Shown here: positions 1-64,000 of the stretch, piece by piece
How the letters are laid out: each line of letters starts with the position of its first letter
How positions within the stretch are numbered: position 1 is the first letter of the stretch
Source of the DNA: Pannonibacter carbonis
GTDB taxonomy: Bacteria; Pseudomonadota; Alphaproteobacteria; Rhizobiales; Stappiaceae
Length of the DNA stretch: 64,000 nucleotides
Direction of reading: 5' to 3'
Assembly: GCF_003012935.1 (NCBI RefSeq)
Contig: NZ_PUDR01000007.1
Span: 62,001-126,000, forward strand
Program-made: the position numbers and the translations under genes
The notes under the pieces: model-generated
Database searches by the model: none
Told to the model about the DNA's origin: nothing
Seen by the model: the letters and a program-made list of their open reading frames with translations, nothing else

Positions 1-978
1 CCTTACGCCAATCTCGGCGAGATGTCGGACCGCATCGCCGCTGCCGCGTCGCAGACCGGGATTGGTCTGACGCTGCTGCCGGTGTTCTACCAGTATGGCG
101 GCTGCGACAAGCGCCCGCTTGGCGCAGGACAGGTCCGTTTCGGTAATGATATCAGCCGCTTCGCCGATCTCGTCGATGCTGCCGAAAAGGCCCTTGCCCC
201 CCTTCCGGCGGATGCCCGGATCGGCGTTGCCCCGCACAGCCTGCGCGCCGTTGCCGCGGAAGATCTCGCCCGCGCCGCCAGCCTTCGCCCGGATGCTCCC
301 CTGCACATGCACCTCGCCGAACAGGTAGCGGAAGTGGAGGAAGTGCTCGCCCATCGCGGCGCCCGGCCCGTCGACTGGCTCCTCGGCAATGCAGATGTCG
401 ACCGGCGCTGGTGCCTGATCCACTGCACGCAAATGCTTGAAAACGAAACACTTTCCCTCGCCGCGACCGGCGCGGTCGCTGGCCTTTGCCCGATCACCGA
501 ATCAAGCCTGGGCGACGGCATCTTCGACGGCGTGCGCTATCTCGGCGCGGGCGGCGTGATCGGCGTCGGCTCGGACAGCAACATCCGCATTTCACTGTCG
601 GAGGAACTGCGCACCCTCGAGTATTCCCAGCGCCTGCGCGATCGCTCCCGCGCGGTCCTGGCAACTGCCGACAAGTCCACAGGCCGGGTGCTGTTCGAAG
701 CTGTCGTCAAGGGCGGCGCACAGGCCGCCGGCCGTCCGTCAGGTGCAATCACGCCCGGTCAACTTGCTGATCTTGTTGCACTTGATAGCCAATCCGTGCA
801 TCTGGCTGGCCGTCAGGGCGACACTGCACTTGACGCTTGGGCATTTGCAGGCGATGACCGCCTCGTGCGCGATGTCTGGTCTGCGGGCCGTCATGTCGTG
901 CGTGAGGGGCGGCACATTCGTCACGAGACCATCACGGCCAACTATATCCGTACGGTGTCGCGGCTCAAGGATGCGTGA
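1..978 (+). CDS. hutF: Formimidoylglutamate deiminase HutF (5' end cut by window)
   Basis: The reading frame is open from base 1, so the true start lies upstream; the first in-window ATG (22) is internal. HutF is an amidohydrolase-superfamily metalloenzyme that deiminates N-formimino-L-glutamate to N-formyl-L-glutamate in histidine degradation. Visible family features are HMHLAEQ (metal and substrate histidines), the WCLIHCT segment with a further metal histidine, and GVGSDSNIR with the late aspartate. The N-terminal part of the family protein, including the first HxH metal motif, is missing because of the window edge. A histidine-utilisation repressor follows 54 bases downstream on the same strand, which supports the call. 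Confidence 0.9.
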   Translation, partial: PYANLGEMSDRIAAAASQTGIGLTLLPVFYQYGGCDKRPLGAGQVRFGNDISRFADLVDAAEKALAPLPADARIGVAPHSLRAVAAEDLARAASLRPDAPLHMHLAEQVAEVEEVLAHRGARPVDWLLGNADVDRRWCLIHCTQMLENETLSLAATGAVAGLCPITESSLGDGIFDGVRYLGAGGVIGVGSDSNIRISLSEELRTLEYSQRLRDRSRAVLATADKSTGRVLFEAVVKGGAQAAGRPSGAITPGQLADLVALDSQSVHLAGRQGDTALDAWAFAGDDRLVRDVWSAGRHVVREGRHIRHETITANYIRTVSRLKDA

Positions 979-1032
979 AACGGCGGCACCCGCCAACCTG
1001 CTGAAACAAAACAAAAAAAGAGACGCGACCGC

Positions 1033-1737
1033 ATGGCAAAGCCCCTCTCAGGCCCTGTGACCTGGCAGACCATCCAGGCCGAGGCCCTGCGCCGCATCCG
1101 AGACAGGGAGTGGAAACCCGGCGCGCAGATCCCTCACGAAGCCCAGCTTGCGGCCGAATTCGGCTGTGCCCGGGCGACTGTGAACCGGGCCCTGCGGGAA
1201 CTGGCGGAACTCGGTCTTCTTGAACGCCGCCGCAAGGCCGGCACACGTGTTCCACTCAACCCGGTGCGGCGGGCAACCTTCCAGATCCCGATCATCCGCC
1301 AGGACATCGAAGGCCGGGGACTGGCCTACAGCTACAAGCGCCTTAGCCAGGAGGTCGAACCGATCCCCCTGCCCGTCCAGAGCCTGCTTGACCTGCCGCC
1401 GGAGCGCGAGCTGCTGCATGTCACGGCGCTTCACCAGGCCGATGGGGCCCCGTTCTGCCACGAGGACCGCTGGATCAACCTGTCGGTTCCGGGGCTGGAA
1501 AGCGCCGACTTTTCAAAGATGAGCCCCAACGAGTGGCTGGTCCAGAATGCGTCCTTCTCGAGCGGTGGCATCGAGTTTTTCGCAACCGAAGCCGATGGGG
1601 TCATGTCTGACCTCTTCGGCTGCCCGCAAGGGGCGGCCCTCTTCGTCATGAACCGCACAACCTGGGCAGGCTCTTTTGCAATCACCGCTGTCCGGCTGAC
1701 TTACGCTCCAGGTCATCGCATGACAACGGAGATTTAG
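1033..1737 (+). CDS. hutC: GntR/HutC-family histidine utilisation repressor
   Basis: A 234-residue regulator with an N-terminal GntR winged helix (about residues 10-75, including the HEAQLAAEFGCARATVNRAL recognition region) and a C-terminal UTRA ligand-binding domain (about 95-230). HutC proteins repress hut genes and are released by urocanate. The ATG at 1033 is preceded by a purine-rich AGAGACG. Its position directly after hutF on the same strand supports the specific HutC call over other HutC/FarR-subfamily regulators. I see no clear palindrome in the 54-base gap that would be its operator; binding sites may lie upstream of the window. Confidence 0.88.
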   Translation: MAKPLSGPVTWQTIQAEALRRIRDREWKPGAQIPHEAQLAAEFGCARATVNRALRELAELGLLERRRKAGTRVPLNPVRRATFQIPIIRQDIEGRGLAYSYKRLSQEVEPIPLPVQSLLDLPPERELLHVTALHQADGAPFCHEDRWINLSVPGLESADFSKMSPNEWLVQNASFSSGGIEFFATEADGVMSDLFGCPQGAALFVMNRTTWAGSFAITAVRLTYAPGHRMTTEI

Positions 1738-1823
1738 TAAGTTGCACTTAAACTCATAATACGATCTATGGCATCAATCGATTCTATTCACTACTGTTAC
1801 TCCTTTTTGGCCGGAGCGGGGGG

Positions 1824-2975
1824 ATGATGGCGAGGAATGCGAAAACAGTAAGTTTCATTTCCGCGCATATTTTCGCACCACAGATCCGCAAGACCAGTGT
1901 TCACTTCATCGCCACCGAGTTTGCCGCGCTCGGACATGACGTAAAATTTATTTCTGTTGGTTACTCATGGCTGCGAAAGCTGAAGAACTGCCCGCGCTAC
2001 GCAGCAATATCATCTTCGCAAAGAAATCAGTTTGAGCAAATTAAGGAAAATCTGAATGCGGGGGTCTATATTGCACCACTTCACGCCTTCAGCAGCACAA
2101 ATTTTTATTTTGACAAATTGAGCTCAATACTTTTCCCTATCTATGGATCTTATTTCCCCGAATTTGCACGAGAGGCAATCAGAAGATCGGATCTGATTGT
2201 AATTGAAACAGGAACCCCGATTGCCTTTTTCGATCTCTGCAAATCGCTATCGGGATCGGCAAAATTTATTTACCTGTGCCGGGACCATATGCCGACCATT
2301 CGGGCATCGACATATCTTCAGGATCTAGAAAGACGCATTATCGCCGAAAGTGACAGCGTCTGTGTACACGCGCAACGTCTGGCGGATCTACTCCCCGCTT
2401 CCGGTCGCATCACTGTGGTGCCGCAAGCCATTGACCCCGAGCCATTCCGGTCTACCGACAAAAGCCCCTATCCGACCGGCACAGTGAATGCGGTTTCGGC
2501 TGGAGATATGCTTCTCGATCGGCAAGTCATCGCAAAGCTCGCAACTGCGGCACCAGAAGTGTGCTTTCATGTTTTCGGGGCAAGCTGGGACTTGATAAAA
2601 CCAGCCAACCTGATCATCCATGGTGAAGTGGGTTTTGAACAACTTGCAGCCTACATACGGCATGCCGATTTCGGAATCGCCGCCTATGCGACTTCAGAGA
2701 CTGATCAATACTTGGCAGAGTCGAGCCTAAAGCTTTTGCAATATGCTCATTGTCAACTTCCAGTAATATTGCCGGATTCCATACCTGTTGATCGCGGGAA
2801 TGAAGTAAAATATAATGCGAATAATCTGATTGACGCACGATCTCTTGTAGACAGGTGCCTGGAGTTCAGAAGGTCAAGTCTGGGTTCGTACAGCATCCCG
2901 AGCTGGCGCCAGAACGCTCTGGCGACACTCGCCACGGTTGGAATCAATGAGCATCCTTTTCACAGCTTAGCTTAG
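1824..2975 (+). CDS. Glycosyltransferase, GumK-like (GT70-type) candidate
   Basis: A 383-residue cytosolic glycosyltransferase with a GT-B-like layout. The N-terminus (SAHIFAPQIRKTSVHFIATE, then ALGHDVKFISVGYS) resembles the N-terminal domain of GumK-type glucuronosyltransferases, which add sugar to a lipid-linked exopolysaccharide precursor at the inner membrane. The C-terminal half carries a nucleotide-sugar-domain-like stretch (HGEVGFEQLAAYIRHADFG, then SSLKLLQYAHCQLPVI). The ATG at 1824 has GGAG just upstream. Base composition is clearly more AT-rich than flanking genes, and the gene overlaps the opposite-strand flippase tail to tail by 9 bases. The donor and acceptor sugars cannot be read from sequence. 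Confidence 0.65.
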   Translation: MMARNAKTVSFISAHIFAPQIRKTSVHFIATEFAALGHDVKFISVGYSWLRKLKNCPRYAAISSSQRNQFEQIKENLNAGVYIAPLHAFSSTNFYFDKLSSILFPIYGSYFPEFAREAIRRSDLIVIETGTPIAFFDLCKSLSGSAKFIYLCRDHMPTIRASTYLQDLERRIIAESDSVCVHAQRLADLLPASGRITVVPQAIDPEPFRSTDKSPYPTGTVNAVSAGDMLLDRQVIAKLATAAPEVCFHVFGASWDLIKPANLIIHGEVGFEQLAAYIRHADFGIAAYATSETDQYLAESSLKLLQYAHCQLPVILPDSIPVDRGNEVKYNANNLIDARSLVDRCLEFRRSSLGSYSIPSWRQNALATLATVGINEHPFHSLA

Positions 2976-4496
2976 AATCAGTGATACCAACCTTGCCATG
3001 ACCCGGCGTGGCCCGGTCAAGGCAGGTGCATTTACATCTGGAGCAGATGCCAAAGCTGAGAAATGCGACCTCGGTATTGCACAGGTCATACGCAAGAAGA
3101 TCACGTAAACGGTCGCAGCCACGCAGATAGCCACAGCAAGCACCAGGACTACGCTGGCCTGGAAGACATGCAGAATGGCCATTGCCGACAGGGCACTCAC
3201 TGTCGCGGATATCAGAACGCGAGCCAAATGCGCGATTGGAAGCCTTGCTCCCCCCAAACGCTCGAGCTGTATCTGAAACAAAAAGAAACCTGCAATCTGA
3301 AGCAGACTTTTGGCGATAACTGCCCCCCATAGCCCCCAGATAAAAATGGCAACAGGCAAGACAACAATCGTTGTGACAGCAAGAACGAGCACGCTACGTG
3401 TAATCACATTGGCATGGCCAGACGCAGACAGAGCAGACCAAGGCAGCACCGACAGCGCACTTAACGCAGAACTGACTAGCAAAATAGAGGCCATCGGCAC
3501 GAGATCGACATAGGCTGCGCTGTATACCAGCGGCAAGAGCAGCGACATGATTGCTGCCCCTCCGAAACAGATCGGAAGGCATACAACCGACAGCCCGAGA
3601 ACCGCACGTTCATAAATAAGCTGCTGCGCATGAGCGTGGTCGTTGTAGTGTTCATTCGGCAATTGACCGGATACCCGGGATGCAAACGAAACAACGAGCG
3701 GCGCACTAATTTGAAGCGAAAGCTGTTCTACAAGACCAGCAAAAGCTATTGCCACGGCAAATAAGCCGAGATCAGCGCTTGTAGCAATTAAGCTTAGAAA
3801 CAAATACTCGACACGTGACAAAACGAGTATATCAAGCAAGTCGCTGATCCAAATTTGAAGTGCATATGATTTTGCTTCACGAGAAGGGTTCAATTGCCTT
3901 TCTTGCTCTTCCCCATCGGAATGAGGGGGGATACGAAGCAGAGGCAGCATGGGAATAGACCGCAGCAGCAAAGCCGCGACAGCACCCGAAGCCCCCGCAA
4001 GCGAAGCACCTAGAATAGAGCCCGGAACATAAAGTAGAGAACCGATGATGGAGCTTCGTGCTGGCGACAGGAAATCGCCATAAGCCCGACGAGAACTGGC
4101 CGCGAAACCTGCGGTCGAGTACACTACACAAATGGCGAGAAGGATAAGCGGCTCGCTCAGCGCATTTGGCGTCGCAAACAACATTGACACAACAGCGGCA
4201 CCAGCGAAAACAACGACACTAAAGAGCAAACCGAGAGCCCATTGTCGTCGGATGCCGACGATTGTCGCACGTCTTTCCGCTGGATCAGACATCGCCCCAA
4301 AGCGCAAGGCGGTTTGGGGCCATCCCCTGTCGACGATCGCAGCCAATGCAGTCGTAAGCCAAATTGCGAAGGCGGTCGCCCCCAACCCCTCCGGCCCAAG
4401 CACACGCGCAATAATTACGGCAACAACAAAACCTGACGCCATTGAGACGAAAGACGCCAGCAGATTGAGCACAGACCGACCGAAGAGATGCGACAT
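2967..4496 (-). CDS. Polysaccharide flippase, Wzx/MATE-like (oligosaccharide export)
   Basis: A roughly 509-residue integral membrane protein rich in hydrophobic segments (about 12-14 predicted by eye). Its opening is typical of the polysaccharide biosynthesis/Wzx family: LLASFVSMASGFVVAVIIARVL followed by GPEGLGATAFAIW. Such proteins flip undecaprenyl-linked repeat units across the inner membrane. I chose the ATG at 4496 (MSHLFGRSV); an in-frame GTG at 4526 would add ten residues but lacks a ribosome site. It lies between a GumK-like transferase (convergent) and a TupA-like gene (divergent), consistent with a small surface-glycan cassette. No polymerase (Wzy) gene is seen next to it. Confidence 0.8.
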   Translation of the reverse strand: MSHLFGRSVLNLLASFVSMASGFVVAVIIARVLGPEGLGATAFAIWLTTALAAIVDRGWPQTALRFGAMSDPAERRATIVGIRRQWALGLLFSVVVFAGAAVVSMLFATPNALSEPLILLAICVVYSTAGFAASSRRAYGDFLSPARSSIIGSLLYVPGSILGASLAGASGAVAALLLRSIPMLPLLRIPPHSDGEEQERQLNPSREAKSYALQIWISDLLDILVLSRVEYLFLSLIATSADLGLFAVAIAFAGLVEQLSLQISAPLVVSFASRVSGQLPNEHYNDHAHAQQLIYERAVLGLSVVCLPICFGGAAIMSLLLPLVYSAAYVDLVPMASILLVSSALSALSVLPWSALSASGHANVITRSVLVLAVTTIVVLPVAIFIWGLWGAVIAKSLLQIAGFFLFQIQLERLGGARLPIAHLARVLISATVSALSAMAILHVFQASVVLVLAVAICVAATVYVIFLRMTCAIPRSHFSALASAPDVNAPALTGPRRVMARLVSLILS

Positions 4497-4577
4497 GCGT
4501 GTCTTATACCCTGCAGGCCGTAACACCGAATTAAAAATCTGATGTTAAGCACTCGCCAAAGCAAGCGGAGTGCGGGC

Positions 4578-5507
4578 ATGGCGCAGAAGAAAAAGGACAG
4601 TTTCCTGAGAGCCGGGGAACAGCAAAATCTGCTTATACTAAAGTTACAGAGGCTTGCATGGAGACTGATTGCACCGCTTCCGGATAGCCTCTACATCAAG
4701 ATTAAGTATTTATCAATAAAAAGAAAATGGCCAAACATCAAGAACCCGAAGAATTTTACTGAGAAAATACAATATCGCAAAATACATGATCGAAATCCGT
4801 TGTATGTAAAGCTGGCCGACAAGATTGAAGTCAAGAATTACATCAAACAACGCGTGGGGGCCGATTTCGCAATTCCGACACTATGGGCGGGGACACGGCT
4901 CGAGGACATCAATTGGAACGACATCCCTCTTCCAGCGGTTATTAAGCCCAACCATACCAGCGGACTTGGACACTTCCTGCATGGCAATTCCGATATCGAG
5001 CATCTGATGCGGTGCGATCCAGTAACTGATTGGTTGGCGATTGACCATGCTCGCTACAATCGGGAATGGGCCTATTCTGATATTCCACGTCAAGCAATGA
5101 TCGAACCGCTGTTGATGCGGGACGGCGGTGTTCCCTGGGACTACCGTTGCTTCGTCTTTCATGGAAAAGTGGTCCTGGTCAGTGTCGATGTCCGCGAAGA
5201 CAACCATGGATACTGCGCCAATTTTTCGGTAGACTGGTCGCGTCTTCCATTTCATGACCCACACTATTTCCCCCCCTATAAGGGAGATATTCCGGCTCCA
5301 ACTGCGCTTTCCACGATGGTAGAACTAGCCGAAACCGTTGCTGGCGATCTGGATTTTGTCCGGGTCGACTTCTATGACACTGGTGACCATCTCTACATTG
5401 GCGAACTGACTTTGTATCCGGGCGGCGGCTTCGAGGCGTTTGAACCGAAGGAGTTCGACCGCTGGCTTGGCAATCATTGGACAATCAGGTCAACGCCGGC
5501 CGGCTGA
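4578..5507 (+). CDS. TupA-like ATP-grasp family protein
   Basis: About 309 residues from the ATG at 4578, which has GGAG seven bases upstream; an ATG at 4542 would add 12 residues. The features NPKNFTEKIQYRKI, VKLADKIEVKNYI, AVIKPNHTSGLGH and the acidic DLDFVRVDFYD segment near the end are those of the TupA-like ATP-grasp family. TupA was named from teichuronopeptide synthesis in Bacillus; relatives occur in capsule and exopolysaccharide clusters and are thought to make ATP-dependent amide-type linkages on glycans. The exact reaction here is unknown. Codon use is AT-rich like the adjacent glycosyltransferase and flippase, suggesting the three were acquired together. Confidence 0.75.
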   Translation: MAQKKKDSFLRAGEQQNLLILKLQRLAWRLIAPLPDSLYIKIKYLSIKRKWPNIKNPKNFTEKIQYRKIHDRNPLYVKLADKIEVKNYIKQRVGADFAIPTLWAGTRLEDINWNDIPLPAVIKPNHTSGLGHFLHGNSDIEHLMRCDPVTDWLAIDHARYNREWAYSDIPRQAMIEPLLMRDGGVPWDYRCFVFHGKVVLVSVDVREDNHGYCANFSVDWSRLPFHDPHYFPPYKGDIPAPTALSTMVELAETVAGDLDFVRVDFYDTGDHLYIGELTLYPGGGFEAFEPKEFDRWLGNHWTIRSTPAG

Positions 5508-5527
5508 GCGACCGGCATCTCCCGCAT

Positions 5528-6046
5528 TCAGAACTGCACCGGCACCTGCCGGCCGTCCGAGATCCGGCATTGACCGACACCGCCGCCGCCAATGCCTGCC
5601 TCCGGGTTGGCGAGACGGAAGTCACAGGTCATCGCACGCCCCCGATTGCCGGTCAGCACAGCTTGGGCATCAGAGCGGTAGCTGATCGACGTGTCGGTGC
5701 CATCGCGAAACTGGGTCGACCAGCCATGTTTGGTCTTCTTCGAACTGTCCCAGATCGTATCGGAACTGCTGGAATTCGTCCGTTCGATGTTCTGGACAAC
5801 CCGGCCGGTAAACATTTCGCCGTCACTGGTGACTGCTGTCGCGGTGATCTGGTTGACGTCATCGAAGATGTCATTGCCTTGCTGCAGGGTCAGATGCAGC
5901 GTGCCCTGTGACATGCCGTTTGCCGCGAGGATCGGCGCAGGTGCCTGTCGGACAGTCGGGGCGCAAGCTGGCACCACACAGACCGCAGCCAGACAGATGG
6001 CAACGCGCAAGTGGCTGGCCGACAGATTGATCATTCCAAGAGTCAT
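5528..6046 (-). CDS. Hypothetical lipoprotein
   Basis: A 172-residue protein with a hydrophobic signal and a plausible lipobox (VVPAC, cysteine about residue 28), so probably membrane-anchored in the envelope. The mature part has TLHLTLQQGNDIF, a Ser-rich stretch and a glycine-rich segment near the C-terminus (EAGIGGGGVGQC). I do not recognise a family. A good ribosome site (AAGGAAC) precedes the ATG at 6046. It follows a small membrane protein gene by 15 bases on the same strand, so the two are probably co-transcribed. The 3' end faces the TupA-like gene with a 20-base gap. Confidence 0.6.
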   Translation of the reverse strand: MTLGMINLSASHLRVAICLAAVCVVPACAPTVRQAPAPILAANGMSQGTLHLTLQQGNDIFDDVNQITATAVTSDGEMFTGRVVQNIERTNSSSSDTIWDSSKKTKHGWSTQFRDGTDTSISYRSDAQAVLTGNRGRAMTCDFRLANPEAGIGGGGVGQCRISDGRQVPVQF

Positions 6047-6061
6047 AACATTGTTCCTTAG

Positions 6062-6628
6062 TCAGTCCTGGCGCGAAAACCGGGGCAAAAGCCGGCTGGT
6101 GTCCGGCAGTCCATCTGGTTTCAGGTCACGAAAGGCAAAAAGACACAGGCCGAACAGCCCGAGAGAAAGAAAGGTCGGCATCCCGAACTGCAGGAACAAC
6201 TCGCTCCGCCCAAGCGGGTCCGTGCTGGTGGCAATCGCTGAAACAGGGATCTGCCCGGCCAGGGACCAAACCAGTGCCGCGAGCGCAAACCAGATCGCAC
6301 GGCGGCGGGCCGAGCGAACAAGAGAAGCCGGCGGCGGCGAGTTCTCTCGCTGCAACGAGACAAGCTCGCGCAGGGCAGCAAGCCCTTGAAGCCACAAGCC
6401 GAACAGCCCCAGAACGATTCCCGCAATCGCCTGCACCTGCCAGTCATCCAGATCAGATGCCGGATAGGGAACCTGCGCGGCGATCACAGTTGCCAGGGAC
6501 CCGGGTGCTGCGACAGACCACAGCAAAAGCGAGAACGTCAGGCCCACAAGAAAGCCGGTTGCTGCCGTGAGACCAACCAGCGCCCGGTTCGCTCCGAAAG
6601 TCGCCTGCCTTCGAGCTAATTTTTTCAT
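6062..6628 (-). CDS. Hypothetical inner-membrane protein (four TM segments)
   Basis: About 188 residues from the ATG at 6628 (MKKLARRQ), chosen because a GAAAG site lies just upstream; the longer frame to 6715 would run into the divergent lipoprotein gene. By eye there are four hydrophobic segments: near ALVGLTAATGFLVGLTFSLL, AIAGIVLGLFGLWLQGL, AIWFALAALVWSLAG and FLSLGLFGLCLFAF. Charged cytosolic loops lie between them. I do not recognise a family. It is followed by the lipoprotein gene at 5528-6046 and is divergent from another lipoprotein gene at 6694, so the three may form one envelope-related unit. Confidence 0.55.
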   Translation of the reverse strand: MKKLARRQATFGANRALVGLTAATGFLVGLTFSLLLWSVAAPGSLATVIAAQVPYPASDLDDWQVQAIAGIVLGLFGLWLQGLAALRELVSLQRENSPPPASLVRSARRRAIWFALAALVWSLAGQIPVSAIATSTDPLGRSELFLQFGMPTFLSLGLFGLCLFAFRDLKPDGLPDTSRLLPRFSRQD

Positions 6629-6693
6629 TTGCAGCTTTCTATTTTTAATGCGTAACAATAATTTCTTGAAATTAGATAATCGAGGAATCCGGA

Positions 6694-7269
6694 ATGCGCA
6701 AGCTCCTTGCAACATCCCTTTTGACGGTCAGCCTCACGGCCTGCTCATCGCTGACCCCAGCCGGAATGCGCGCTGTTGCAGGTCTCGATCCCATCGAGAC
6801 CGACCCGGCAAGACTGACGGCAGCAATCGGCGTTGACGAAGCATTTCGGCTGCGTACCGGCGATGCGAAACTGTCGATCAGCTACCGGACTGACAAGACT
6901 TCAGCTCCGGTGGTTTCTGAGGAATTCAAACTGGTAATCTCGGCCTCGACAGGCACCGACAGCATTGAACCGCATGCCGGAGAAGCGATTTTTATCGCGC
7001 GGATTGCCGAAGAGGATCTCGCCCGCGCCCGGGATGCGCAGTCTCGAATCAGGACCTTGAAACTGGCAGGAGTGGGCACCGGCGAACTGTCAGTGGGCGT
7101 TTCCAGTGGGTGCCTGACAAAGGCAATGCCGGACAAGGTGCCGCTGCGCACATACATCCGGAGTGAGGAAGCAGCAAAGTTCGTTCAACTCACGGAAATC
7201 GACAACATCCTTGATATGTTGACGCAGGAGCAGGTGAAAAAGATCCGCCAGGAATTCCCCGCCTGCTGA
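6694..7269 (+). CDS. Hypothetical lipoprotein
   Basis: A 191-residue protein with a textbook lipoprotein signal: MRKLLATSL, then VSLTACSS, with the acylated cysteine at about residue 17. The ATG at 6694 has GAGGAA upstream. The mature protein has alternating strand-like segments (KLSISYRTD, FKLVISASTGTDSI) and a C-terminal helix-like tail with DMLTQEQVKKIRQEF. Two cysteines near the C-terminus (SSGCLTK and the final FPAC) could form a disulfide. I do not recognise a family. It is divergent from the small membrane protein at 6062-6628 (65-base gap). Confidence 0.6.
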   Translation: MRKLLATSLLTVSLTACSSLTPAGMRAVAGLDPIETDPARLTAAIGVDEAFRLRTGDAKLSISYRTDKTSAPVVSEEFKLVISASTGTDSIEPHAGEAIFIARIAEEDLARARDAQSRIRTLKLAGVGTGELSVGVSSGCLTKAMPDKVPLRTYIRSEEAAKFVQLTEIDNILDMLTQEQVKKIRQEFPAC

Positions 7270-7271
7270 GA

Positions 7272-7306
7272 CAAAAAGGCCTGGGAGGCAATGCTGCTTC
7301 CCAGGC
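7272..7306 (-). terminator. Rho-independent terminator of the nag operon (minus strand)
   Basis: An inverted repeat pairs 7279-7290 with 7295-7306 (12 bp, one G-U) around a 4-base loop. Read on the minus strand, the stem is followed at once by TTTTTGT. It lies 57 bases after the nagA stop, so it ends the kinase-nagR-nagB-II-nagA transcript. On the plus strand it also sits just after the lipoprotein gene but has no T-run there. Confidence 0.75.
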
Positions 7307-7362
7307 ACTCCATCAAGTCAAAACGTGAAGCCAGGCGCGGCGACCTGGAGGGTAACAGATCC

Positions 7363-8517
7363 TCAGTTCGAAACTTGAACGCCTGCGACCCAGACTGCCG
7401 ACAATTCAAGGTCATCGGTCAGATGGACAATGTCCGCATTTCGACCGGCAGCAAACGTCCCGAGCCGTCCCGACGCTGAAATACAGGCGGCCGGTCGGCT
7501 AGTTGCCATGGCAAGTGCCAGTTCAAGCGGAGCGCCCACAGTCTCGACCAGATAGCGGACTGAACGCGGCAGGCAGATATCAGCGCCGGCCAGCGTGCCA
7601 TCCTCGAGCGTCAATCGGCCATCGCGCCGCAGGATCCGCCGGTCTCCCAGCATGAACTCGGTCACATCGGTTCCAGCGGCAGCCATGGCATCGGAGACAA
7701 GATAAAGCCCCGCGCCCTGCTTGGCGGCCAGGGCAATCCGCAGCCCCTCGGGGGCAACATGCACGCCATCGGCAATCAGCCCGGCATGAACGTCGCAGTC
7801 AAGCGCAGCACCGACCATGCCCGGCTCGCGGTTGCCAAGCTGGCTCATCGCGTTGAACAGATGCGTGACACACCGGGCCCCGGCGGCAAATGCAGCCTTG
7901 GCTTCGCTGGCCGTGCTGTCGGTGTGACCAAGGCTGACGATCACCCCGGCGCGCACAAGACTGCTGATCTGTTCAAGCGTGACCGCCTGCGGCGCCAGCG
8001 TGACCAGAAGCACGGGCAAGTCAGCCGCAGCCCGGCACAGTTGGTCCAGGTCTGCATCTTGCATCGCTCGGATCAACGCCGGGTCATGCGCGCCCTTACG
8101 GCGAGGATCGAGATGCGGCCCCTCCAGGTGCAGGCCGAGAAAGCCCGGCACCTTGTTCCGCGCCGCCGCCACACCGGCTGCAATGACGGCTTGGGTGGCC
8201 TGCGGCGTATCTGTGATCAAGGTCGGTAGGATGCCAGTTGCACCAAGGCGGGCATGGGCCGCACAGATGCGGCGGATCTTTTCGATATCCGCCGTGCCAT
8301 CCAGCATAATGCCATCGCCGCCATTCACCTGAAGATCGAGAAAGCCCGGAGACAGGATGCCCCCGGACAACGCGATCTTCTCGCCGCCGAAGGCGCCGGC
8401 CATTGCAGAGCCGAGATCGGCGATGGCATGCACCACCCCGTCCTCGACCAGCAGGACCTTGCCCTCGCGAAGCTGCCGGCCATCAAACAACCGGGCCCCG
8501 GTAAAGACCTGACGCAT
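7363..8517 (-). CDS. nagA: N-acetylglucosamine-6-phosphate deacetylase NagA
   Basis: A 384-residue amidohydrolase-family enzyme that removes acetate from GlcNAc-6-phosphate to give glucosamine-6-phosphate in the cytosol. Family landmarks are PGFLDLQVNGGDG near residue 60, LGLHLEGPHL (metal glutamate), VSLGHTDS (metal histidine), THLFNAMS and the late LVSDAMAAAG with the catalytic aspartate. Length fits the family. The ATG at 8517 overlaps the stop of the upstream SIS-domain gene (TGATG), so translation is coupled. It is the last gene of the minus-strand operon and is followed by a strong terminator. Confidence 0.93.
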   Translation of the reverse strand: MRQVFTGARLFDGRQLREGKVLLVEDGVVHAIADLGSAMAGAFGGEKIALSGGILSPGFLDLQVNGGDGIMLDGTADIEKIRRICAAHARLGATGILPTLITDTPQATQAVIAAGVAAARNKVPGFLGLHLEGPHLDPRRKGAHDPALIRAMQDADLDQLCRAAADLPVLLVTLAPQAVTLEQISSLVRAGVIVSLGHTDSTASEAKAAFAAGARCVTHLFNAMSQLGNREPGMVGAALDCDVHAGLIADGVHVAPEGLRIALAAKQGAGLYLVSDAMAAAGTDVTEFMLGDRRILRRDGRLTLEDGTLAGADICLPRSVRYLVETVGAPLELALAMATSRPAACISASGRLGTFAAGRNADIVHLTDDLELSAVWVAGVQVSN

Positions 8518-9545
8518 CAGACCGTCTCCGTGACCTTTTTCAGGTGCGGCGGCACATCGGGGTTGAAGCCACGACGGCGCGACAGTTCTTCAATGAACTT
8601 GTAGAAGCTGACGCCCAGGACCAGCGGGGCGACAATCGGATGCAGGCCGGAAACGGTCGGCAGCGTCGTCGCGCCGGCAACCTCGAGACCCGTGACGAAG
8701 ACATCCGCCCCCTGCCCGACCAGCCGCTCGGCCGTCGCCCGCACATGCGGCAATGCGGCATCGTCAACGCCCAGTGCCAGCACGGGGAACCGGCCGCCGA
8801 CAATCGCCGCAGGGCCATGCAGAACTTCAGCCGCACTGTAAGATTCTGCGTGCAAGCCACTGGTTTCCTTGAATTTCAAGGCCATTTCATTGGACATGGC
8901 AAAACCCGGACCGCGCCCAAGGACATAGAGCGACTGCGCCCGGACGAGCCGGTCCGACAATGCCGTCCAGTCCTGCTCCAGCGCCTTGGCAAAGGCATCC
9001 GGGAGCCCGGCAACGGCAGCCCGCAGCGCCTCGTCCTCAAGCCATTCGGCGAGAAGGGCGAGACCGGCCACGACAGAGTTGACGAAGGTTTTGGTGGCGG
9101 CAACGCTCTGCTCGGGACCTGCGCTCAGCGGCAACGTATGAGCACTGACGCCGGCCATCGGCGAGGCCGAGTTGTTGGTCAGCGCGATGGTCAGCGCGCC
9201 ACCCTCACCGGCCAGCCGCATCATCTCCACGATATCCGGGCTCTTGCCAGACTGCGAAACCCCGACGCATGCTGCACCCTTCAGTTTCAGCGTCCGGCCA
9301 TAGATGGACGCGATGGACGGGCCCACAGAAGCAACCGGAACACCAGCGGCCAGTTCGACCGCGTATTTGAAATAGGTCGAGGCATGGTCGGACGAGCCGC
9401 GGGCAACGCTGACGATCGTGTGCGGATCAAGGCTGCGCATCGCGCTCGCCGCAGCAGCCAGGGGAGCGCGTGCATCCGCAAGGAACCGCGCGGCCGCCTC
9501 GGGAATTTCGGCAACTTCGGTGGCCATATGCGTCTTGGTGGTCAT
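8517..9545 (-). CDS. nagB-II: SIS-domain glucosamine-6-phosphate deaminase (NagB-II type)
   Basis: A 342-residue protein with two SIS domains and no glutamine amidotransferase domain, as in the NagB-II/AgaS-like group that converts glucosamine-6-phosphate to fructose-6-phosphate plus ammonia. Visible SIS signatures are IVSVARGSSDHAS (about residues 44-56), GVSQSGKSPD (about 97-106), SVAATKTFVNS and LGRGPGFAMSNEMALKFKE. The C-terminus (EELSRRRGFNPDVPPHLKKV) matches the GlmS-type isomerase tail. It lies between nagA and the GntR regulator, as expected for an alternative NagB in alphaproteobacteria. The start has a two-base gap from the regulator stop. Confidence 0.88.
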   Translation of the reverse strand: MTTKTHMATEVAEIPEAAARFLADARAPLAAAASAMRSLDPHTIVSVARGSSDHASTYFKYAVELAAGVPVASVGPSIASIYGRTLKLKGAACVGVSQSGKSPDIVEMMRLAGEGGALTIALTNNSASPMAGVSAHTLPLSAGPEQSVAATKTFVNSVVAGLALLAEWLEDEALRAAVAGLPDAFAKALEQDWTALSDRLVRAQSLYVLGRGPGFAMSNEMALKFKETSGLHAESYSAAEVLHGPAAIVGGRFPVLALGVDDAALPHVRATAERLVGQGADVFVTGLEVAGATTLPTVSGLHPIVAPLVLGVSFYKFIEELSRRRGFNPDVPPHLKKVTETV

Positions 9546-9547
9546 GA

Positions 9548-10321
9548 TCAGTCCTTGTCGGTCGGCGCCCGGGACGGATCCGGGGCGATCTGAAGTTCAA
9601 CGGCGAAGTCATAGGCATCGCCGCGATAAAGCGAGCGGGTGAATTCCACCACCCGCCCGGATGGCAGGTAGGAAACACGCTCGATCCGAAGTCCGGCCGC
9701 GCCGGCCGGCAAATGAAGGAGATCTGCGTCGGCGGGAGACAGATTGGTCGCCGACAGGCGTTGAACCGCGCGCACAGGCCGCCGCCCGAGTTCGGCCAAT
9801 ACGGCATAGAGTGATTTGTCGACGCGGAACGGATCGGGCAGGATCGATGTCGACAGCGCCGCCCGTTCGATGGCCAGCGGGATGTCATCGGCCTGGCGCA
9901 CGCGCTCGAGCCGGGAGACCCGCTCCTGGGCACTCAGCCCAAGGGCCATCACTTCCTCCGGTGTCGGCGCATGAATGCCGCGCGACAGATAGACCGAATC
10001 GACCGACTTGCCGCGCCGGGCCATGTCTTCCGAGAAGGATGTGAGCAGTGAGAGCGCCTGCTCGAGCCGCTCGACCTTTGGTGCGACAAAGGTCCCCGAC
10101 CCGCGCTTCTGCACCAGGTGCCCCTGTGTCACCAGCGCCTGTACAGCCTTTCGCACGGTCACTCGGCTCAGCCCGGTCTTGCTGGCCATGTCACGCTCCG
10201 GCGGCAGGCTGTCCCCCGGCTTCAACTGACCGGAGGAAATCGCATCGGCTATTCGTCTGTGCAGCGCCAGATACAAAGGACCGGCGTCGTCAAACCCATC
10301 AGGAGAAAACAGCTCATCCAT
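9548..10321 (-). CDS. nagR: GntR/HutC-family regulator of amino-sugar genes (NagR-like)
   Basis: About 257 residues from the ATG at 10321, which has AGGAGGG upstream and overlaps the kinase stop by 8 bases; the frame extends further upstream but inside the kinase gene. The N-terminal winged helix (PLYLALHRRIADAISSG, then ETGL-like SKTGLSRVTVRKAVQALV) is followed by GSGTFV and a C-terminal UTRA effector domain. NagR/DasR-type members sense GlcN6P or GlcNAc6P and repress nag genes. Operon position between a sugar kinase and nagB-II/nagA supports this role. Candidate target sites are the paired TTGGTAT repeats in the 11196-11546 divergent region. Confidence 0.85.
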   Translation of the reverse strand: MDELFSPDGFDDAGPLYLALHRRIADAISSGQLKPGDSLPPERDMASKTGLSRVTVRKAVQALVTQGHLVQKRGSGTFVAPKVERLEQALSLLTSFSEDMARRGKSVDSVYLSRGIHAPTPEEVMALGLSAQERVSRLERVRQADDIPLAIERAALSTSILPDPFRVDKSLYAVLAELGRRPVRAVQRLSATNLSPADADLLHLPAGAAGLRIERVSYLPSGRVVEFTRSLYRGDAYDFAVELQIAPDPSRAPTDKD

Positions 10322-11195
10322 GCCGCAGCCCTCCTGGTACGGCACCTGAAAGACCGTCCTCGAACCGGCGGCGAGCCATGAAAACCGCCCCTTCGACCGA
10401 GCCTCCCAGCGCCACACGCTGCGGCCAGCGACCGGCAAGACGACTGGCGTGCATAGGTCCAAGTCCGCCCAGAAACACAACAGGCAGAGTGTCACCGGCC
10501 TGCAGCAGTTCGATGGTCGCCGTGACCTCGGCAACGCTGTCGTGGATCACCGAAACGGCAGCCGCATCGCCGGCATCCCCGGCCGCAAGGATACGCGGAG
10601 CAAGGCGTGCAAACTCTGCCGGACGCATCGCCGGGGCCTCGCCGACAAGCTGGGTCGGGCCACCGAACTCGGCAAGCACGTCTGACAGCAACGGGGTCAT
10701 TGGCAAAAAGCCATCGACAGCCCGCAGGGCCATGGCCAGCAAACGACGCCCCATCCAGGCACCGGAGGCCTCATCACCGAGCACGAAGCCCCAGCCGCCG
10801 ACCTCCCGGATCTCTCCCTTGCGCTGAACCGCAAAGATCGAGCCGGTGCCGATGGCCGCCATGACGCCGTCATCATCCCCGAGCGCGCCCTTTACGGCCG
10901 TAACGCCGTCATTGACCACATGCACGGAAGCGAAAGGCAGGCGCGCCACAAGACGATCAACCGCCTCGCGCACATTGCCACCAGCCAGCCCCAGCACGGC
11001 GTGAAGGTCGCCAAGGGCCGCCTCTCCGCCCGCTGCCTCGCGCGCGGCGGACAGGATACTGTGAAGCGCACCCTCCGGATCGGAAACGATATTGGACGGC
11101 CCGGCGGACGCAGTTCCGTAGATCCGGCCGCTGATATCCGCAACCTGAGCCCGGCACCCTGTGCCACCGCCATCAATCCCGAGAAAGCGCGTCAT
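10314..11195 (-). CDS. BadF/BadG-type ATPase-fold sugar kinase (GlcNAc or GlcNAc/MurNAc kinase)
   Basis: A 293-residue kinase of the ASKHA fold. The phosphate-1 loop FLGIDGGGTGCRAQV is at the N-terminus, the second loop with GIGTGS-type residues (MAAIGTGSIFAVQ) at about 115, and GFVLGDEASGAWMGRRLL at about 140 is typical of the BadF/BadG N-acetylhexosamine kinase group. It probably phosphorylates imported GlcNAc; because murQ is divergently linked, a dual GlcNAc/MurNAc (MurK-like) specificity is plausible. It is the first gene of the minus-strand operon. The ATG at 11195 has GGGAGG upstream. Confidence 0.82.
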   Translation of the reverse strand: MTRFLGIDGGGTGCRAQVADISGRIYGTASAGPSNIVSDPEGALHSILSAAREAAGGEAALGDLHAVLGLAGGNVREAVDRLVARLPFASVHVVNDGVTAVKGALGDDDGVMAAIGTGSIFAVQRKGEIREVGGWGFVLGDEASGAWMGRRLLAMALRAVDGFLPMTPLLSDVLAEFGGPTQLVGEAPAMRPAEFARLAPRILAAGDAGDAAAVSVIHDSVAEVTATIELLQAGDTLPVVFLGGLGPMHASRLAGRWPQRVALGGSVEGAVFMARRRFEDGLSGAVPGGLRHG

Positions 11196-11217
11196 TGTTC
11201 CTCCCTTTGAAAGGAAG

Positions 11218-11236
11218 ATACCAAAGCCATACCAAA
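11218..11236 (-). promoter_or_regulatory. Candidate NagR operator, nag-operon side
   Basis: On the minus strand this reads TTTGGTAT, three bases, TTTGGTAT: two identical half-sites with an 11-base period (about one helical turn), starting 23 bases upstream of the kinase ATG. A near-identical element lies at the same distance from the murQ start. The TTGGTAT core resembles NagR/DasR-type boxes. Assignment to the nearby GntR regulator is inference. Confidence 0.5.
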
Positions 11237-11244
11237 TGAAAAGC

Positions 11245-11261
11245 CCTGTTTTGAAAACAGG
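11245..11261. repeat. Perfect 17-bp palindrome in the nag/murQ divergent region
   Basis: CCTGTTTT and AAAACAGG flank a single central G. The symmetry suits a dimeric regulator or a small hairpin in the leader of neither gene in particular. It lies only 9 bases from the minus-side TTGGTAT repeat. Function unknown. Confidence 0.4.
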
Positions 11262-11507
11262 CGCGATTTCGGACAGAAGCCTGGACGCCGACCAGCGCCG
11301 ATAACCATCTATGAAGTTACACGCCGCCGGAAAAAGCCGCCTTCGATCTTGTCGGTAGCCACATTATATATATTTATTTCAAATACTTAATCAGAAGCCT
11401 CCCCACCCTGCCAGAACATCAGCATCGTGAAACGCCTGGGGATCCTGACTTGAAAAGCCCAAGGAACGCTTCATAAAATTCCATCGCGCGAATTTGCCAC
11501 TTTACAA

Positions 11508-11525
11508 TTGGTATTCTTTTGGCAT
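11508..11525 (+). promoter_or_regulatory. Candidate NagR operator, murQ side
   Basis: TTGGTAT, four bases, TTGGCAT, again with an 11-base period, ending 21 bases before the murQ ATG. Aligned over 20 bases with the minus-strand element near the kinase, 16 positions agree by eye. This suggests the same regulator controls both divergent operons. Confidence 0.5.
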
Positions 11526-11546
11526 TATCACGTTGGGGAGGGCAAG

Positions 11547-12446
11547 ATGACAACACGACGGACAGAGGCAAGGCACACAGAGGCAGACAGATTGCATTCA
11601 GGCGACGCAGCGGAAGCCGTTGCAGCAATCCTGACAGCTCAAACGGCTGCACTTGATGTGACTTCCGCAGCGCGGGATGTGATCGCCGCCACAGGCCTTG
11701 CCATGGCCGCAGCCATCGCGTCCGGTCACAAGGTCATCTATGTCGGTGCCGGCAGCTCGGGTCTGATGGCCCTGGCTGACTGCCTCGAAATCCCAGGAAC
11801 ATTCGGCGTTTCGCGCCATCAGGTTGCGATGCTGTTTGCCGGCGGCGCAGCCGCCCTGCTCGATATGCCCGGCGCTGTCGAGGATGACGCGGATCTGGCT
11901 GCAGCAGATGTGGCCCGGGTTGCCCCCGGGCCTGGCGACCTCATCATCGCGGTCTCGGCCTCCGGCTCCACGCCCTATACCCTGGCCGTCGCCAAGGCGG
12001 CCAAGGTGCGCGGCGCAAGCATCGCCGGCCTTGCCAACGCTGAAGCAACGCCCTTGCTGCAAATCGCGGATTATCCGGTGCTGCTGGATACCGGGCCGGA
12101 AATTCTGGCAGGCTCGACGCGGCTTGGCGCCGCAACGGCACAAAAAGCAGCACTCAACATGATTTCAACCCTCGCAGGTGTCCGTCTCGGACACGTCCAC
12201 GAGGGGCGAATGGTCAATGTCATGGCGGATAACGCCAAGCTTCTGGACCGGGCCGCCGGCATGGTGGCAGACTTCAGCGGTGTCGACATTGACGCAGCAC
12301 GCGCCGCACTTGCCCGGACGGGCGGAGCGGTGAAGCCTGCAATCCTGATTGCCTGCTGCGCCACGGTGGCGCAGGCCAACTCGCTTCTCGCGGAAGCCGG
12401 GGGTCATGTGGGACCGGCCCTCAGAGCACTGCGACAAGACGCATAA
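11547..12446 (+). CDS. murQ: N-acetylmuramic acid 6-phosphate etherase MurQ
   Basis: About 299 residues from the ATG at 11547 (GGGAGG upstream); the frame is open to 11508 but without a good site. MurQ cleaves the lactyl ether of MurNAc-6-phosphate to GlcNAc-6-phosphate and D-lactate. Family landmarks are the SIS motif VIYVGAGSSGLMALAD, the ISVSASGSTPYT region (here AVSASGSTPYTLA), GPEILAGSTRLGAATAQK and the tail LGHVHEGRMVNVMADNAKL. Its product feeds directly into NagA encoded divergently. It is followed 45 bases downstream by a sugar ABC binding protein, suggesting the operon imports a MurNAc- or GlcNAc-containing sugar. Confidence 0.92.
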   Translation: MTTRRTEARHTEADRLHSGDAAEAVAAILTAQTAALDVTSAARDVIAATGLAMAAAIASGHKVIYVGAGSSGLMALADCLEIPGTFGVSRHQVAMLFAGGAAALLDMPGAVEDDADLAAADVARVAPGPGDLIIAVSASGSTPYTLAVAKAAKVRGASIAGLANAEATPLLQIADYPVLLDTGPEILAGSTRLGAATAQKAALNMISTLAGVRLGHVHEGRMVNVMADNAKLLDRAAGMVADFSGVDIDAARAALARTGGAVKPAILIACCATVAQANSLLAEAGGHVGPALRALRQDA

Positions 12447-12491
12447 GCATCAACCAGAGGGCCAAAAAGGCCCATAAACGGGAGCAGTTCG

Positions 12492-13745
12492 ATGAATCTT
12501 GTGAAATTTCAGGGCGCGCTACTCGCCGGCACCCTGCTTGCCGGCGCAGCTCATGCCGCCGATGTCACACTGACGATTGAAAGCTGGCGCAACGACGATC
12601 TGACCGTCTGGCAGCAGACCCTGATCCCGGCGTTCGAAGCCAAGAACCCGGGCATCAAGGTGGTGTTCGCGCCGACCGCACCGGCTGAGTACAACGCCAT
12701 CCTGAACTCCAAGCTTGATGCAGGCAGCGCCGGCGACCTGATCACCTGCCGCCCATTCGACGCCTCGCTGACCCTGTTTGAAAAGGGCAAGCTGGCCGAC
12801 CTGACCGCCTTGGAAGCCATGAAGAACTTCTCGGCCGTCGCCAAGTCCGGCTGGTCGACCGATGATGGCGCTAAGACATTCTGCATTCCGATGGCTTCGG
12901 TCATCCACGGCTTCATCTACAACAAGGACGCCTTCAAGGAAGTCGGGATCGAAGTTCCGACCACTGAAGACGAGTTCTTTGCCGCCCTCGACAAGATCAA
13001 GGCCGACGGCAAGTACATCCCGATGTCCATGGGCACCGCTGACCAGTGGGAAGCTGCCACCATGGCCTACCAGAACATTGGTCCGAACTACTGGAAGGGC
13101 GAGGACGGCCGCGCCGAACTGATCGCCGGTGCTGCCAAGCTAACCGACGAGCCGTGGGTGGCCCCGTTCCGCTCCATCGCCAAGTGGGGCCAGTATCTGG
13201 GTGACGGCTACGAAGCCCAGTCCTATCCGGACAGCCAGAACCTGTTCACCCTCGGCCGCGCCGCCATCTATCCGGCCGGTTCCTGGGAAATCGCCGGCTT
13301 CAAACAGCAGGCCGGCTTTGAACTCGGCGCCTTCTATCCGCCGGTGCCGGCAGCAGGCGACCAGTGCTACATCTCCGACCACACCGACATCGCACTCGGC
13401 ATGAACGCAGGCACCAAGCATCCGGAAGAAACCAAGAAGTTCCTCGACTGGGTTGGCTCGCCGGAGTTCGCTGAACTCTACTCCAACGCCCTGCCCGGCT
13501 TCTTCTCCCTGTCCAACGCCAAGATCGAACTGAGCGAGCCGCTCGCCCAGGAATTCGTCAGCTGGCGCGAGACCTGCAAGCCGACGATCCGCTCGACCTA
13601 CCAGATCCTGTCGCGCGGCACGCCGAACCTCGAGAACGAAACCTGGAACGCCTCCGCGAACGTCATTCGCGGCGCAGAGACCCCGGAAGCAGCCGCAGAG
13701 CGCCTGCAGAAGGGCCTTGCCAGCTGGTACGAGCCGCAGAAATAA
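12492..13745 (+). CDS. Sugar ABC transporter, family-1 solute-binding protein
   Basis: A 417-residue periplasmic protein with a Sec signal peptide cleaved after AHAA (residues 1-22). The fold is that of family-1 extracellular solute-binding proteins; SWRNDDLTVWQQTLIPAFEAKNP-type opening strand and FIYNKDAFKEVGIEVP are typical. It captures the sugar and delivers it to the MalF/MalG-type permeases encoded next. Linkage to murQ and, divergently, to the nag operon suggests an amino-sugar ligand (GlcNAc, MurNAc or their disaccharide), which is inference. Two strong hairpins lie in the 170-base gap after it and may raise its expression relative to the permeases. Confidence 0.85.
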   Translation: MNLVKFQGALLAGTLLAGAAHAADVTLTIESWRNDDLTVWQQTLIPAFEAKNPGIKVVFAPTAPAEYNAILNSKLDAGSAGDLITCRPFDASLTLFEKGKLADLTALEAMKNFSAVAKSGWSTDDGAKTFCIPMASVIHGFIYNKDAFKEVGIEVPTTEDEFFAALDKIKADGKYIPMSMGTADQWEAATMAYQNIGPNYWKGEDGRAELIAGAAKLTDEPWVAPFRSIAKWGQYLGDGYEAQSYPDSQNLFTLGRAAIYPAGSWEIAGFKQQAGFELGAFYPPVPAAGDQCYISDHTDIALGMNAGTKHPEETKKFLDWVGSPEFAELYSNALPGFFSLSNAKIELSEPLAQEFVSWRETCKPTIRSTYQILSRGTPNLENETWNASANVIRGAETPEAAAERLQKGLASWYEPQK

Positions 13746-13766
13746 TCGGTCGACCAGTTCAGCAAC

Positions 13767-13797
13767 GGATCATGGCAAGCCACGGCGGCCATGATCC
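13767..13797 (+). repeat. Hairpin after the binding-protein gene (first)
   Basis: A perfect 10-bp inverted repeat pairs 13767-13776 with 13788-13797 around an 11-base loop. It starts 21 bases after the stop codon and has no T-run, so an mRNA-stabilising or processing stem is more likely than a terminator. Confidence 0.5.
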
Positions 13798-13868
13798 CAT
13801 GTGCATAGACACATAGTTTTACAGTGTAATAGCACGTAAAGTCTTCGCACAGTCCCCATCGCACCAAT

Positions 13869-13896
13869 GGAGGAGGCCCAGATCCGGGCCTCCTCC
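13869..13896 (+). repeat. Hairpin before the permease gene (second)
   Basis: GGAGGAGGCCC (13869-13879) pairs perfectly with 13886-13896 around a 6-base loop, 19 bases before the permease ATG. No T-run follows. The stem also hides GGAGG sequences, and may limit read-through or translation of the permease relative to the binding protein. Confidence 0.55.
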
Positions 13897-13915
13897 AAGC
13901 GCAGAGGCTTTCCCA

Positions 13916-14851
13916 ATGACCGACATCCCTATCGCTGGCAAAAGGCCGTTCCGCTGGCATATCGGCGTGTTCCTCGCCCCGGCCGTGATCATCTACACCG
14001 CGATCATGATCCTGCCGCTGTTCGCCACGCTGAACATGGCCCTGTTCAACATCAGCGCGGATGGCGTCAGCCAGTTTGTGGGTCTTGCCAACTTCCAGAC
14101 CCTGTTCGGCGACCCGCGCTGGTCGGATGCGTTCTGGAACGCGCTCGGCAACAACGCCTGGTTCTTCCTCATCCACATGGTGGTTCAGAACCCGATCGGC
14201 GTGCTTCTGGCGGCCCTTCTGTCTTCGCCGAAACTGCGCATGGCGGCGTTCTATCGCACCGCGATCTTCATCCCGACCATCCTGTCCTTCGTGATTGTCG
14301 GTTTTGTCTGGAAACTGATCCTGTCGCCGATCTGGGGCATCGCCCCCGGCCTGCTGGATGCCGTCGGCCTCAGGTGGCTCTATGCTCCGTGGCTGGGTCA
14401 GGAAGCCTACGCGCTGACAACCCTGGCGCTGGTGTCGGTCTGGCAGTTTGTCGGCATCCCGATGATGTTGATCTATGCTGCACTGCTGACGATCCCGGAC
14501 GAGATCCTGGAAGCCGCCGAGATAGACGGCGTCACCGGTGCCCAACAGTTCTGGAAAATCAAGCTGCCCCTGATCCTGCCGTCGATCGGCATCATTTCGA
14601 TCCTGACTTTTGTTGGCAATTTCAACGCCTTCGACCTGATCTATGTCGCCCAGGGCGCGCTGGCCGGGCCGAATTTTGCAACCGACATCCTTGGCACCTT
14701 CCTCTATCGCACCTTCTTCGGCTTCCAGCTCCAACTGGGTGATCCGCACATGGGGGCAACGATCGCAGCGGCCATGTTCGGCATCATTCTCGTCGGCGTC
14801 TGCTTCTACCTGTTCACCATCCAGACGCGGCTGCGCCGCTACCAGTTCTGA
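13916..14851 (+). CDS. Sugar ABC transporter permease, MalF type
   Basis: A 311-residue inner-membrane protein with six hydrophobic segments, the first at about residues 16-38 (IGVFLAPAVIIYTAIMILPL). The EAA loop that contacts the ATPase is EILEAAEIDGVTGAQQFWKI-like, at about 200-220, followed by KLPLILPSIGI. It forms the membrane channel with the MalG-type partner encoded 11 bases downstream. The operon continues with a Gfo/Idh/MocA enzyme and an ATPase, so the transporter is complete. Confidence 0.9.
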   Translation: MTDIPIAGKRPFRWHIGVFLAPAVIIYTAIMILPLFATLNMALFNISADGVSQFVGLANFQTLFGDPRWSDAFWNALGNNAWFFLIHMVVQNPIGVLLAALLSSPKLRMAAFYRTAIFIPTILSFVIVGFVWKLILSPIWGIAPGLLDAVGLRWLYAPWLGQEAYALTTLALVSVWQFVGIPMMLIYAALLTIPDEILEAAEIDGVTGAQQFWKIKLPLILPSIGIISILTFVGNFNAFDLIYVAQGALAGPNFATDILGTFLYRTFFGFQLQLGDPHMGATIAAAMFGIILVGVCFYLFTIQTRLRRYQF

Positions 14852-14862
14852 GGGAGACCTTC

Positions 14863-15702
14863 ATGTCCAAGGCTCGTTCTTCGCTCGGACGCACGGTTGC
14901 CGCCCATTCGGTGCTGGGGCTCTACACCCTGATCGCCTTGTTTCCGGTGTTCGTCGTCGTCATCAACTCGTTCAAATCCCGCAAGGCGATCTTCGGCGAT
15001 CCGCTGGCAATACCAACGCCGTCGACCTTTGATCCGGTCGGCTACACAACTGTTCTGGCGCAAGGAGATTTCTTCCTCTACTTCCAGAACAGCCTCGTCG
15101 TGACCGTCGCCTCGCTGTTCTTCGTACTGCTGTTTGGCGCCATGGCCGCTTTTGCCCTGTCCGAATATCGCTTCCGCGGCAATACGCTGATGGGGCTGTA
15201 TCTCGCCATCGGCATCATGATCCCGATCCGCCTCGGGACAGTCGCCATCCTGCAGCTGATGGTCGCCTCCGGGCTGGTCAACACGCTGACGGCGCTGATC
15301 CTTGTCTACACCGCGCAAGGGTTGCCGCTGGCGATCTTCATCCTGTCGGAGTTCATGCGCGGCATTTCCGATGACCTCAAGAACGCCGGCCGCATCGACG
15401 GGCTCAGCGAGTACAAGATCTTCCTGACGCTGGTGCTGCCGCTCGTTCGTCCGGCCATGGCGACGGTGGCGGTGTTCTCGATGATCCCGATCTGGAATGA
15501 TCTCTGGTTCCCGCTGATCCTGGCCCCCTCGGAAGCCACAAAGACGGTGACGCTCGGCAGCCAGGTGTTCATCGGCCAGTTCGTCACCAACTGGAACGCC
15601 GTTCTTGCCGCCCTGTCGCTGGCCATCCTGCCGGTGCTGGTGCTGTACCTGATCTTCTCGCGCCAGCTCATCCGTGGCATCACCGCAGGAGCCGTGAAAT
15701 GA
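14863..15702 (+). CDS. Sugar ABC transporter permease, MalG type
   Basis: A 279-residue inner-membrane permease with about six hydrophobic segments. It opens with VLGLYTLIALFPVFVVVINS and FKSRKAIFGDPLAIP, as in MalG-type (CUT1) subunits. The EAA loop (DLKNAGRIDGLSEYKIFLTL) followed by VLPLVRPAMATVAVF is the ATPase coupling site. A GGGAGA site precedes the ATG at 14863. Its end overlaps the oxidoreductase start by 4 bases (ATGA), which indicates translational coupling. Confidence 0.9.
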   Translation: MSKARSSLGRTVAAHSVLGLYTLIALFPVFVVVINSFKSRKAIFGDPLAIPTPSTFDPVGYTTVLAQGDFFLYFQNSLVVTVASLFFVLLFGAMAAFALSEYRFRGNTLMGLYLAIGIMIPIRLGTVAILQLMVASGLVNTLTALILVYTAQGLPLAIFILSEFMRGISDDLKNAGRIDGLSEYKIFLTLVLPLVRPAMATVAVFSMIPIWNDLWFPLILAPSEATKTVTLGSQVFIGQFVTNWNAVLAALSLAILPVLVLYLIFSRQLIRGITAGAVK

Positions 15703-16724
15703 TCCGTACCCTGGTCGTCGGACTTGGCAACATGGGGCTGAGCCATGCGCTCGCCTATCACGCCGATCCTGCCTTCGAAATCGTTGGTCTGGTCAGCCGG
15801 TCATGGCCGTCCAATCTGCCTGAGGCGCTTGCCAGCTATCCGCATCGCACCGACTACATGGCCGCGTTGAACGAACTGAAGCCCGATCTCGTCTGCATCG
15901 CGACCTATTCCGACACCCATGCCGACTATGCCTGTGCGGCGATGGATGCCGGGGCGCATGTCTTCGTCGAGAAGCCGCTCGCGACCAATGTGAAGGATGC
16001 CGAGCGGGTCGTGGCCAAGGCGGTCGAAACCGGCCGCAAGCTGGTGGTCGGCTATATCCTGCGCCATCACCCGAGCTGGCAACGGCTGATTGCCGAAGCG
16101 CGCGCCCTCGGTGGCCCTTATGTCTTCCGGCTCAATCTCAACCAGCAATCCTCGGGCCCGACCTGGGAAGTGCACAAGACCTTGATGCAGACGACACCGC
16201 CGATTGTCGACTGTGGCGTGCACTATGTCGACGTCATGTGCCAGATCACCGATGCCGCACCGGTCGAAGTGCGCGGCATGGGCCTGCGTCTCAGCGACGA
16301 GATCGCCGAAGACATGTACAACTACGGTCATTTCCAGGTGCTCTTCGCCGATGGCAGCCTTGGCTGGTACGAGGCTGGCTGGGGACCGATGATGTCGGAC
16401 ACGGCCTTCTTCGTGAAGGATGTGGTCAGCCCGAATGGGGCCGTATCGATCCGCATGCCGGATACGGCGCGCTCTGACGACATCGACACCCATACGCAGA
16501 CGTCGAAACTGCGTCTGCACAAGGCCGGCCTTGGCCACCAGGACCTCGACATGGCAGACGAACCGGATCACAACGGTTTGTGCGCCCGCGAGCAGGCCTA
16601 TGTGGCCCGCGCCATCACCGAAAATCTCGACCTCACCCGGCACATGTCCGATGCCGTCCGCTCCCTCGCCGTCTGTCTGGCAGCGGATGAGAGCGTGCGT
16701 TCCGGCCAGCCGGTCAAACTGTAA
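15699..16724 (+). CDS. Gfo/Idh/MocA-family enzyme in the amino-sugar ABC operon
   Basis: A 341-residue protein with an N-terminal Rossmann domain (TLVVGLGNMGLSHALAYH) and the family EKPLATN motif at about residues 92-98, where the lysine is catalytic in dehydrogenase members. A histidine pair near VDCGVHYVDVM (about 170-180) fits the usual active site. Members oxidise sugars with NAD(P) or, in GH109-like branches, act as NAD-dependent glycosidases. Which applies here cannot be told. The gene is translationally coupled between the permease and ATPase genes of a sugar importer, so its substrate is probably the imported sugar. Confidence 0.75.
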   Translation: MIRTLVVGLGNMGLSHALAYHADPAFEIVGLVSRSWPSNLPEALASYPHRTDYMAALNELKPDLVCIATYSDTHADYACAAMDAGAHVFVEKPLATNVKDAERVVAKAVETGRKLVVGYILRHHPSWQRLIAEARALGGPYVFRLNLNQQSSGPTWEVHKTLMQTTPPIVDCGVHYVDVMCQITDAAPVEVRGMGLRLSDEIAEDMYNYGHFQVLFADGSLGWYEAGWGPMMSDTAFFVKDVVSPNGAVSIRMPDTARSDDIDTHTQTSKLRLHKAGLGHQDLDMADEPDHNGLCAREQAYVARAITENLDLTRHMSDAVRSLAVCLAADESVRSGQPVKL

Positions 16725-16736
16725 GCAGGAGACATC

Positions 16737-17735
16737 ATGGGCGCGCTGTCCCTTACCAAGATCACCAAGTCCTTCGGCAAAGTCGACGTCATCAAGGGCG
16801 TCGACCTGACCGTCAACGACGGCGAGTTCTGCGTCTTCGTCGGTCCGTCCGGCTGCGGCAAGTCCACGCTGCTGCGCATCATCGCCGGTCTCGAAGACGC
16901 CAGCAGCGGCTCGATCCGGATCGATGACGCCGACATCACCAACGCCCCGCCGTCGAAGCGCGAGATCGCCATGGTGTTCCAGAGCTACGCGCTCTACCCG
17001 CACCTGACCGTCAAGGGCAACATGGCGCTGGCACTGAAGCAAGCCGGAGCGTCGAAGGGCGAAATCGAAACGGCCGTGCAGCGCGCCTCGTCCATGCTGT
17101 CGCTGGACAAGCTGCTGGAACGCCGGCCGGCGGAACTGTCGGGTGGCCAGCGCCAGCGCGTCGCCATCGGCCGTGCCGTGGTGCGCACACCCAAGCTCTT
17201 CCTGTTCGACGAGCCGCTGTCGAACCTCGACGCCGCGCTGCGCGTCAACACCCGCATCGAGATCGCCCGCCTGCACCGCGACCTCAAGGCAACCATGATC
17301 TATGTGACGCATGATCAGGTCGAGGCCATGACGCTGGCAGACCGCATCGTCGTGCTGAATGCCGGTCGCATCGAGCAGGTCGGCGCGCCAATGGAGCTCT
17401 ACAACGATCCGGACAATGTGTTTGTCGCCGGCTTCATCGGCTCGCCGCAGATGAATTTCCTGAAGGGCAACTTGCTCGACGGCCGCGGCGAAACGCTGGG
17501 CATCCGGCCGGAACACCTTGCGATCAGCCGCAGCGAAGGACAGATCCCGGGCACGATCAGCCATGTCGAGCATCTGGGTGGCGAAACGCTGGTCTATGTG
17601 CGCAACGCCGAGCACGGTCTCGTCACCGTGCGCCTCTTTGGCGAACACAAGTTCAGCGTTGACGAAACGGTGTTCGTGACGCCGGAGCCTAGCCGCTGCT
17701 ACCACTTCGACGCCAACGGCCAGCGCATCCGCTGA
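16737..17735 (+). CDS. Sugar ABC transporter ATPase (UgpC/MsmK type)
   Basis: A 332-residue ATPase of the carbohydrate CUT1 class. Walker A is GPSGCGKSTLL (about residue 37-47), the Q-loop VFQSYALYPH, the signature LSGGQRQRVAIGRA (about 135) and Walker B LFLFDEPLSNLD. The C-terminal OB-fold regulatory region contains LGIRPEHL. It powers the importer encoded just upstream. A GCAGGAGA site precedes the ATG at 16737. It ends the plus-strand operon and is followed by a bidirectional terminator shared with the convergent ATPase gene. Confidence 0.92.
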   Translation: MGALSLTKITKSFGKVDVIKGVDLTVNDGEFCVFVGPSGCGKSTLLRIIAGLEDASSGSIRIDDADITNAPPSKREIAMVFQSYALYPHLTVKGNMALALKQAGASKGEIETAVQRASSMLSLDKLLERRPAELSGGQRQRVAIGRAVVRTPKLFLFDEPLSNLDAALRVNTRIEIARLHRDLKATMIYVTHDQVEAMTLADRIVVLNAGRIEQVGAPMELYNDPDNVFVAGFIGSPQMNFLKGNLLDGRGETLGIRPEHLAISRSEGQIPGTISHVEHLGGETLVYVRNAEHGLVTVRLFGEHKFSVDETVFVTPEPSRCYHFDANGQRIR

Positions 17736-17758
17736 ACTTGTTCAAGGCACAGAACGAA

Positions 17759-17783
17759 AAACGGCGGGCCCTGCCCGCCGTTT
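17759..17783. terminator. Bidirectional terminator between two convergent ABC ATPase genes
   Basis: An 11-bp stem pairs 17759-17769 with 17773-17783 around a 3-base loop, with an A-run before and TTTCTG after. It can end transcripts from both sides: the stop codons lie 23 bases upstream on each strand. Confidence 0.75.
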
Positions 17784-17806
17784 CTGCTGTCAGGTGTTGA
17801 CGCGGA

Positions 17807-18868
17807 TCAGCGCAGGCGCAGACCGGCCTCGTCAGCGGCAAAGAGGAATGCCTTGTCGGCCTCAAAGCGCAGGCCAACGCTGTCACCGATCCGGGCGATG
17901 GCATCGTCGCGCTGTTCGACGACGATCTTTTCGCCCGTCGATGCGACGAGGTGGATGTAGGACACCCCGCCAAGCGCCTCGATCATGTCGACGCGGTGGC
18001 TGGCTCCGTCCTGTAGCAAAAGGTGCTGCGGACGCACGCCCAGGACAACGCTTCCGGCATGCGACGACACGTTTGGCCCCTGCACCTGTGCATCAGAGAT
18101 GCCCGGCGCCAGCAGCGTTCCGTCCGCGTTCATCCGTGCCGCCACAAAGTTCATCGCCGGCGAACCGATAAAGCCGGCGACAAAACGGTTGTCCGGATCA
18201 TGATAGAGATCGAGCGGCTTGCCGACCTGCTCGACACGGCCGGCCCTCAGCACGACGATCTTGTCGGCAAGGGTCATGGCCTCGACCTGGTCATGCGTCA
18301 CGTAAATCATGGTGGCGCCGATCTCGCGGTGCAGGCGGGCAATCTCGACGCGCATCTCCACGCGCAGTTCCGCATCAAGGTTCGACAGCGGCTCGTCAAA
18401 CAGGAAGACCTCCGGTCCGCGCACGATCGCGCGGCCGATGGCAACGCGCTGCCGCTGGCCGCCGGACAGGGCCTTCGGCTTGCGGGCGAGCAACGGGTCG
18501 AGCTTGAGGATCCGCGCCGCCTCGGCAACCTTCGTGTCGATCTCACTCTTCGGATGACCGGTCATCTTCAGGCCGAAGCCCATGTTTTCGGCCACCGTCA
18601 TGTGCGGATAGAGCGCATAGGTCTGGAACACCATGGCAACGCCGCGTTCGGACGGGTCGGCGGCGGTCACATCCCGGCTGCCGATCCGGATGGAACCGCC
18701 GGACGTCGCCTCCAGGCCGGCGACCATACGCAGCAGCGTGGACTTGCCACAGCCGGACGGCCCGACGAAGACACAGAACTCCCCGTGATCGACGGTGAGA
18801 TCCACGCCGCGGATCACCTCGACTTCGCCGAAGCGTTTGACGACATTGCTAAGCACCACGCCGGACAT
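17807..18868 (-). CDS. Sugar ABC transporter ATPase (UgpC/MsmK type) of the galactoside block
   Basis: About 353 residues from the ATG at 18868 (GGGAGGA upstream). Walker A is GPSGCGKSTLLRMVAGLE, Q-loop VFQTYALYPH, signature LSGGQRQRVAIGRA, Walker B VFLFDEPLSNLD, and a C-terminal TOBE-like regulatory domain with LGVRPQHLLL. The divergent binding protein and permeases (19823-22914) have no ATPase of their own, so this protein most likely energises them. It follows the IclR regulator on the same strand by 23 bases and is presumably co-transcribed with it, an unusual place for an importer's ATPase. Confidence 0.9.
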   Translation of the reverse strand: MSGVVLSNVVKRFGEVEVIRGVDLTVDHGEFCVFVGPSGCGKSTLLRMVAGLEATSGGSIRIGSRDVTAADPSERGVAMVFQTYALYPHMTVAENMGFGLKMTGHPKSEIDTKVAEAARILKLDPLLARKPKALSGGQRQRVAIGRAIVRGPEVFLFDEPLSNLDAELRVEMRVEIARLHREIGATMIYVTHDQVEAMTLADKIVVLRAGRVEQVGKPLDLYHDPDNRFVAGFIGSPAMNFVAARMNADGTLLAPGISDAQVQGPNVSSHAGSVVLGVRPQHLLLQDGASHRVDMIEALGGVSYIHLVASTGEKIVVEQRDDAIARIGDSVGLRFEADKAFLFAADEAGLRLR

Positions 18869-18891
18869 TGTGTTCCTCCCGTCCCTTGTTG

Positions 18892-19671
18892 TTACTGTTC
18901 CGGAAAGCGCCAGGCCTGCGCATCGGCGGCGATGGCAGCGGCCACCTCGCACAGGCGCGGGGCAAAGGCTTCCAGATCTCCCAATGAGTTGCGCTGCGTT
19001 GTTGACGTGATCGACAGCGCCCCGATGGCCCGGCCCGACGCGGACAGGATCGGTGCGGCGATACAAATGATGCCCGGCTCATGCTCTTCGAGATCGAACG
19101 CATAGCCGCGTGCCCGGATCGCCTTCAATTCACCGACCAGCGCCTCGCGTGATGCAAGGGTTGCCGGCGTGAAGACATGGAACGACTGGCGGGAAAGTGC
19201 CTGCTCCAGCCTGTCGTCCGGCAAATACGCGAGCATCGCCTTGCCGACACCGGTGCAATAGGCCGGGCCGACCTTACCGGCCTGACTGAACATGTCGACC
19301 GGACGCGCCGCGTTGCGCTTGTCGACATAGAGCACCTGCCCCTGGTCGAGCTGGGCCAGATGCAACGTCTCGCCCAGCTCTTCCGACAGCCGGTCCAGCC
19401 AGGGCCGGGCGATGGGGGCGAGCGAACTCTGCGCCCAGGCGGCATGGGCCAGCCGCACGAGGCGAACCCCCAGCGAATAGACCTGCGCCTCCGGGTCATA
19501 CGCCAGCATGCCCTGGTTGGTGAGGGTCTGAAGGAAGCGATACAGGGTCGCCTTCGGATAGCCCCCCTGCCCGAGCAACTCGGTGAACCGCACAGGGCGC
19601 CCATGCCGGGCAACCATGTCCAGCACATCCAGGGCCTTGCCGACGGTTCCGTCGCCTTTTTCCTCGCTCAT
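18892..19671 (-). CDS. IclR-family regulator of the galactoside block
   Basis: About 259 residues from the ATG at 19671 (GGAGAAA upstream). The N-terminal winged helix (VGKALDVLDMVARHG, then GGYPKATLYRFLQTLTNQGM) is followed by an IclR effector domain with SLGVRLVRLAHAAW, YCTGVGKAMLAYLP and a C-terminal LSITSTTQRN segment. IclR proteins bind palindromic operators and respond to sugar-derived acids or intermediates. A clear palindrome (19742-19758) sits in the divergent promoter region. Context suggests control of galactoside uptake and De Ley-Doudoroff genes. Confidence 0.88.
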   Translation of the reverse strand: MSEEKGDGTVGKALDVLDMVARHGRPVRFTELLGQGGYPKATLYRFLQTLTNQGMLAYDPEAQVYSLGVRLVRLAHAAWAQSSLAPIARPWLDRLSEELGETLHLAQLDQGQVLYVDKRNAARPVDMFSQAGKVGPAYCTGVGKAMLAYLPDDRLEQALSRQSFHVFTPATLASREALVGELKAIRARGYAFDLEEHEPGIICIAAPILSASGRAIGALSITSTTQRNSLGDLEAFAPRLCEVAAAIAADAQAWRFPEQ

Positions 19672-19693
19672 TCCGTTTCTCCGGTCTCGCGCC

Positions 19694-19722
19694 TTGACAG
19701 TCTTAAAGCTTCGCAGCATAGT
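19694..19722 (+). promoter_or_regulatory. Candidate sigma-70-type promoter for the galactoside operon
   Basis: TTGACA (19694-19699) is followed after 17 bases by CATAGT (19717-19722), a good -35 with a weak -10. A start near 19730 would place the IclR-like palindrome just downstream, a normal position for repression. Confidence 0.4.
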
Positions 19723-19741
19723 TTTCAATATGCAAGACTAA

Positions 19742-19758
19742 GTTCCATTATTTGGAAC
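19742..19758. promoter_or_regulatory. Candidate IclR operator
   Basis: GTTCCA, five bases, TGGAAC: a perfect 6-5-6 palindrome of the shape IclR-family regulators bind. It lies between the divergent IclR and binding-protein genes. Confidence 0.55.
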
Positions 19759-19822
19759 AAACTTGCAAGTCCGACCCGCGCAAATGCTGCGGCGAATATC
19801 GTGACATCCTTGGGAGGAGAGC

Positions 19823-21067
19823 ATGATTTACAAGTTGCTTGGCGGAACCGCGCTGGCGGTTGCCGTCCTCATGTCGTCTGGCTCGGCCATGGCCGAAAAG
19901 CGGAAACTGGTGTTCAACACCGACACCTCGGACCCGGCTCCGAAAGCCGCCATGGAAGAACTGATCACCCTCTTCGAAGCGGAAAACCCGGACGTGGACG
20001 TCGTGGTTAACATGTTCGACCACGAAGGCTACAAGACTGCCATCCGCAACTTCCTGACCGCTGACGCACCCGATGTTGCCAACTGGTACGCCGGCAACCG
20101 CATGGCCCCCTTCGTCAAGGCTGGCCAGTTCACCGACGTCAGCGACGTGTGGGCCGAAAATGGCCTCGCCGACAAGCTGTCTTCGTCGCTGGCCTCGATG
20201 ACCATCGACGGCAAGCAGTGGGGCGTCCCCTACACCTATTATCAGTGGGGCATTTACTACAACAAGGACGTCTACAAGCAGGTCGGCGTCGATGTGCCCA
20301 AGACCTGGGACGAGTTCATTGCCAATTGCGCCAAGTTCAAGGCCGCCGGCATCGATTGCGTGACCACTGGCTCCAAGGCGCTGTGGCCGATCGCCGGGAT
20401 CTTCGACTACCTGAACCTGCGCACCAACGGCTATGACTTCCACATGCAGCTTACCGCCGGCGAGGTTCCGTGGACCGATGACCGGGTCAAGGCCACGTTC
20501 ACCGAATGGGAGAAACTGGTCGGCCCGGGCTACATGACCGCCAACCATGCTGCGATTGACTGGCAGGATGCAGCCGCGCTGCTGGTCCAGGGCAAGGCCG
20601 CCAATTATGTCATGGGCAACTTTGCCGTTGCCGTGTTCAAGGACGGCGGCATGACCAATGACAGCCTTGGCTTCATGGTCTTCCCGGAGATCTCCGCCGG
20701 CATCCCGCGCGCCGAAGAAGCCCCGACCGACACGATCCATATTCCTGCCGGCGCCAAGAATGTCGCCGATGCCAAGAAGTTCCTGGCATTCGTGGCCCGC
20801 GCCGACGTCCAGACCGCGCTGAACAAGACCCTCGGCCAGCTTCCGGTCAACAAGGAGTCTGCCGTTGACGCCGATGATCCGTTCCTGACCGCTGGCTTCG
20901 AGACGGTTTCGAGCGCGGCCGGCCTTGCCCAGTTCTTCGACCGCGATGCCCCGGCTGAAATGGCCAAGGCCGGGATGGAAGGCTTCCAGGAGTTCACCAT
21001 CAAGCCAGACCGGCGCGATGCGATCCTGGAGCGTCTCGAGAAGATGCGCCAGCGCATCTACAAGTAA
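19823..21067 (+). CDS. Galactoside ABC transporter, family-1 solute-binding protein
   Basis: A 414-residue periplasmic binding protein with a signal peptide ending at SAMAE (about residue 25). Typical features are LVFNTDTSDPAPKAAMEELI, the TYYQWGIYYNKDVYKQVG segment and the C-terminal helix with EFTIKPDRRDAILERLEKM. A GGGAGGAGA site precedes the ATG at 19823. It heads an operon with two permeases, GH36 alpha-galactosidase and galactose-catabolic genes, so an alpha-galactoside or raffinose-type ligand is likely. The following 111-base gap carries a 12-bp hairpin. Confidence 0.87.
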   Translation: MIYKLLGGTALAVAVLMSSGSAMAEKRKLVFNTDTSDPAPKAAMEELITLFEAENPDVDVVVNMFDHEGYKTAIRNFLTADAPDVANWYAGNRMAPFVKAGQFTDVSDVWAENGLADKLSSSLASMTIDGKQWGVPYTYYQWGIYYNKDVYKQVGVDVPKTWDEFIANCAKFKAAGIDCVTTGSKALWPIAGIFDYLNLRTNGYDFHMQLTAGEVPWTDDRVKATFTEWEKLVGPGYMTANHAAIDWQDAAALLVQGKAANYVMGNFAVAVFKDGGMTNDSLGFMVFPEISAGIPRAEEAPTDTIHIPAGAKNVADAKKFLAFVARADVQTALNKTLGQLPVNKESAVDADDPFLTAGFETVSSAAGLAQFFDRDAPAEMAKAGMEGFQEFTIKPDRRDAILERLEKMRQRIYK

Positions 21068-21075
21068 CCGGCCGG

Positions 21076-21105
21076 CCCGGACGAAGCCCCACCGCTTCGT
21101 CCGGG
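21076..21105 (+). repeat. Hairpin between binding protein and permease genes
   Basis: A perfect 12-bp inverted repeat pairs 21076-21087 with 21094-21105 around a 6-base loop, 9 bases after the stop codon. There is no T-run, so partial termination or 3'-end protection of the binding-protein message is more likely than full termination. Confidence 0.55.
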
Positions 21106-21178
21106 TCACCTGTCCCGTTCAGCGCGCCCGTTGTCCGTGATCGGAAACGGTCTGCCGCCGCGACCGGCTGAGGACCCC

Positions 21179-22066
21179 ATGCAGGCCTTCTTCAAGACCC
21201 ACCAGCGACGTCTGGCACCCTGGCTGTTCCTGGCCCCTGGGGCTGCCTTTTTCCTGTTCTATGTCATCGCCCCGATCTTTGAATCCATGGCCCTGTCCTT
21301 CTATGACTGGGATGGCCTTGGTGAGGCGACCTGGGTCGGGATCGGAAACTACATCGAGTTGCTGGACGACGACGCGTTCTATATCTCGCTGAAGAACAAC
21401 CTGCTCTGGCTTGTTCTCTACATGCTGGCGATCCCCTTCGGCCTGGCAATCGCGATCTTCCTGAACCAGACCGTCTGGGGCATTCGGGCCTACAAGTCGC
21501 TGTTCTTCTTTCCCTTTGTCATCAGCCAGGTCGTCGTCGGCCTAATGTTCTCGTGGTTTTACGCGCCGAATTTCGGGCTGCTCTACACACTCATCGAAGC
21601 CGTCACCGGAAAGGGCGTGGCCATCCTCGCTGATGAGGACTATGTCACCTACGGCATCATCGCCGCAGGCCTGTGGCCGCAGATCGCCTATGTGATGATC
21701 CTGTATCTCACCGGCCTCAACAATGTCGCCCCCGACCAGATCGAGGCGGCGCGGCTCGACGGCGCCAAGGGCTGGAAGATGCTGTGGTACGTCATCCTGC
21801 CACAGTTGCGGCCGGCGACCTTCATCGCCGTCGTCGTCACCGTCATCGGCGCGCTTCGATCCTTCGACCTGGTCTCGATCATGACCGACGGCGGTCCCTA
21901 TGGGTCCTCGCGCGTCCTGTCCTTCTACATGTATGAGCAGGCCCTGTCCGAATACGGCTTCCGCATGGGCTATGGCGCGGCCATCGCCGTCGTGCTCTTC
22001 GCCATCATGATGGTCTTCATCACCGGCTTCATCTGGAAGATGTGGCGCGACGAGAAGGATCACTGA
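21179..22066 (+). CDS. Galactoside ABC transporter permease, MalF type
   Basis: About 295 residues from the ATG at 21179 (GAGG upstream); a TTG at 21131 would add 16 residues without support. Six hydrophobic segments start with LAPWLFLAPGAAFFLFYVI. The EAA-loop region (IEAARLDGAKGWKMLWYVIL) followed by PQLRPATFIAVV is the coupling site. SIMTDGGPYGSSRVLSFYMY is typical of MalF-type subunits. The next permease starts 2 bases after its stop. Confidence 0.9.
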   Translation: MQAFFKTHQRRLAPWLFLAPGAAFFLFYVIAPIFESMALSFYDWDGLGEATWVGIGNYIELLDDDAFYISLKNNLLWLVLYMLAIPFGLAIAIFLNQTVWGIRAYKSLFFFPFVISQVVVGLMFSWFYAPNFGLLYTLIEAVTGKGVAILADEDYVTYGIIAAGLWPQIAYVMILYLTGLNNVAPDQIEAARLDGAKGWKMLWYVILPQLRPATFIAVVVTVIGALRSFDLVSIMTDGGPYGSSRVLSFYMYEQALSEYGFRMGYGAAIAVVLFAIMMVFITGFIWKMWRDEKDH

Positions 22067-22068
22067 GC

Positions 22069-22914
22069 ATGTTTCCCCGTCCCATCCAGCAATCCAGCCG
22101 CCAGGCGCAGATCCTCTACCAGGTTGCCTTGCCAATCGCGCTGGTCGTCTGGCTGCTGCCCTTGCTCGGCGTTGCCGTGACCTCGCTGCGTCCCTCGTCG
22201 GATCTGGCCGCCGGCAACTATTTCGGCCTGCCCTCGGCCATCGCCTTCGACAATTATGCGGCCGTGTTCCGTAATTCGCCGATCGCCAGCTACATCCTGA
22301 ACAGCTTCAAGGTGACGATCCCGACCGTGATCGGAGCCGTGGCTCTCTCCTGCATGACCGGCTTCGCGCTTGCGGTTTACAAGTTCCGCGGCAACGTGCT
22401 GATCTTCTTCCTGTTCGTTGCAGGCAACTTCGTGCCGTTCCAGATCCTGATGGTTCCTGTGCGAGACCTGACGCTGCAGATGGGTCTCTATGACACGACG
22501 CTGGGCCTCGCCCTTTTCCACATCGCGTTCCAGACCGGCTTCTGCACCCTGTTCATGCGCAATTTCATCCGCGCCCTGCCCTATGAGCTGATCGAGGCCG
22601 CACGGGTTGAAGGCGTCAGTGAAATCCGGATCTTCTGGTATGTGGTGCTGCCGCTGATGCGCCCGGCGATTGCTGCCCTGTCGGTTCTGATCTTCACCTT
22701 CATCTGGAACGACTATTTCTGGGCGACGGTCCTGACCACCGGTGCGGCGACGCAGCCGGTGACAGCTGGCCTCTACTCGCTCAACGGCCAGTGGGTCGCT
22801 GCCTGGCATCTCGTATCCGCCGGCTCGATCATCGCCGCCATGCCGCCGGTCCTGATGTTCTTCCTGATGCAGAAGCACTTCATTGCCGGGCTGACACTCG
22901 GGGCTGTGAAATGA
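22069..22914 (+). CDS. Galactoside ABC transporter permease, MalG type
   Basis: About 281 residues from the ATG at 22069, two bases after the preceding stop. Six hydrophobic segments; the N-terminal helix (ALPIALVVWLLPLLGVAVTS) and SLRPSSDLAAGNYFG fit MalG-type permeases. The EAA loop is LIEAARVEGVSEIRIFWYVV, followed by LPLMRPAIAAL. The stop overlaps the GH36 start by 4 bases (ATGA), showing that uptake and hydrolysis are translated together. Confidence 0.9.
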   Translation: MFPRPIQQSSRQAQILYQVALPIALVVWLLPLLGVAVTSLRPSSDLAAGNYFGLPSAIAFDNYAAVFRNSPIASYILNSFKVTIPTVIGAVALSCMTGFALAVYKFRGNVLIFFLFVAGNFVPFQILMVPVRDLTLQMGLYDTTLGLALFHIAFQTGFCTLFMRNFIRALPYELIEAARVEGVSEIRIFWYVVLPLMRPAIAALSVLIFTFIWNDYFWATVLTTGAATQPVTAGLYSLNGQWVAAWHLVSAGSIIAAMPPVLMFFLMQKHFIAGLTLGAVK

Positions 22915-24986
22915 CCCACTGGCGCATCGACACGCCGCAGCAAACCCTTGTCCTTTCGAGCGAGGGAGCGATTCCTGCCGCGCTCTATTGGGGACCGCCG
23001 CTGCCGGCGGACGAGGATCTCGATCAGTTCGCGCTGGCTGCCCGCGCGGATCTGACCGGCGGCATGCTTGATCGCCTGCCGGATCTGACCCTGTGTCCGA
23101 TGCCGGCCGATGACTGGCAGGGGCAACCCGGACTGGTCGTGTCGGATGCCGGCGGCACACCGCGCGCACCGCGCTTTCGGTTTGACCACGCCCAGCCGTC
23201 GGCCAATGCACTGCAACTCGTCAGCCGCGATGGCGACCTCACGCTGACCCACGAGATCCGGACGGAGCCGACAGGCGTCCTGGTGCTGAAAACTACGCTG
23301 ACTTCGGAGCGACCGGTCCGCTTGACCTGGCTTGCTGCACCTGTGCTGCCGCTGCCTGGAGGCGCGCAGGACAGCATCGATTTCTCCGGCCGCTGGATCG
23401 GCGAGTTGCAGCCGGAGCGCATGGCAATCCGGACCGGCATCCGTCTGCGCGAGAGCCGGACAGGCCGCTCCGGGCAGGAACATCCCCCGTTTGCCCTGGT
23501 GGCAGACCAAGGCTGCCGCAACACCTCCGGCGAAGCGAGGGCCTTCAGCTATGCCTGGTCCGGCGGACATCGCCAGATCATCGAGGAACTGCAGGATGGC
23601 CGGCGGCAGATCCAGTTCGGTCATGCCAGCAGGGCGGAGCTTGTGGCAGGAACGCGCTTCGAAAGTGCCGAGCTCATCGTCAGCGTCTCGACCCGTGGCC
23701 TGAACGGCGTCGCCGTGACCATGCAGCGGGATATCCGCGACCGGATCGTCCGCTGGCCGACGCCGCTGGCGAGCCGCCCCCGTCCCGTGCACTACAATTG
23801 CTGGGAAGCTGTCTATTTCGATCACAAGCTCGAAACCCTCACCGACATGGCCGCACGCGCTGCGGCGCTCGGTGCAGAGCGCTTCGTTCTCGATGATGGC
23901 TGGTTCGGACGCCGCGATGACGACACGACGAGTCTCGGCGACTGGCTGGTCGATCGGCGCAAATGGCCCGACGGGCTGGCGCCTCTGATCAGCGCTGTCG
24001 AAGCACAGGGGATGCGGTTTGGCCTGTGGGTCGAACCGGAAATGATCAGCGAGGACAGCGATCTCTACCGCGCCCATCCGGACTGGATCCTTGGCCCGGC
24101 CGATCAGACGCGCGGGCGCAACCAGCTGGTGCTCGACATGGGGCGGGCGGACGTTCGCGACCACCTGTTTGACCGCCTGTCCACGCTGCTGAGCGAGCAC
24201 CGGATCGACTACCTGAAATGGGACCACAACCGCCTGCTGCCCGTTGTCGATGCGGCCCAGACGCGGGGCATCTACGATCTGCTGACGCGGCTGCGCGCCG
24301 CCCATCCGGGCGTTGAAATCGAGAGCTGTGCCTCGGGCGGCGGCCGGATCGATGCCGGCATTCTCGCCCAGACCCAACGCGTCTGGCTGTCGGACAGCAA
24401 CGACGCGCTGGAGCGGATCCGGATCCAGCATGATGCGGCCCTGTTCCTGCCGCTCGCCGTGACTGGCAGCCATGTCGGACCGCGCCGCTGCCATACATCC
24501 GGCCGCATGCTGAGCATGAGCCTCAGGGCCAGAACGGCCGCGCAGCGGCACATGGGGTTCGAAATGGATCTCACCGAGCTCACCGAGGAGGAGGCCGAAT
24601 GCCTGCGATCGGTGACCGCATGGTGGAAGGCCAACCGGGACTGGCTGACCTTCGCCGACATCCTGCGGCTCGACAGCGCGGATCCGGCCGTGACCGCAGA
24701 GCAGCAGCTGGCCCGTGATGGCAGCCGCTTCGTGGTGTTCGCTGGACAGACCGGGACGTCTCGCCAGGCATTACCGCGCCCGCTGCCCCTGACCGGGCTC
24801 GATCCCGCCGCCCGCTACCGGATCAGCCTCCTCAACCCGGAGGATATCCCGCCGCAATCGCGGGGGCCGAACGCGCTCAAAGAGATGCCACTGGTCTTGT
24901 CCGGCGCCGCCTTGATGCACCAGGGCGTGACCCTGCCGGTTGCCTGGCCTGGAACCCTCTACATGCTGGAAGGAGAGCGCCTGTAA
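22911..24986 (+). CDS. Alpha-galactosidase, GH36 family
   Basis: A 691-residue cytosolic enzyme (no signal peptide) that hydrolyses alpha-galactosides such as melibiose or raffinose. The nucleophile motif is LKWDHNR with Asp438 and the acid/base region is CASGGGRIDAG then WLSDSNDALER with Asp495. The DDGWFGRRDDD segment at about residue 327 binds galactose. An N-terminal beta-sandwich, central TIM barrel and C-terminal domain fit GH36 length. The start overlaps the permease stop (ATGA). Galactose released here would feed the SDR, lactonase, DgoK and DgoA encoded next. Confidence 0.92.
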   Translation: MTHWRIDTPQQTLVLSSEGAIPAALYWGPPLPADEDLDQFALAARADLTGGMLDRLPDLTLCPMPADDWQGQPGLVVSDAGGTPRAPRFRFDHAQPSANALQLVSRDGDLTLTHEIRTEPTGVLVLKTTLTSERPVRLTWLAAPVLPLPGGAQDSIDFSGRWIGELQPERMAIRTGIRLRESRTGRSGQEHPPFALVADQGCRNTSGEARAFSYAWSGGHRQIIEELQDGRRQIQFGHASRAELVAGTRFESAELIVSVSTRGLNGVAVTMQRDIRDRIVRWPTPLASRPRPVHYNCWEAVYFDHKLETLTDMAARAAALGAERFVLDDGWFGRRDDDTTSLGDWLVDRRKWPDGLAPLISAVEAQGMRFGLWVEPEMISEDSDLYRAHPDWILGPADQTRGRNQLVLDMGRADVRDHLFDRLSTLLSEHRIDYLKWDHNRLLPVVDAAQTRGIYDLLTRLRAAHPGVEIESCASGGGRIDAGILAQTQRVWLSDSNDALERIRIQHDAALFLPLAVTGSHVGPRRCHTSGRMLSMSLRARTAAQRHMGFEMDLTELTEEEAECLRSVTAWWKANRDWLTFADILRLDSADPAVTAEQQLARDGSRFVVFAGQTGTSRQALPRPLPLTGLDPAARYRISLLNPEDIPPQSRGPNALKEMPLVLSGAALMHQGVTLPVAWPGTLYMLEGERL

Positions 24987-25026
24987 GGCGCATCTTTCGC
25001 AAGGATTGATAACTGGAGTAGATTTG

Positions 25027-25797
25027 ATGCAGACCCTTCCTGTTTTCCCCGATCTATCTGGTGCCTCGGTCTTCATCACCGGCGGCGGATCAGGAATTGG
25101 CGCGTCGCTGACAGAGGCATTTTTGAAGCAGGGTGCCAAGGTTGCCTTCGTTCAGCGGTCCGATGCATCGGCCTTTTGCGACGAGATGCAGCAGAAGACG
25201 TCAAACCGCCCACTGTTTCTGCCGTGCGACATCACCGATATCGCGGCGCTTCAGGGCGCAATTGCGAAGGCCTCCGAGGCGCATGGGCCGGTGACAATCC
25301 TCGTCAACAACGCCGCCAATGACCAGCGTCACGCAACCCTGGACGTGACCGAGGACTACTGGAACTGGTCGATGGCGATCAACCTGAAGGCCTATTTCTT
25401 CGCAATTCAGGCCGTGGTTCCGGGGATGAAGGCAGCCGGAGGCGGATCGATCATCAACTTCTCGTCGATCAGCTACATGATGGGCAACGCCGGCTACCCG
25501 ATCTACACCGCGGCCAATTCCGGCATCAACGGGATGACGCGCAGTCTCGCGCGTGAGTTCGGCCCCGACCGCATCCGCGTCAACGCCCTCGCGCCTGGCT
25601 GGGTGCTGACCCAGAAGCAGAAGGACATGTGGGTGACACCCGAAGGCCTTGCCGCGCATCTCGAGCGCCAGTGCCTGAAGGACACCATTGACCCGGAGGA
25701 CATCGCCGGCGGCTGCCTGTTCCTGGCATCGAAGGCATCGAAGATGATGACCGGTCAGGCGCTGGTCATCGACGGCGGTGTGGCGGTGACGGGATGA
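25027..25797 (+). CDS. Short-chain dehydrogenase, candidate sugar (galactose) dehydrogenase, atypical YxxxN
   Basis: A 256-residue SDR from the ATG at 25027 (GGAG upstream). The nucleotide-binding motif TGGGSGIG (residues about 18-25), NNAAN (about 98) and the catalytic serine in FSSISY are present. The tyrosine of the catalytic motif is Tyr160, but the usual lysine four residues later is Asn164 (codon AAT at 25516-25518). The operon context with DgoK, DgoA and a lactonase suggests NAD(P)-dependent oxidation of galactose to galactonolactone, but the changed residue makes activity uncertain. Its end overlaps dgoK by 4 bases. Confidence 0.75.
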   Translation: MQTLPVFPDLSGASVFITGGGSGIGASLTEAFLKQGAKVAFVQRSDASAFCDEMQQKTSNRPLFLPCDITDIAALQGAIAKASEAHGPVTILVNNAANDQRHATLDVTEDYWNWSMAINLKAYFFAIQAVVPGMKAAGGGSIINFSSISYMMGNAGYPIYTAANSGINGMTRSLAREFGPDRIRVNALAPGWVLTQKQKDMWVTPEGLAAHLERQCLKDTIDPEDIAGGCLFLASKASKMMTGQALVIDGGVAVTG

Positions 25798-26744
25798 CGG
25801 AGAGACAGGATCCGGCCCCAACCGGAAGCGCCAATGTGGAGTGGATCGCCGTCGACTGGGGCACAACCCATCTGCGCGCCTGGTCGATGCAAGGCAATCA
25901 GGTCCTGAGGCAAGCCGCATCGGACGATGGCATGGCGAGCCTGAGCCGTGACGGATTCGAACCGGCGCTGTTGAAGCTGGTTGGCGGCTGGCTTTCGGCT
26001 GGCAAGGTCACACCGGTCATTGCCTGTGGCATGGTTGGCAGCCGGCAGGGCTGGATCGAGGCTCCCTATGTGGCGGTTCCCTGCCCGCCGCTGAGTGCCG
26101 CCCATGTGGTGCGCGGGGTCAGCCACGATCCCAGGATCGCGGTCTGGGTGGTGCCGGGCCTGCGCCAGGATGCGCCGGCGGACGTGATGCGCGGTGAGGA
26201 GACACAGATAGCCGGCCTTCTGGTTGCCGACCCTGACCTCTCGGGCACCGTCTGCCTGCCGGGAACCCACACCAAATGGGCCAACGTGCGCGCCGGCAAG
26301 GTGCTGGAGTTCTCGACCTTCATGACAGGCGAGCTCTATGCCTTGATCAGCGGCCACTCGGTGCTCCGCCATGGCCTTGGCACGACATCCGACTGGCACC
26401 AGCCGAGTTTTGAAGCGGCAGTCGAGGAAGCGTTGCAGGCACCGGCAGGCCTTGCCGCCGGGCTGTTCCGCCTGCGGGCGGAAGGGCTGCTGCACGCAAT
26501 GGCCGCCGAGGCGGCGCGGGCACGGCTGTCCGGTCTGCTCATTGGCAATGAACTGGCTGCACTCCGGTCCAGGCTCGACGGTCCGGTCACCCTCGTGGGT
26601 GCCCCCGGCCTCAGCGCGCTCTATGCGGCGGCGCTTGTCATTGCGGGCTACGAACCGCGCATCGTCGACGGAGCCAACCTGACACTTGCCGGACTGTCGC
26701 TGGCGAGGGAGTCCATTCTCGAAGACATCCGGAGACCTGCGTGA
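25794..26744 (+). CDS. dgoK: 2-dehydro-3-deoxygalactonokinase DgoK
   Basis: A 316-residue sugar-acid kinase that phosphorylates 2-keto-3-deoxygalactonate at C6 in the De Ley-Doudoroff pathway. The N-terminal phosphate loop is [13 protein letters not shown] (about residues 18-30), followed by [15 protein letters not shown] and [11 protein letters not shown], all characteristic of DgoK. The start overlaps the SDR stop by 4 bases and its own stop overlaps the dgoA start (TGATG), so the three are translated in series. The first 10 or so residues are a poorly conserved lead before the phosphate loop. Confidence 0.92.
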
Positions 26745-27358
26745 TGCGTCCGCTGATTGCCATTCTGCGCGGCCTGACGCCGGCCGAAAGCCTGCCTGTG
26801 TGCGAAAGGCTGATCGCTGCCGGCTTCACCCGCATCGAAGTGCCGCTGAACTCGCCGCAGCCCTTCAACAGCATCGCGGCCATGGTCAAGCACTTCGGCG
26901 ACAGCGCCCTGATCGGGGCGGGCACGGTGCTGGAGGCGGCTGATGTGCAGCGTCTTGCCGATGTCGGCGGACGGCTTGTCGTGTCGCCCAACTGCGACCC
27001 GGACGTGATCCGCGCCACCAAGGCCGCAAGGCTGCTGTCGTTTCCCGGCGTGATGACACCGAGCGAGTGCTTTGCTGCGCTGAAAGCCGGAGCGGACGGG
27101 CTGAAACTCTTCCCCGCCGGACTGCTTGGCCCCGAAGGCGTCAAGGCGATCCGGGCTGTCCTGCCGAAGGAGACACAGCTCTATGCGGTTGGCGGTGCTG
27201 GTCCGGACAATTTCGCCAAGTGGATGAAGGTCGGCATCACCGGTTTCGGGATCGGGACATCGCTGTATGTTCCAGGCCTCGCCATTGCCGAAATCGAACA
27301 GCGCGCCAGAGACATGGTGATCGCCTTCGATGCCGCGAAGACCCAGGAGCCCGCATGA
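26744..27358 (+). CDS. dgoA: 2-dehydro-3-deoxy-6-phosphogalactonate aldolase DgoA
   Basis: A 204-residue class I aldolase that splits KDPGal into pyruvate and glyceraldehyde-3-phosphate. The catalytic glutamate lies in [12 protein letters not shown] (Glu32) and the Schiff-base lysine in GLKLFPAG (Lys121); GAGTVL and [11 protein letters not shown] are also family features. Length matches the KDPG/KDPGal aldolase family. I used the ATG at 26744; a GTG one codon earlier is possible. The stop overlaps the lactonase start by 4 bases. Confidence 0.93.
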
Positions 27359-28212
27359 CATCCGTTTTCGATGCAACCGTCTGTGAACTGGGAGAAGGTC
27401 CGCTGTGGCATCCGCTGCGCCAGCAGCTCTACTGGTTCGATATCACCGGCCGCACGCTCTACACACAGACGGACGACGAGACAAAGGCCGTGCGCTTCGA
27501 CACTTTCGTGTCGGCGGCCGGATGGATCGACGCGAACCGGCTGATGATCGCCAGCGCGCGCGAGCTGTTCATCCATGACCTCAATTCCGGGACCAACACC
27601 CATGTCTGCCCGCTGGAGGCCGACAATGCCGTGACGCGCTCGAATGATGGCCGTGCGGACCCCCAGGGCGGTTTCTGGATTGGCACCATGGGTTGCAACG
27701 CCGAACAGGATGCCGGTGCGATCTATCGCTGGTATCGCGGCGAGTTGCGGCGCCTCTTTGCGCCGATCACGATCTCCAACGCGATCAGCTTTGCTCCGGA
27801 CAGCCGCACCGCCTTTTTCACCGATTCCGCCGTCGCCAAGGTCATGCGCGTGACACTGGACGCGGATGGCTGGCCCAATTCGGAACCGGAGGTGTTCCTT
27901 GATCTGGGTCCCGCCGGCCGCGAGCCGGACGGAGCGGTGATCGACCGCGACGGCCTCATGTGGCTGGCCGAATGGGGCTCGTCACGGGTTGCCGCCTATG
28001 CGCCCGACGGATCGCTGGTGCGGACCGTTCCGGTTGATGCGCCGCACACCACCTGCCCGGCCTTTGGTGGCCCGGACCTGACAACCCTTTTCTGCGCATC
28101 CGCCCGGCAGGGCCTGACCGCATCGGGCCGCGCTGCGGCTCCGCTTTCCGGCATGACCTTCACCGCCGCCAATGTCGCGCGCGGCCAGCAAGAGCATCAG
28201 GTGATCCTGTGA
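27355..28212 (+). CDS. SMP-30/gluconolaconase family lactonase (galactonolactonase candidate)
   Basis: A 285-residue six-bladed propeller-type lactonase. Family landmarks are [20 protein letters not shown] (metal glutamate in GEGP), [18 protein letters not shown], the metal asparagine region [19 protein letters not shown] and [19 protein letters not shown] with the catalytic aspartate. In this operon it would open galactono-1,4-lactone made by the dehydrogenase to galactonate. The start is fixed by the ATGA overlap with dgoA; the end overlaps the GH42 GTG start by 4 bases. Confidence 0.87.
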
Positions 28213-30128
28213 CCGACAACCTTCTGCGCCGCCTTGGCGTTTGCTACTATCCCGAGCACTGGCCCGAAACCCAGTGGTCTGAAGATGCGGCCCGCATGGC
28301 CGCCGTTGGCCTCACCTATGTGCGCATCGGCGAGTTCGCCTGGAGCCGGATCGAACCGGAGCCCGGACAGCTGGACTGGGACTGGCTGGACCGATCTATC
28401 GCGGTCCTGGGTCAGGCTGGACTGAAAGTGGTGCTCGGCACGCCGACAGCCACGCCGCCGCGCTGGATGGTGACGAAACACCCGGACATGCTGGCCGTCG
28501 ATGCCGAGGGTCGTCCACGCGGTTTCGGATCGCGCCGGCATTACTGCTTCTCGCATGAAGGCTACAAAGCAGAATGCGCCCGCATCGTCACCCTGCTTGC
28601 CGAGCGTTATGGCGACAATCCGCATGTCGCAGCCTGGCAGACGGACAATGAATATGGCTGTCACGACACGACTGTCTCCTATTCAGAAGCTGCGCTGACC
28701 GCTTTCCGCAACTGGCTGGCGCGCAAGTACCAGTCGCCGCAGGCCCTGAACCGGGCCTGGGGCAATGTGTTCTGGTCGATGGACTATGCCAGTTTCGAGG
28801 ACGTCGGCCTGCCGAACCTGACCGTCACCGAGCCGAACCCGGCGCATGTGATGGACTTCCGCCGCTTCTCGTCCGATCAGGTGGTGCTGTTCAACCGGCT
28901 GCAGGTCGACATCCTGCGCCGTTACACCGAAGCGCCGATTGCCCATAACTACATGGGCCGGATCGTCGACTTCGATCATTTCGACGTCGGCGCTGACCTC
29001 GATATCGCCAGCTGGGACAGCTATCCCCTGGGCTTCCTGTCCGACCGGATGGAGGTCGACGACACCTTCAAGCGGCGCTTCCTGCGCCAGGGGCATCCCG
29101 ATTTTCAGGCGTTTCACCACGATCTTTACCGCAGTGTCGGGCACGGCCGCTGGTGGGTAATGGAACAGCAGCCGGGCCCTGTGAACTGGGCGCCCTACAA
29201 TCCCGATCCCCTGCCCGGCATGGCACGGCTCTGGGCCTGGGAGGCCTTTGCCCATGGCGCGGAGGCCGTTTGCTATTTCCGCTGGCGTCAGGCTCCGTTT
29301 GCGCAGGAGCAGATGCATGCCGGGATGCTGCGTCCCGACAGCGCCCCTGCCCCGGCGTTCCATGCTGCCGAAGAGGTGGCTGCCGAGCTGAAGGCAATGC
29401 CGACGACCGACATCAAAAAGGCACCCGTGGCACTGGTGTTCGATTACCCGAGCGCCTGGGCCTGGCAGATCCAGCCACAAGGCAAGGACTTTGACTATTT
29501 CCGGCTGGCTTTCGCGATGTATCGCGGTCTGCGTCAGCTCGGGTTGTCGGTTGACATCGTTCCGGCCAGCACGGAAGATTTTGCCGGATACCGGCTTGTC
29601 CTTGTGCCCGGTCTCTTCACCCTGCCAGAGACGCTCGCCAACGCGCTTGTGGCCAGCGGCGCCGACGTCGTGGCCGGACCAAGGACGAACTCCAAGACGG
29701 CTGACTTCGCGATCCCCGTGCCGCTGCCTCCGGCCCTGCCCGGGCTCGATTGCCGGATTTCGCGGGTCGAAAGCCTGCCGCCCTTTGCCCCGGTCCCGCT
29801 GGAAGGGGGAGGCTCGTTCCTTGGCTGGCGCGAGAAGCTGGAGGGCAGCGCGGAGGTCGTCGTACGGGCGAGCGACGGCGAGCCAGCCGTGGTCCGTGGA
29901 GGCTGCTTCACCTATCTCGCTGGCTGGCCGGATGAAGCGGCTCTGAACCGGGTTCTGACCGAGGCTACTGCGCGGGCCAAGATCACGACGACCGCGATGC
30001 CGGAGGGCCTGCGCCAGCGCGACACGCAGACGCACAGGTTCTACTTCAACTACAATCCGGATCCTGTTGTTTTCAATGGCATGGAACTGCCGGCGGGCGG
30101 TGTCGCCTGGCAGGCGCTGCCGGACTGA
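28209..30128 (+). CDS. Beta-galactosidase, GH42 family
   Basis: A 639-residue cytosolic enzyme that releases galactose from beta-galactosides. It begins with GTG within a GTGA overlap. GVCYYPEHWPETQW at the N-terminus is the classic GH42 opening. The acid/base Glu148 lies in WQTDNEYGCHD and the nucleophile Glu319 in WVMEQQPG. A C-terminal trimerisation and small beta domain follow the barrel. Together with the upstream GH36 it lets the pathway use both alpha- and beta-galactosides. It is the last gene of the operon; only three bases separate its stop from that of the convergent sensor kinase. Confidence 0.93.
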   Translation: MTDNLLRRLGVCYYPEHWPETQWSEDAARMAAVGLTYVRIGEFAWSRIEPEPGQLDWDWLDRSIAVLGQAGLKVVLGTPTATPPRWMVTKHPDMLAVDAEGRPRGFGSRRHYCFSHEGYKAECARIVTLLAERYGDNPHVAAWQTDNEYGCHDTTVSYSEAALTAFRNWLARKYQSPQALNRAWGNVFWSMDYASFEDVGLPNLTVTEPNPAHVMDFRRFSSDQVVLFNRLQVDILRRYTEAPIAHNYMGRIVDFDHFDVGADLDIASWDSYPLGFLSDRMEVDDTFKRRFLRQGHPDFQAFHHDLYRSVGHGRWWVMEQQPGPVNWAPYNPDPLPGMARLWAWEAFAHGAEAVCYFRWRQAPFAQEQMHAGMLRPDSAPAPAFHAAEEVAAELKAMPTTDIKKAPVALVFDYPSAWAWQIQPQGKDFDYFRLAFAMYRGLRQLGLSVDIVPASTEDFAGYRLVLVPGLFTLPETLANALVASGADVVAGPRTNSKTADFAIPVPLPPALPGLDCRISRVESLPPFAPVPLEGGGSFLGWREKLEGSAEVVVRASDGEPAVVRGGCFTYLAGWPDEAALNRVLTEATARAKITTTAMPEGLRQRDTQTHRFYFNYNPDPVVFNGMELPAGGVAWQALPD

Positions 30129-30131
30129 AAT

Positions 30132-33100
30132 TCAGGATCCGGCAGGTACCATCTTGCGAAGCACGGCGAGGTCGCGGGCGAGACGTTCCCGCGCCTCACG
30201 GATCGCGGGCGTGTCCAGCGCGCCCTCCCTTCCTGCCTGTTCCAGCAGGAAATCGGCCGAGCGCAGCACATCGCGCCAACGCGGATTGACCGGCAATGTC
30301 TCGAGCATGAGATACTTGTCGAGCGTGCGCGTCTGCAGCGACGACTTATCGAGACTGACGCGCCAGATGCCGCTGACCTCGGCAAAGTCGACCTTGCCCT
30401 TGCCAGTGAGTTGCTTCCAGAGGCTGAGCACCTCCCCCATCACCGCCACGATCTGGCCTCGGTACGGATCGGGATTGACGACATCAATGTCATCGTCAAC
30501 CGGACTGGCGAGAGCTGGCAGCGAACTGTCGACGGCATCGCGAATGGATGTGACAAGGCCGGGCGCCTCGCGGCCGGATTCGCTGACGAGCAACGCAATG
30601 CCGCCGCCGGCGTCCGGCAGAAGCGCAAAGGCATTCAGCACCAGCCGTCGCCCGTTGATCTCGGTCTCGATCCGCCGCGTGTCATCGTCACCGGTCAGGC
30701 CGGACAACTCAGACAAGGCGGTGCCCGGCAGCAGGTCAGCCAGCGCAGTCTGGCCGCTCACCGCGCTCTCGCCCAGCCAGTTTTCTGCGGCCGGATTGGC
30801 GAAGGTGACAATACCCTTTGGATTGGCGCAGATGAGCCCGTCCTCGAGCGCCTCGAGCAACTGCCCCATCCGGCGCTGCGACAGCCGAAGCGCGTCCTCC
30901 ACCTGGATCCGCCGCTCGATTTCCTGTTTGAGTTCGCTGTTTTCTTCTGCGCGGCGCTTGGCGCGCGAAGCCTCCAGCAACGTGGCAATCCGGCTGACGA
31001 GCTCGTCCTTGACGAAGGGCTTGACGACATAGTCGTTCGCGCCGACCTCGAAACCGGCGATCATGTCGCGGGTACGCCCGCGCGCCGTCAGCAGGATGAT
31101 CGGCAGATCAAGCAAGGAGTGCCGGCGGCGCAGATGGCGGGCGACCTCCAGACCGCTCATGCCCGCCATCATCACATCCAGCACGACAAGATCAGGCTGG
31201 TATTGCTCAACGAGACGCAGCGCTTCTGGCCCATTGTCGCAATCGATGACCCTGTAGCCACGCGGCAGCAGCACATTGCGCAGGACCTGCAGGTTGATCG
31301 GCTCATCATCCACGAGCAGGATCGATGGAGCGCTGCTGTCTTCAAGGGCTTGTGCCCCGATCAGCAACCCGTCCGCACTCGCCATCACCTCATGCAGTTC
31401 GGACCGCACAGTCGACAAGGCCGGACGATCGGATGCCGGAAGGCTGACGGTGAAGGTCGATCCCTGGCCCAGCGTACTGGTCACCTCGATGGTGCCCTCC
31501 ATCAGGACGGCGAGATTGCGGGCGATCGTTAGCCCGAGCCCCATGCCTTCCTGCAATGCGGCGCGCGGTCCGGACCCGGTAATCTGCTCCAGCGGATGGA
31601 AGATCCGTTCAAGACTGTCAGGCGAGATGCCCGGTCCGAAATCGCGGATCGCAATATCCACCCGGTTTCCGTCAACCATTTCGCGCATCCGGGCCGTGAT
31701 CTCGATGCGGCCTTCACCGCCGTACTTGACGGCATTGGTGATCAGATTGAAGAGGATCTGTTCAAACCGCACCGGATCGGCATGGACCGCCGGCACATCC
31801 GCGTCAACATCGACCCGTAACGTGACCGGTTCGCCGGCCAGCATCGGCCGGGCCAGTTGCAGCACGTTGCGCAGGCTTTGCGCCACATCGAGCGGCTGCA
31901 GGTCCAGACGCATCCGCCCTTCCCGGATGCGGTAGATGTCGAGAAGGTCGTCCACCAGCCGGGACAGACGCCGGGCGCTCAGCGCGATCAGATGCAGCTG
32001 GCTCTTCTGCGCCGGGGCGAACTCGCCCATCGCACCGGCTCCAAGCGTCTCGGAAATGCCGATGATGCCGTTGAGGGGCGTGCGCAGCTCGTGCGAGGTC
32101 GCCGCCAGGAAGCGATCCTTCATCCGGTCCGCTTCCTCGAGCTCGGCGTTCTTTTCCTCGATCTGGCTCAGATGCTGTTCCAGCTGGGCGTTTTTCTGGC
32201 TGATCAGTTCGAGCTGGTCACGCAAGGAGCGCCGCATCTGACTGACCGCACGTGACAGATCGGCATACTCGAGTGGCTTCGCATACTCGGGCAGCGGCTC
32301 CTCAAGGGCACCATTGGCAACCGCCGTTGCCGAGCGGGCGAGGCGGCGGATCGGACTTGTCATCGAGCGTGACAACGCAAGAGCCGCCGGAACCAAAGCT
32401 GCAATGGCCGCGATGCCGATGATCAGCAGCGCATCGCGTAGCCGCCGCGAGGTGGCAAAGGCGCGCGCCTGTTCAGATTCGGCCACGACCAGCCAACCCG
32501 GGGCTGGATCCATCAACCGCTTCCAGGCCGACAGGGTCGGAACCCCGATCAGGCCCTTTTCCAGCGTTTCGATGCCTTGAGGTGCACGCATCTGCTCCGG
32601 CACAACCACCGGGCTTGCAGTGCTGATGCCAGTTCCCCGAGTCGCGGCAATCACCTCGCCCGTCGAGGAAATCAGCGTCATCACATTGCTCGCCTGCATC
32701 AGGCGGCCAAGCCCATCGGCCGGAAGACGGAAGAAGACGGTCGCATTCGACGTGGCGTAGAGCCTGACATTCATCCCGAGATAGGCAACGAACTGCCCGG
32801 TCAGCGGATCGCGAATAAAATCGGAGAGCAGCAGCGCTTCTGACTGCGGATTGACCCGGAGGCGGCGATAGAGATCGGCCAGCGGCCCGCTCATGCCGTT
32901 GAGATCATGCCCGAGATAGCTGTCCTTCGAGACCGAATAGACAACCCGGCCACGCGTATTGACGAGGTAGAGATTGTCGTACTCGGACCCGCTGATGAAT
33001 TCTGCAAAGGAGGGATGAAACCGTCGATGCGCATTGGCGTATTCCAGGGCCTCGCGCAGCAGGATGTCTTCCCCCACGGGCGCCGGCGGCGGAATGATGG

Positions 33101-33452
33101 TTGACCCGCCGGGTTCGACACCGAACAGCAAGCGCAGTCTTGCTCCGGACTGGGCCTCCGTGGCAGCCATCTGGCCAAAGGCGAAGGAGAAGCCGTAAAA
33201 ATCTCCGACCGCATAGCGGACATTGGCGGACTGGCCGATGCTCTCGGCCTCACGCCGGGCAAAGGCGAGGTACTGCAGCACCTCGCTGCCCTTGGCATCA
33301 CGCGCAAAGGCGACCTGACGATAGGTTTCCTCGGTGATGTTGCGGTTGACGAGATTGAAGAAGACCCAGCCCCCGAGCGCCAGTGGTAGGACGGAGGCCA
33401 GGATCAGCGTGATCATGACACGGGTCTGGAAGCCCTGCGGCAGAAAGGTCAT
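30132..33452 (-). CDS. chiS: ChiS-like membrane hybrid sensor kinase with C-terminal DNA-binding domain
   Basis: A 1106-residue inner-membrane protein. In order: TM1 (about 13-35), a large periplasmic sensor of Cache type (about 36-340), TM2 (LLIIGIAAIAALVPAALAL), HAMP, a coiled coil (QKNAQLEQHLSQIEEKNAEL), HisKA with His454 in ATSHELRTPLNG, HATPase with TNAVKYGG and GMGLGLTIA, a receiver with Asp759 in LVVLDVMMAG, a PAS-like domain, and a C-terminal domain with LTGKGKVDFAEVSGIWRVS and SLQTRTLDKYL. That last part matches the cryptic helix-turn-helix domain of Vibrio ChiS. It faces a family-5 binding-protein gene, as ChiS does. It probably senses chito-oligosaccharides through that protein and binds DNA directly. 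Confidence 0.85.
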   Translation of the reverse strand: MTFLPQGFQTRVMITLILASVLPLALGGWVFFNLVNRNITEETYRQVAFARDAKGSEVLQYLAFARREAESIGQSANVRYAVGDFYGFSFAFGQMAATEAQSGARLRLLFGVEPGGSTIIPPPAPVGEDILLREALEYANAHRRFHPSFAEFISGSEYDNLYLVNTRGRVVYSVSKDSYLGHDLNGMSGPLADLYRRLRVNPQSEALLLSDFIRDPLTGQFVAYLGMNVRLYATSNATVFFRLPADGLGRLMQASNVMTLISSTGEVIAATRGTGISTASPVVVPEQMRAPQGIETLEKGLIGVPTLSAWKRLMDPAPGWLVVAESEQARAFATSRRLRDALLIIGIAAIAALVPAALALSRSMTSPIRRLARSATAVANGALEEPLPEYAKPLEYADLSRAVSQMRRSLRDQLELISQKNAQLEQHLSQIEEKNAELEEADRMKDRFLAATSHELRTPLNGIIGISETLGAGAMGEFAPAQKSQLHLIALSARRLSRLVDDLLDIYRIREGRMRLDLQPLDVAQSLRNVLQLARPMLAGEPVTLRVDVDADVPAVHADPVRFEQILFNLITNAVKYGGEGRIEITARMREMVDGNRVDIAIRDFGPGISPDSLERIFHPLEQITGSGPRAALQEGMGLGLTIARNLAVLMEGTIEVTSTLGQGSTFTVSLPASDRPALSTVRSELHEVMASADGLLIGAQALEDSSAPSILLVDDEPINLQVLRNVLLPRGYRVIDCDNGPEALRLVEQYQPDLVVLDVMMAGMSGLEVARHLRRRHSLLDLPIILLTARGRTRDMIAGFEVGANDYVVKPFVKDELVSRIATLLEASRAKRRAEENSELKQEIERRIQVEDALRLSQRRMGQLLEALEDGLICANPKGIVTFANPAAENWLGESAVSGQTALADLLPGTALSELSGLTGDDDTRRIETEINGRRLVLNAFALLPDAGGGIALLVSESGREAPGLVTSIRDAVDSSLPALASPVDDDIDVVNPDPYRGQIVAVMGEVLSLWKQLTGKGKVDFAEVSGIWRVSLDKSSLQTRTLDKYLMLETLPVNPRWRDVLRSADFLLEQAGREGALDTPAIREARERLARDLAVLRKMVPAGS

Positions 33453-33846
33453 GTCGGGTCCGGGTCACGCTTAGCAATCGATCAGTATCAGAGCCTATAT
33501 CATCGCCGGTGTGACAGTGCAGCCGCCGCAGCAGACCCTCATCCCGGATAGATCACGGCAACCCCCCCGCTGAGCCCTCAGTGCAGTTCATAACCATCTG
33601 ATAAATAATAAGATAACTGCCACTTCCTCGACTGGCACAATCTCGTGGCTCTCCGATTTTGACGAACTTTACGAAATTTCGGGTGGCTTTTGACCCTGTT
33701 GCAGAGCGCAAGATGCCGGTGCTGCATCGCTGGCGAGGAGCGGTGTCGGGGAAGTGACGGACGTTCGTCCCACCACCTGCTTCCGATCCGAGGCGGCATC
33801 ACAAGACTGCAGGCGCGGAGAAGTCGCCTGCTTCGGGAGGATACAA
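33453..33846. promoter_or_regulatory. Divergent promoter region between the ChiS-like kinase and transporter genes
   Basis: 394 bases without a convincing gene. An AT-rich stretch (about 33595-33620) and a perfect 10-bp palindrome CGAAATTTCG (33672-33681) are the notable features; a TTGACG at 33659-33664 could be a -35 for the plus-strand operon. A GGGAGG site lies before the ATG at 33847. The palindrome is a reasonable place to look for binding by the kinase's C-terminal domain, but that is a guess. Confidence 0.45.
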
Positions 33847-35511
33847 ATGATCAAGTCACGTCTGGCTGGCGTCTTCATGTCGGCCACGCTTCTGGGTTCC
33901 GCGTCCGGCGCCGCCCTGGCTGCCGATGCCGTGCTGACCGCGCTTCCGGTCCAGCGCACCGCCTGGGTGGAAAACTACAACCCGTTCAACGAATCGACCC
34001 GCCTGCCTTCGATCCAGGATTTCGTCTACGAGCCCCTGGTGATCTTTAACTCGCTGAAGAGCGGCGAGCCGAACTTCCGTCTGGCGACCGGCTATGAGTA
34101 TGGCAGCGACCTGAAGTCGGTGACCTTCAAGCTGCGTGATGGCGTGACCTGGTCGGATGGCGAGCCCTTCAATGCCGATGATGTCGCCTTCACCTTCAAC
34201 ATGGTGCTGAAGACCCCGGCTCTCGACACCCGCTCGATGGCAAAGCTCATCGAAAGCATCGAAGTGATCGATCCGCTCACCGTCAAGTTCAACCTGAAGA
34301 AGGTGAACAGCCTGGCAGCGGACGATATCGTTCGCGTTCCGGTGGTGGCAGAACACATCTGGTCCAAGGTCGCCGATCCGGTGTCTTTCACCAATCCGAA
34401 GCCGGTCGGCACGGGCCCGCTGACCGATTTCCGCCGCTTCACAGAGCAGGAATATCTGCAGTGCCGCAACCCGAACTACTGGGATGCCGCGACGCTGAAG
34501 GTCGACTGCATGCGCTTCCCGCAGATCGCCAACAACGATCAGGCGCTGGCAGCTGCTGCCCGTGGTGACCTCGACTGGATGGGTTCGTTCCTGCCGGACA
34601 TCGAGAACACCTACGTCGCCAAGGACCCGGCCAACCACAAGTACTGGCTGCCGGCTGGCTCCTTCGTGATGTTCAACGTCAACCCGGAATCGCCGAACGA
34701 AGGCAACCGTGCTGCCTTCTCCGACGTCAATTTCCGCCGCGCCCTGTCGATGGCGCTGGACCGTGAAGCGATGGTCGAGATCGCCGGCTACGGCTACCCG
34801 ACCATCAACCAGTATCCGTCCGGTCTTGGCCGCGCTTACCACGCCTGGAACAACCCGGCCGTGGACGAGAAGTTCGGCAAGTACATGCAGAACGATCCGG
34901 AAGCCGCCAAGTCCCTGCTGGCCGAGCATGGCTTCAAGGACACCAACGGCGACGGTTTCGTCGAGGCTCCGAACGGCAAGCCGATCAGTTTCGACATCAT
35001 CGTCCCGAACGGCTGGACCGACTGGGTCAACGCGGCACAGATCGCCGTCGAAGGCCTGAATGCGGTCGGCATCAAGGCCTCGGTCGGCACGCCGGAACAG
35101 GCCGTCTGGAACGAAGCCCTGATCAAGGGCACGTATGACATGGCCCTGAACTCGGCCTTCGTCGGCCCGACGCCCTACACGCACTTTGACACGATCCTGC
35201 ACGAGCGGAACCAGGGCGTGACCCGCTTTGGCGCCGGCCGCTTCAAGAACGCCGAACTGTCGGCCGCCCTTGATGGCTTCACCCAGACCACCGATCAGGC
35301 CAAGCAGAAGGAACTGATCAACACGGTCCAGATGATCGCCGGTGAAAACCTGCCCGTGATCCCGGTGTTCAACAACCCGCGCTGGTATCAGTACAACACC
35401 AAGCGCTTCACCGGCTTCTTCAGCGCCGAAAACCCGGTTGCGAACCCGGTTGTCCATGACAACCAGCCGGAGCGCCTGCTGCACCTGCTCTCCCTGCGTC
35501 CGGTCAACTGA
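33847..35511 (+). CDS. Family-5 (peptide/oligosaccharide) ABC solute-binding protein, chito-oligosaccharide candidate
   Basis: About 554 residues from the ATG at 33847 (GGGAGG upstream) with a signal peptide cleaved after AALAA. It belongs to the large SBP family 5 (DppA/OppA, CBP): DFVYEPLVIFNS, FKLRDGVTWSDGEPFNADDV and the PVGTGPLTDFRRF region are typical. Family-5 proteins bind peptides or, as Vibrio CBP, chitin oligosaccharides. The flanking ChiS-like kinase and GH20 hexosaminidase point to the sugar role. A true terminator-like hairpin with a T-run follows the gene. Confidence 0.87.
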   Translation: MIKSRLAGVFMSATLLGSASGAALAADAVLTALPVQRTAWVENYNPFNESTRLPSIQDFVYEPLVIFNSLKSGEPNFRLATGYEYGSDLKSVTFKLRDGVTWSDGEPFNADDVAFTFNMVLKTPALDTRSMAKLIESIEVIDPLTVKFNLKKVNSLAADDIVRVPVVAEHIWSKVADPVSFTNPKPVGTGPLTDFRRFTEQEYLQCRNPNYWDAATLKVDCMRFPQIANNDQALAAAARGDLDWMGSFLPDIENTYVAKDPANHKYWLPAGSFVMFNVNPESPNEGNRAAFSDVNFRRALSMALDREAMVEIAGYGYPTINQYPSGLGRAYHAWNNPAVDEKFGKYMQNDPEAAKSLLAEHGFKDTNGDGFVEAPNGKPISFDIIVPNGWTDWVNAAQIAVEGLNAVGIKASVGTPEQAVWNEALIKGTYDMALNSAFVGPTPYTHFDTILHERNQGVTRFGAGRFKNAELSAALDGFTQTTDQAKQKELINTVQMIAGENLPVIPVFNNPRWYQYNTKRFTGFFSAENPVANPVVHDNQPERLLHLLSLRPVN

Positions 35512-35525
35512 CCTGATGCCTCTGC

Positions 35526-35554
35526 GGGGCGGCCTGTTCGGCCGCCCCCTTTTT
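35526..35554 (+). terminator. Rho-independent (attenuating) terminator after the binding-protein gene
   Basis: GGGGCGGCC (35526-35534) pairs with 35540-35548 around a 5-base loop and is followed by C then TTTTT. It lies 15 bases after the stop. The permease genes follow on the same strand with only a weak ribosome site, so partial read-through would give more binding protein than permease. Confidence 0.8.
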
Positions 35555-35679
35555 CCGTGCGGCCGAAGGCAGGCGCCAGAACGCACGGCAGGCAACCGGC
35601 ATTCCCCACAGGAACCCCCTGGCCGGCTTCCCTCGCCCCAGGCCGGCGCCGGGGCGCGACGGTGTATTGGACCAGCTTC

Positions 35680-36657
35680 ATGAATTTTCTGCTGAAACGG
35701 CTCGCGTTCTATCTTGTCGCCTTCGTGGTGGCCGCGACCTTCAATTTTATGATCCCGCGCATGATGCCGGGTGACCCGACGGACATCATGCTGTCCCATG
35801 CCGATGGCACGATCCCGCCCGAAGCGCGCGAAGCCCTGAAGGCCACGTTCGGTTTCATCGACGAGCCGTTGCACATCCAGTATGGCAACTACCTCGCCAG
35901 CATCTTCACTTGGGACTTCGGGACCTCGATCAAGTTCTACCCGCTTCCGGTCACCGATGTGCTGCTGATGGCCCTGCCCTGGACCTTGCTGCTGACCGGC
36001 TCCGCGCTGGCGATCTCGTTTTCGGTCGGAACCTTGCTGGGGATCCTTGCCGCCTGGCGCCGCGGCCAGGGCGTCGACATGGTGCTGTCGCCCCTTGCCC
36101 TGGCGATGCAGTCAATCCCGGCGATGGTGGTTGCCCTGACAACCCTTTACATCTTCGCCATCGGCAACCAGATCCTGCCGACCGGCTACGCCTATGATCC
36201 CTCGCTGGATCGCGGTTTCACGGTCGACTTCATCGCCTCCGTCGCGACCCACGCCATCCTGCCGGTCCTGACCCTGAGCCTCGTTTTCACGGGCGGCTAT
36301 CTGGTCACGATGCGCAACAACATGATCGGCCAGCTTGGCGAAGACCATGTGCACATGGCCGAGGCCAAGGGGCTGTCGGATGCCCGCGTCCGCTACGCCT
36401 ATGCGGCCCGCAATGCGCTGCTGCCGTCGGTGACCGCGCTTGCCCTGTCCTTTGGCGCGCTGTTCGGCGGGTCCCTGGTGACGGAGGTGGTGTTCAATTA
36501 CCCCGGCGTCGGCAACCTGCTTTACCTCGGCATCCTGGCGCGCGACTTCCCGCTGATCCAGGGACAGCTGCTGATCATGACGCTGGCCATGCTGACCGCG
36601 AACTTCACGGTCGACATCGCCTACATCTTCCTTGACCCGCGCCTTCGGAAAGCCTGA
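35680..36657 (+). CDS. Opp/Dpp-type ABC permease B (chito-oligosaccharide importer)
   Basis: About 325 residues from the ATG at 35680 (MNFLLKRLAFYL); the frame extends to 35557 but that part is Pro/Arg-rich non-coding-like sequence. DppB-type opening FMIPRMMPGDPTDIML, six hydrophobic segments and the EAA-type loop HVHMAEAKGLSDARVRYAYA followed by RNALLPSVTALAL are visible. LFGGSLVTEVVFNYPGVGNL is a strong family marker. It pairs with the DppC-type subunit whose ATG overlaps its stop. Confidence 0.9.
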   Translation: MNFLLKRLAFYLVAFVVAATFNFMIPRMMPGDPTDIMLSHADGTIPPEAREALKATFGFIDEPLHIQYGNYLASIFTWDFGTSIKFYPLPVTDVLLMALPWTLLLTGSALAISFSVGTLLGILAAWRRGQGVDMVLSPLALAMQSIPAMVVALTTLYIFAIGNQILPTGYAYDPSLDRGFTVDFIASVATHAILPVLTLSLVFTGGYLVTMRNNMIGQLGEDHVHMAEAKGLSDARVRYAYAARNALLPSVTALALSFGALFGGSLVTEVVFNYPGVGNLLYLGILARDFPLIQGQLLIMTLAMLTANFTVDIAYIFLDPRLRKA

Positions 36658-37565
36658 TGACCGGTTTCCTCACTTCCTTCCTGCGCAATCGCAAGGCGGC
36701 CTTCGGCCTCGCCATCGTGCTGCTCTATGTGATGATCGCCCTCCTGGCGCCGGTGATCGCGGGCTATGAACCACTCGCCCGTGTCGCCCGTCCGCACCAG
36801 CCGCCCTCCTGGGATCACTGGCTGGGCACCACCCGTATGGGCCGTGACGTATTCGCCCAGCTCGTCTGGGGCACCCGCACATCGCTGATGGTCGGCCTTG
36901 TCGCCGGCCTGATCGTGACGATCAACGGGACCATCATCGGCATCACCGCCGCCTATTTCGGCGGGGTCGTCGATGAAGTTCTCAACTTCATGACCAATGT
37001 GGTTCTGGTCCTGCCGCAGCTGCCTTTGCTGCTCGTTCTGGCCGCCTTCCTTGGCCAGGTCAGCCCGTGGTCGATCGCCCTGATCATCGGCCTGACCTCC
37101 TGGGCCTGGGGCGCGCGCGTGACCCGTGCCCAGGGGCTGACACTGAAGACCCGCGACTACATCGAAGCCTCGCGCATGCTGGGAGAACCGGCCTGGCGCA
37201 TGATCCTGGTCGAGATGCTGCCGAACCTGTTGTCGATCATCTGCTTCAACTTCATCGGCTCGATCATCTTCACCATCATCACCCAGGCAACGCTTGAGTT
37301 CCTGGGCCTTGGCAGCCCGTTGAACCTCTCCTGGGGCACGATGCTCTACAACGCCCAGACCTCGTCGGCGATCACGGTCGGTGCCTGGTGGGAAGTTGCA
37401 GCGCCCTGCCTTGCCATCGTCTTCATCGGTGTCGGCCTGTCGCTGATGAACTTCGGCGTCGACGAGATCTCCAACCCGCGCCTGCGTACGCTCGGCACCA
37501 TTGGCAAGGCACTGAAACTGCAGCGCGAACTGGATCGTGCCCGGCTGAAGGAGGCCGCCCAATGA
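36657..37565 (+). CDS. Opp/Dpp-type ABC permease C
   Basis: A 302-residue permease with the DppC N-terminal segment (FLRNRKAAFGLAIVLLYVMI), HWLGTTRMGRDVFAQLVWG and the EAA loop YIEASRMLGEPAWRMILVEM followed by LPNLLSII. The start lies on the stop of the B subunit (TGATGA) and its end overlaps the first ATPase gene by 4 bases. With the B subunit it makes the channel for the imported oligosaccharide or peptide. Confidence 0.9.
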   Translation: MTGFLTSFLRNRKAAFGLAIVLLYVMIALLAPVIAGYEPLARVARPHQPPSWDHWLGTTRMGRDVFAQLVWGTRTSLMVGLVAGLIVTINGTIIGITAAYFGGVVDEVLNFMTNVVLVLPQLPLLLVLAAFLGQVSPWSIALIIGLTSWAWGARVTRAQGLTLKTRDYIEASRMLGEPAWRMILVEMLPNLLSIICFNFIGSIIFTIITQATLEFLGLGSPLNLSWGTMLYNAQTSSAITVGAWWEVAAPCLAIVFIGVGLSLMNFGVDEISNPRLRTLGTIGKALKLQRELDRARLKEAAQ

Positions 37566-38374
37566 CCGCGCTGATCGACGTCCGCAACCTTAAGGTCGAC
37601 TATCTGACCCAGACGGGTGCCTTCACCGCCGTGAAAGGCGTGTCGTTCCAGATCGCTCCGGGAGAAATCCTCGGGCTCGCCGGCGAAAGCGGTTGCGGCA
37701 AGAGCACCATCGCCTTCGCCCTGATGCGCCTGCACAAGCCGCCGGCCTTCATTTCCGAAGGCTCGATCCGCTTTGATGGCGAGGACGTGCTGGCGCTGAG
37801 CGATGCGGACCTCAGGGCCTTCCGCTGGTCGAAGGCCGCAATGGTCTTCCAGAGCGCGATGAACTCGCTCAACCCGGTGCTGACCGTGTTCCAGCAGTTC
37901 AACGACATGCTGAAAGCCCACGGCGTCACCGACAAGGCGGCCATTCGCGCCCGCGCCGAGGAGATGCTGGCGATGGTCGGCATCGCCGCTGACCGGCTCG
38001 ACAGCTATCCGCACCAGCTGTCAGGTGGCATGCGCCAGCGTGTTGTCCTTGCACTGGCGCTGACCTTGCGTCCGCGCCTGGTCATCATGGACGAGCCGAC
38101 GACGGCGCTTGATGTGATCGTGCAGCGGGAAATCCTGCAACAGGTGGTGGCGCTCAAGGAAAAGCTTGGCTTCTCCGTGTTGTTCATCACCCATGATCTG
38201 GCCCTGATGGCACAGATCGCCGATCGGATCGCCGTCATGCTGCGCGGCGAGATCGTCGAGATCGGCGAAACGGCGCAGATGGTCAATGACCCGCGCCACG
38301 ACTACACGCGCGCCCTGTGGGAGGCCATGCCGATCCTGAGCGCCCAACCCGAAAAGGGGCTGGCCCATGGCTGA
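37562..38374 (+). CDS. Opp/Dpp-type ABC ATPase D
   Basis: A 270-residue ATPase from the ATG at 37562 (ATGA overlap). Walker A GESGCGKSTIAFALM, Q-loop MVFQSAMNSLNPV, signature LSGGMRQRVVLALAL and Walker B LVIMDEPTTALDV are all present. The ORF can be extended upstream to 37388, but only inside the permease gene. It is somewhat shorter than many DppD proteins, with little of the C-terminal oligopeptide-type Cys-rich extension. The next ATPase gene overlaps its end by 8 bases. Confidence 0.9.
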   Translation: MTALIDVRNLKVDYLTQTGAFTAVKGVSFQIAPGEILGLAGESGCGKSTIAFALMRLHKPPAFISEGSIRFDGEDVLALSDADLRAFRWSKAAMVFQSAMNSLNPVLTVFQQFNDMLKAHGVTDKAAIRARAEEMLAMVGIAADRLDSYPHQLSGGMRQRVVLALALTLRPRLVIMDEPTTALDVIVQREILQQVVALKEKLGFSVLFITHDLALMAQIADRIAVMLRGEIVEIGETAQMVNDPRHDYTRALWEAMPILSAQPEKGLAHG

Positions 38375-39278
38375 CACCTCCCCCATCCTGGCGCTGGAGA
38401 AGGTCTCCAAGACCTTCATCACCAAGCCCGTGTTTGGCCCGGCCCGCCGGGTCGAGGCCCTGCGCCGCGTTTCCCTGACCATCCAGCCCGGCAAGGCGCT
38501 GGCTCTCGTCGGCGAGAGCGGCTCAGGCAAAAGCACGGTTGGCCGTCTGATCGTGCGCCACTATGCCCCGACCGACGGACGCATCCTGTTCGAGGGACAG
38601 GATATCGAGCAGAACCACAGCCGGGCCCTGGAGAAGGCCTATCAGCGCTCGGTGCAGATGGTGTTCCAGGACCCGTTCTCGGCGCTCAATCCGGCCCACA
38701 CCATCCGTCACCACCTGATCCGTCCGCTGCGGCTGCACCAACCGGACCGCGATCCGGAACAGGCGATGCTTGAGCTTCTCGGCGACGTTGAACTCGACCC
38801 GAAGTCGACGCCGGACAAGTATCCGCACGAGCTCTCGGGCGGACAGCGTCAGCGCGTCAATTTCGCCCGCGCACTTGCGGTGAATGCCCGCCTGATCGTT
38901 GCAGACGAGCCGACGTCGATGCTCGACGTCTCGATCCGCAAGTCGGTGCTCGGCCTGATGCGGCGGCTGAAGGACGAGCGCGGACTGGCGCTCCTCTACA
39001 TCACCCATGACATTGCGACCGCGCAGTATCTGGCGGAGGAAACTGCCGTGATGTTCCGCGGCCAGATCGTCGAGCAGGGCCCGACAGCCGAGGTCGTCGG
39101 TGCGCCGCGCCATGCCTACACCCAGCTTCTGCGCGCTGCCGTGCCCGATCCAGCGGTGCGTCTTGGCAGCGACACCACCGGCTTCGCAGAGCGCTCGGCA
39201 GTCGTGCGGACGGACGCGGCCCGCGATGTGGTTGAAATGGCAACCGCCGGTAACGGCCATTTCTTTGCCCTTCACTGA
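38367..39278 (+). CDS. Opp/Dpp-type ABC ATPase F
   Basis: A 303-residue partner ATPase. Walker A GESGSGKSTVGRLI (about residues 50-63), Q-loop MVFQDPFSALNP, signature LSGGQRQRVNFARAL and Walker B LIVADEPTSMLDV are clear. Start is within an 8-base overlap with the D subunit gene. The C-terminal part (HAYTQLLRAAVPDP) is the usual DppF tail, followed by a short divergent extension. The importer (binding protein, B, C, D, F) is therefore complete within 33847-39278. Confidence 0.9.
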   Translation: MADTSPILALEKVSKTFITKPVFGPARRVEALRRVSLTIQPGKALALVGESGSGKSTVGRLIVRHYAPTDGRILFEGQDIEQNHSRALEKAYQRSVQMVFQDPFSALNPAHTIRHHLIRPLRLHQPDRDPEQAMLELLGDVELDPKSTPDKYPHELSGGQRQRVNFARALAVNARLIVADEPTSMLDVSIRKSVLGLMRRLKDERGLALLYITHDIATAQYLAEETAVMFRGQIVEQGPTAEVVGAPRHAYTQLLRAAVPDPAVRLGSDTTGFAERSAVVRTDAARDVVEMATAGNGHFFALH

Positions 39279-39290
39279 GAGTTGAGCGCG

Positions 39291-39746
39291 ATGTCCGACT
39301 TGCTGGTTCCTCTCTACGCCCTGCCCACGCCCCCGGCCTTGCCGGAGGGCCTGGTCGTGCGCCCCGCCCTGCCGCCGGAACACCATGTGGTGACGGCCTT
39401 TGTCGGCAAGCACTTCAGCCCCGGCTGGGTCAGCGAATGCACCGTTGCCCTGGCCGCAAGGCCCGCCCGCATCCTCATTGCCATCGAGAATGGCGAACTG
39501 GCCGGCTTTGCCTGCCACGATGTCACCGCGCGCGGCTTTTTCGGTCCCACCGGTATCGATCCTGCAAAACAGGGGCGCGGCATCGGCCGGCACCTGCTGC
39601 TGCGCGCCCTTGATGCGCTGAAGTCAGACGGCTTTGCCTATGCCGTGATCGGTGCGGCCGGGCCGGTCGACTTCTACGTCAAGACCTGCGGCGCAATCGA
39701 GATCCCCAATTCCACGCCCGGCATCTATCGCGGCCTGCTGCGCTGA
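39291..39746 (+). CDS. GNAT-family N-acetyltransferase in the chito-oligosaccharide operon
   Basis: About 151 residues from the ATG at 39291. The acetyl-CoA loop is IDPAKQGRGIGRHLLLRALD (about residues 88-107), preceded by the LAGFACHDVTARGFFGPTGI strand region typical of GNATs. It lies 12 bases after the importer ATPase gene and before the GH20 hexosaminidase gene. A plausible role is acetylation of glucosamine or chitosan-derived sugars so that they can enter the GlcNAc route, but the family is too broad to call the substrate. Confidence 0.8.
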   Translation: MSDLLVPLYALPTPPALPEGLVVRPALPPEHHVVTAFVGKHFSPGWVSECTVALAARPARILIAIENGELAGFACHDVTARGFFGPTGIDPAKQGRGIGRHLLLRALDALKSDGFAYAVIGAAGPVDFYVKTCGAIEIPNSTPGIYRGLLR

Positions 39747-39864
39747 TGCACCCACCGGTCCGCCCCCGGACCAGTAACGTCAAATATCGACGCCTCACCC
39801 CATTTCCCGACGCCATCAGCGGGATGGCTCAGCCAGACCCCGCGTGCAGACTTCCAGGACAGCC

Positions 39865-41754
39865 ATGACCAAGTACCATCTTGATGTGATCTGGACCGAT
39901 ACCGCCAACGACGGCCGGGAGCTGGCCGTGACCCTGACCAATCTCTCCGACAGCCCCCTGTCGGATTTCTCGGTTGGCTACACCTCGATCACCCGCACCA
40001 TTCGCCCGTCGGTCTGCCAGAACGGCACCATGACCCGGCGCCAGGCCAACTACCATGAATACGCCCCGCCGGCCGGTCTGACGTTGGCACCTGGCGAAAG
40101 CTGGCGCTTCGTCGAGACCTCGCTCAGCCGCAAGGCGCTGCATTCCAACGACGGCCCGAAGAGCGCCTTCGTCATCTTCGCTGACGGCACTGCTGAACAG
40201 GCTTCGGTCGCCGACATGCAGATCGCCGGCTTTGAGGCTGCCCGCGCGGAACGCTCCAACTTCACGCTTGGCGTCCTGCCGCAGCCGGCCAGCGTCGCCG
40301 TTGCGTCCTGGATGGCCAAGGCACCGGTTCACCTGAAGCTTGAAGGCGGTTCGGTCGCCGAGAAGCGCGTGGTTGGCGGCGTCAACGCCCTCGCCCGCCG
40401 TCTCTTCACCCTGCGCGCCAATCCCTTCGTGTTCATGGCACCGGAAGGTGCGGCCGTGCTGCGCCTGGCCGCCAACGCCGCTCTCGCCGAGGAAGCCTAT
40501 CAGATCGATTTCAACGGCTCGGACATTGTCCTGACCTACGGCACCGATCTTGGCCTGCGCCACGGTCTCGTGACACTGGCACAGGGCATGATGGCCGCGC
40601 GTGAGGACGCAGACCGCTTCGCCTTCCCGCATACCGGCCGGATCGAGGATGCACCGCGTCACGTCTGGCGCGGGTCGCATCTCGACGTGTCGCGGCAGGT
40701 CTATCCGCTCGCCGACATCCTGCGCTTTGTCGACATCCTGGCCTGGCACAAGCTCAACCGCCTGCACTGGCACCTGACCGACGATGAAGGCTGGCGCCTC
40801 GAGATCAAGCGCCTGCCGCAGCTGACCGAAATCGGCGCGCACACGGGCCTGAACCGGCCCGTCCTGCCGCAGCTCGGCCATGGTCCCTTCGACCATGGCA
40901 CGTTCTACACCCAGGATCAGGCCCGCGCCGTGGTCGCCCATGGCCGCTCGGTCGGCGTGGAAGTGATGCCGGAAATCGATCTGCCGGGCCATTGCGCCGC
41001 CGCGATCGCCTCGCTGCCGGATCTGGTCGATCCCGATGAGCCGGAAAGCTACTGGTCGATCCAGGGTTACGGCAACAACGCGCTCAACCCCGCGCTCGAC
41101 GCCACCTGGACCTTCACCCAGACGGTTCTGGAAGAACTGCTGGCCGTGTTCCCGTTCGAAGTCATCCACGTGGGCGGCGACGAAGTGGCCCCCGAAGCCT
41201 GGCTGCAATCGCCGAAGGCACAGGAACTGATGGTGCGCGAGCGCATCAACGGCACCGATGGCCTGCAGGCACACTACCTGAAGCGCGTACATGCCTTCCT
41301 CTCAGCCCATGGCCGCATCACCGGTGGCTGGGAAGAGGTCGCCCATGGCGGCGGCGTCTCGCCGGATCGCAGCCTCCTGTTCGCATGGACCTTGCGCGAG
41401 AAGACCGCAGAACTCGCAGCCCTCGGCTATGACGTCGTGTCGTCCCCCGGCCAGACCTACTATCTTGACATGGTCCAGTCGGGTGACTGGAACGAGCCGG
41501 GCGCAAGCTGGGCCGGAGTTACCTCGGTCGAGACCTCTTATGGCTACGAAGCGCAGGGTGATGATCCGCATCTGGCGGTCAAGCTCAAGGGCATTCAGGC
41601 CTGCATCTGGAGCGAGCACCTCACCTCGCGCGAACGTTTCAACCACCAGGTCTTCCCGCGCCTTCCGGCCATCGCGGAAGCGGCGTGGAGCCCGGAAAAG
41701 GTCAAGGACTTCGCCCGGTTCAGCGCCATCGTTCCCCTGATGCCGAAGGCCTGA
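39865..41754 (+). CDS. Beta-N-acetylhexosaminidase, GH20 family
   Basis: A 629-residue enzyme without a visible signal peptide, from the ATG at 39865 (AGGA upstream). An N-terminal carbohydrate-binding-like and GH20b domain (to about residue 255) is followed by the TIM barrel: RGSHLDVSRQVYPL, LHWHLTDDEGWRLEIK and HVGGDEVAP with the catalytic pair Asp439-Glu440. It would cleave terminal GlcNAc from imported chito-oligosaccharides in the cytosol. The preceding 118-base gap has two small hairpins (39758-39773 and 39812-39828) that may separate its expression from the importer. Confidence 0.93.
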   Translation: MTKYHLDVIWTDTANDGRELAVTLTNLSDSPLSDFSVGYTSITRTIRPSVCQNGTMTRRQANYHEYAPPAGLTLAPGESWRFVETSLSRKALHSNDGPKSAFVIFADGTAEQASVADMQIAGFEAARAERSNFTLGVLPQPASVAVASWMAKAPVHLKLEGGSVAEKRVVGGVNALARRLFTLRANPFVFMAPEGAAVLRLAANAALAEEAYQIDFNGSDIVLTYGTDLGLRHGLVTLAQGMMAAREDADRFAFPHTGRIEDAPRHVWRGSHLDVSRQVYPLADILRFVDILAWHKLNRLHWHLTDDEGWRLEIKRLPQLTEIGAHTGLNRPVLPQLGHGPFDHGTFYTQDQARAVVAHGRSVGVEVMPEIDLPGHCAAAIASLPDLVDPDEPESYWSIQGYGNNALNPALDATWTFTQTVLEELLAVFPFEVIHVGGDEVAPEAWLQSPKAQELMVRERINGTDGLQAHYLKRVHAFLSAHGRITGGWEEVAHGGGVSPDRSLLFAWTLREKTAELAALGYDVVSSPGQTYYLDMVQSGDWNEPGASWAGVTSVETSYGYEAQGDDPHLAVKLKGIQACIWSEHLTSRERFNHQVFPRLPAIAEAAWSPEKVKDFARFSAIVPLMPKA

Positions 41755-41759
41755 CACGC

Positions 41760-42956
41760 ATGGACGTTTCCGTCTGGACCTATGCCTGGGACATGCTCGA
41801 CCTCGGGGTCGAGCATGTGACCGGCGAACTGGCGTCGCTTGCCGGCGCCAACCATGTCAGCCTTGCCACCTCCTATCACGCCGGACGCTTCATCCAGCCG
41901 CGGTCGAACCGGCGGAAGATCTACTTTCCTGAAGACGGCACGGTCTATTACGCACCCGATGCCGCGCTCTGGAATGACGCGGAGATTGCGCCCCGGCAGG
42001 CGGCCATCACCCGTGACACCGACCTCGTCGCGCGCCTGTCGGCCGCGCAGGATGCCGCCGGTCTCGGCCTGTCCGCATGGACGGTGTGCCTGCACAATAC
42101 ACGTCTGGCCAGCCTCTACCCCGGCCACGCCCTTACCACGGCCTTCGGCGACCGGCTGGCGTTCGGACTGTGCCCGTCGAGCCCGGCGGCGCGGTTCTAT
42201 GCCCGCACCATGGTGCATGAGATTACCCACCGGTTCCGCCCGGCACGGATCGAGCTGGAAACGCCTGGCTTCCTCGAAGTGGAGCACGGCTTCCACCATG
42301 AGAAGGACGGGGTCAGCCTGACGGCAGACGAATCCTATCTGCTCTCGGTCTGCTTCTGCCGCTACTGCCTTGGCCGGGCTGAGGCGGCCGGTGTCGATGG
42401 CGAGGCGGCCCGCAAGGCCGTTGTCGACATCATCTGCGCGGCCTGCGACCGGGATACGCCGGTCAGCCGTTTTCCCGAGTTCCCGGAAAAGGGCATCGAC
42501 GCCTTCGCCTCCGTTCCCGCGCTGCATGACTATCTGGTCTGGCGGCAGGATCCGGTGATTAGCCTCATCACCGAGATGCGGCAGCTTGCGCATCCGGACA
42601 GCCAGGTGCTCCTTGTCGACGGTCCGGCGGCCTGGCGCGGCGGCGTCGATTTCGACCGCCTCGCCTCGGCCTGCGATGGCATGATCCTGTGCCTCTATGG
42701 CCAGACGCCGCAAGAGACCGGCGCCACTGTGAGCGCCATGCGCAACCGTCTTGGCGCGGACGCCAAACTGATCCTTGGCCTGTCTGCGTTCCAGTCCGTC
42801 GTCCCGTCGGCGGAAGCCCTGTGCCATGCCGCCATCGCCGGTGCGACGGCCGGAGCGGACGGGCTTAACTTCTACAACTATGGCCTCGTTGCCCGTCCGC
42901 GTCTTGGCTGGATGGGCGAGGCCACCGCAGCCTTCCGGGCAGCCCGGATGAGCTGA
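41760..42956 (+). CDS. Unrecognised probable TIM-barrel glycosidase-like protein
   Basis: A 398-residue cytosolic protein whose ATG lies 5 bases after the GH20 stop, so it is surely co-transcribed. I do not recognise the family. Visible features: VSVWTYAWDMLDLG at the start, a LSAWTVCLHNT segment, ELETPGFLEVEHGFHHEK with clustered acidic and His residues, and a CFCRYCLGRA motif (about residue 197) of the kind seen in uncharacterised TIM-barrel glycosidase-like proteins. C-terminal LNFYNYGLVARPRLGWMGEA is also barrel-like. A role on chito-oligosaccharide or a related glycan is inferred from context only. Confidence 0.6.
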   Translation: MDVSVWTYAWDMLDLGVEHVTGELASLAGANHVSLATSYHAGRFIQPRSNRRKIYFPEDGTVYYAPDAALWNDAEIAPRQAAITRDTDLVARLSAAQDAAGLGLSAWTVCLHNTRLASLYPGHALTTAFGDRLAFGLCPSSPAARFYARTMVHEITHRFRPARIELETPGFLEVEHGFHHEKDGVSLTADESYLLSVCFCRYCLGRAEAAGVDGEAARKAVVDIICAACDRDTPVSRFPEFPEKGIDAFASVPALHDYLVWRQDPVISLITEMRQLAHPDSQVLLVDGPAAWRGGVDFDRLASACDGMILCLYGQTPQETGATVSAMRNRLGADAKLILGLSAFQSVVPSAEALCHAAIAGATAGADGLNFYNYGLVARPRLGWMGEATAAFRAARMS

Positions 42957-42967
42957 TGCGGCAGCGA

Positions 42968-42993
42968 GGCCAGCCCGAATGCCCGGGCTGGCC
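42968..42993. terminator. Hairpin between convergent operons
   Basis: A 10-bp perfect stem pairs 42968-42977 with 42984-42993 around a 6-base loop, between the ends of the chito-oligosaccharide and L-fucose operons. No T-run is seen on either side, so efficiency is uncertain. Confidence 0.5.
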
Positions 42994-43021
42994 CGTTCTG
43001 CCCTTTGAGACAGAGCCGGGA

Positions 43022-45074
<2,053 letters not shown>

Positions 45075-45078
<4 letters not shown>

Positions 45079-45929
45079 GCCCGGACCACCTTCTGGGTTT
45101 GAGTGCCAAGACCTGCGATGCCGAGGCGAACCGTTTCGCCGCCCTTCAGATAGACCGGCGGCTTCTGGCCAAGTCCGACCCCCGGAGGCGTGCCGGTGGA
45201 GATGACATCGCCGGGCTGCAGCGACATGAAGCGGCTGAGATACGAGACGATATGGGCCACGCCGAAGATCATGGTTGCGGTGGACCCGTCCTGATAACGC
45301 TTGCCGTCGACCTCGAGCCACATGGCAAGGTTGCCAACGTCACCGATCTCGTCAGGGGTCACAAGCCAGGGGCCCGTGGGACCAAACGTATCGCAGCCCT
45401 TGCCCTTGTCCCAGGTACCGCCGCGCTCCATCTGGAACTCGCGTTCGGACACGTCGTTGACGACGCAGTAGCCGGCAACGTGATCAAGGGCGTCCTTCTC
45501 CTCGATATATTTGCCGCCTTTGCCGATGACGACGCCAAGTTCGACCTCCCAATCGGTCTTCTGCGACCCGCGCGGGATCTCGATGGCATCATCCGGACCG
45601 ACAACCGCCGAGGTCCACTTGTTGAAGACGATGGGCTCGGCAGGAATGGCAGCACCGGTTTCTGCTGCGTGATCGGCGTAGTTCAGGCCGATGCAGATGA
45701 ATTTGCCGATCTGGCCGACGCAGGCACCAAGACGCAGATCCACCTGGGGCGTTCCGGCAACAAGCGGCAGGCTGTTCGGGTCGAGCACGGCAAGCCTTGC
45801 CAGGCCTTCCGGCAGCAGCACGGCGCCAGCGATGTCATCGACATGGGCTGAGAGATCACGCACGCGGCCCTCGGCATCGAGCAAGCCCGGACGCTCCTGG
45901 CCGGCCGGGCCATAACGCAGCAATTTCAT
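45075..45929 (-). CDS. 2,4-diketo-3-deoxy-L-fuconate hydrolase (FAH family)
   Basis: A 284-residue fumarylacetoacetate-hydrolase-fold enzyme. FICIGLNYADHAAETG, the metal-binding DWEVELGVVIG (two glutamates), CVVNDVSEREFQ and GTPPGVGLGQKPP are family landmarks. In the oxidative L-fucose route this enzyme splits 2,4-diketo-3-deoxy-L-fuconate into pyruvate and L-lactate; the fucD and KDF dehydrogenase genes in the same operon support that. A 12-bp hairpin separates it from the upstream binding-protein gene. Confidence 0.88.
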
Positions 45930-45952
45930 GGGAAGTCTCCGTCAGATAGGGA

Positions 45953-45981
45953 CCGGAGCCGGACGCAAGGTCCGGCTCCGG
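45953..45981 (-). repeat. Hairpin between binding protein and FAH genes
   Basis: A perfect 12-bp inverted repeat pairs 45953-45964 with 45970-45981 around a 5-base loop. On the minus strand it begins 9 bases after the binding-protein stop. No T-run follows, so it more likely tunes downstream expression or protects the binding-protein message. Confidence 0.55.
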
Positions 45982-45989
45982 ACTTGGGA

Positions 45990-46934
45990 TCAGTCGTAGA
46001 GGACAGCCGCGATCTCGGGGCTGTCGATGTTGGATTTGTCGTAGAAGTAGAAGCCGGTATCAATGGTCGGAATGATCGGCTCGCCCTTGGCGGCCATGAC
46101 GGCGGCCTTCACGGTCTCGTAGCCGATGCCGACCGGGTTCTGCGTGATCGCACCGGCCATCAGGCCATCGCGGATCGCCTGCTTCTGGGCGGCGCCAGAG
46201 TCGTACCCGATGATGACGACCTTCTTGCCAGTCTCGCGTGCGCCGTTGGCCACGCCTATGGCCGAGCCTTCGTTCGACCCGAAAATGCCCTTCAGGTTCG
46301 GATGCGCCTGCAGCAGGGTCTTGGTGATCTCGGTCGACTTCAGATGATCGCCGCCGCCGTATTCGATGGCCACGATCTGGATCTTCGGCTTGTTCGCCGC
46401 GATCCACTCGACAAAGCCGTCGCGGCGATCAACGCCGGTGCGGCTGGTCTGGTCATGCACGACGAGTGCAACGTCGCCTTCATCGCCGATGAGTGCCGCC
46501 ATCTTTTCAGCCGCAAGCGCCGCGGCGGCCTTGTTGTCGGTGGCAGCGGTTGCGGCCGGAATGTCGCTGTCGACGCCGGAGTCAAACGCGATCACCGGGA
46601 TCTTGGCCGCTTCCGCCTGCTTCAGCAGGGGCGTAGCTGCCTGGCTGTCGAGGGCGGCGAAACCGATGGCCGCCGGCTTCTTGGCAAGGGCAGCGGACAG
46701 CATGTCGATCTGGCGGTCGACCATGGTCTCGTTGTCCGGGCCTTCAAAGGTCACCTCGACGCCGAACTCGGCGGCCGCCTTGTCGGCACCGGCCTTCACG
46801 GCCTGCCAGAACTGGTGCTGGAAGCCCTTGGAAATCAGCGGAATATACATCTTGTCCTGGGCCAGCGTGAAGCCGGTGCTGGCCAGCAGGGCTGCGGCAC
46901 TCAAGGTGCCGAGGATCATGCGACGGGTAATCAT
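45990..46934 (-). CDS. RbsB-type sugar-binding protein (L-fucose candidate)
   Basis: About 314 residues from the ATG at 46934 (GGAGG upstream) with a signal peptide ending near FTLAQ. It belongs to the periplasmic-binding-protein type 1 (ribose/LacI-like) group: YIPLISKGFQHQFWQAVKAG, IGFAALDSQAATPLLKQAE and VIIGYDSGAAQKQAIRDG are typical, with TQNPVGIGYETVKAAV near the end. It sits in the L-fucose catabolic operon, so L-fucose (or L-galactose/D-arabinose, which share stereochemistry) is the likely ligand. Confidence 0.88.
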   Translation of the reverse strand: MITRRMILGTLSAAALLASTGFTLAQDKMYIPLISKGFQHQFWQAVKAGADKAAAEFGVEVTFEGPDNETMVDRQIDMLSAALAKKPAAIGFAALDSQAATPLLKQAEAAKIPVIAFDSGVDSDIPAATAATDNKAAAALAAEKMAALIGDEGDVALVVHDQTSRTGVDRRDGFVEWIAANKPKIQIVAIEYGGGDHLKSTEITKTLLQAHPNLKGIFGSNEGSAIGVANGARETGKKVVIIGYDSGAAQKQAIRDGLMAGAITQNPVGIGYETVKAAVMAAKGEPIIPTIDTGFYFYDKSNIDSPEIAAVLYD

Positions 46935-46991
46935 GCTTTCCTCCACTTTAGATGATGGGTGGTTCGGGCCTTTGGCCTTCTTTTCTGGGTC

Positions 46992-48026
46992 TCAGCCGCG
47001 TTGGCGGCGAAGCTGGTCGGCGTAGACGGCTAGAATAATGATCGCGCCGGTGACGACGGTCTGCCATTCGGGGGCAACCGACAGGATGCGCAGGCCATTG
47101 GTCAGCACCGACATGATCAACGCCCCTATGAGCGTCCCGAGCACGGTGCCCCGCCCGCCGGAAAGCGAGGTGCCGCCGATGACCACGGCAGCAATGGCAT
47201 CCAGTTCATAGCCAAGGCCGAGCGCGGGCTGGGCGGAATTGAGGCGCGAGGAGATAAGGATCCCGGCGATGCCGCAGATCGCGCCGGCCAAGGCATAGAC
47301 GGCCATCTTCCAGGCATTGGTGTTGACCCCGGACAGACGCACCGCCTCCTCGTTCGATCCCAGCGCATAGGTGTAGCGACCCAGAACCGTACGCGAGAGC
47401 ACGAAGGCCATGCCGCCGGCGACCAGGAACAGCACCAGCACGCCATTGGGCACAGGAAGGCCGGGAAGAACCATGCCGATGAGAGAGCCCTGCGAAATGT
47501 CCGTATAGCCCGGCGTGTCGTTGAAATAGATCGGCCGGGCGCCGGTGATGATGAGCGACAGGCCTTTCAGCACCAGCATCATGCCGAGCGTGGCGATAAA
47601 CGGCGGGATCTTCATCCTGGCGACGAAGGTTCCAGAGGCCAGACCTGCGAGAGCCCCTGCGCCGATGGCCGCAAGCACGCCGAGCGGCAGCGGCAATCCG
47701 GCCCAGGTCAGCGCCACACCGGCAATGACAGCACAGAATGTCATCAAGGTACCGATGGACAGGTCGATACCCCCTGTCAGGATGACCGCAGTCGCAGCCA
47801 CCGCAAGCACCCCGTTGACCGATGTCGCCTGCAGGATCGCCATGATGTTGGAGACCTGGAAAAAGTTCGGCGAGGCGAGCGAGAAGCCGACAAGCAGCAC
47901 GATCAGGCTGGCGAAAGCGAGCAGTTTCTGCTGCGCACCGCCCGCGAGACGGGCCGGAGCCGGGACAGGAGCCGGGACAGAAGCCGGGGGGGCCGAAGCC
48001 TTGCTGTTCTGAGGCGAAGTGTTCAC
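46992..48026 (-). CDS. RbsC-type sugar ABC permease
   Basis: About 344 residues starting with GTG at 48026, inside a GTGA overlap with the ATPase stop and with AGGAGGA upstream. A Pro/Ala-rich cytosolic lead (residues 1-30) precedes 8-10 hydrophobic segments. [14 protein letters not shown] and [20 protein letters not shown] are hallmark RbsC/AraH segments, as is [21 protein letters not shown]. It forms the channel of the presumed L-fucose importer. Confidence 0.9.
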
Positions 48027-49555
48027 GCGGGTTCCTCCTGACGCGTGGCCTGCCCCAGACCGCTGCGGTCGGTGGCAAGTTGCATGATCTGTTCCTGGGT
48101 GGTGCCGGCCCCGCCCGGGAGAACGCCGGTCAGCCGGCCCTCGCACATGACGGCAATGCGGTGCGAGACCCTGAGGATCTCCGGCAGTTCCGACGAAATG
48201 ACGATGATCGCCTTGCCCTCTGCGGCAAGGTCGGCAAGCAGGCGGTAGATCTCCGACTTGGCGCCGATGTCGATGCCGCGGGTCGGCTCGTCGAAAATCA
48301 GAATGTCGCAGTCCCGCAGCAGCCACTTGGCGATGACCACCTTCTGCTGGTTGCCTCCGGATAGGAGTCTGACTTCTTGCCGGTCCGACGGCGTACGGAT
48401 ACCGAGACGGGCGATGAAATCGCGGGCCGTCCGCCGCATCGCGCCCTCGTCAAGCTGGCCGACCCGATTGGCATAGCTGGACAGACTGGCCAGCGCGATG
48501 TTGTCAGAGACATCCATGCCAAGGGCGAGCCCGAAATGCTTGCGGTCCTCCGAGAGATAGCCGATGCCAGCCTTCACGGCATCGGCAGGCGAGCGAACAT
48601 CCACCTTGCGGCCATGGACGAAAATCTCCCCGCCCTCGCGCGGATCGGCGCCAAAGATGGCCCGTGCAACTTCCGTGCGCCCTGCCCCCATCAATCCGGC
48701 AAAGCCCAGGATTTCGCCCTTTTTGAGCGAAAAGCCGACATCTCGGATCTCCCGTCCCCGGGTGAGACCCACCACTTCAAGCGCCGTTTCGGCATCGCGC
48801 AGATCGGGAACGTCGACCGTCTCATCCCCCAGCTTGCGCCCGACCATCATCTCGATGATCCGGGCGATGGGCGTGTCTGCCGCCTCGACGGTGCCGACAT
48901 ATTCGCCGTCGCGCATCACGGTCACCCGATCAGAGATGCGGCGGATCTCGTCCATCTTGTGGCTGATGTAGACGATGCCGACACCCTCAGACTTGAGCTT
49001 CCCGATCATCGTGAAAAGTTCGGCGATCTCGCTGTCCGTCAGTGCGGCCGTCGGCTCGTCCATGATCAGCACCTTGGAGCGGGCCGACAATGCCTTGGCG
49101 ATCTCCACCATCTGCTGGCGGGCAATCGACAGGCCCTCCACCGGCCGGCGCGGGTCGATATCGATGTTGAGCGATGCAAACAACTCTGCCGCTTCGCGGT
49201 TCTGCCGTGCCTCGTCGATCCGCCCGAAGGACAGGCGCGGTTCGCGGCCGATGAAGATGTTCTGCGCCACCGTCAGGTCCTTCATCAGAGCCAGTTCCTG
49301 ATGAATGATGCCGATGCCCCTGTCCTGCGCCGCTTTGGGCGACGGCAGGACAACTTCGCGTCCCTCGACCAGAATGCGGCCACTGTCGGGCTGATACACC
49401 CCGGACAGGATCTTCATGAGGGTCGACTTGCCCGCACCGTTCTCGCCCATGAGCGCATGGACTTCACCCGCCCGAAGATCAAAGCCGACACCCTTCAGCG
49501 CGTGCACGCCGGGAAAGCGCTTCTCGATACGTTCCATGCACACGAGGTCACGCAT
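48023..49555 (-). CDS. RbsA-type sugar ABC ATPase (two nucleotide-binding domains)
   Basis: About 510 residues from the ATG at 49555, which overlaps the lactonase stop by 8 bases. The first domain has Walker [17 protein letters not shown], signature [15 protein letters not shown] and Walker [13 protein letters not shown]. The second has a degenerate Walker A ([17 protein letters not shown]), [16 protein letters not shown] and [14 protein letters not shown], as usual for RbsA/XylG-type. It powers the RbsC-type permease encoded next. Confidence 0.93.
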
Positions 49556-50411
49556 CAACCGCCTCCTCCAGTCCATAGAAGCGGACAGCCGTTCCACCAA
49601 GGATCTCGGCCCTGTCGGCTGCGGACAGGTCGGCGAGCAGCCGCTCCGTGACCTCTTCCCAGAACCGGTGACTGACAGCCAGGGTAATGACAGGCCAGTC
49701 GGATCCCCACATCAGCCGTCGCGGCCCGAACCAGTCAAGCAAGCGGCCCAGCACAGGCTTCAGGGTTTCGACGGCGAGGCCAACGCTCAGAAGCCGGCTC
49801 GGGCACATCTCGGTGACAAGGCCGGACAACTTGCAATGCAGTTTTCCGTCGGCAGCAAGCAGCGCCATGTCCCGGTGCCAGGTCTGCGATATGCCGTTGA
49901 GGAGATCCGGTTTGGCCGCATGGTCGATGACGACGGGAAGCTCCGGATAGCGAGCGCAAAAGCGCAGAAGGGCCGGAAGATGCCGCGTCTTGACCAGCGC
50001 ATCAAACCGCAAACCAAGGCGCACCAGGGCAGCGATGGCCTCCGGTGCCGGCGCCGTGTCGATCCAGTCCGCATCGGCGATATCCTGCAGCATGGGCCGC
50101 ACGCCCTTGAAGCGCGGATTTCGCGCCAGGGCGGCAAGCCTGCCGGTGGCTTCAGCCTGGGTCAGGTCAACCCAACCGACAACACCGACGACCTGCTGCG
50201 CGGTCTGGGCCAGCCCAAGCAAAAAGTGCGTTTCGGCCTCGCTCGGGGCAGCCTGGACCGCAATGACACGGCGCGCGCCATTCAGTGAAGCGAGATCGGG
50301 TGGCAGAAACTCGCGCCGGAGCGGATCCAGTTCCGGCCCACCAGTGTCGAGCCAGCCGTAGTCGCCCCGCGCCGGCTGCCAGAAGTGGCAATGTGCATCT
50401 AGTCTGTCCAT
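49548..50411 (-). CDS. L-fuconolactonase (amidohydrolase_2 family)
   Basis: A 287-residue metal-dependent hydrolase. It opens with [16 protein letters not shown] (metal HxH), and contains [28 protein letters not shown] and LMWGSDWPV with the late catalytic aspartate, a pattern shared with the COG3618 lactonases. In this operon it hydrolyses L-fuconolactone to L-fuconate. Its stop overlaps the ATPase start and its start lies 61 bases after the KDF dehydrogenase gene. Confidence 0.88.
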
Positions 50412-50472
50412 CAGCGGCCTCCCGTCCGCGTCGTGGGATCTGGTGCAGCAGACCGGGTTGGCCTGCCTTGTC

Positions 50473-51225
50473 TCAGATCGTCACGCCGCCATCGACGGAA
50501 ACCGCCTGACCGGTGACAAACCGGCTTTCATCGCTGAGCAGATAGACAATCAGCGGCGTGATATCGTCGACAGTGGCGAGGCGCCCCATGGGCTGGCGGG
50601 CGATGAAGTCCTTCTCCGCCTGAACCGGATCGGCGGCCGATGCAATACGCCCGCGCAGCGACGGTGTATCGACGGTGCCCGGGCACAGCGCGTTGCATCG
50701 GATGCCCTGCTTCACGAAATCGGCAGCGACCGCCTTGGTGAGACCGATGACGGCCGCCTTGGTGGCGCCATAGGCCGTGCGGTTGATGAAGCCTTTGATG
50801 GATGAGGCCATCGACGACATGTTGAGGATCGACGCAGTGCCGGTGATCTCGGCCTGCATAAGCATGCCCGGCAGGAACGCACGGGTCATGCGCACCATTG
50901 AGGTGACATTGACATCGAGCGCCTGTTGCCACTGCTCCTCGGTCAGGTCGAGGATGGTGCCGTGGTGAACCATACCTGCGCAATTGAAAAGACCGTCGAT
51001 TGGTCCGAGTTCCCCCGCGAGCGCCGTGATCGCCGCCAGATCTGTGACGTCAAGCGCCTGGCTCTCGATGCCGACAAGGCCGGTCAGCAGACGTTGATCC
51101 CGGTCTGTGGCGATGACGCGGGCGCCTTCAGCAGCCAGAACCAGTGCCGCAGCACGGCCCATACCCTGCCCTGCGGCGGTGATCAGGATCGTCTTGCCGG
51201 AAAGACGCTGGCCATTTTGCTGCAT
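50473..51225 (-). CDS. 2-keto-3-deoxy-L-fuconate dehydrogenase (SDR, BDH2/DHRS6-like)
   Basis: About 250 residues from the ATG at 51225 (GGGAGG upstream). It closely follows the DHRS6/BDH2-type SDR pattern: ILITAAGQGMGRAAAL, VIATDRDQ, LFNCAGMVHHGTILDL, NMSSMASSIKGFINR and YGATKAAVIGLTKAVAADF with intact YxxxK, then CPGTVDTPSL. In bacteria such enzymes oxidise 2-keto-3-deoxy-L-fuconate to the 2,4-diketo acid. It is the first gene of the eight-gene minus-strand L-fucose operon, divergent from an IclR regulator. Confidence 0.85.
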   Translation of the reverse strand: MQQNGQRLSGKTILITAAGQGMGRAAALVLAAEGARVIATDRDQRLLTGLVGIESQALDVTDLAAITALAGELGPIDGLFNCAGMVHHGTILDLTEEQWQQALDVNVTSMVRMTRAFLPGMLMQAEITGTASILNMSSMASSIKGFINRTAYGATKAAVIGLTKAVAADFVKQGIRCNALCPGTVDTPSLRGRIASAADPVQAEKDFIARQPMGRLATVDDITPLIVYLLSDESRFVTGQAVSVDGGVTI

Positions 51226-51458
51226 CTCGAACCTCCCTGTCCCGGCGGGACTCCCGATCAGAGGTCCCGCCTGTTTCCATCCCGCGACGCCGGTTTGCAT
51301 CCGACGACTTGTTTATATACAAACACTCTATTCACGAATGAACTGATATGCAAGTCTGTGTTGCCGAAATTTGACAAGCTTCACCGTCTCGCGCAAAGGG
51401 CATTGAGATTTCAGGCAAATCGCCGGTATGCGGGGGCTGGTGCCTTGGGAGAGAGTTG
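51226..51458. promoter_or_regulatory. Divergent promoter region of the L-fucose operon and its IclR gene
   Basis: 233 bases between divergent starts, AT-rich in the middle. TTGT, six bases, ACAA at 51309-51322 (with TATAT inside) is a short imperfect palindrome that could be an operator or part of a -10. No small ORF with a ribosome site was recognised. Confidence 0.45.
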
Positions 51459-52223
51459 ATGAGCGACGTGGATGTGACTGGCGACCGATACCGCGCACCG
51501 GCTCTCGACAAGGGCCTCGACATTCTGGAACTGTTGTCGGAACAACCCAGCGGCCTGACACGGGCGGAGATCGTCAAGGCGATGGGGCGCAGCCCCTCGG
51601 AGATCTACCGCATGCTCGAACGCCTGGTGGCACGCGACTATGTCGTGCGGTCCTCTGGTGGCGATCGCTACTTCCTGTCGATGAAGCTGTTTGTCCTGGC
51701 CAACCGGCATCCGCCCCTGCGCCGCCTGGTGGCGCAGGCAACGCCCAAGCTCGACATTTTCGCCCGCGACAGCCGGCAGTCCTGCCACATGGCGGTGCCG
51801 GAACGCGCCGCAGCCGTGGTCGTGGCACAGGCGAGCCCGATGGACAGCTGGGAGTTCCGGGTCCGGGTCGGCGCAAGGCTGGATCTTCTGGGGACAGGGT
51901 CCGGCCATGCCTTGCTCGCCTTCCAGAGCCCGGAGCGACGGGCCGAAACGCTTGGCGCCTTGAGCAGTGCGGCGGATCTTGCCAGGCTCGACCGCATGTC
52001 CGCCGAACTGGACGAGGTGCGCTCCCTCGGATACCGCATCGGCGACAGTGGCCAGTTGCTGGGCGTGCGGGATATTTCCGTGCCGGTGCTCGATCCCAAC
52101 GGCGATGCGATTGCCGTGATCACCTGCCCCTATCTGGGCCGGCCCGCCGGCGAGGCCTGCGACAGCATCGAGGACGCACTGGCCAGGTTGCAGGGCGTTG
52201 CCCAGGAGTTGTCTTTGAGCTGA
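51459..52223 (+). CDS. IclR-family regulator of L-fucose catabolism
   Basis: About 254 residues from the ATG at 51459 (an overlapping TTG start is one codon earlier); GGGAGAG lies upstream. The winged helix contains LDKGLDILELLSEQP and GRSPSEIYRMLERLVARDYV; the effector domain has YFLSMKLFVLANRHPP, LLGTGSGHALLAF and LLGVRDISVPVLDPNG. Divergent placement from the L-fucose operon suggests it represses or activates it with a pathway acid or lactone as effector. It converges on fucU. Confidence 0.87.
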   Translation: MSDVDVTGDRYRAPALDKGLDILELLSEQPSGLTRAEIVKAMGRSPSEIYRMLERLVARDYVVRSSGGDRYFLSMKLFVLANRHPPLRRLVAQATPKLDIFARDSRQSCHMAVPERAAAVVVAQASPMDSWEFRVRVGARLDLLGTGSGHALLAFQSPERRAETLGALSSAADLARLDRMSAELDEVRSLGYRIGDSGQLLGVRDISVPVLDPNGDAIAVITCPYLGRPAGEACDSIEDALARLQGVAQELSLS

Positions 52224-52248
52224 CAGGTGGTGACCGCCGCCTGTCAGC
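52219..52248. terminator. Hairpin between convergent IclR and fucU genes
   Basis: GCTGACAGG (52219-52227) pairs perfectly with 52240-52248 (9 bp), and two more G-C pairs can form inside the loop. It overlaps the IclR stop codon and lies 16 bases beyond the fucU stop. No strong T-run, so termination strength is uncertain. Confidence 0.5.
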
Positions 52249-52264
52249 CCGATTTGTGTCTGGA

Positions 52265-52699
52265 TCAGCCGAAAATGACGCCCTTGCGGATGACGAAGTT
52301 GCCGTAGGGCCGCAGTTCGCTGGTCAGGACGATGGCATAGGCCTTCTTCGCACGCTCATAGAAGGCAAAGCGCTCCAACGTGCCCATGTCGGCCTTCTCG
52401 GCGGCAAACAGCGGCTGCGCTTCGGCCACGACAGGCGGCACGGCAGTTGGATCATCGACCACCTGCATTGTCAGGACGGGCTCGGTGCCAAAGGTATCGA
52501 CCGGCAGCAATGTCAGGATCGCCTCGACGGCGCGAACCGCCGAGCAGTCCATGCGCAACGGCCGGCCATGCACGCTTTGCCGAGCCACCGAATCGGCGGG
52601 GAAATTCGCATCGGCGACCACGATCTCGTCGCCGTGGCCCATGGCGGCCAGAACCGCCAGCAAGTCCGCACCGATCAGCGGATCGATCCCCTTCAGCAT
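52265..52699 (-). CDS. fucU: L-fucose mutarotase FucU (RbsD/FucU family)
   Basis: A 144-residue protein from the ATG at 52699 (GGGAGGAG upstream). LKGIDPLIGADLLAVLAAMG, then GHGDEIVVADANFP with the catalytic histidine and aspartate, and the C-terminal tail ELRPYGNFVIRKGVI are diagnostic for FucU. It speeds interconversion of alpha- and beta-L-fucose to supply the dehydrogenase. It is separated from the main L-fucose operon by the IclR gene and lies 89 bases downstream of the dehalogenase gene on the same strand, so it may use its own promoter. Confidence 0.92.
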   Translation of the reverse strand: MLKGIDPLIGADLLAVLAAMGHGDEIVVADANFPADSVARQSVHGRPLRMDCSAVRAVEAILTLLPVDTFGTEPVLTMQVVDDPTAVPPVVAEAQPLFAAEKADMGTLERFAFYERAKKAYAIVLTSELRPYGNFVIRKGVIFG

Positions 52700-52788
52700 C
52701 AAAAATCTCCTCCCCGGCCCTTTCGGGCTGTTCTGCAGTGCCGGCGAGAGTACCGGCTGCGCCGGGGAAGTAAACCCGGACCTGGCAA

Positions 52789-55700
52789 TCACAGATCGAC
52801 CTGCATTCGCCCTCCCGGCGCAGCGGCCCGCGAGCAGCACAGGATCACCTTCGACTGGCGCTCTGCCTCCGACAGGACATAGTCACGGTGCTCGATCTGC
52901 CCGCTGCCGTCGTGCCCGACAGCACACACGCCGCAGATCCCGTCCGAACATTTGGTGCTGACGAGGATGCCGGCGGCTTCCAGAGCCTCGGTTGCACTCT
53001 GGTCCGGGCTGACCTCGATGCTGCGCCCGGACTTGAGGAGATCCAGAACGAAGGGATGGTTCTCCCAGGTCGGCGGCTCCGGCACCTTGAAGAACTCCCG
53101 CGACAGGGCCTCCTCCGGCCAGCCTTGTGCCCTTGCCGCCTCGAACACGGCCTCCATGTAGCGCTCACCGCCACAGGTGTAGAGCCTGAACCCTGGTTGC
53201 CAGTCAGGGATGAGACCGCGAAGATCGGCCCGCCCGCCTTCGCGCGAGAAATGAAACTGCGCCTGCTCCGCCCATTTGCTTGCCTCGATCTCTGCAGCAA
53301 AACCGCAGCTCTGCCGGGAGGCTGCGTTGTAATGCAGTTCGAACTTGCGGCCGAGGGCATGCAGGCGATGCGCCATGGTCAGCATCGGCGTGATCCCGAT
53401 CCCGCCTGCCATCAGCAAGGAGAAGGAGGCGGTCTCATCAAGCGGGAAGTGATTGCGTGGCGGCGAAATCAGGATCCGGCGTCCTTCGCGGAACACCCTG
53501 TGCATCAGCAGCGAGCCGCCACGCCCCTTGGCCTCGCGCTGGATGCCGAGGACGTAGCGACTGCTATCGGCGGGATCTCCAGCGAGGGAATATTGCCGCT
53601 GGTATTCGGGCGCAATCACCACATCGACATGCGCCCCTGCCGTGAACGGCGGCAACGGTCTGCCCTGCGGATCGACCAGTTCGAAGCGGACCACATCCTC
53701 CGCCAGATCATCGCGCCGGGAAATGATCACCGGGATCACCGGCGGAGGCCCGTCCAGCAGTTGCGGCCCCGGCGCAAGTCCCTCTGTCTCACCGCGTTCA
53801 AGCCTGTCGCGGTACTCGTCTGGCGACAGCAAGGCGCGGTAGCGGCGAATACCCTCCTCTCGGTCCAGCGGCTGGGTGACGGGGTAAGGCTTCGGCATCA
53901 TGTCAGCCGGGTAGACCGCAAGGGTCTGGTCTTCGGGCTTCAGATTGATGTCGGTGTTCAGCCCACGCCGGTTGGTTGCAACTGCCGCAACATAGCGCTG
54001 ACCGGACGGGTCCAGCTCGATGTCCCACCACCAGGTCTTGACCGGGTTGATCATGCCCCGCCCAAGCTTGTCATCAAGGCTTGCCAGGATCCGCGCGGCT
54101 CCCGGTGCTGCGATCGCTATCTTGCGCACGACCGCTTCGGCAAACAGGCCCTCGAGGTTCCACGGACAGGTCTTCATGCAGCGCCCGCACATTCCGCCCG
54201 CCGAATTGGTGAGGCGATAGCGCGTGCATTTCTCGGCATCCGACTTCCAGATCTCATAGCCGTTGTACATGCGCTTCGGACCGGCCGTGATCGCCCCGGA
54301 CGGACATTCGCGCGCGCATTTGTTGCAGGCCTCGCAGAACCGTTGCAGCCCGAAGTCAATCGGCTTGTCATGCTCCATCGGCATGGATGTGGTCACGGTG
54401 CCGGATTTCAGCCGCGGCCCGAGATAGGGATTGAGGATCACCTCGCCGATACGGCTGACCTCGCCGAGGCCCGACAGCAACAGCAACGGCGGCTGCAACA
54501 CCTCGCCATCAATCACGGAATGAACACGGGCGCTGTAGCCAAGTCCGCGCAGATGCTCGGCGATCACTCCTCCGAGCAACGAGAACCGCAGATAGGCCCG
54601 CATCGACTGGGCAACGGAAATCCAGTCGTCCCCGCTCGCCCCCTCCATGGTCTCGAAACCCTGGTCGATGAGCAGATTGATCGCGTGCCCATGGTAGGGC
54701 GTGATGGGCTGGCCGCCGGCATTGTGCGAGTACCAGGCCCAGTCCGGCACCCGGCACAGACCCACCGCATCAGAAGACAGGAAATATCCTGCCGCTTTCA
54801 GATTGTCGGCATTGCGCACCGGGTCGAGGGTTGAGGGATGTACCGGCGCCTTGGCATCACCAAACTGCAGCAGCAACAGCGCGCCCAGCGCACGGCGGGC
54901 ACAGGCTCCGATCGGGCTCTTGACGACATAGTGCCCGCCCTTCGCTGCTTCCTGCACCTTCTTGCCCATATCGCCGAACAGGGCGCGGGCGAAGAAATCC
55001 GCCCGCTTGGGAAACCGGGGAACTCTCGGCTCATCGATGAACGTGGTTGGCGTCTCGCGCCGGCGGATCGTCTCGAAGGGAAACGCGCCCTGGCGATATT
55101 CCCGGCGGCGATACGCATCAACCGGTCGGGACACCGGTCGTCCCTTGCCCCGTGCGGCCCACCCGCCGGGGCCGGCCGTTGCTCCAAGCATCCGGTCCGC
55201 ATCGAGCGACAACGTCGTTGTAACGACCGCCAGGGAATAACCAGTCCCGACAAAGGGTGCTTCTGCAACAGGGTGGCCGTCTGCGCCCACGCCGATCCCC
55301 GCAAGACCTGCGCTGACGGCAACGCGCGCCAGATCGACCTCGGAGGTCGTCGCCGTATGCGCGCGCGCTTCTGCCCCGAGCAAGCGCAGATAGCTGGCAA
55401 GGACAACGGCGGTGTTGGCTGCCAGAAGCGCGGCGCGCTGCGACTGAACCCCTTGCAACCAGTCACATCCCGGCTCGTCACTCCTGGGCTCCCGGGCATG
55501 GTCCACCAGAATGACGAGGGCATGGCTGTGATGCGTGACCGGTCCATGGGGGGTGCGGGCGGAATCGAGCACATCCGCATAGATCGCATCAATGCCGGCC
55601 GCGTGACTGGTCGGTTGCCCGGCCTCCAGTTCGGCACGCAGCAGGTCGATCATCGGATTTCGGAGCGGAACACCCAGAAAATGCGCGGGTTCCAGCCGGG

Positions 55701-56001
55701 CAATGCCCATCATCGCGGCATCAAAGAAATACCCGGCCGCCTTGAGATGCCGGCTACGTTCCTGCGGGTCTTCAGGGACCTCCGCCGGGGCATGGGTGAC
55801 AGGTCCGTCTCGCACGGTGTCGAACATGCCCATGAACCGCCCCATCGCACGGGCAAGGTTCACCGGATCGTCGTTATCGAACGACAACGGGCGCATCGCC
55901 GGCAGCAGGTCCAGCGGCGGGCGCTTGTCTGTGCGAGCCAGATACTCAAGCGGAAATGGTCCAAGGTGGACCGGCCGGTCCTTGGTTGAAAACAGTCGCA
56001 T
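52789..56001 (-). CDS. Reductive dehalogenase fused to an NAD(P)H reductase (BhbA-like)
   Basis: A 1070-residue cytosolic fusion from the ATG at 56001 (GAGAGGA upstream). Residues 1-690 resemble catabolic cobalamin-dependent reductive dehalogenases, ending in two 4Fe-4S motifs: C556, C559, C562, C566-P and C592, C605, C608, C612-P. No twin-arginine signal is present. The rest is a phthalate-dioxygenase-reductase-like module: FMN segment RQYSLAGD (about 840), NAD segment GGIGITPMLTM and a C-terminal plant-type 2Fe-2S with C1018, C1023, C1026 and C1055. This order matches BhbA of Comamonas, which dehalogenates brominated hydroxybenzoates. The likely substrate is a halogenated phenolic acid. A MarR gene precedes it. 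Confidence 0.88.
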   Translation of the reverse strand: MRLFSTKDRPVHLGPFPLEYLARTDKRPPLDLLPAMRPLSFDNDDPVNLARAMGRFMGMFDTVRDGPVTHAPAEVPEDPQERSRHLKAAGYFFDAAMMGIARLEPAHFLGVPLRNPMIDLLRAELEAGQPTSHAAGIDAIYADVLDSARTPHGPVTHHSHALVILVDHAREPRSDEPGCDWLQGVQSQRAALLAANTAVVLASYLRLLGAEARAHTATTSEVDLARVAVSAGLAGIGVGADGHPVAEAPFVGTGYSLAVVTTTLSLDADRMLGATAGPGGWAARGKGRPVSRPVDAYRRREYRQGAFPFETIRRRETPTTFIDEPRVPRFPKRADFFARALFGDMGKKVQEAAKGGHYVVKSPIGACARRALGALLLLQFGDAKAPVHPSTLDPVRNADNLKAAGYFLSSDAVGLCRVPDWAWYSHNAGGQPITPYHGHAINLLIDQGFETMEGASGDDWISVAQSMRAYLRFSLLGGVIAEHLRGLGYSARVHSVIDGEVLQPPLLLLSGLGEVSRIGEVILNPYLGPRLKSGTVTTSMPMEHDKPIDFGLQRFCEACNKCARECPSGAITAGPKRMYNGYEIWKSDAEKCTRYRLTNSAGGMCGRCMKTCPWNLEGLFAEAVVRKIAIAAPGAARILASLDDKLGRGMINPVKTWWWDIELDPSGQRYVAAVATNRRGLNTDINLKPEDQTLAVYPADMMPKPYPVTQPLDREEGIRRYRALLSPDEYRDRLERGETEGLAPGPQLLDGPPPVIPVIISRRDDLAEDVVRFELVDPQGRPLPPFTAGAHVDVVIAPEYQRQYSLAGDPADSSRYVLGIQREAKGRGGSLLMHRVFREGRRILISPPRNHFPLDETASFSLLMAGGIGITPMLTMAHRLHALGRKFELHYNAASRQSCGFAAEIEASKWAEQAQFHFSREGGRADLRGLIPDWQPGFRLYTCGGERYMEAVFEAARAQGWPEEALSREFFKVPEPPTWENHPFVLDLLKSGRSIEVSPDQSATEALEAAGILVSTKCSDGICGVCAVGHDGSGQIEHRDYVLSEAERQSKVILCCSRAAAPGGRMQVDL

Positions 56002-56072
56002 GTACCGCGTCCTCTCCCGCCGGGCGGATGTTGCCTCCGCTTCGGCCTGTTCAACGACCGGCACATGTCCGG

Positions 56073-56522
56073 TCAGAAGTCTGACAGGTCTTCCCGTTCA
56101 CCGGCCGCCAGCAGATCCAGTGCCTCCATCAGCACGGAAAACTGTTCAGGGGCCAGCTTGCCGGTAAAATGTTCGTTCATGGCGTTGACCGGACCACGGG
56201 TGGTGCGGACGATCCGCATGCCCTCACCGGTCAGTTCGATCTCCACGGCACGCCCGTCCGGTCCGCTTCCGGGCTGGCGTTGCAAGTAGCCCTTCTTTTC
56301 CAGCACCCGCAGCAGCCGCGACATCGTCGGCCGCGTCACGCCGACATAGTCGGCAAGATCCGACGGTGTGCGGACATCCTCCTCCCCCACACCGATCATC
56401 ACGCACCACATCAGGCGCGTCAGACCATGCTCGGCAAGAATCTCCTCAAGCCGCCCCTGCAGGATCCGCGACAGGCGCGACACCCGGTATCCAAGGCGCT
56501 GATGCAGTTTGTACTGGCTCAT
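56073..56522 (-). CDS. MarR-family regulator, probable control of the dehalogenase and TRAP genes
   Basis: A 149-residue MarR winged-helix protein: LGYRVSRLSRILQGRLEE at the start, LADYVGVTRPTMSRLLRVLEKKGYLQ as the recognition region and QPGSGPDGRAVEIELTGEG as the wing. MarR proteins commonly respond to phenolic compounds. It lies 71 bases upstream of the dehalogenase gene on the same strand and is divergent from the TRAP genes; a 14-bp inverted repeat sits between them. A phenolic or halophenolic effector is a reasonable inference. Confidence 0.87.
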   Translation of the reverse strand: MSQYKLHQRLGYRVSRLSRILQGRLEEILAEHGLTRLMWCVMIGVGEEDVRTPSDLADYVGVTRPTMSRLLRVLEKKGYLQRQPGSGPDGRAVEIELTGEGMRIVRTTRGPVNAMNEHFTGKLAPEQFSVLMEALDLLAAGEREDLSDF

Positions 56523-56560
56523 TCCGGACCCCGTTCGTGCGAACAGACTTGACTAACTGA

Positions 56561-56594
56561 TTATCAGTGTCAATCATCTAATTGTCAGTGATAA
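56561..56594. promoter_or_regulatory. Candidate MarR operator between divergent marR and TRAP genes
   Basis: TTATCAGTGTCAAT (56561-56574) and its near-inverse at 56581-56594 form a 14-nt inverted repeat with two mismatches and a 6-base spacer. A separate short palindrome, ACTGAT-T-ATCAGT, overlaps at 56556-56568. The AT-rich setting and position between divergent genes fit MarR autoregulation. Confidence 0.55.
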
Positions 56595-56672
56595 CTAACG
56601 AGCTTGCCAACCAAGGCCAGCCGTCAGCGCCGGAGGCCCCATTGCGGTGCATCCGGATCCGGAGAGGAACGC

Positions 56673-57674
56673 ATGGTCAAGACGATTCTCGCAACGCTTG
56701 CCGTAGGGCTTGCACTCGTTTCCGCCGCTCCCGCCCTAGAGGCCAAGGAGCTCAAGCTGGCGCATTTCATGTCGCCGCAACACCCGATGGACCGTCATGT
56801 GATGACACCGCTGGCCGAAACGGTCGGCGCTGCCAGCGGTGGGGCCCTCACGATCAAGGTCTATCCAGCCGGGGAACTGGGGGCCGGGCCGAACCAGCAA
56901 TACCGGCGGGCCGTCACCGGCATCGCGGACATTGCCTTCAACCTGCCGCAGTACACGCCGACCCAGTTCAAGCGCTCGGCGCTGCTGCACGTGCCCGGCC
57001 TCTTCACCTCGCCCGAGCAGGCCACCCGCACGATCTGGGACAATATGGAAGCCCTGGCACCGGACTTCACGGAAGTGAAGCTTCTGGCCTACTGGACCAA
57101 CAACCCCTCGCTGCTGTTCACCCGCAACAAACCGGTCCGCTCCCTCGCGGACATGCAGGGCCTCAAGGTCCGCGTGCCGGATCCGGTTTCGGCCAAGATT
57201 GTCGAGGCCTGGGGCGGCATACCGGTCTCAATGCCTGCAACCGAAGCCTACAACGCCATGAGCACCGGCGTTGTCGACGCCGTGATGATCGATGCGTCCG
57301 CCGTCTCGTCCTACAATCTGCAGGAAGTGACGAAATACGCGACCATGAACATCCCCGGCGCGCTCTCCACCTTCACCCTGATCATGAACCAGGCCGCCTA
57401 TGACGGTCTCGACGACACGCAGAAAGGCATCATCGAGGCTGAGACCGGGTTGCCGCTCTCGCTGAAGGCAGCCGAGGCGTTTCGCATGGCCGGAGACAAG
57501 GGCGTGGCGATGCTGAAAGACGCAAAGGTCGAACTGATCGAGCTGGATCCGGCAACCGTCACAGCCTTCCAGTCGGCCATGCAGGCTCCGGTCGAGGCGT
57601 TCCTGCAGGCGGAAGGCACAGCGGGCGGGTTCGATGCCCTTGCCTTCGTTGCCGGGTTCAAGACCGCAAACTGA
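56673..57674 (+). CDS. TRAP transporter solute-binding protein, DctP family
   Basis: About 333 residues from the ATG at 56673 (GGAGAGG upstream) with a signal peptide ending at ALEAK. It shows DctP features: LKLAHFMSPQHPMDRHVM, VYPAGELGAGPNQQYRRAVTG-type region, and GLKVRVPDPVSAKIVEAWGG with the arginine that binds the carboxylate of the substrate. BhbB, the partner of BhbA in Comamonas, is also a TRAP receptor, so an aromatic halo-acid is the likely ligand. The small and large membrane subunits follow directly. Confidence 0.88.
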   Translation: MVKTILATLAVGLALVSAAPALEAKELKLAHFMSPQHPMDRHVMTPLAETVGAASGGALTIKVYPAGELGAGPNQQYRRAVTGIADIAFNLPQYTPTQFKRSALLHVPGLFTSPEQATRTIWDNMEALAPDFTEVKLLAYWTNNPSLLFTRNKPVRSLADMQGLKVRVPDPVSAKIVEAWGGIPVSMPATEAYNAMSTGVVDAVMIDASAVSSYNLQEVTKYATMNIPGALSTFTLIMNQAAYDGLDDTQKGIIEAETGLPLSLKAAEAFRMAGDKGVAMLKDAKVELIELDPATVTAFQSAMQAPVEAFLQAEGTAGGFDALAFVAGFKTAN

Positions 57675-57694
57675 GCGGAAAAGGGCGATCAACC

Positions 57695-58258
57695 ATGTCC
57701 CGTCTTCCTCGGGAAGATAGCACCGGCGGAACCAATGTTCCGCCGGATGCCCCTTCCACGCCTGAACCCGGTCACACTGCAAGCCAGACCCCTGCGGCAT
57801 TGGCCTGGCCCCTGCTGGTCCTTGAAGTCGTCGGCAGCCTGTGTCTTGCAGCGCTTCTGACCCTGACCGTCAGCGATGCGCTGTTGCGGTCTCTTGCCAA
57901 CCGGCCCGTGTTTGGGGCCAGCGACCTGATCCAGGTCCTGCTTTGCCTTGTTGTCGCGGCCTCCCTGCCCTTATGTGTTGCTGCCGGACGCGCCATAGCC
58001 ATCGACATGCTCGTCGAACGTCTGCCCGCCCGGCTGCGTAAGCCTCTGGCCCGCCTGATGGCAGCAACCTCGGCAGGGCTCCTGCTGCTGGCCGCCTGGC
58101 GCTGCTTCGTCAATGCCGGCGAGGCGGCGCAGTTCGGAGAGAGCACGATGCTGCTGCGCATCGGCTACGGCCCGTTCTATCTCGCCCTTGCCATCTCCTT
58201 CGTCTTCTGCGCGCTGCTGTTTGCCGCAGAAGCCCTGCGCAGAAAGGAAACGGCATGA
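57695..58258 (+). CDS. TRAP transporter small membrane subunit, DctQ family
   Basis: A 187-residue membrane protein with four hydrophobic segments (starting near WPLLVLEVVGSLCLAALLTL) after a roughly 30-residue Thr/Pro-rich cytosolic lead. RSLANRPVFGASDLIQVLLC and the AGRAIAIDMLVERLP segment are DctQ-like. Its stop overlaps the DctM start by 4 bases (ATGA). With DctM it forms the Na-dependent carboxylate channel. Confidence 0.87.
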   Translation: MSRLPREDSTGGTNVPPDAPSTPEPGHTASQTPAALAWPLLVLEVVGSLCLAALLTLTVSDALLRSLANRPVFGASDLIQVLLCLVVAASLPLCVAAGRAIAIDMLVERLPARLRKPLARLMAATSAGLLLLAAWRCFVNAGEAAQFGESTMLLRIGYGPFYLALAISFVFCALLFAAEALRRKETA

Positions 58259-59562
58259 GCGCGGCCGTCATCGGTCTTGCCGGCTTCGCCGGTCTTTTCG
58301 TCCTCATGGGGCTCGGCATTCCCGTTGGCCTCGCCATGCTTTTGACCGGGCTTGCCGGAACCATCGCCATCACCGGCTGGACCTCGGCGGCCTACACCCT
58401 CTCCGGGCAGGCCTTTGCCACCGCCTCCCACTATGACCTGTCGGTGCTGCCACTGTTCGTGCTGATGGGCAATCTCGCCTCGGCCTCCGGGCTCAGCCGT
58501 GATCTCTATGATGCCGCCTATCGCTGGATCGGTCATGTGCGCGGCGGTCTTGCCGGCGCCACCGTGCTCGGCTGTGCCGGCTTTGCCGCCTTGTCGGGAT
58601 CTTCAATTGCCTCGGCTGTCACCATGGGCCGGGTCGCCTATCCCAATATGCGGCGGTATGGCTATGGCGGACGCCTGGCCGCAGGCACGGTTGCAGCAGG
58701 CGGCACGCTCGGCATCCTGATCCCGCCGTCCACCGGCTTCGTGCTCTATGCAATCCTCACCGAACAGTCGATTGGACGCCTGTTCATGGCCGGTGTTCTG
58801 CCCGGCCTGCTGCTGACGGGCCTGTTCCTGGTGGCAGTGGCCATCGTCGTGCGGCTGAAACCCGAGGAAGGTCCGCGCGGACCCTCCTTTTCATTGGCAG
58901 AGAAAGGACAGGCAACACTCCGGGCAACCGGAATATTCACGATCATCGGCCTCACCATTGGCGGGATCTACTCCGGCCTCTTCACTCCGGTGGAAGCCTC
59001 GGGTGTGGGGGCGGCCTTCGCACTCCTGATGCTGGCGATCCGCCGTAAGTTCGGCCTCAAGACCTTGCGGTCGGTGTTCCTGGACACCTTGCAGACGACC
59101 GGAATGAGCTTCCTGATCCTGATCGGGGCCAGCGTGTTCGCCCCCTTTGTGGCGCTATCCGGTCTTCCCGCCATGGTCGCTGACGCCTTTGCCGGTGCCG
59201 GTCTGGGTCCTATTGGCACCCTTGCGGTGATCCTGATCGCCTATGCCATCCTCGGCATGTTCATCGAGGGGCTGTCGTTGATGGTGATCACGCTGCCTAT
59301 CGTCTTCCCGCTGATAACGGCCCTCGGCTTCGATCCGATCTGGTTCGGCGTCATCATGGTCATTGTGCTGGAGATGGGCCTGATCAGCCCGCCGGTCGGG
59401 GTCAATTGCTTCGTCGTCGCCACGATAGCGCGAGACATCAAGTTGGAGACCGTCTTTGCTGGTATCCTGCCGTTCTGGCTGGCGATGATCCTGGCCATGG
59501 CAATCCTGGTGGTCTGGCCGGACATTGCCCTCATTTTGCCCAATGCGATGTATGCGAAATAG
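58255..59562 (+). CDS. TRAP transporter large membrane subunit, DctM family
   Basis: A 435-residue membrane protein with about 12 hydrophobic segments. GLGIPVGLAMLLTGLAGT, the LFVLMGNLASASGLSRDLYD segment, AALSGSSIASAVTMGRVAYP, GTLGILIPPSTGFVLYAILT and GLISPPVGVNCFVVATIAR are characteristic DctM motifs. The start is fixed by the ATGA overlap. It completes the TRAP system divergent from marR-dehalogenase. A GC-rich inverted repeat (59571-59577 with 59591-59597) follows, without a T-run. Confidence 0.9.
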   Translation: MSAAVIGLAGFAGLFVLMGLGIPVGLAMLLTGLAGTIAITGWTSAAYTLSGQAFATASHYDLSVLPLFVLMGNLASASGLSRDLYDAAYRWIGHVRGGLAGATVLGCAGFAALSGSSIASAVTMGRVAYPNMRRYGYGGRLAAGTVAAGGTLGILIPPSTGFVLYAILTEQSIGRLFMAGVLPGLLLTGLFLVAVAIVVRLKPEEGPRGPSFSLAEKGQATLRATGIFTIIGLTIGGIYSGLFTPVEASGVGAAFALLMLAIRRKFGLKTLRSVFLDTLQTTGMSFLILIGASVFAPFVALSGLPAMVADAFAGAGLGPIGTLAVILIAYAILGMFIEGLSLMVITLPIVFPLITALGFDPIWFGVIMVIVLEMGLISPPVGVNCFVVATIARDIKLETVFAGILPFWLAMILAMAILVVWPDIALILPNAMYAK

Positions 59563-59570
59563 CGGCAAGG

Positions 59571-59597
59571 CCCCGGGACGGATCAAACGCCCCGGGG
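59571..59597. terminator. GC-rich hairpin between convergent TRAP and Gfo/Idh/MocA genes
   Basis: CCCCGGG (59571-59577) pairs with 59591-59597; two further pairs can form inside the 13-base loop. It lies 8 bases after the DctM stop in a 107-base gap. There is no T-run, so this is a weak call. Confidence 0.4.
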
Positions 59598-59669
59598 ACT
59601 GTGGTCTCAGTGAACAGCTTTCGGGGCGTAAGCCAGAGTAGCGATATCAACGGCCTGCCCGGTGCGCGC

Positions 59670-60725
59670 CTACTCCTGCGCCGCCAGCCCGATGGTCACG
59701 GCCCACCAGCCGTCTGTCAGGGCGACTTCCACATGCCCGGCTTCCAGAACAGCCCGCTGGAACCGCTGGTGCTGATAGAATGTCGAGCCATTGTGATCGC
59801 CAGCTTCCAGCAGCGCCGGATCCACCGGGATCTCGACCATGCGCGGCCCCTTGGGATCGCGCGGCGAGACAATCACCTGGGCAATCGGAGGCTCGCCAAG
59901 ATGTTCGGGCCAGAACCGGCCGGGACCAGGCACGAGACACTCGATCTTGCCCGTCGGGCCGACAGCCGAGATCTCTTCCTGGTAGCGCGCCCCTTCCGCA
60001 AACATGCAAAGTTCGAGCATCGCGCGGGCGCCGGATGCAAAGTCGACAATCACATAGGCATTGTCCCAGATATCCGAACGCTCGCCGGCATACACCTCAT
60101 CCAGATGGTTCACAGCCTGCCCGCCAGAGGCCATCACCCGCACCGGATCTGACTTCAGGATGTGGCGCATCAGGTCGAAGAAGTGGCAGCACTTCTCCAC
60201 CAGCGTGCCCCCGGTGTTGCGGTTGAGCCGGTTCCAGTCGCCGACCTTTTCAAGGAAGGGAAAGCGGTGCTCGCGGATCGACAGCATCTTGATGCCGCCA
60301 GTTGCGGCCTCGGCTTCCTCGATCATGCGCGCCACGGGCGGCATGTAGCGATACTCCATGGCGACCCAGATCGGCGCGGGATAGGCCGCGCGCAGGGCTG
60401 CAAGGCGCGGCGCATCTTCCGGCGCCGTAAACAGCGGCTTCTCGACCAGCACCGGCAATGGCCGCATCGAGGCAATCGCCTCAAGCTGGGCCAGATGCAG
60501 ATAGTTGGGGCTGGCGATGAGAAGGCAATTCACTTCGGCCACATCGAGCAGATCCGCGATCGAATCGACCATCTTCGCACCGGGCACGGCCTCGGCAGCC
60601 AGCGCCCGCATGCCGGCATCGGGCTCATAGATGGCCGCAACGCCGGTGTCCGGCAGGAGAGCAATGTTGCGCAGGTGTTCCTGCCCCATCATGCCGCAGC
60701 CGATGATTCCGTAATTCAGCTTCAC
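59670..60725 (-). CDS. Gfo/Idh/MocA-family protein; candidate NAD-dependent sulfoquinovosidase
   Basis: About 351 residues starting with GTG at 60725 (KLNYGIIGCGMMGQEH). The Rossmann motif, VEKPLF (family EKP lysine) at about residue 95 and NRNTGGTLVEKCCHFFDLM with the active-site histidine are visible. NAD-dependent sulfoquinovosidases (GH188) and GH109 belong to this superfamily, and here the gene lies next to the GntR regulator of a desulfonation locus, 13 bases after its stop. A sugar dehydrogenase is the main alternative. Assignment as glycosidase is inference from context. Confidence 0.65.
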   Translation of the reverse strand: MKLNYGIIGCGMMGQEHLRNIALLPDTGVAAIYEPDAGMRALAAEAVPGAKMVDSIADLLDVAEVNCLLIASPNYLHLAQLEAIASMRPLPVLVEKPLFTAPEDAPRLAALRAAYPAPIWVAMEYRYMPPVARMIEEAEAATGGIKMLSIREHRFPFLEKVGDWNRLNRNTGGTLVEKCCHFFDLMRHILKSDPVRVMASGGQAVNHLDEVYAGERSDIWDNAYVIVDFASGARAMLELCMFAEGARYQEEISAVGPTGKIECLVPGPGRFWPEHLGEPPIAQVIVSPRDPKGPRMVEIPVDPALLEAGDHNGSTFYQHQRFQRAVLEAGHVEVALTDGWWAVTIGLAAQE

Positions 60726-60738
60726 CTGAAAAGTTCCC

Positions 60739-61443
60739 TTACTTGAGACGGGCCACATAACGGGCCACGGTATGATCGAACCAGGTGCGTGAGACTTCCG
60801 CCCGCGTTCCGTCCTGCGCCTGGCTGATACGAAGAATGTGCGGCACCGGAGCGCCGATCGGCTGACCGAACAGCGCAGGCGCAAAGTCCGGCACATGATC
60901 GAGACCCACCTGATCCTCTGCCCGGGTGATCCACAGGCCGAGGCGAGTGCGATAGTAGAGGTAGAGCGATTCCGAGAGATCCTCGCGCTCGATGCGTTCA
61001 ACATAAGAGCCGTCCAGCCAGATCTCCTCGACGGCCGCGACCTTCCCCGACAGACGTCGCAGGCGGCGGATGCGATGCCCCTCGGCGGATGTCCCGAAGG
61101 CAGGCAGATCATCAGGCTTCGCCATCCGGGTGACAGACAGAACGTCTGCCGTCGGCAAGCCGCCGCCACCCAGCAGTTCAAGCCGGAACATCGCATAGAG
61201 GCTCTTGGGGTCGCTCACCGCATGGATGTAGTTGCCCGAGCCCTGGATCCGCTCCAGCAACCCACGCGCCTGGAGTTCGGACAGCGCCTTGCGCAGCGTG
61301 CCCACCGCAATGCCCAGCTCCTGCGCCATTTCACGCTCCGGCGGCAACCGCTCGCCATCAATGAGACGCCCGGCCGCAATGTCGCGAACCAGAAGCTCGG
61401 TGATCTGAAGATAGATGGGCAGACTGCCTTTGGGCTGGGTCAT
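60739..61443 (-). CDS. GntR-family regulator of the desulfonation locus (SmoD-like)
   Basis: About 234 residues from the ATG at 61443. The winged helix contains PIYLQITELLVRDIAAG, PPEREMAQELGIAVGTLRKA and RIQGSGNYIH; the C-terminal UTRA domain follows (LRRLSGKVAAVEEIWLDG). It is divergent from the monooxygenase gene, as the GntR gene is from the SQ monooxygenase genes in Agrobacterium. A TTGAT-4-ATCAA inverted repeat lies in the shared promoter. The effector is probably a sulfosugar, by analogy. Confidence 0.82.
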   Translation of the reverse strand: MTQPKGSLPIYLQITELLVRDIAAGRLIDGERLPPEREMAQELGIAVGTLRKALSELQARGLLERIQGSGNYIHAVSDPKSLYAMFRLELLGGGGLPTADVLSVTRMAKPDDLPAFGTSAEGHRIRRLRRLSGKVAAVEEIWLDGSYVERIEREDLSESLYLYYRTRLGLWITRAEDQVGLDHVPDFAPALFGQPIGAPVPHILRISQAQDGTRAEVSRTWFDHTVARYVARLK

Positions 61444-61515
61444 AGCTTTGAATATATGCCGCTTTTGGACTGGCCTGCGGCAGGAGCGCGCAGACTGCAA
61501 AAAATTGATACACTA

Positions 61516-61529
61516 TTGATTTACATCAA
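61516..61529. promoter_or_regulatory. Candidate GntR operator in the desulfonation locus
   Basis: TTGAT, four bases, ATCAA is a perfect 5-4-5 inverted repeat. A further ATTGAT lies 11 bases upstream at 61504. Both are in the 134-base divergent region, which is AT-rich compared with its surroundings. Confidence 0.4.
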
Positions 61530-61577
61530 GGCGGGTGATACGCAAGAAGAAAGTTCGATGCCGCTGGGGGAAATTCG

Positions 61578-62735
61578 ATGACCGTGGTGCCTGTCACATC
61601 CGCCGATCTGGATGCCTGTGAAGTGTCCTGGTTCGCTGCGCTGTGTTCTGACGATTATGAGTATCTCGGCGTACCGGACGGCCGCCTGCGGTCAAGCTTC
61701 GAGCATTGCTCGTCCATCGTGCAAAAGGCGGAAGGCCACGGCTTCCGCAACATCCTGTGCCCGTCGTCCTACCAGGTCGGGCAGGATACGCTGAGCTTCG
61801 TCGCCGGCTGCGCCCCGATCACCGACCGGATCAACTTCCTGGCCGCGATCCGCTGCGGCGAGATGCAGCCGATCATGCTGGCGCGGACCGTCGCGACCCT
61901 CGACCACATGCTGAAAGGCCGCCTGACGCTCAACGTCATCAGCTCGGACTTCCCTGGCGAAGTGGCCGACAGCGCCTACCGCTACAAGCGCAGCCACGAG
62001 GTGGTGGAGATCCTGCGGCAGGCCTGGACGCGCGACACCATCGATCACGATGGCGAGGTCTACCAGTTCAAGGGCGTGACAACGGAACCCGCCCGCCCCT
62101 ATCAGCAGAACGGCGGCCCGCTGCTCTACTTCGGCGGCTATTCCCCCGATGCGCTGGAACTGTGTGGATCCCAGTGCGACGTCTATCTGATGTGGCCGGA
62201 GACCAGGGACCAGCTCGCCGCCCGGATGAAGGCTGTGCATGAACGTGCCGCCGCTCATGGCCGCACCCTCGACTACGGTCTGCGCGTGCACATGATCGTC
62301 CGCGACACGGAAGCCGAAGCGCGCGAGTATGCCGAGCATCTCGTCTCCAAGCTGGATGATGAATACGGCAAGCTGATCCGTGACCGCGCCCACGATTCCA
62401 TCTCGCTCGGCGTTGCCCACCAGGCCCGCGCCCGCGAGCTGGCCGACCAGTTCGGCTACATCGAACCGAACCTGTGGACCGGAATTGGCCGGGCCCGGTC
62501 CGGCTGCGGTGCGGCCCTCGTCGGGTCAACCGACCAGATCCTGACCCAGATCGAGGAATACCGGAAGATGGGCATCCGTGCCTTCATCTTCTCCGGCTAC
62601 CCGCATCTCGACGAGGCCGACCACTTCGGGACCAAGGTCCTGCCCCACCTGAAAACCTGCTCGCTGCCGCATGCCTATGGCCGCGTGCCGAACGAGACCC
62701 CGGCGACACCGCTGGGTGCCGGAGACCGCCGCTGA
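61578..62735 (+). CDS. smoC: FMNH2-dependent SsuD-like monooxygenase (sulfoquinovose monooxygenase candidate)
   Basis: A 385-residue luciferase-like flavin monooxygenase of the alkanesulfonate group. EVSWFAALCSDDYEYLG at the start, FLAAIRCGEMQPIMLARTVAT-type region, LNVISSDFPGE and RYKRSHEVVEILRQAW fit SsuD-type enzymes; LYFGGYSPDALELCG is also typical. In the SMO pathway, SmoC oxidises sulfoquinovose to sulfite and 6-oxo-glucose with FMNH2 from a flavin reductase. The downstream aldo-keto reductase and flavin reductase match that three-enzyme set. GGGGGA precedes the ATG at 61578. Confidence 0.8.
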   Translation: MTVVPVTSADLDACEVSWFAALCSDDYEYLGVPDGRLRSSFEHCSSIVQKAEGHGFRNILCPSSYQVGQDTLSFVAGCAPITDRINFLAAIRCGEMQPIMLARTVATLDHMLKGRLTLNVISSDFPGEVADSAYRYKRSHEVVEILRQAWTRDTIDHDGEVYQFKGVTTEPARPYQQNGGPLLYFGGYSPDALELCGSQCDVYLMWPETRDQLAARMKAVHERAAAHGRTLDYGLRVHMIVRDTEAEAREYAEHLVSKLDDEYGKLIRDRAHDSISLGVAHQARARELADQFGYIEPNLWTGIGRARSGCGAALVGSTDQILTQIEEYRKMGIRAFIFSGYPHLDEADHFGTKVLPHLKTCSLPHAYGRVPNETPATPLGAGDRR

Positions 62736-63628
62736 TGGACCGCATTTCGCTTAGCCCCGATCTCAGCTTCAGCCGAATTGTCTACGGCATGTGGCGGATC
62801 GGCGATGACGCCGACACATCCCCGGCCCATGTCCAGGCCAAGGTCGAGGCCTGTCTCGCCCAGGGCATCACCACCATGGACCAGGCCGACATCTATGGCG
62901 GCTACACGGCAGAAGCCATTCTGGGCGCGGCCCTGAAGGCCGCCCCGTCAATGCGTGACCGAATTGAGCTGGTGACGAAATGCGACATCGTCGCACCGGT
63001 CGGCCGCTATTCCACCGCGCGCGTCAAGCACTACGATACAAGCGCCGCGCATATCACGACGTCCGTCGAAACGTCTCTTCGTGAAATGGCGACGGACCGG
63101 ATTGACCTGCTGCTGATCCATCGCCCGGATCCGCTGATGGACGCGCAGGAAACCGGCAAGGCCCTCGACGCGCTCGTCGCGTCCGGCAAGGTGCGCAGTG
63201 TTGGCGTGTCGAATTTCCGGCCCTGGGATTTCTCGCTGCTGCAGTCGGCGATGAGCACTCGGCTCGTCACCAACCAGATCGAGATCAGCCTGACAGAGCC
63301 CGCCCCCTTCACCAACGGTGATCTTGCCTATCTGCAGGAGCGTAAGCTTCCGGTGATGGCGTGGTCGCCACTGGGTGGCGGCAGCCTGTTCTCCGGTGCC
63401 AACGCGCCGCTGCTGGCAGCCCTGGAGCGCATCGCAGCCGACTATGAGGTCGACGTCACGGCGGTCGCGGTCGCCTGGCTGTTGCGACATCCGGCTGAGA
63501 TCATCCCGGTCATGGGCACCAATCGCCTCGACCGGATCGCCCGCTTCCATGAAGCGATGAAGGTCGTGATGGACCGGCAGACCTGGTTTGAACTCTACAC
63601 CCTGGCGATCGGAAAAGAGGTGCCGTGA
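62735..63628 (+). CDS. smoB: Aldo-keto reductase (6-oxo-glucose reductase candidate, SmoB-like)
   Basis: A 297-residue TIM-barrel AKR from the ATG at 62735 (TGATG overlap). The catalytic tetrad is visible: Asp and Tyr in MDQADIYGGY, Lys in ELVTKCDI and His in LLLIHRPDP. SVGVSNFRPWD and QIEISLTEP are standard, and MGTNRLDRIARFHEA near the end binds the cofactor phosphate region. SmoB reduces the 6-aldehyde made by SmoC to glucose. The substrate call depends on the neighbouring genes. Confidence 0.8.
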   Translation: MDRISLSPDLSFSRIVYGMWRIGDDADTSPAHVQAKVEACLAQGITTMDQADIYGGYTAEAILGAALKAAPSMRDRIELVTKCDIVAPVGRYSTARVKHYDTSAAHITTSVETSLREMATDRIDLLLIHRPDPLMDAQETGKALDALVASGKVRSVGVSNFRPWDFSLLQSAMSTRLVTNQIEISLTEPAPFTNGDLAYLQERKLPVMAWSPLGGGSLFSGANAPLLAALERIAADYEVDVTAVAVAWLLRHPAEIIPVMGTNRLDRIARFHEAMKVVMDRQTWFELYTLAIGKEVP

Positions 63629-64000
63629 TGATGGCTGCAAATGACAGACACGCCCATGGCGAGACCGTTTTCAGCCCGGATGCCGGCAATGCCCGGGCCT
63701 TCCGCATGGCGCTTGGCAGCTTCACCACCGGCGTGACCGTGGTCACCGCCATGGGCGCGGACGGTCCGATGGGCATGACGGTGAACAGCTTTACCTCCGT
63801 GTCCCTCGACCCGCCACTGGTGCTTTGGTCACCGGCCAAAAGCTCATCGAAGCACGATGCCTTCGCCGCCATCGACCACTACGCCATTCATGTCCTGAGC
63901 GCGGATCAGGATGGCCTCAGCGCCTGCTTCACCCGCGGCGGCACCGCCTTTGACGGGCTGGACTGGCAGCTGAACCCGGACGGGACCCCGGTCATTCCAG
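63628..64000 (+). CDS. smoA: Flavin reductase (SmoA-like), 3' end cut by window
   Basis: The frame starts at an ATG overlapping the AKR stop (ATGA; a second ATG follows) and is open to the window end, giving about 124 residues. FRMALGSFTTGVTVVTAMG, GMTVNSFTSVSLDPPLVLWS and HVLSADQDGLSACFTRGG are diagnostic of the flavin reductase-like family that supplies reduced FMN to two-component monooxygenases. Its partner is most likely the SsuD-like enzyme two genes upstream. The rest of the gene, and any transporter or sulfoquinovosidase, would lie beyond base 64000. Confidence 0.87.
   Translation, partial: MMAANDRHAHGETVFSPDAGNARAFRMALGSFTTGVTVVTAMGADGPMGMTVNSFTSVSLDPPLVLWSPAKSSSKHDAFAAIDHYAIHVLSADQDGLSACFTRGGTAFDGLDWQLNPDGTPVIP

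Follow-up and report, generated by a model that had tools for sequence, protein, structure and literature searches.

The rdhA-marR-dctPQM locus

The window, the whole 64,000-nt stretch of DNA that was analysed, carries between positions 52789 and 59562 all five genes that an earlier note had claimed for this segment. Two of them, marR and rdhA, share a strand, and dctP, dctQ and dctM are divergent from them:

52789..56001, reverse strand: rdhA, predicted 1070-aa self-sufficient catabolic reductive dehalogenase with a phthalate-dioxygenase-type reductase (profile, PDB and fold matches)
56073..56522, reverse strand: marR, 149 aa, 71 nt upstream of rdhA (Pfam)
56558..56576, reverse strand: putative MarR operator 1 (perfect pattern match at 56558-56573)
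56579..56597, forward strand: putative MarR operator 2 (one mismatch, at 56582-56597)
56673..57674, forward strand: dctP, TRAP solute-binding protein, 333 aa (Pfam)
57695..58258, forward strand: dctQ, TRAP small permease (Pfam)
58255..59562, forward strand: dctM, TRAP large permease (Pfam)

The rdhA reading frame opens with a GTG at 56064; an alternative ATG at 56001, with GGGAGAGG 9 nt upstream, is taken here as the start because homology to NpRdhA begins there (query residue 22), and the claimed length of 1070 aa holds with this start. MarR, DctP, DctQ and DctM all score above their Pfam cutoffs, and the TRAP set is complete, comprising a receptor, a small permease and a large permease (PF03480, PF04290 and PF06808, each above cutoff). 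Neither Rfam nor tRNA scanning of the window gave a match. Gene fucU (52265-52699), which follows rdhA on the reverse strand, was considered as a further member and placed outside the module: no FucU homologue occurs in 34 scanned relative loci, and fucU is kept together with the adjoining fucose-type genes in all four congeners, each of which is devoid of a full-length rdhA.

The RdhA-reductase fusion

The proposal that RdhA is a self-sufficient fusion, with two 4Fe-4S sets in the dehalogenase part and an FMN/NAD/2Fe-2S reductase module, is borne out by profile, PDB and fold matches. The protein scores above the NCBIfam reductive dehalogenase cutoff (TIGR02486, 181.6 vs 160.35 bits) and the Pfam cutoffs for Fer4_7, Fer4_16 (PF12838/PF13484) and Fer2; its PDB matches include NpRdhA (4.2e-164) and phthalate dioxygenase reductase (2pia, 2.1e-58), and its fold matches run along the RdhA part for the former and at the C-terminus for the latter. 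Its principal elements, all on the reverse strand, are as follows:

52792..53727, reverse strand: phthalate-dioxygenase-reductase-like module, about residues 759-1070, with 2Fe-2S cysteines C1018, C1023, C1026 and C1055
54166..54336, reverse strand: cysteines of two 4Fe-4S clusters, C556, C559, C562, C566 and C592, C605, C608, C612
54214..54216, reverse strand: R596, equivalent to NpRdhA R552 (alignment)
54406..54408, reverse strand: K532, equivalent to NpRdhA K488 (alignment)
54592..54594, reverse strand: Y470, equivalent to the proton donor Y426 of NpRdhA (alignment)
55534..55683, reverse strand: insert of ~42 residues relative to NpRdhA, within about residues 107-156 (alignment)

An alignment of 23 sequences shows no variation in the eight cysteines of the two 4Fe-4S clusters or in the four of the 2Fe-2S cluster. 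The equivalents of NpRdhA S422, M423, Y426, K488 and R552 are kept in 66/66 aligned sequences; published work gives S422, Y426, K488 and R552 roles in binding the substrate and transferring the proton (PMC7565698, PMC10463259), and the comparison with NpRdhA that the earlier note had called for finds the catalytic Tyr, Lys and Arg all retained, along with the Ser. NpRdhA K307 aligns with an Ala in the window's RdhA, with a two-residue gap adjacent and a Lys one residue off, so this difference is given no weight. The cluster and pocket segments of the predicted RdhA structure are modelled with low confidence (mean pLDDT 71.2). The ~42-residue insert was found in all five fusion sequences compared, and an insert specific to RdhA fusions has been described (PMC10463259). 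NpRdhA aligns over both halves of the RdhA part, the pattern of a vestigial N-terminal duplicate domain. No Tat motif (RRxFxK) is seen at the RdhA N-terminus (MRLFSTKDRP...) and no anchor-family match was obtained among nine neighbouring proteins scanned, so the protein has neither of these marks of the respiratory reductive dehalogenases. Judged from its sequence, it belongs with the catabolic self-sufficient reductive dehalogenases of the BhbA/JtRdhA type.

BhbA, encoded on plasmid pBHB of Comamonas sp. 7D-2, shares its domain order and catalytic residues with the window's RdhA, but the two are about 51% identical, BhbA lies outside the clade of the window's protein, and NpRdhA positions 419 and 452 are S and A in BhbA and V and V here; the earlier label "BhbA-like" therefore fits the architecture and the catalytic residues and is otherwise loose. 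The surroundings differ as well, with genes for a TctC receptor and a protocatechuate 4,5-dioxygenase next to bhbA, whereas the window has TRAP and MarR genes and pobA/pca lie on another contig. No homologues of the window's marR or TRAP genes were found in 21 kb around bhbA, and the supposed TRAP receptor of the BhbA system proved to be of another kind, since the receptor gene adjoining bhbA carries the annotation of a tripartite tricarboxylate transporter receptor, and Pfam assigns its product to TctC (1.1e-65). NpRdhA from Nitratireductor pacificus (PDB 4RAS, 6ZXU, 6ZXX, 6ZY0, 6ZY1) is about 39% identical over the RdhA part and, unlike the window's protein, has neither the reductase module nor the 42-residue insert; its F290, F291, S422, M423, Y426, K488 and R552 are identical in the window's RdhA, whereas A419, N452, F310 and P311 differ. 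The second-halogen pocket is unlike that of NpRdhA and BhbA, so 3,5-dihalo-4-hydroxybenzoate may not be a substrate. JtRdhA from Jhaorihella thermophila is described as having, like the window's RdhA, a vestigial duplicate domain, two 4Fe-4S clusters, a fused FMN/2Fe-2S reductase, the fusion-specific insert, the catalytic Tyr, Lys and Arg and no Tat signal, while a word search of that paper's main text finds neither a TRAP transporter nor a MarR regulator (PMC10463259). Characterised self-sufficient RdhAs already exist (BhbA, JtRdhA), and such fusions are not rare: contrary to what had been supposed, full-length fusions are present in 34 of the 87 genomes of the host's family.

Recurrence of the gene set and its operator-like sites

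The suspected linkage of RdhA to MarR and TRAP is real, as TRAP, marR and rdhA occur together in 18 of 68 rdhA loci; marR is present in 26/68, and a TRAP set of the window's type occurs with marR in 18/18 loci and never without it. The window-type TRAP is absent from 50/68 and marR from 42/68, counts that are upper bounds given that some contigs end near rdhA, which implies that neither is needed by RdhA. A DctP of at least 47% identity adjoins rdhA in each of the 14 host-family genomes having one (host included), and the next seven family DctPs, at 41-44% identity, are encoded away from rdhA. The 13 other family TRAP loci are all from one genus and are thus not independent; RdhA and DctP distances are correlated (r = 0.99 over 17 loci), for which shared ancestry alone is sufficient. 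No statement of a TRAP-RdhA link was found in the open-access literature, and it may have been reported elsewhere.

A 19-bp palindrome lies upstream of marR, with two copies in the window's marR-dctP gap. Of 16 marR loci outside the defining set, 15 have their highest-scoring site upstream of marR, and in a leave-one-out analysis the operator-like site upstream of marR ranks best in 10/10 loci; at one locus carrying marR and TRAP (L033), no operator was found at marR. In 13 loci out of the 42 without marR, the region preceding rdhA yields operator scores of at most 12.7 bits. A comparable regulator has been described in Pigmentiphaga kullae, where BhbR2, also of the MarR family, acts on 3-bromo-4-hydroxybenzoate genes through a palindromic site; it differs in being an activator of the phbh2/pca genes at TTGATT-N5-AATCAA, a spacing unlike that of the window's palindrome (PMC12016517).

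Proposed function and a possible second MarR target

We consider it probable, at roughly two chances in three, that the locus is an inducible uptake and dehalogenation module for halo-hydroxyaromatic acids. The TRAP transporter, for which uptake of halo-aromatic acids is plausible, would import a halogenated hydroxyaromatic carboxylate, presumably of the halo-4-hydroxybenzoate type; this acid or a relative would free MarR from the marR-dctP palindromes, and dctPQM and marR-rdhA would be turned on. By analogy with JtRdhA and NpRdhA, RdhA would then take off an ortho bromine or iodine, with electrons passing from NAD(P)H through FMN, the 2Fe-2S and the two 4Fe-4S clusters to cob(II)alamin, which would bind the substrate halogen, while Tyr470 would donate a proton and Lys532/Arg596 would hold the phenolate. 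The product, if it is 4-hydroxybenzoate, could enter the PobA and protocatechuate 3,4-cleavage route of the host. The genome contains cobN and pobA; pcaF, pcaG, pcaH, pcaC and pcaD pass their NCBIfam cutoffs, pcaB passes one of its three, and pcaI/J-like genes score under their model cutoffs. The pobA/pca genes, which have no operator match nearby in a whole-genome scan, could serve to metabolise a dehalogenated 4-hydroxybenzoate. HpaB, which could have processed a hydroxyphenylacetate product further, was not found in the genome.

A less probable reading, though the one that survives best beside it, is that RdhA is a genuine ortho-halophenol dehalogenase whose true substrate is a neutral halophenol entering by diffusion, with the TRAP carrying an ordinary hydroxyaromatic acid or the dehalogenated product. 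Besides acids, the substrates of JtRdhA include 2-iodophenol, 2,4,6-triiodophenol and tetrabromobisphenol (PMC10463259), and simple halophenols should need no transporter; the absence of the window-type TRAP from most rdhA loci points the same way. Seven loci of the next-nearest TRAP receptors were inspected: three have a phenol-hydroxylase-type monooxygenase, not a dehalogenase, as neighbour, which suits either reading, and at the other four, which weigh against the module, a phenolic link is absent among the scanned neighbours. However, within the host family no member of the close DctP subfamily occurs away from rdhA (14/14), and dctP shares the marR operator region. As to the receptor itself, DctP matched 104 PDB sequences (best 5im2, 7e-38), a literature search on PDB entry 4P56 found nothing, and the predicted DctP structure is too poor for use (mean pLDDT 35).

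Phenolics are often sensed by MarR proteins, and MarR may also reach an iodotyrosine-deiodinase homologue; both would suit detoxification, in which MarR senses halophenol stress, RdhA dehalogenates for protection and the TRAP serves another purpose, but high-affinity uptake would not help detoxification and pobA/pca are present in the genome, which makes this improbable. Least credible is another cobalamin/Fe-S redox role, as in the sister family epoxyqueuosine reductase. In its favour is a QueG match that is detectable but weak (24.7 vs a cutoff of 200 bits); against it, the reductive dehalogenase model cutoff is exceeded, the Ser, Tyr, Lys and Arg are universally kept in the alignment, and a characterised fusion of identical architecture debrominates (PMC10463259).

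The whole-genome scan gave three near-matches to the operator pattern, two in the marR-dctP gap and the third upstream of the deiodinase homologue on another contig. In the host genus one syntenic site occurs in three states (full cassette, lone marR or empty); two congeners devoid of rdhA and of this TRAP have the lone marR there, plus the deiodinase and its operator-like site, and the lone marR is kept exactly where these two are kept. We raise, tentatively and as something rather doubtful, the idea that a single MarR controls both the cobalamin RdhA, along with its TRAP, and the flavin iodotyrosine-deiodinase homologue, two reductive dehalogenases of unrelated chemistry. General membership of the deiodinase in RdhA regulons is not supported outside the host genus: among 13 rdhA-bearing genomes of other genera that also encode a deiodinase homologue (marR is present in seven), the highest-scoring site within the 400 nt upstream reaches 6.9 bits.

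Enzymes of this type are known; the conserved TRAP-marR-rdhA set and the possible second dehalogenase under a shared MarR appear to be new. Little is apparently known of what aerobic self-sufficient reductive dehalogenases act on in nature or of how they are regulated, and a dedicated receptor and a defined putative operator offer two inexpensive and direct ways to approach the natural substrate, through ligand binding by DctP and ligand release of MarR. If control of both dehalogenases by one MarR is true, the host would have a halo-aromatic regulon spanning halogenated hydroxyaromatic acids and halotyrosines, with one sensor governing dehalogenation by B12 and by flavin alike; this would bear on the natural recycling of organobromine and organoiodine compounds.

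The fusion gene and its distribution

The window, which spans bases 62001-126000 of its 265,883-base contig, holds the genes that the earlier note had read from it, namely an rdhA fusion, marR and dctPQM. Gene marR is on the same strand as rdhA, 71 nt upstream of it, and dctP, dctQ and dctM are divergent from marR.

rdhA, 56001 (ATG) to 52789, minus strand: reductive dehalogenase fusion of 1070 aa, with GGGAGAGG 9 nt upstream of the ATG

RdhA passes the NCBIfam RDH model (181.6 bits against a cutoff of 160.35) and has one match in its own 4.78-Mb genome. A PDB sequence search matched the dehalogenase part to NpRdhA of Nitratireductor pacificus (4.2e-164), with homology starting at the Met of ATG 56001, and the C-terminus to phthalate dioxygenase reductase (2.1e-58); fold comparison of a predicted model (mean pLDDT 71.2, pTM 0.68) returned the same two folds.

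One scan of genome contigs gave 26 RdhA relatives, one of them partial, and eight plasmid records had at least 80% query coverage, including that of BhbA and a broken copy. The latter, on the Yoonia sp. SS1-5 plasmid (L033:7938-11205), is split into two open frames and adjoined by marR and TRAP genes. The rarity that had been ascribed to such fusions was not borne out: a full-length copy is present in 34 of the 87 genomes of the window's own family (by genus 1/5, 0/3, 2/3, 0/1, 12/16, 19/45 and 0/14). The window RdhA was probably gained by lateral transfer, because its closer matches are the enzymes of Phyllobacteriaceae, Rhizobiaceae and Pseudorhodobacter (68-72% identity), with the family's own enzymes less similar (54-59%).

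Elsewhere in the window, positions 2001-6000 are low in GC (0.50-0.54 against about 0.64) and encode a GumK-like glycosyltransferase, a polysaccharide flippase and a TupA-like ATP-grasp protein, perhaps an acquired surface-polysaccharide segment. Positions 61578-64000 carry in a row genes for an alkanesulfonate-monooxygenase-like luciferase-family protein, an aldo/keto reductase and a flavin reductase, likely a two-component flavin monooxygenase set; the first two are in all four congeners, and the flavin reductase was found in both congeners where it was sought.

Linkage of rdhA with marR and the TRAP genes

We compared 68 loci, comprising the window, 34 contig or plasmid relatives and 33 further loci. 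Window-type marR stands beside rdhA in 26 and the window-type TRAP set in 18, both lower bounds since several contigs stop close to rdhA; the counts are of window-type genes and exclude unrelated MarR or TRAP genes. No locus has the TRAP set and lacks marR. On a quick RdhA tree each trait needs a minimum of five changes. Over 17 loci the distance correlation is 0.99 for RdhA-DctP and 0.945 for RdhA-MarR, for which common ancestry alone would suffice.

The sharpest test of linkage is the reverse search from DctP. Homologues of at least 47% identity occur in 14 of the 87 family genomes, the window's own included; all 14 genomes have rdhA and DctP adjoins it in every one, the 13 other cases belonging to one genus. 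This receptor subfamily is therefore bound to RdhA within the window's family. The next seven homologues in the family (41-44%) are located away from rdhA. Seven loci of these nearest non-RdhA TRAP receptors were inspected, with part of their neighbours scanned: three adjoin a phenol 2-monooxygenase-subfamily gene (with a confirmed MarR at both of those scanned for it), one adjoins TPP-enzyme and aldehyde dehydrogenase genes, and three gave no clear aromatic link among the neighbours scanned.

Two loci from a further genus of the family carry, ahead of rdhA, an additional stand-alone reductase of this type (33-34%) together with a different DctP (27-29%), at L102:10521-12568 and L104:6830-8883.

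A putative MarR operator and a candidate second target

Comparison of the regions upstream of marR at eleven loci defined an imperfect palindrome, TAATTGACAATGTTAATTA, present in ten of them, the window counted, and absent from that of the Yoonia plasmid. A weight matrix was built from nine sites of ten loci, one site being common to two.

56558-56576 and 56579-56597, marR-dctP gap: the two best putative operator sites in the window by weight matrix

The matrix was tried on 16 further marR loci (15 unseen plus the Yoonia plasmid; fourteen from one genus), with a shorter marR start for L083 and L085. In 15 the locus-wide best site lies within 250 nt upstream of marR, and 0/300 dinucleotide shuffles reach its score at any of them, although one site (L030) is weak at 14.3 bits; the Yoonia plasmid fails (30/300 shuffles). 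Leave-one-out placed the best site upstream of marR at all ten source loci. At the 13 of 42 marR-less loci scanned, the 300 nt before rdhA score no higher than 12.7 bits. On the Yoonia plasmid a strong operator-like site (L033:12277, 20.9 bits) is found not at marR but past the end of rdhA, where it separates two divergent genes.

With one mismatch allowed, TTGACANTGNTAAYYA has three matches in the 4.78-Mb genome, two at the window cassette, and its backward control has one. The third lies before a gene on another contig.

L076:4020-4779, contig 12 of the same genome: iodotyrosine-deiodinase-like gene; a one-mismatch operator-like site ends 48 nt upstream of the ATG
L153:8898-9356 and L154:9048-9506, congeners: lone marR between fucU and a Gfo/Idh oxidoreductase gene, the same syntenic site as the window cassette

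The contig 12 product belongs to the nitroreductase family (Pfam) and matches PDB entries 5ko7 (4.8e-68; entered as a nitroreductase), a bacterial iodotyrosine deiodinase, and 4ttb, iodotyrosine dehalogenase 1 (1.5e-48); such deiodinases are flavin reductive dehalogenases. Homologues at E 1e-40 or better occur in 29 of the 87 family genomes and in three of the five of the window's genus, each of these three with the identical site TTCACAGTGATAATCA. The two deiodinase-bearing congeners, G009 and G010, are without full rdhA or window-type TRAP genes and keep a close marR homologue (59-64%). The other two, G007 and G008, have neither a close marR (best 28%) nor a deiodinase at E 1e-40, and their syntenic site is a gap of ~410-420 nt with no match to the window genes queried. 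In a phylogeny of MarR proteins the two lone regulators group with the window MarR (99/93) inside the RdhA-linked set; they are 76% identical to each other and 59-63% to the window MarR, yet some window flanking genes are nearer to those of G009.

We regard the deiodinase as a lead for a second MarR target, a suggestion based on a small sample, the five genomes of the genus. The lone marR genes have no operator in their own upstream regions, which counts against the link. The deiodinase site scores a modest 17.2 bits, about the same as an unrelated position within 16 kb of sequence (17.3). In other genera, no site upstream of a deiodinase gene is comparable: among 13 rdhA-bearing genomes (seven with marR) the best reaches 6.9 bits, and among 13 that lack rdhA, 15.2 bits. 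A single further one-mismatch match to the operator pattern occurs in G007.

Substrate range and host capacity

The catalytic Tyr/Lys/Arg, which the earlier note had singled out for checking against NpRdhA, are kept: S422, M423, Y426, K488 and R552 (NpRdhA numbering) are invariant in 66/66 sequences, the window counted and the partial L026 and broken L033 omitted from the 68 loci. S466, Y470, K532 and R596 are the window equivalents of S422, Y426, K488 and R552. The second-halogen pocket differs, with A419, N452, F310 and P311 of NpRdhA replaced by V, V, Y and V; at 419 and 452, where the window enzyme has V and V, the residues are S and A in BhbA and in the related protein of Nitratireductor sp. 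OM-1. PMC7565698 places A419 in the second-bromine pocket and reports that A419M has higher relative activity on a mono-bromo than on a dibromo substrate. Given these differences, the best substrate of BhbA need not be that of the window RdhA.

JtRdhA of Jhaorihella thermophila has the same architecture as the window RdhA, and the fusion-specific insert described in PMC10463259 is also found here (57 residues against about 15 in the NpRdhA stretch). That text reports NADPH-dependent debromination and deiodination of phenolic compounds with and without air, and competitive inhibition by chlorinated phenolic compounds. From this homology, the chemistry of the window RdhA should be similar. A Roseobacter marine debrominase is called a catabolic RDase in PMC13101508; its motif positions there (283-345) suggest a protein shorter than the window RdhA.

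As for the host, PobA scores 657 bits against the TIGR02360 cutoff of 538.7; near pobA, pcaG, H, C, D and F pass their cutoffs and pcaB one of three, and pcaI-like and pcaJ-like genes fall under theirs. No HpaB was found in the genome. CobN was found in 20 of 21 genomes searched, the window's own included, and therefore does not discriminate. With pobA and pca genes present, the host could thus use a 4-hydroxybenzoate left by dehalogenation, though this evidence is no more than permissive.

The likeness to BhbA proposed earlier fails in detail, because the neighbour of BhbA is a TctC receptor, not a TRAP one, though both systems have in common that rdhA adjoins a solute receptor. What is new relative to the known systems is the dedicated TRAP set, the MarR with its putative operator and, possibly, a second target.
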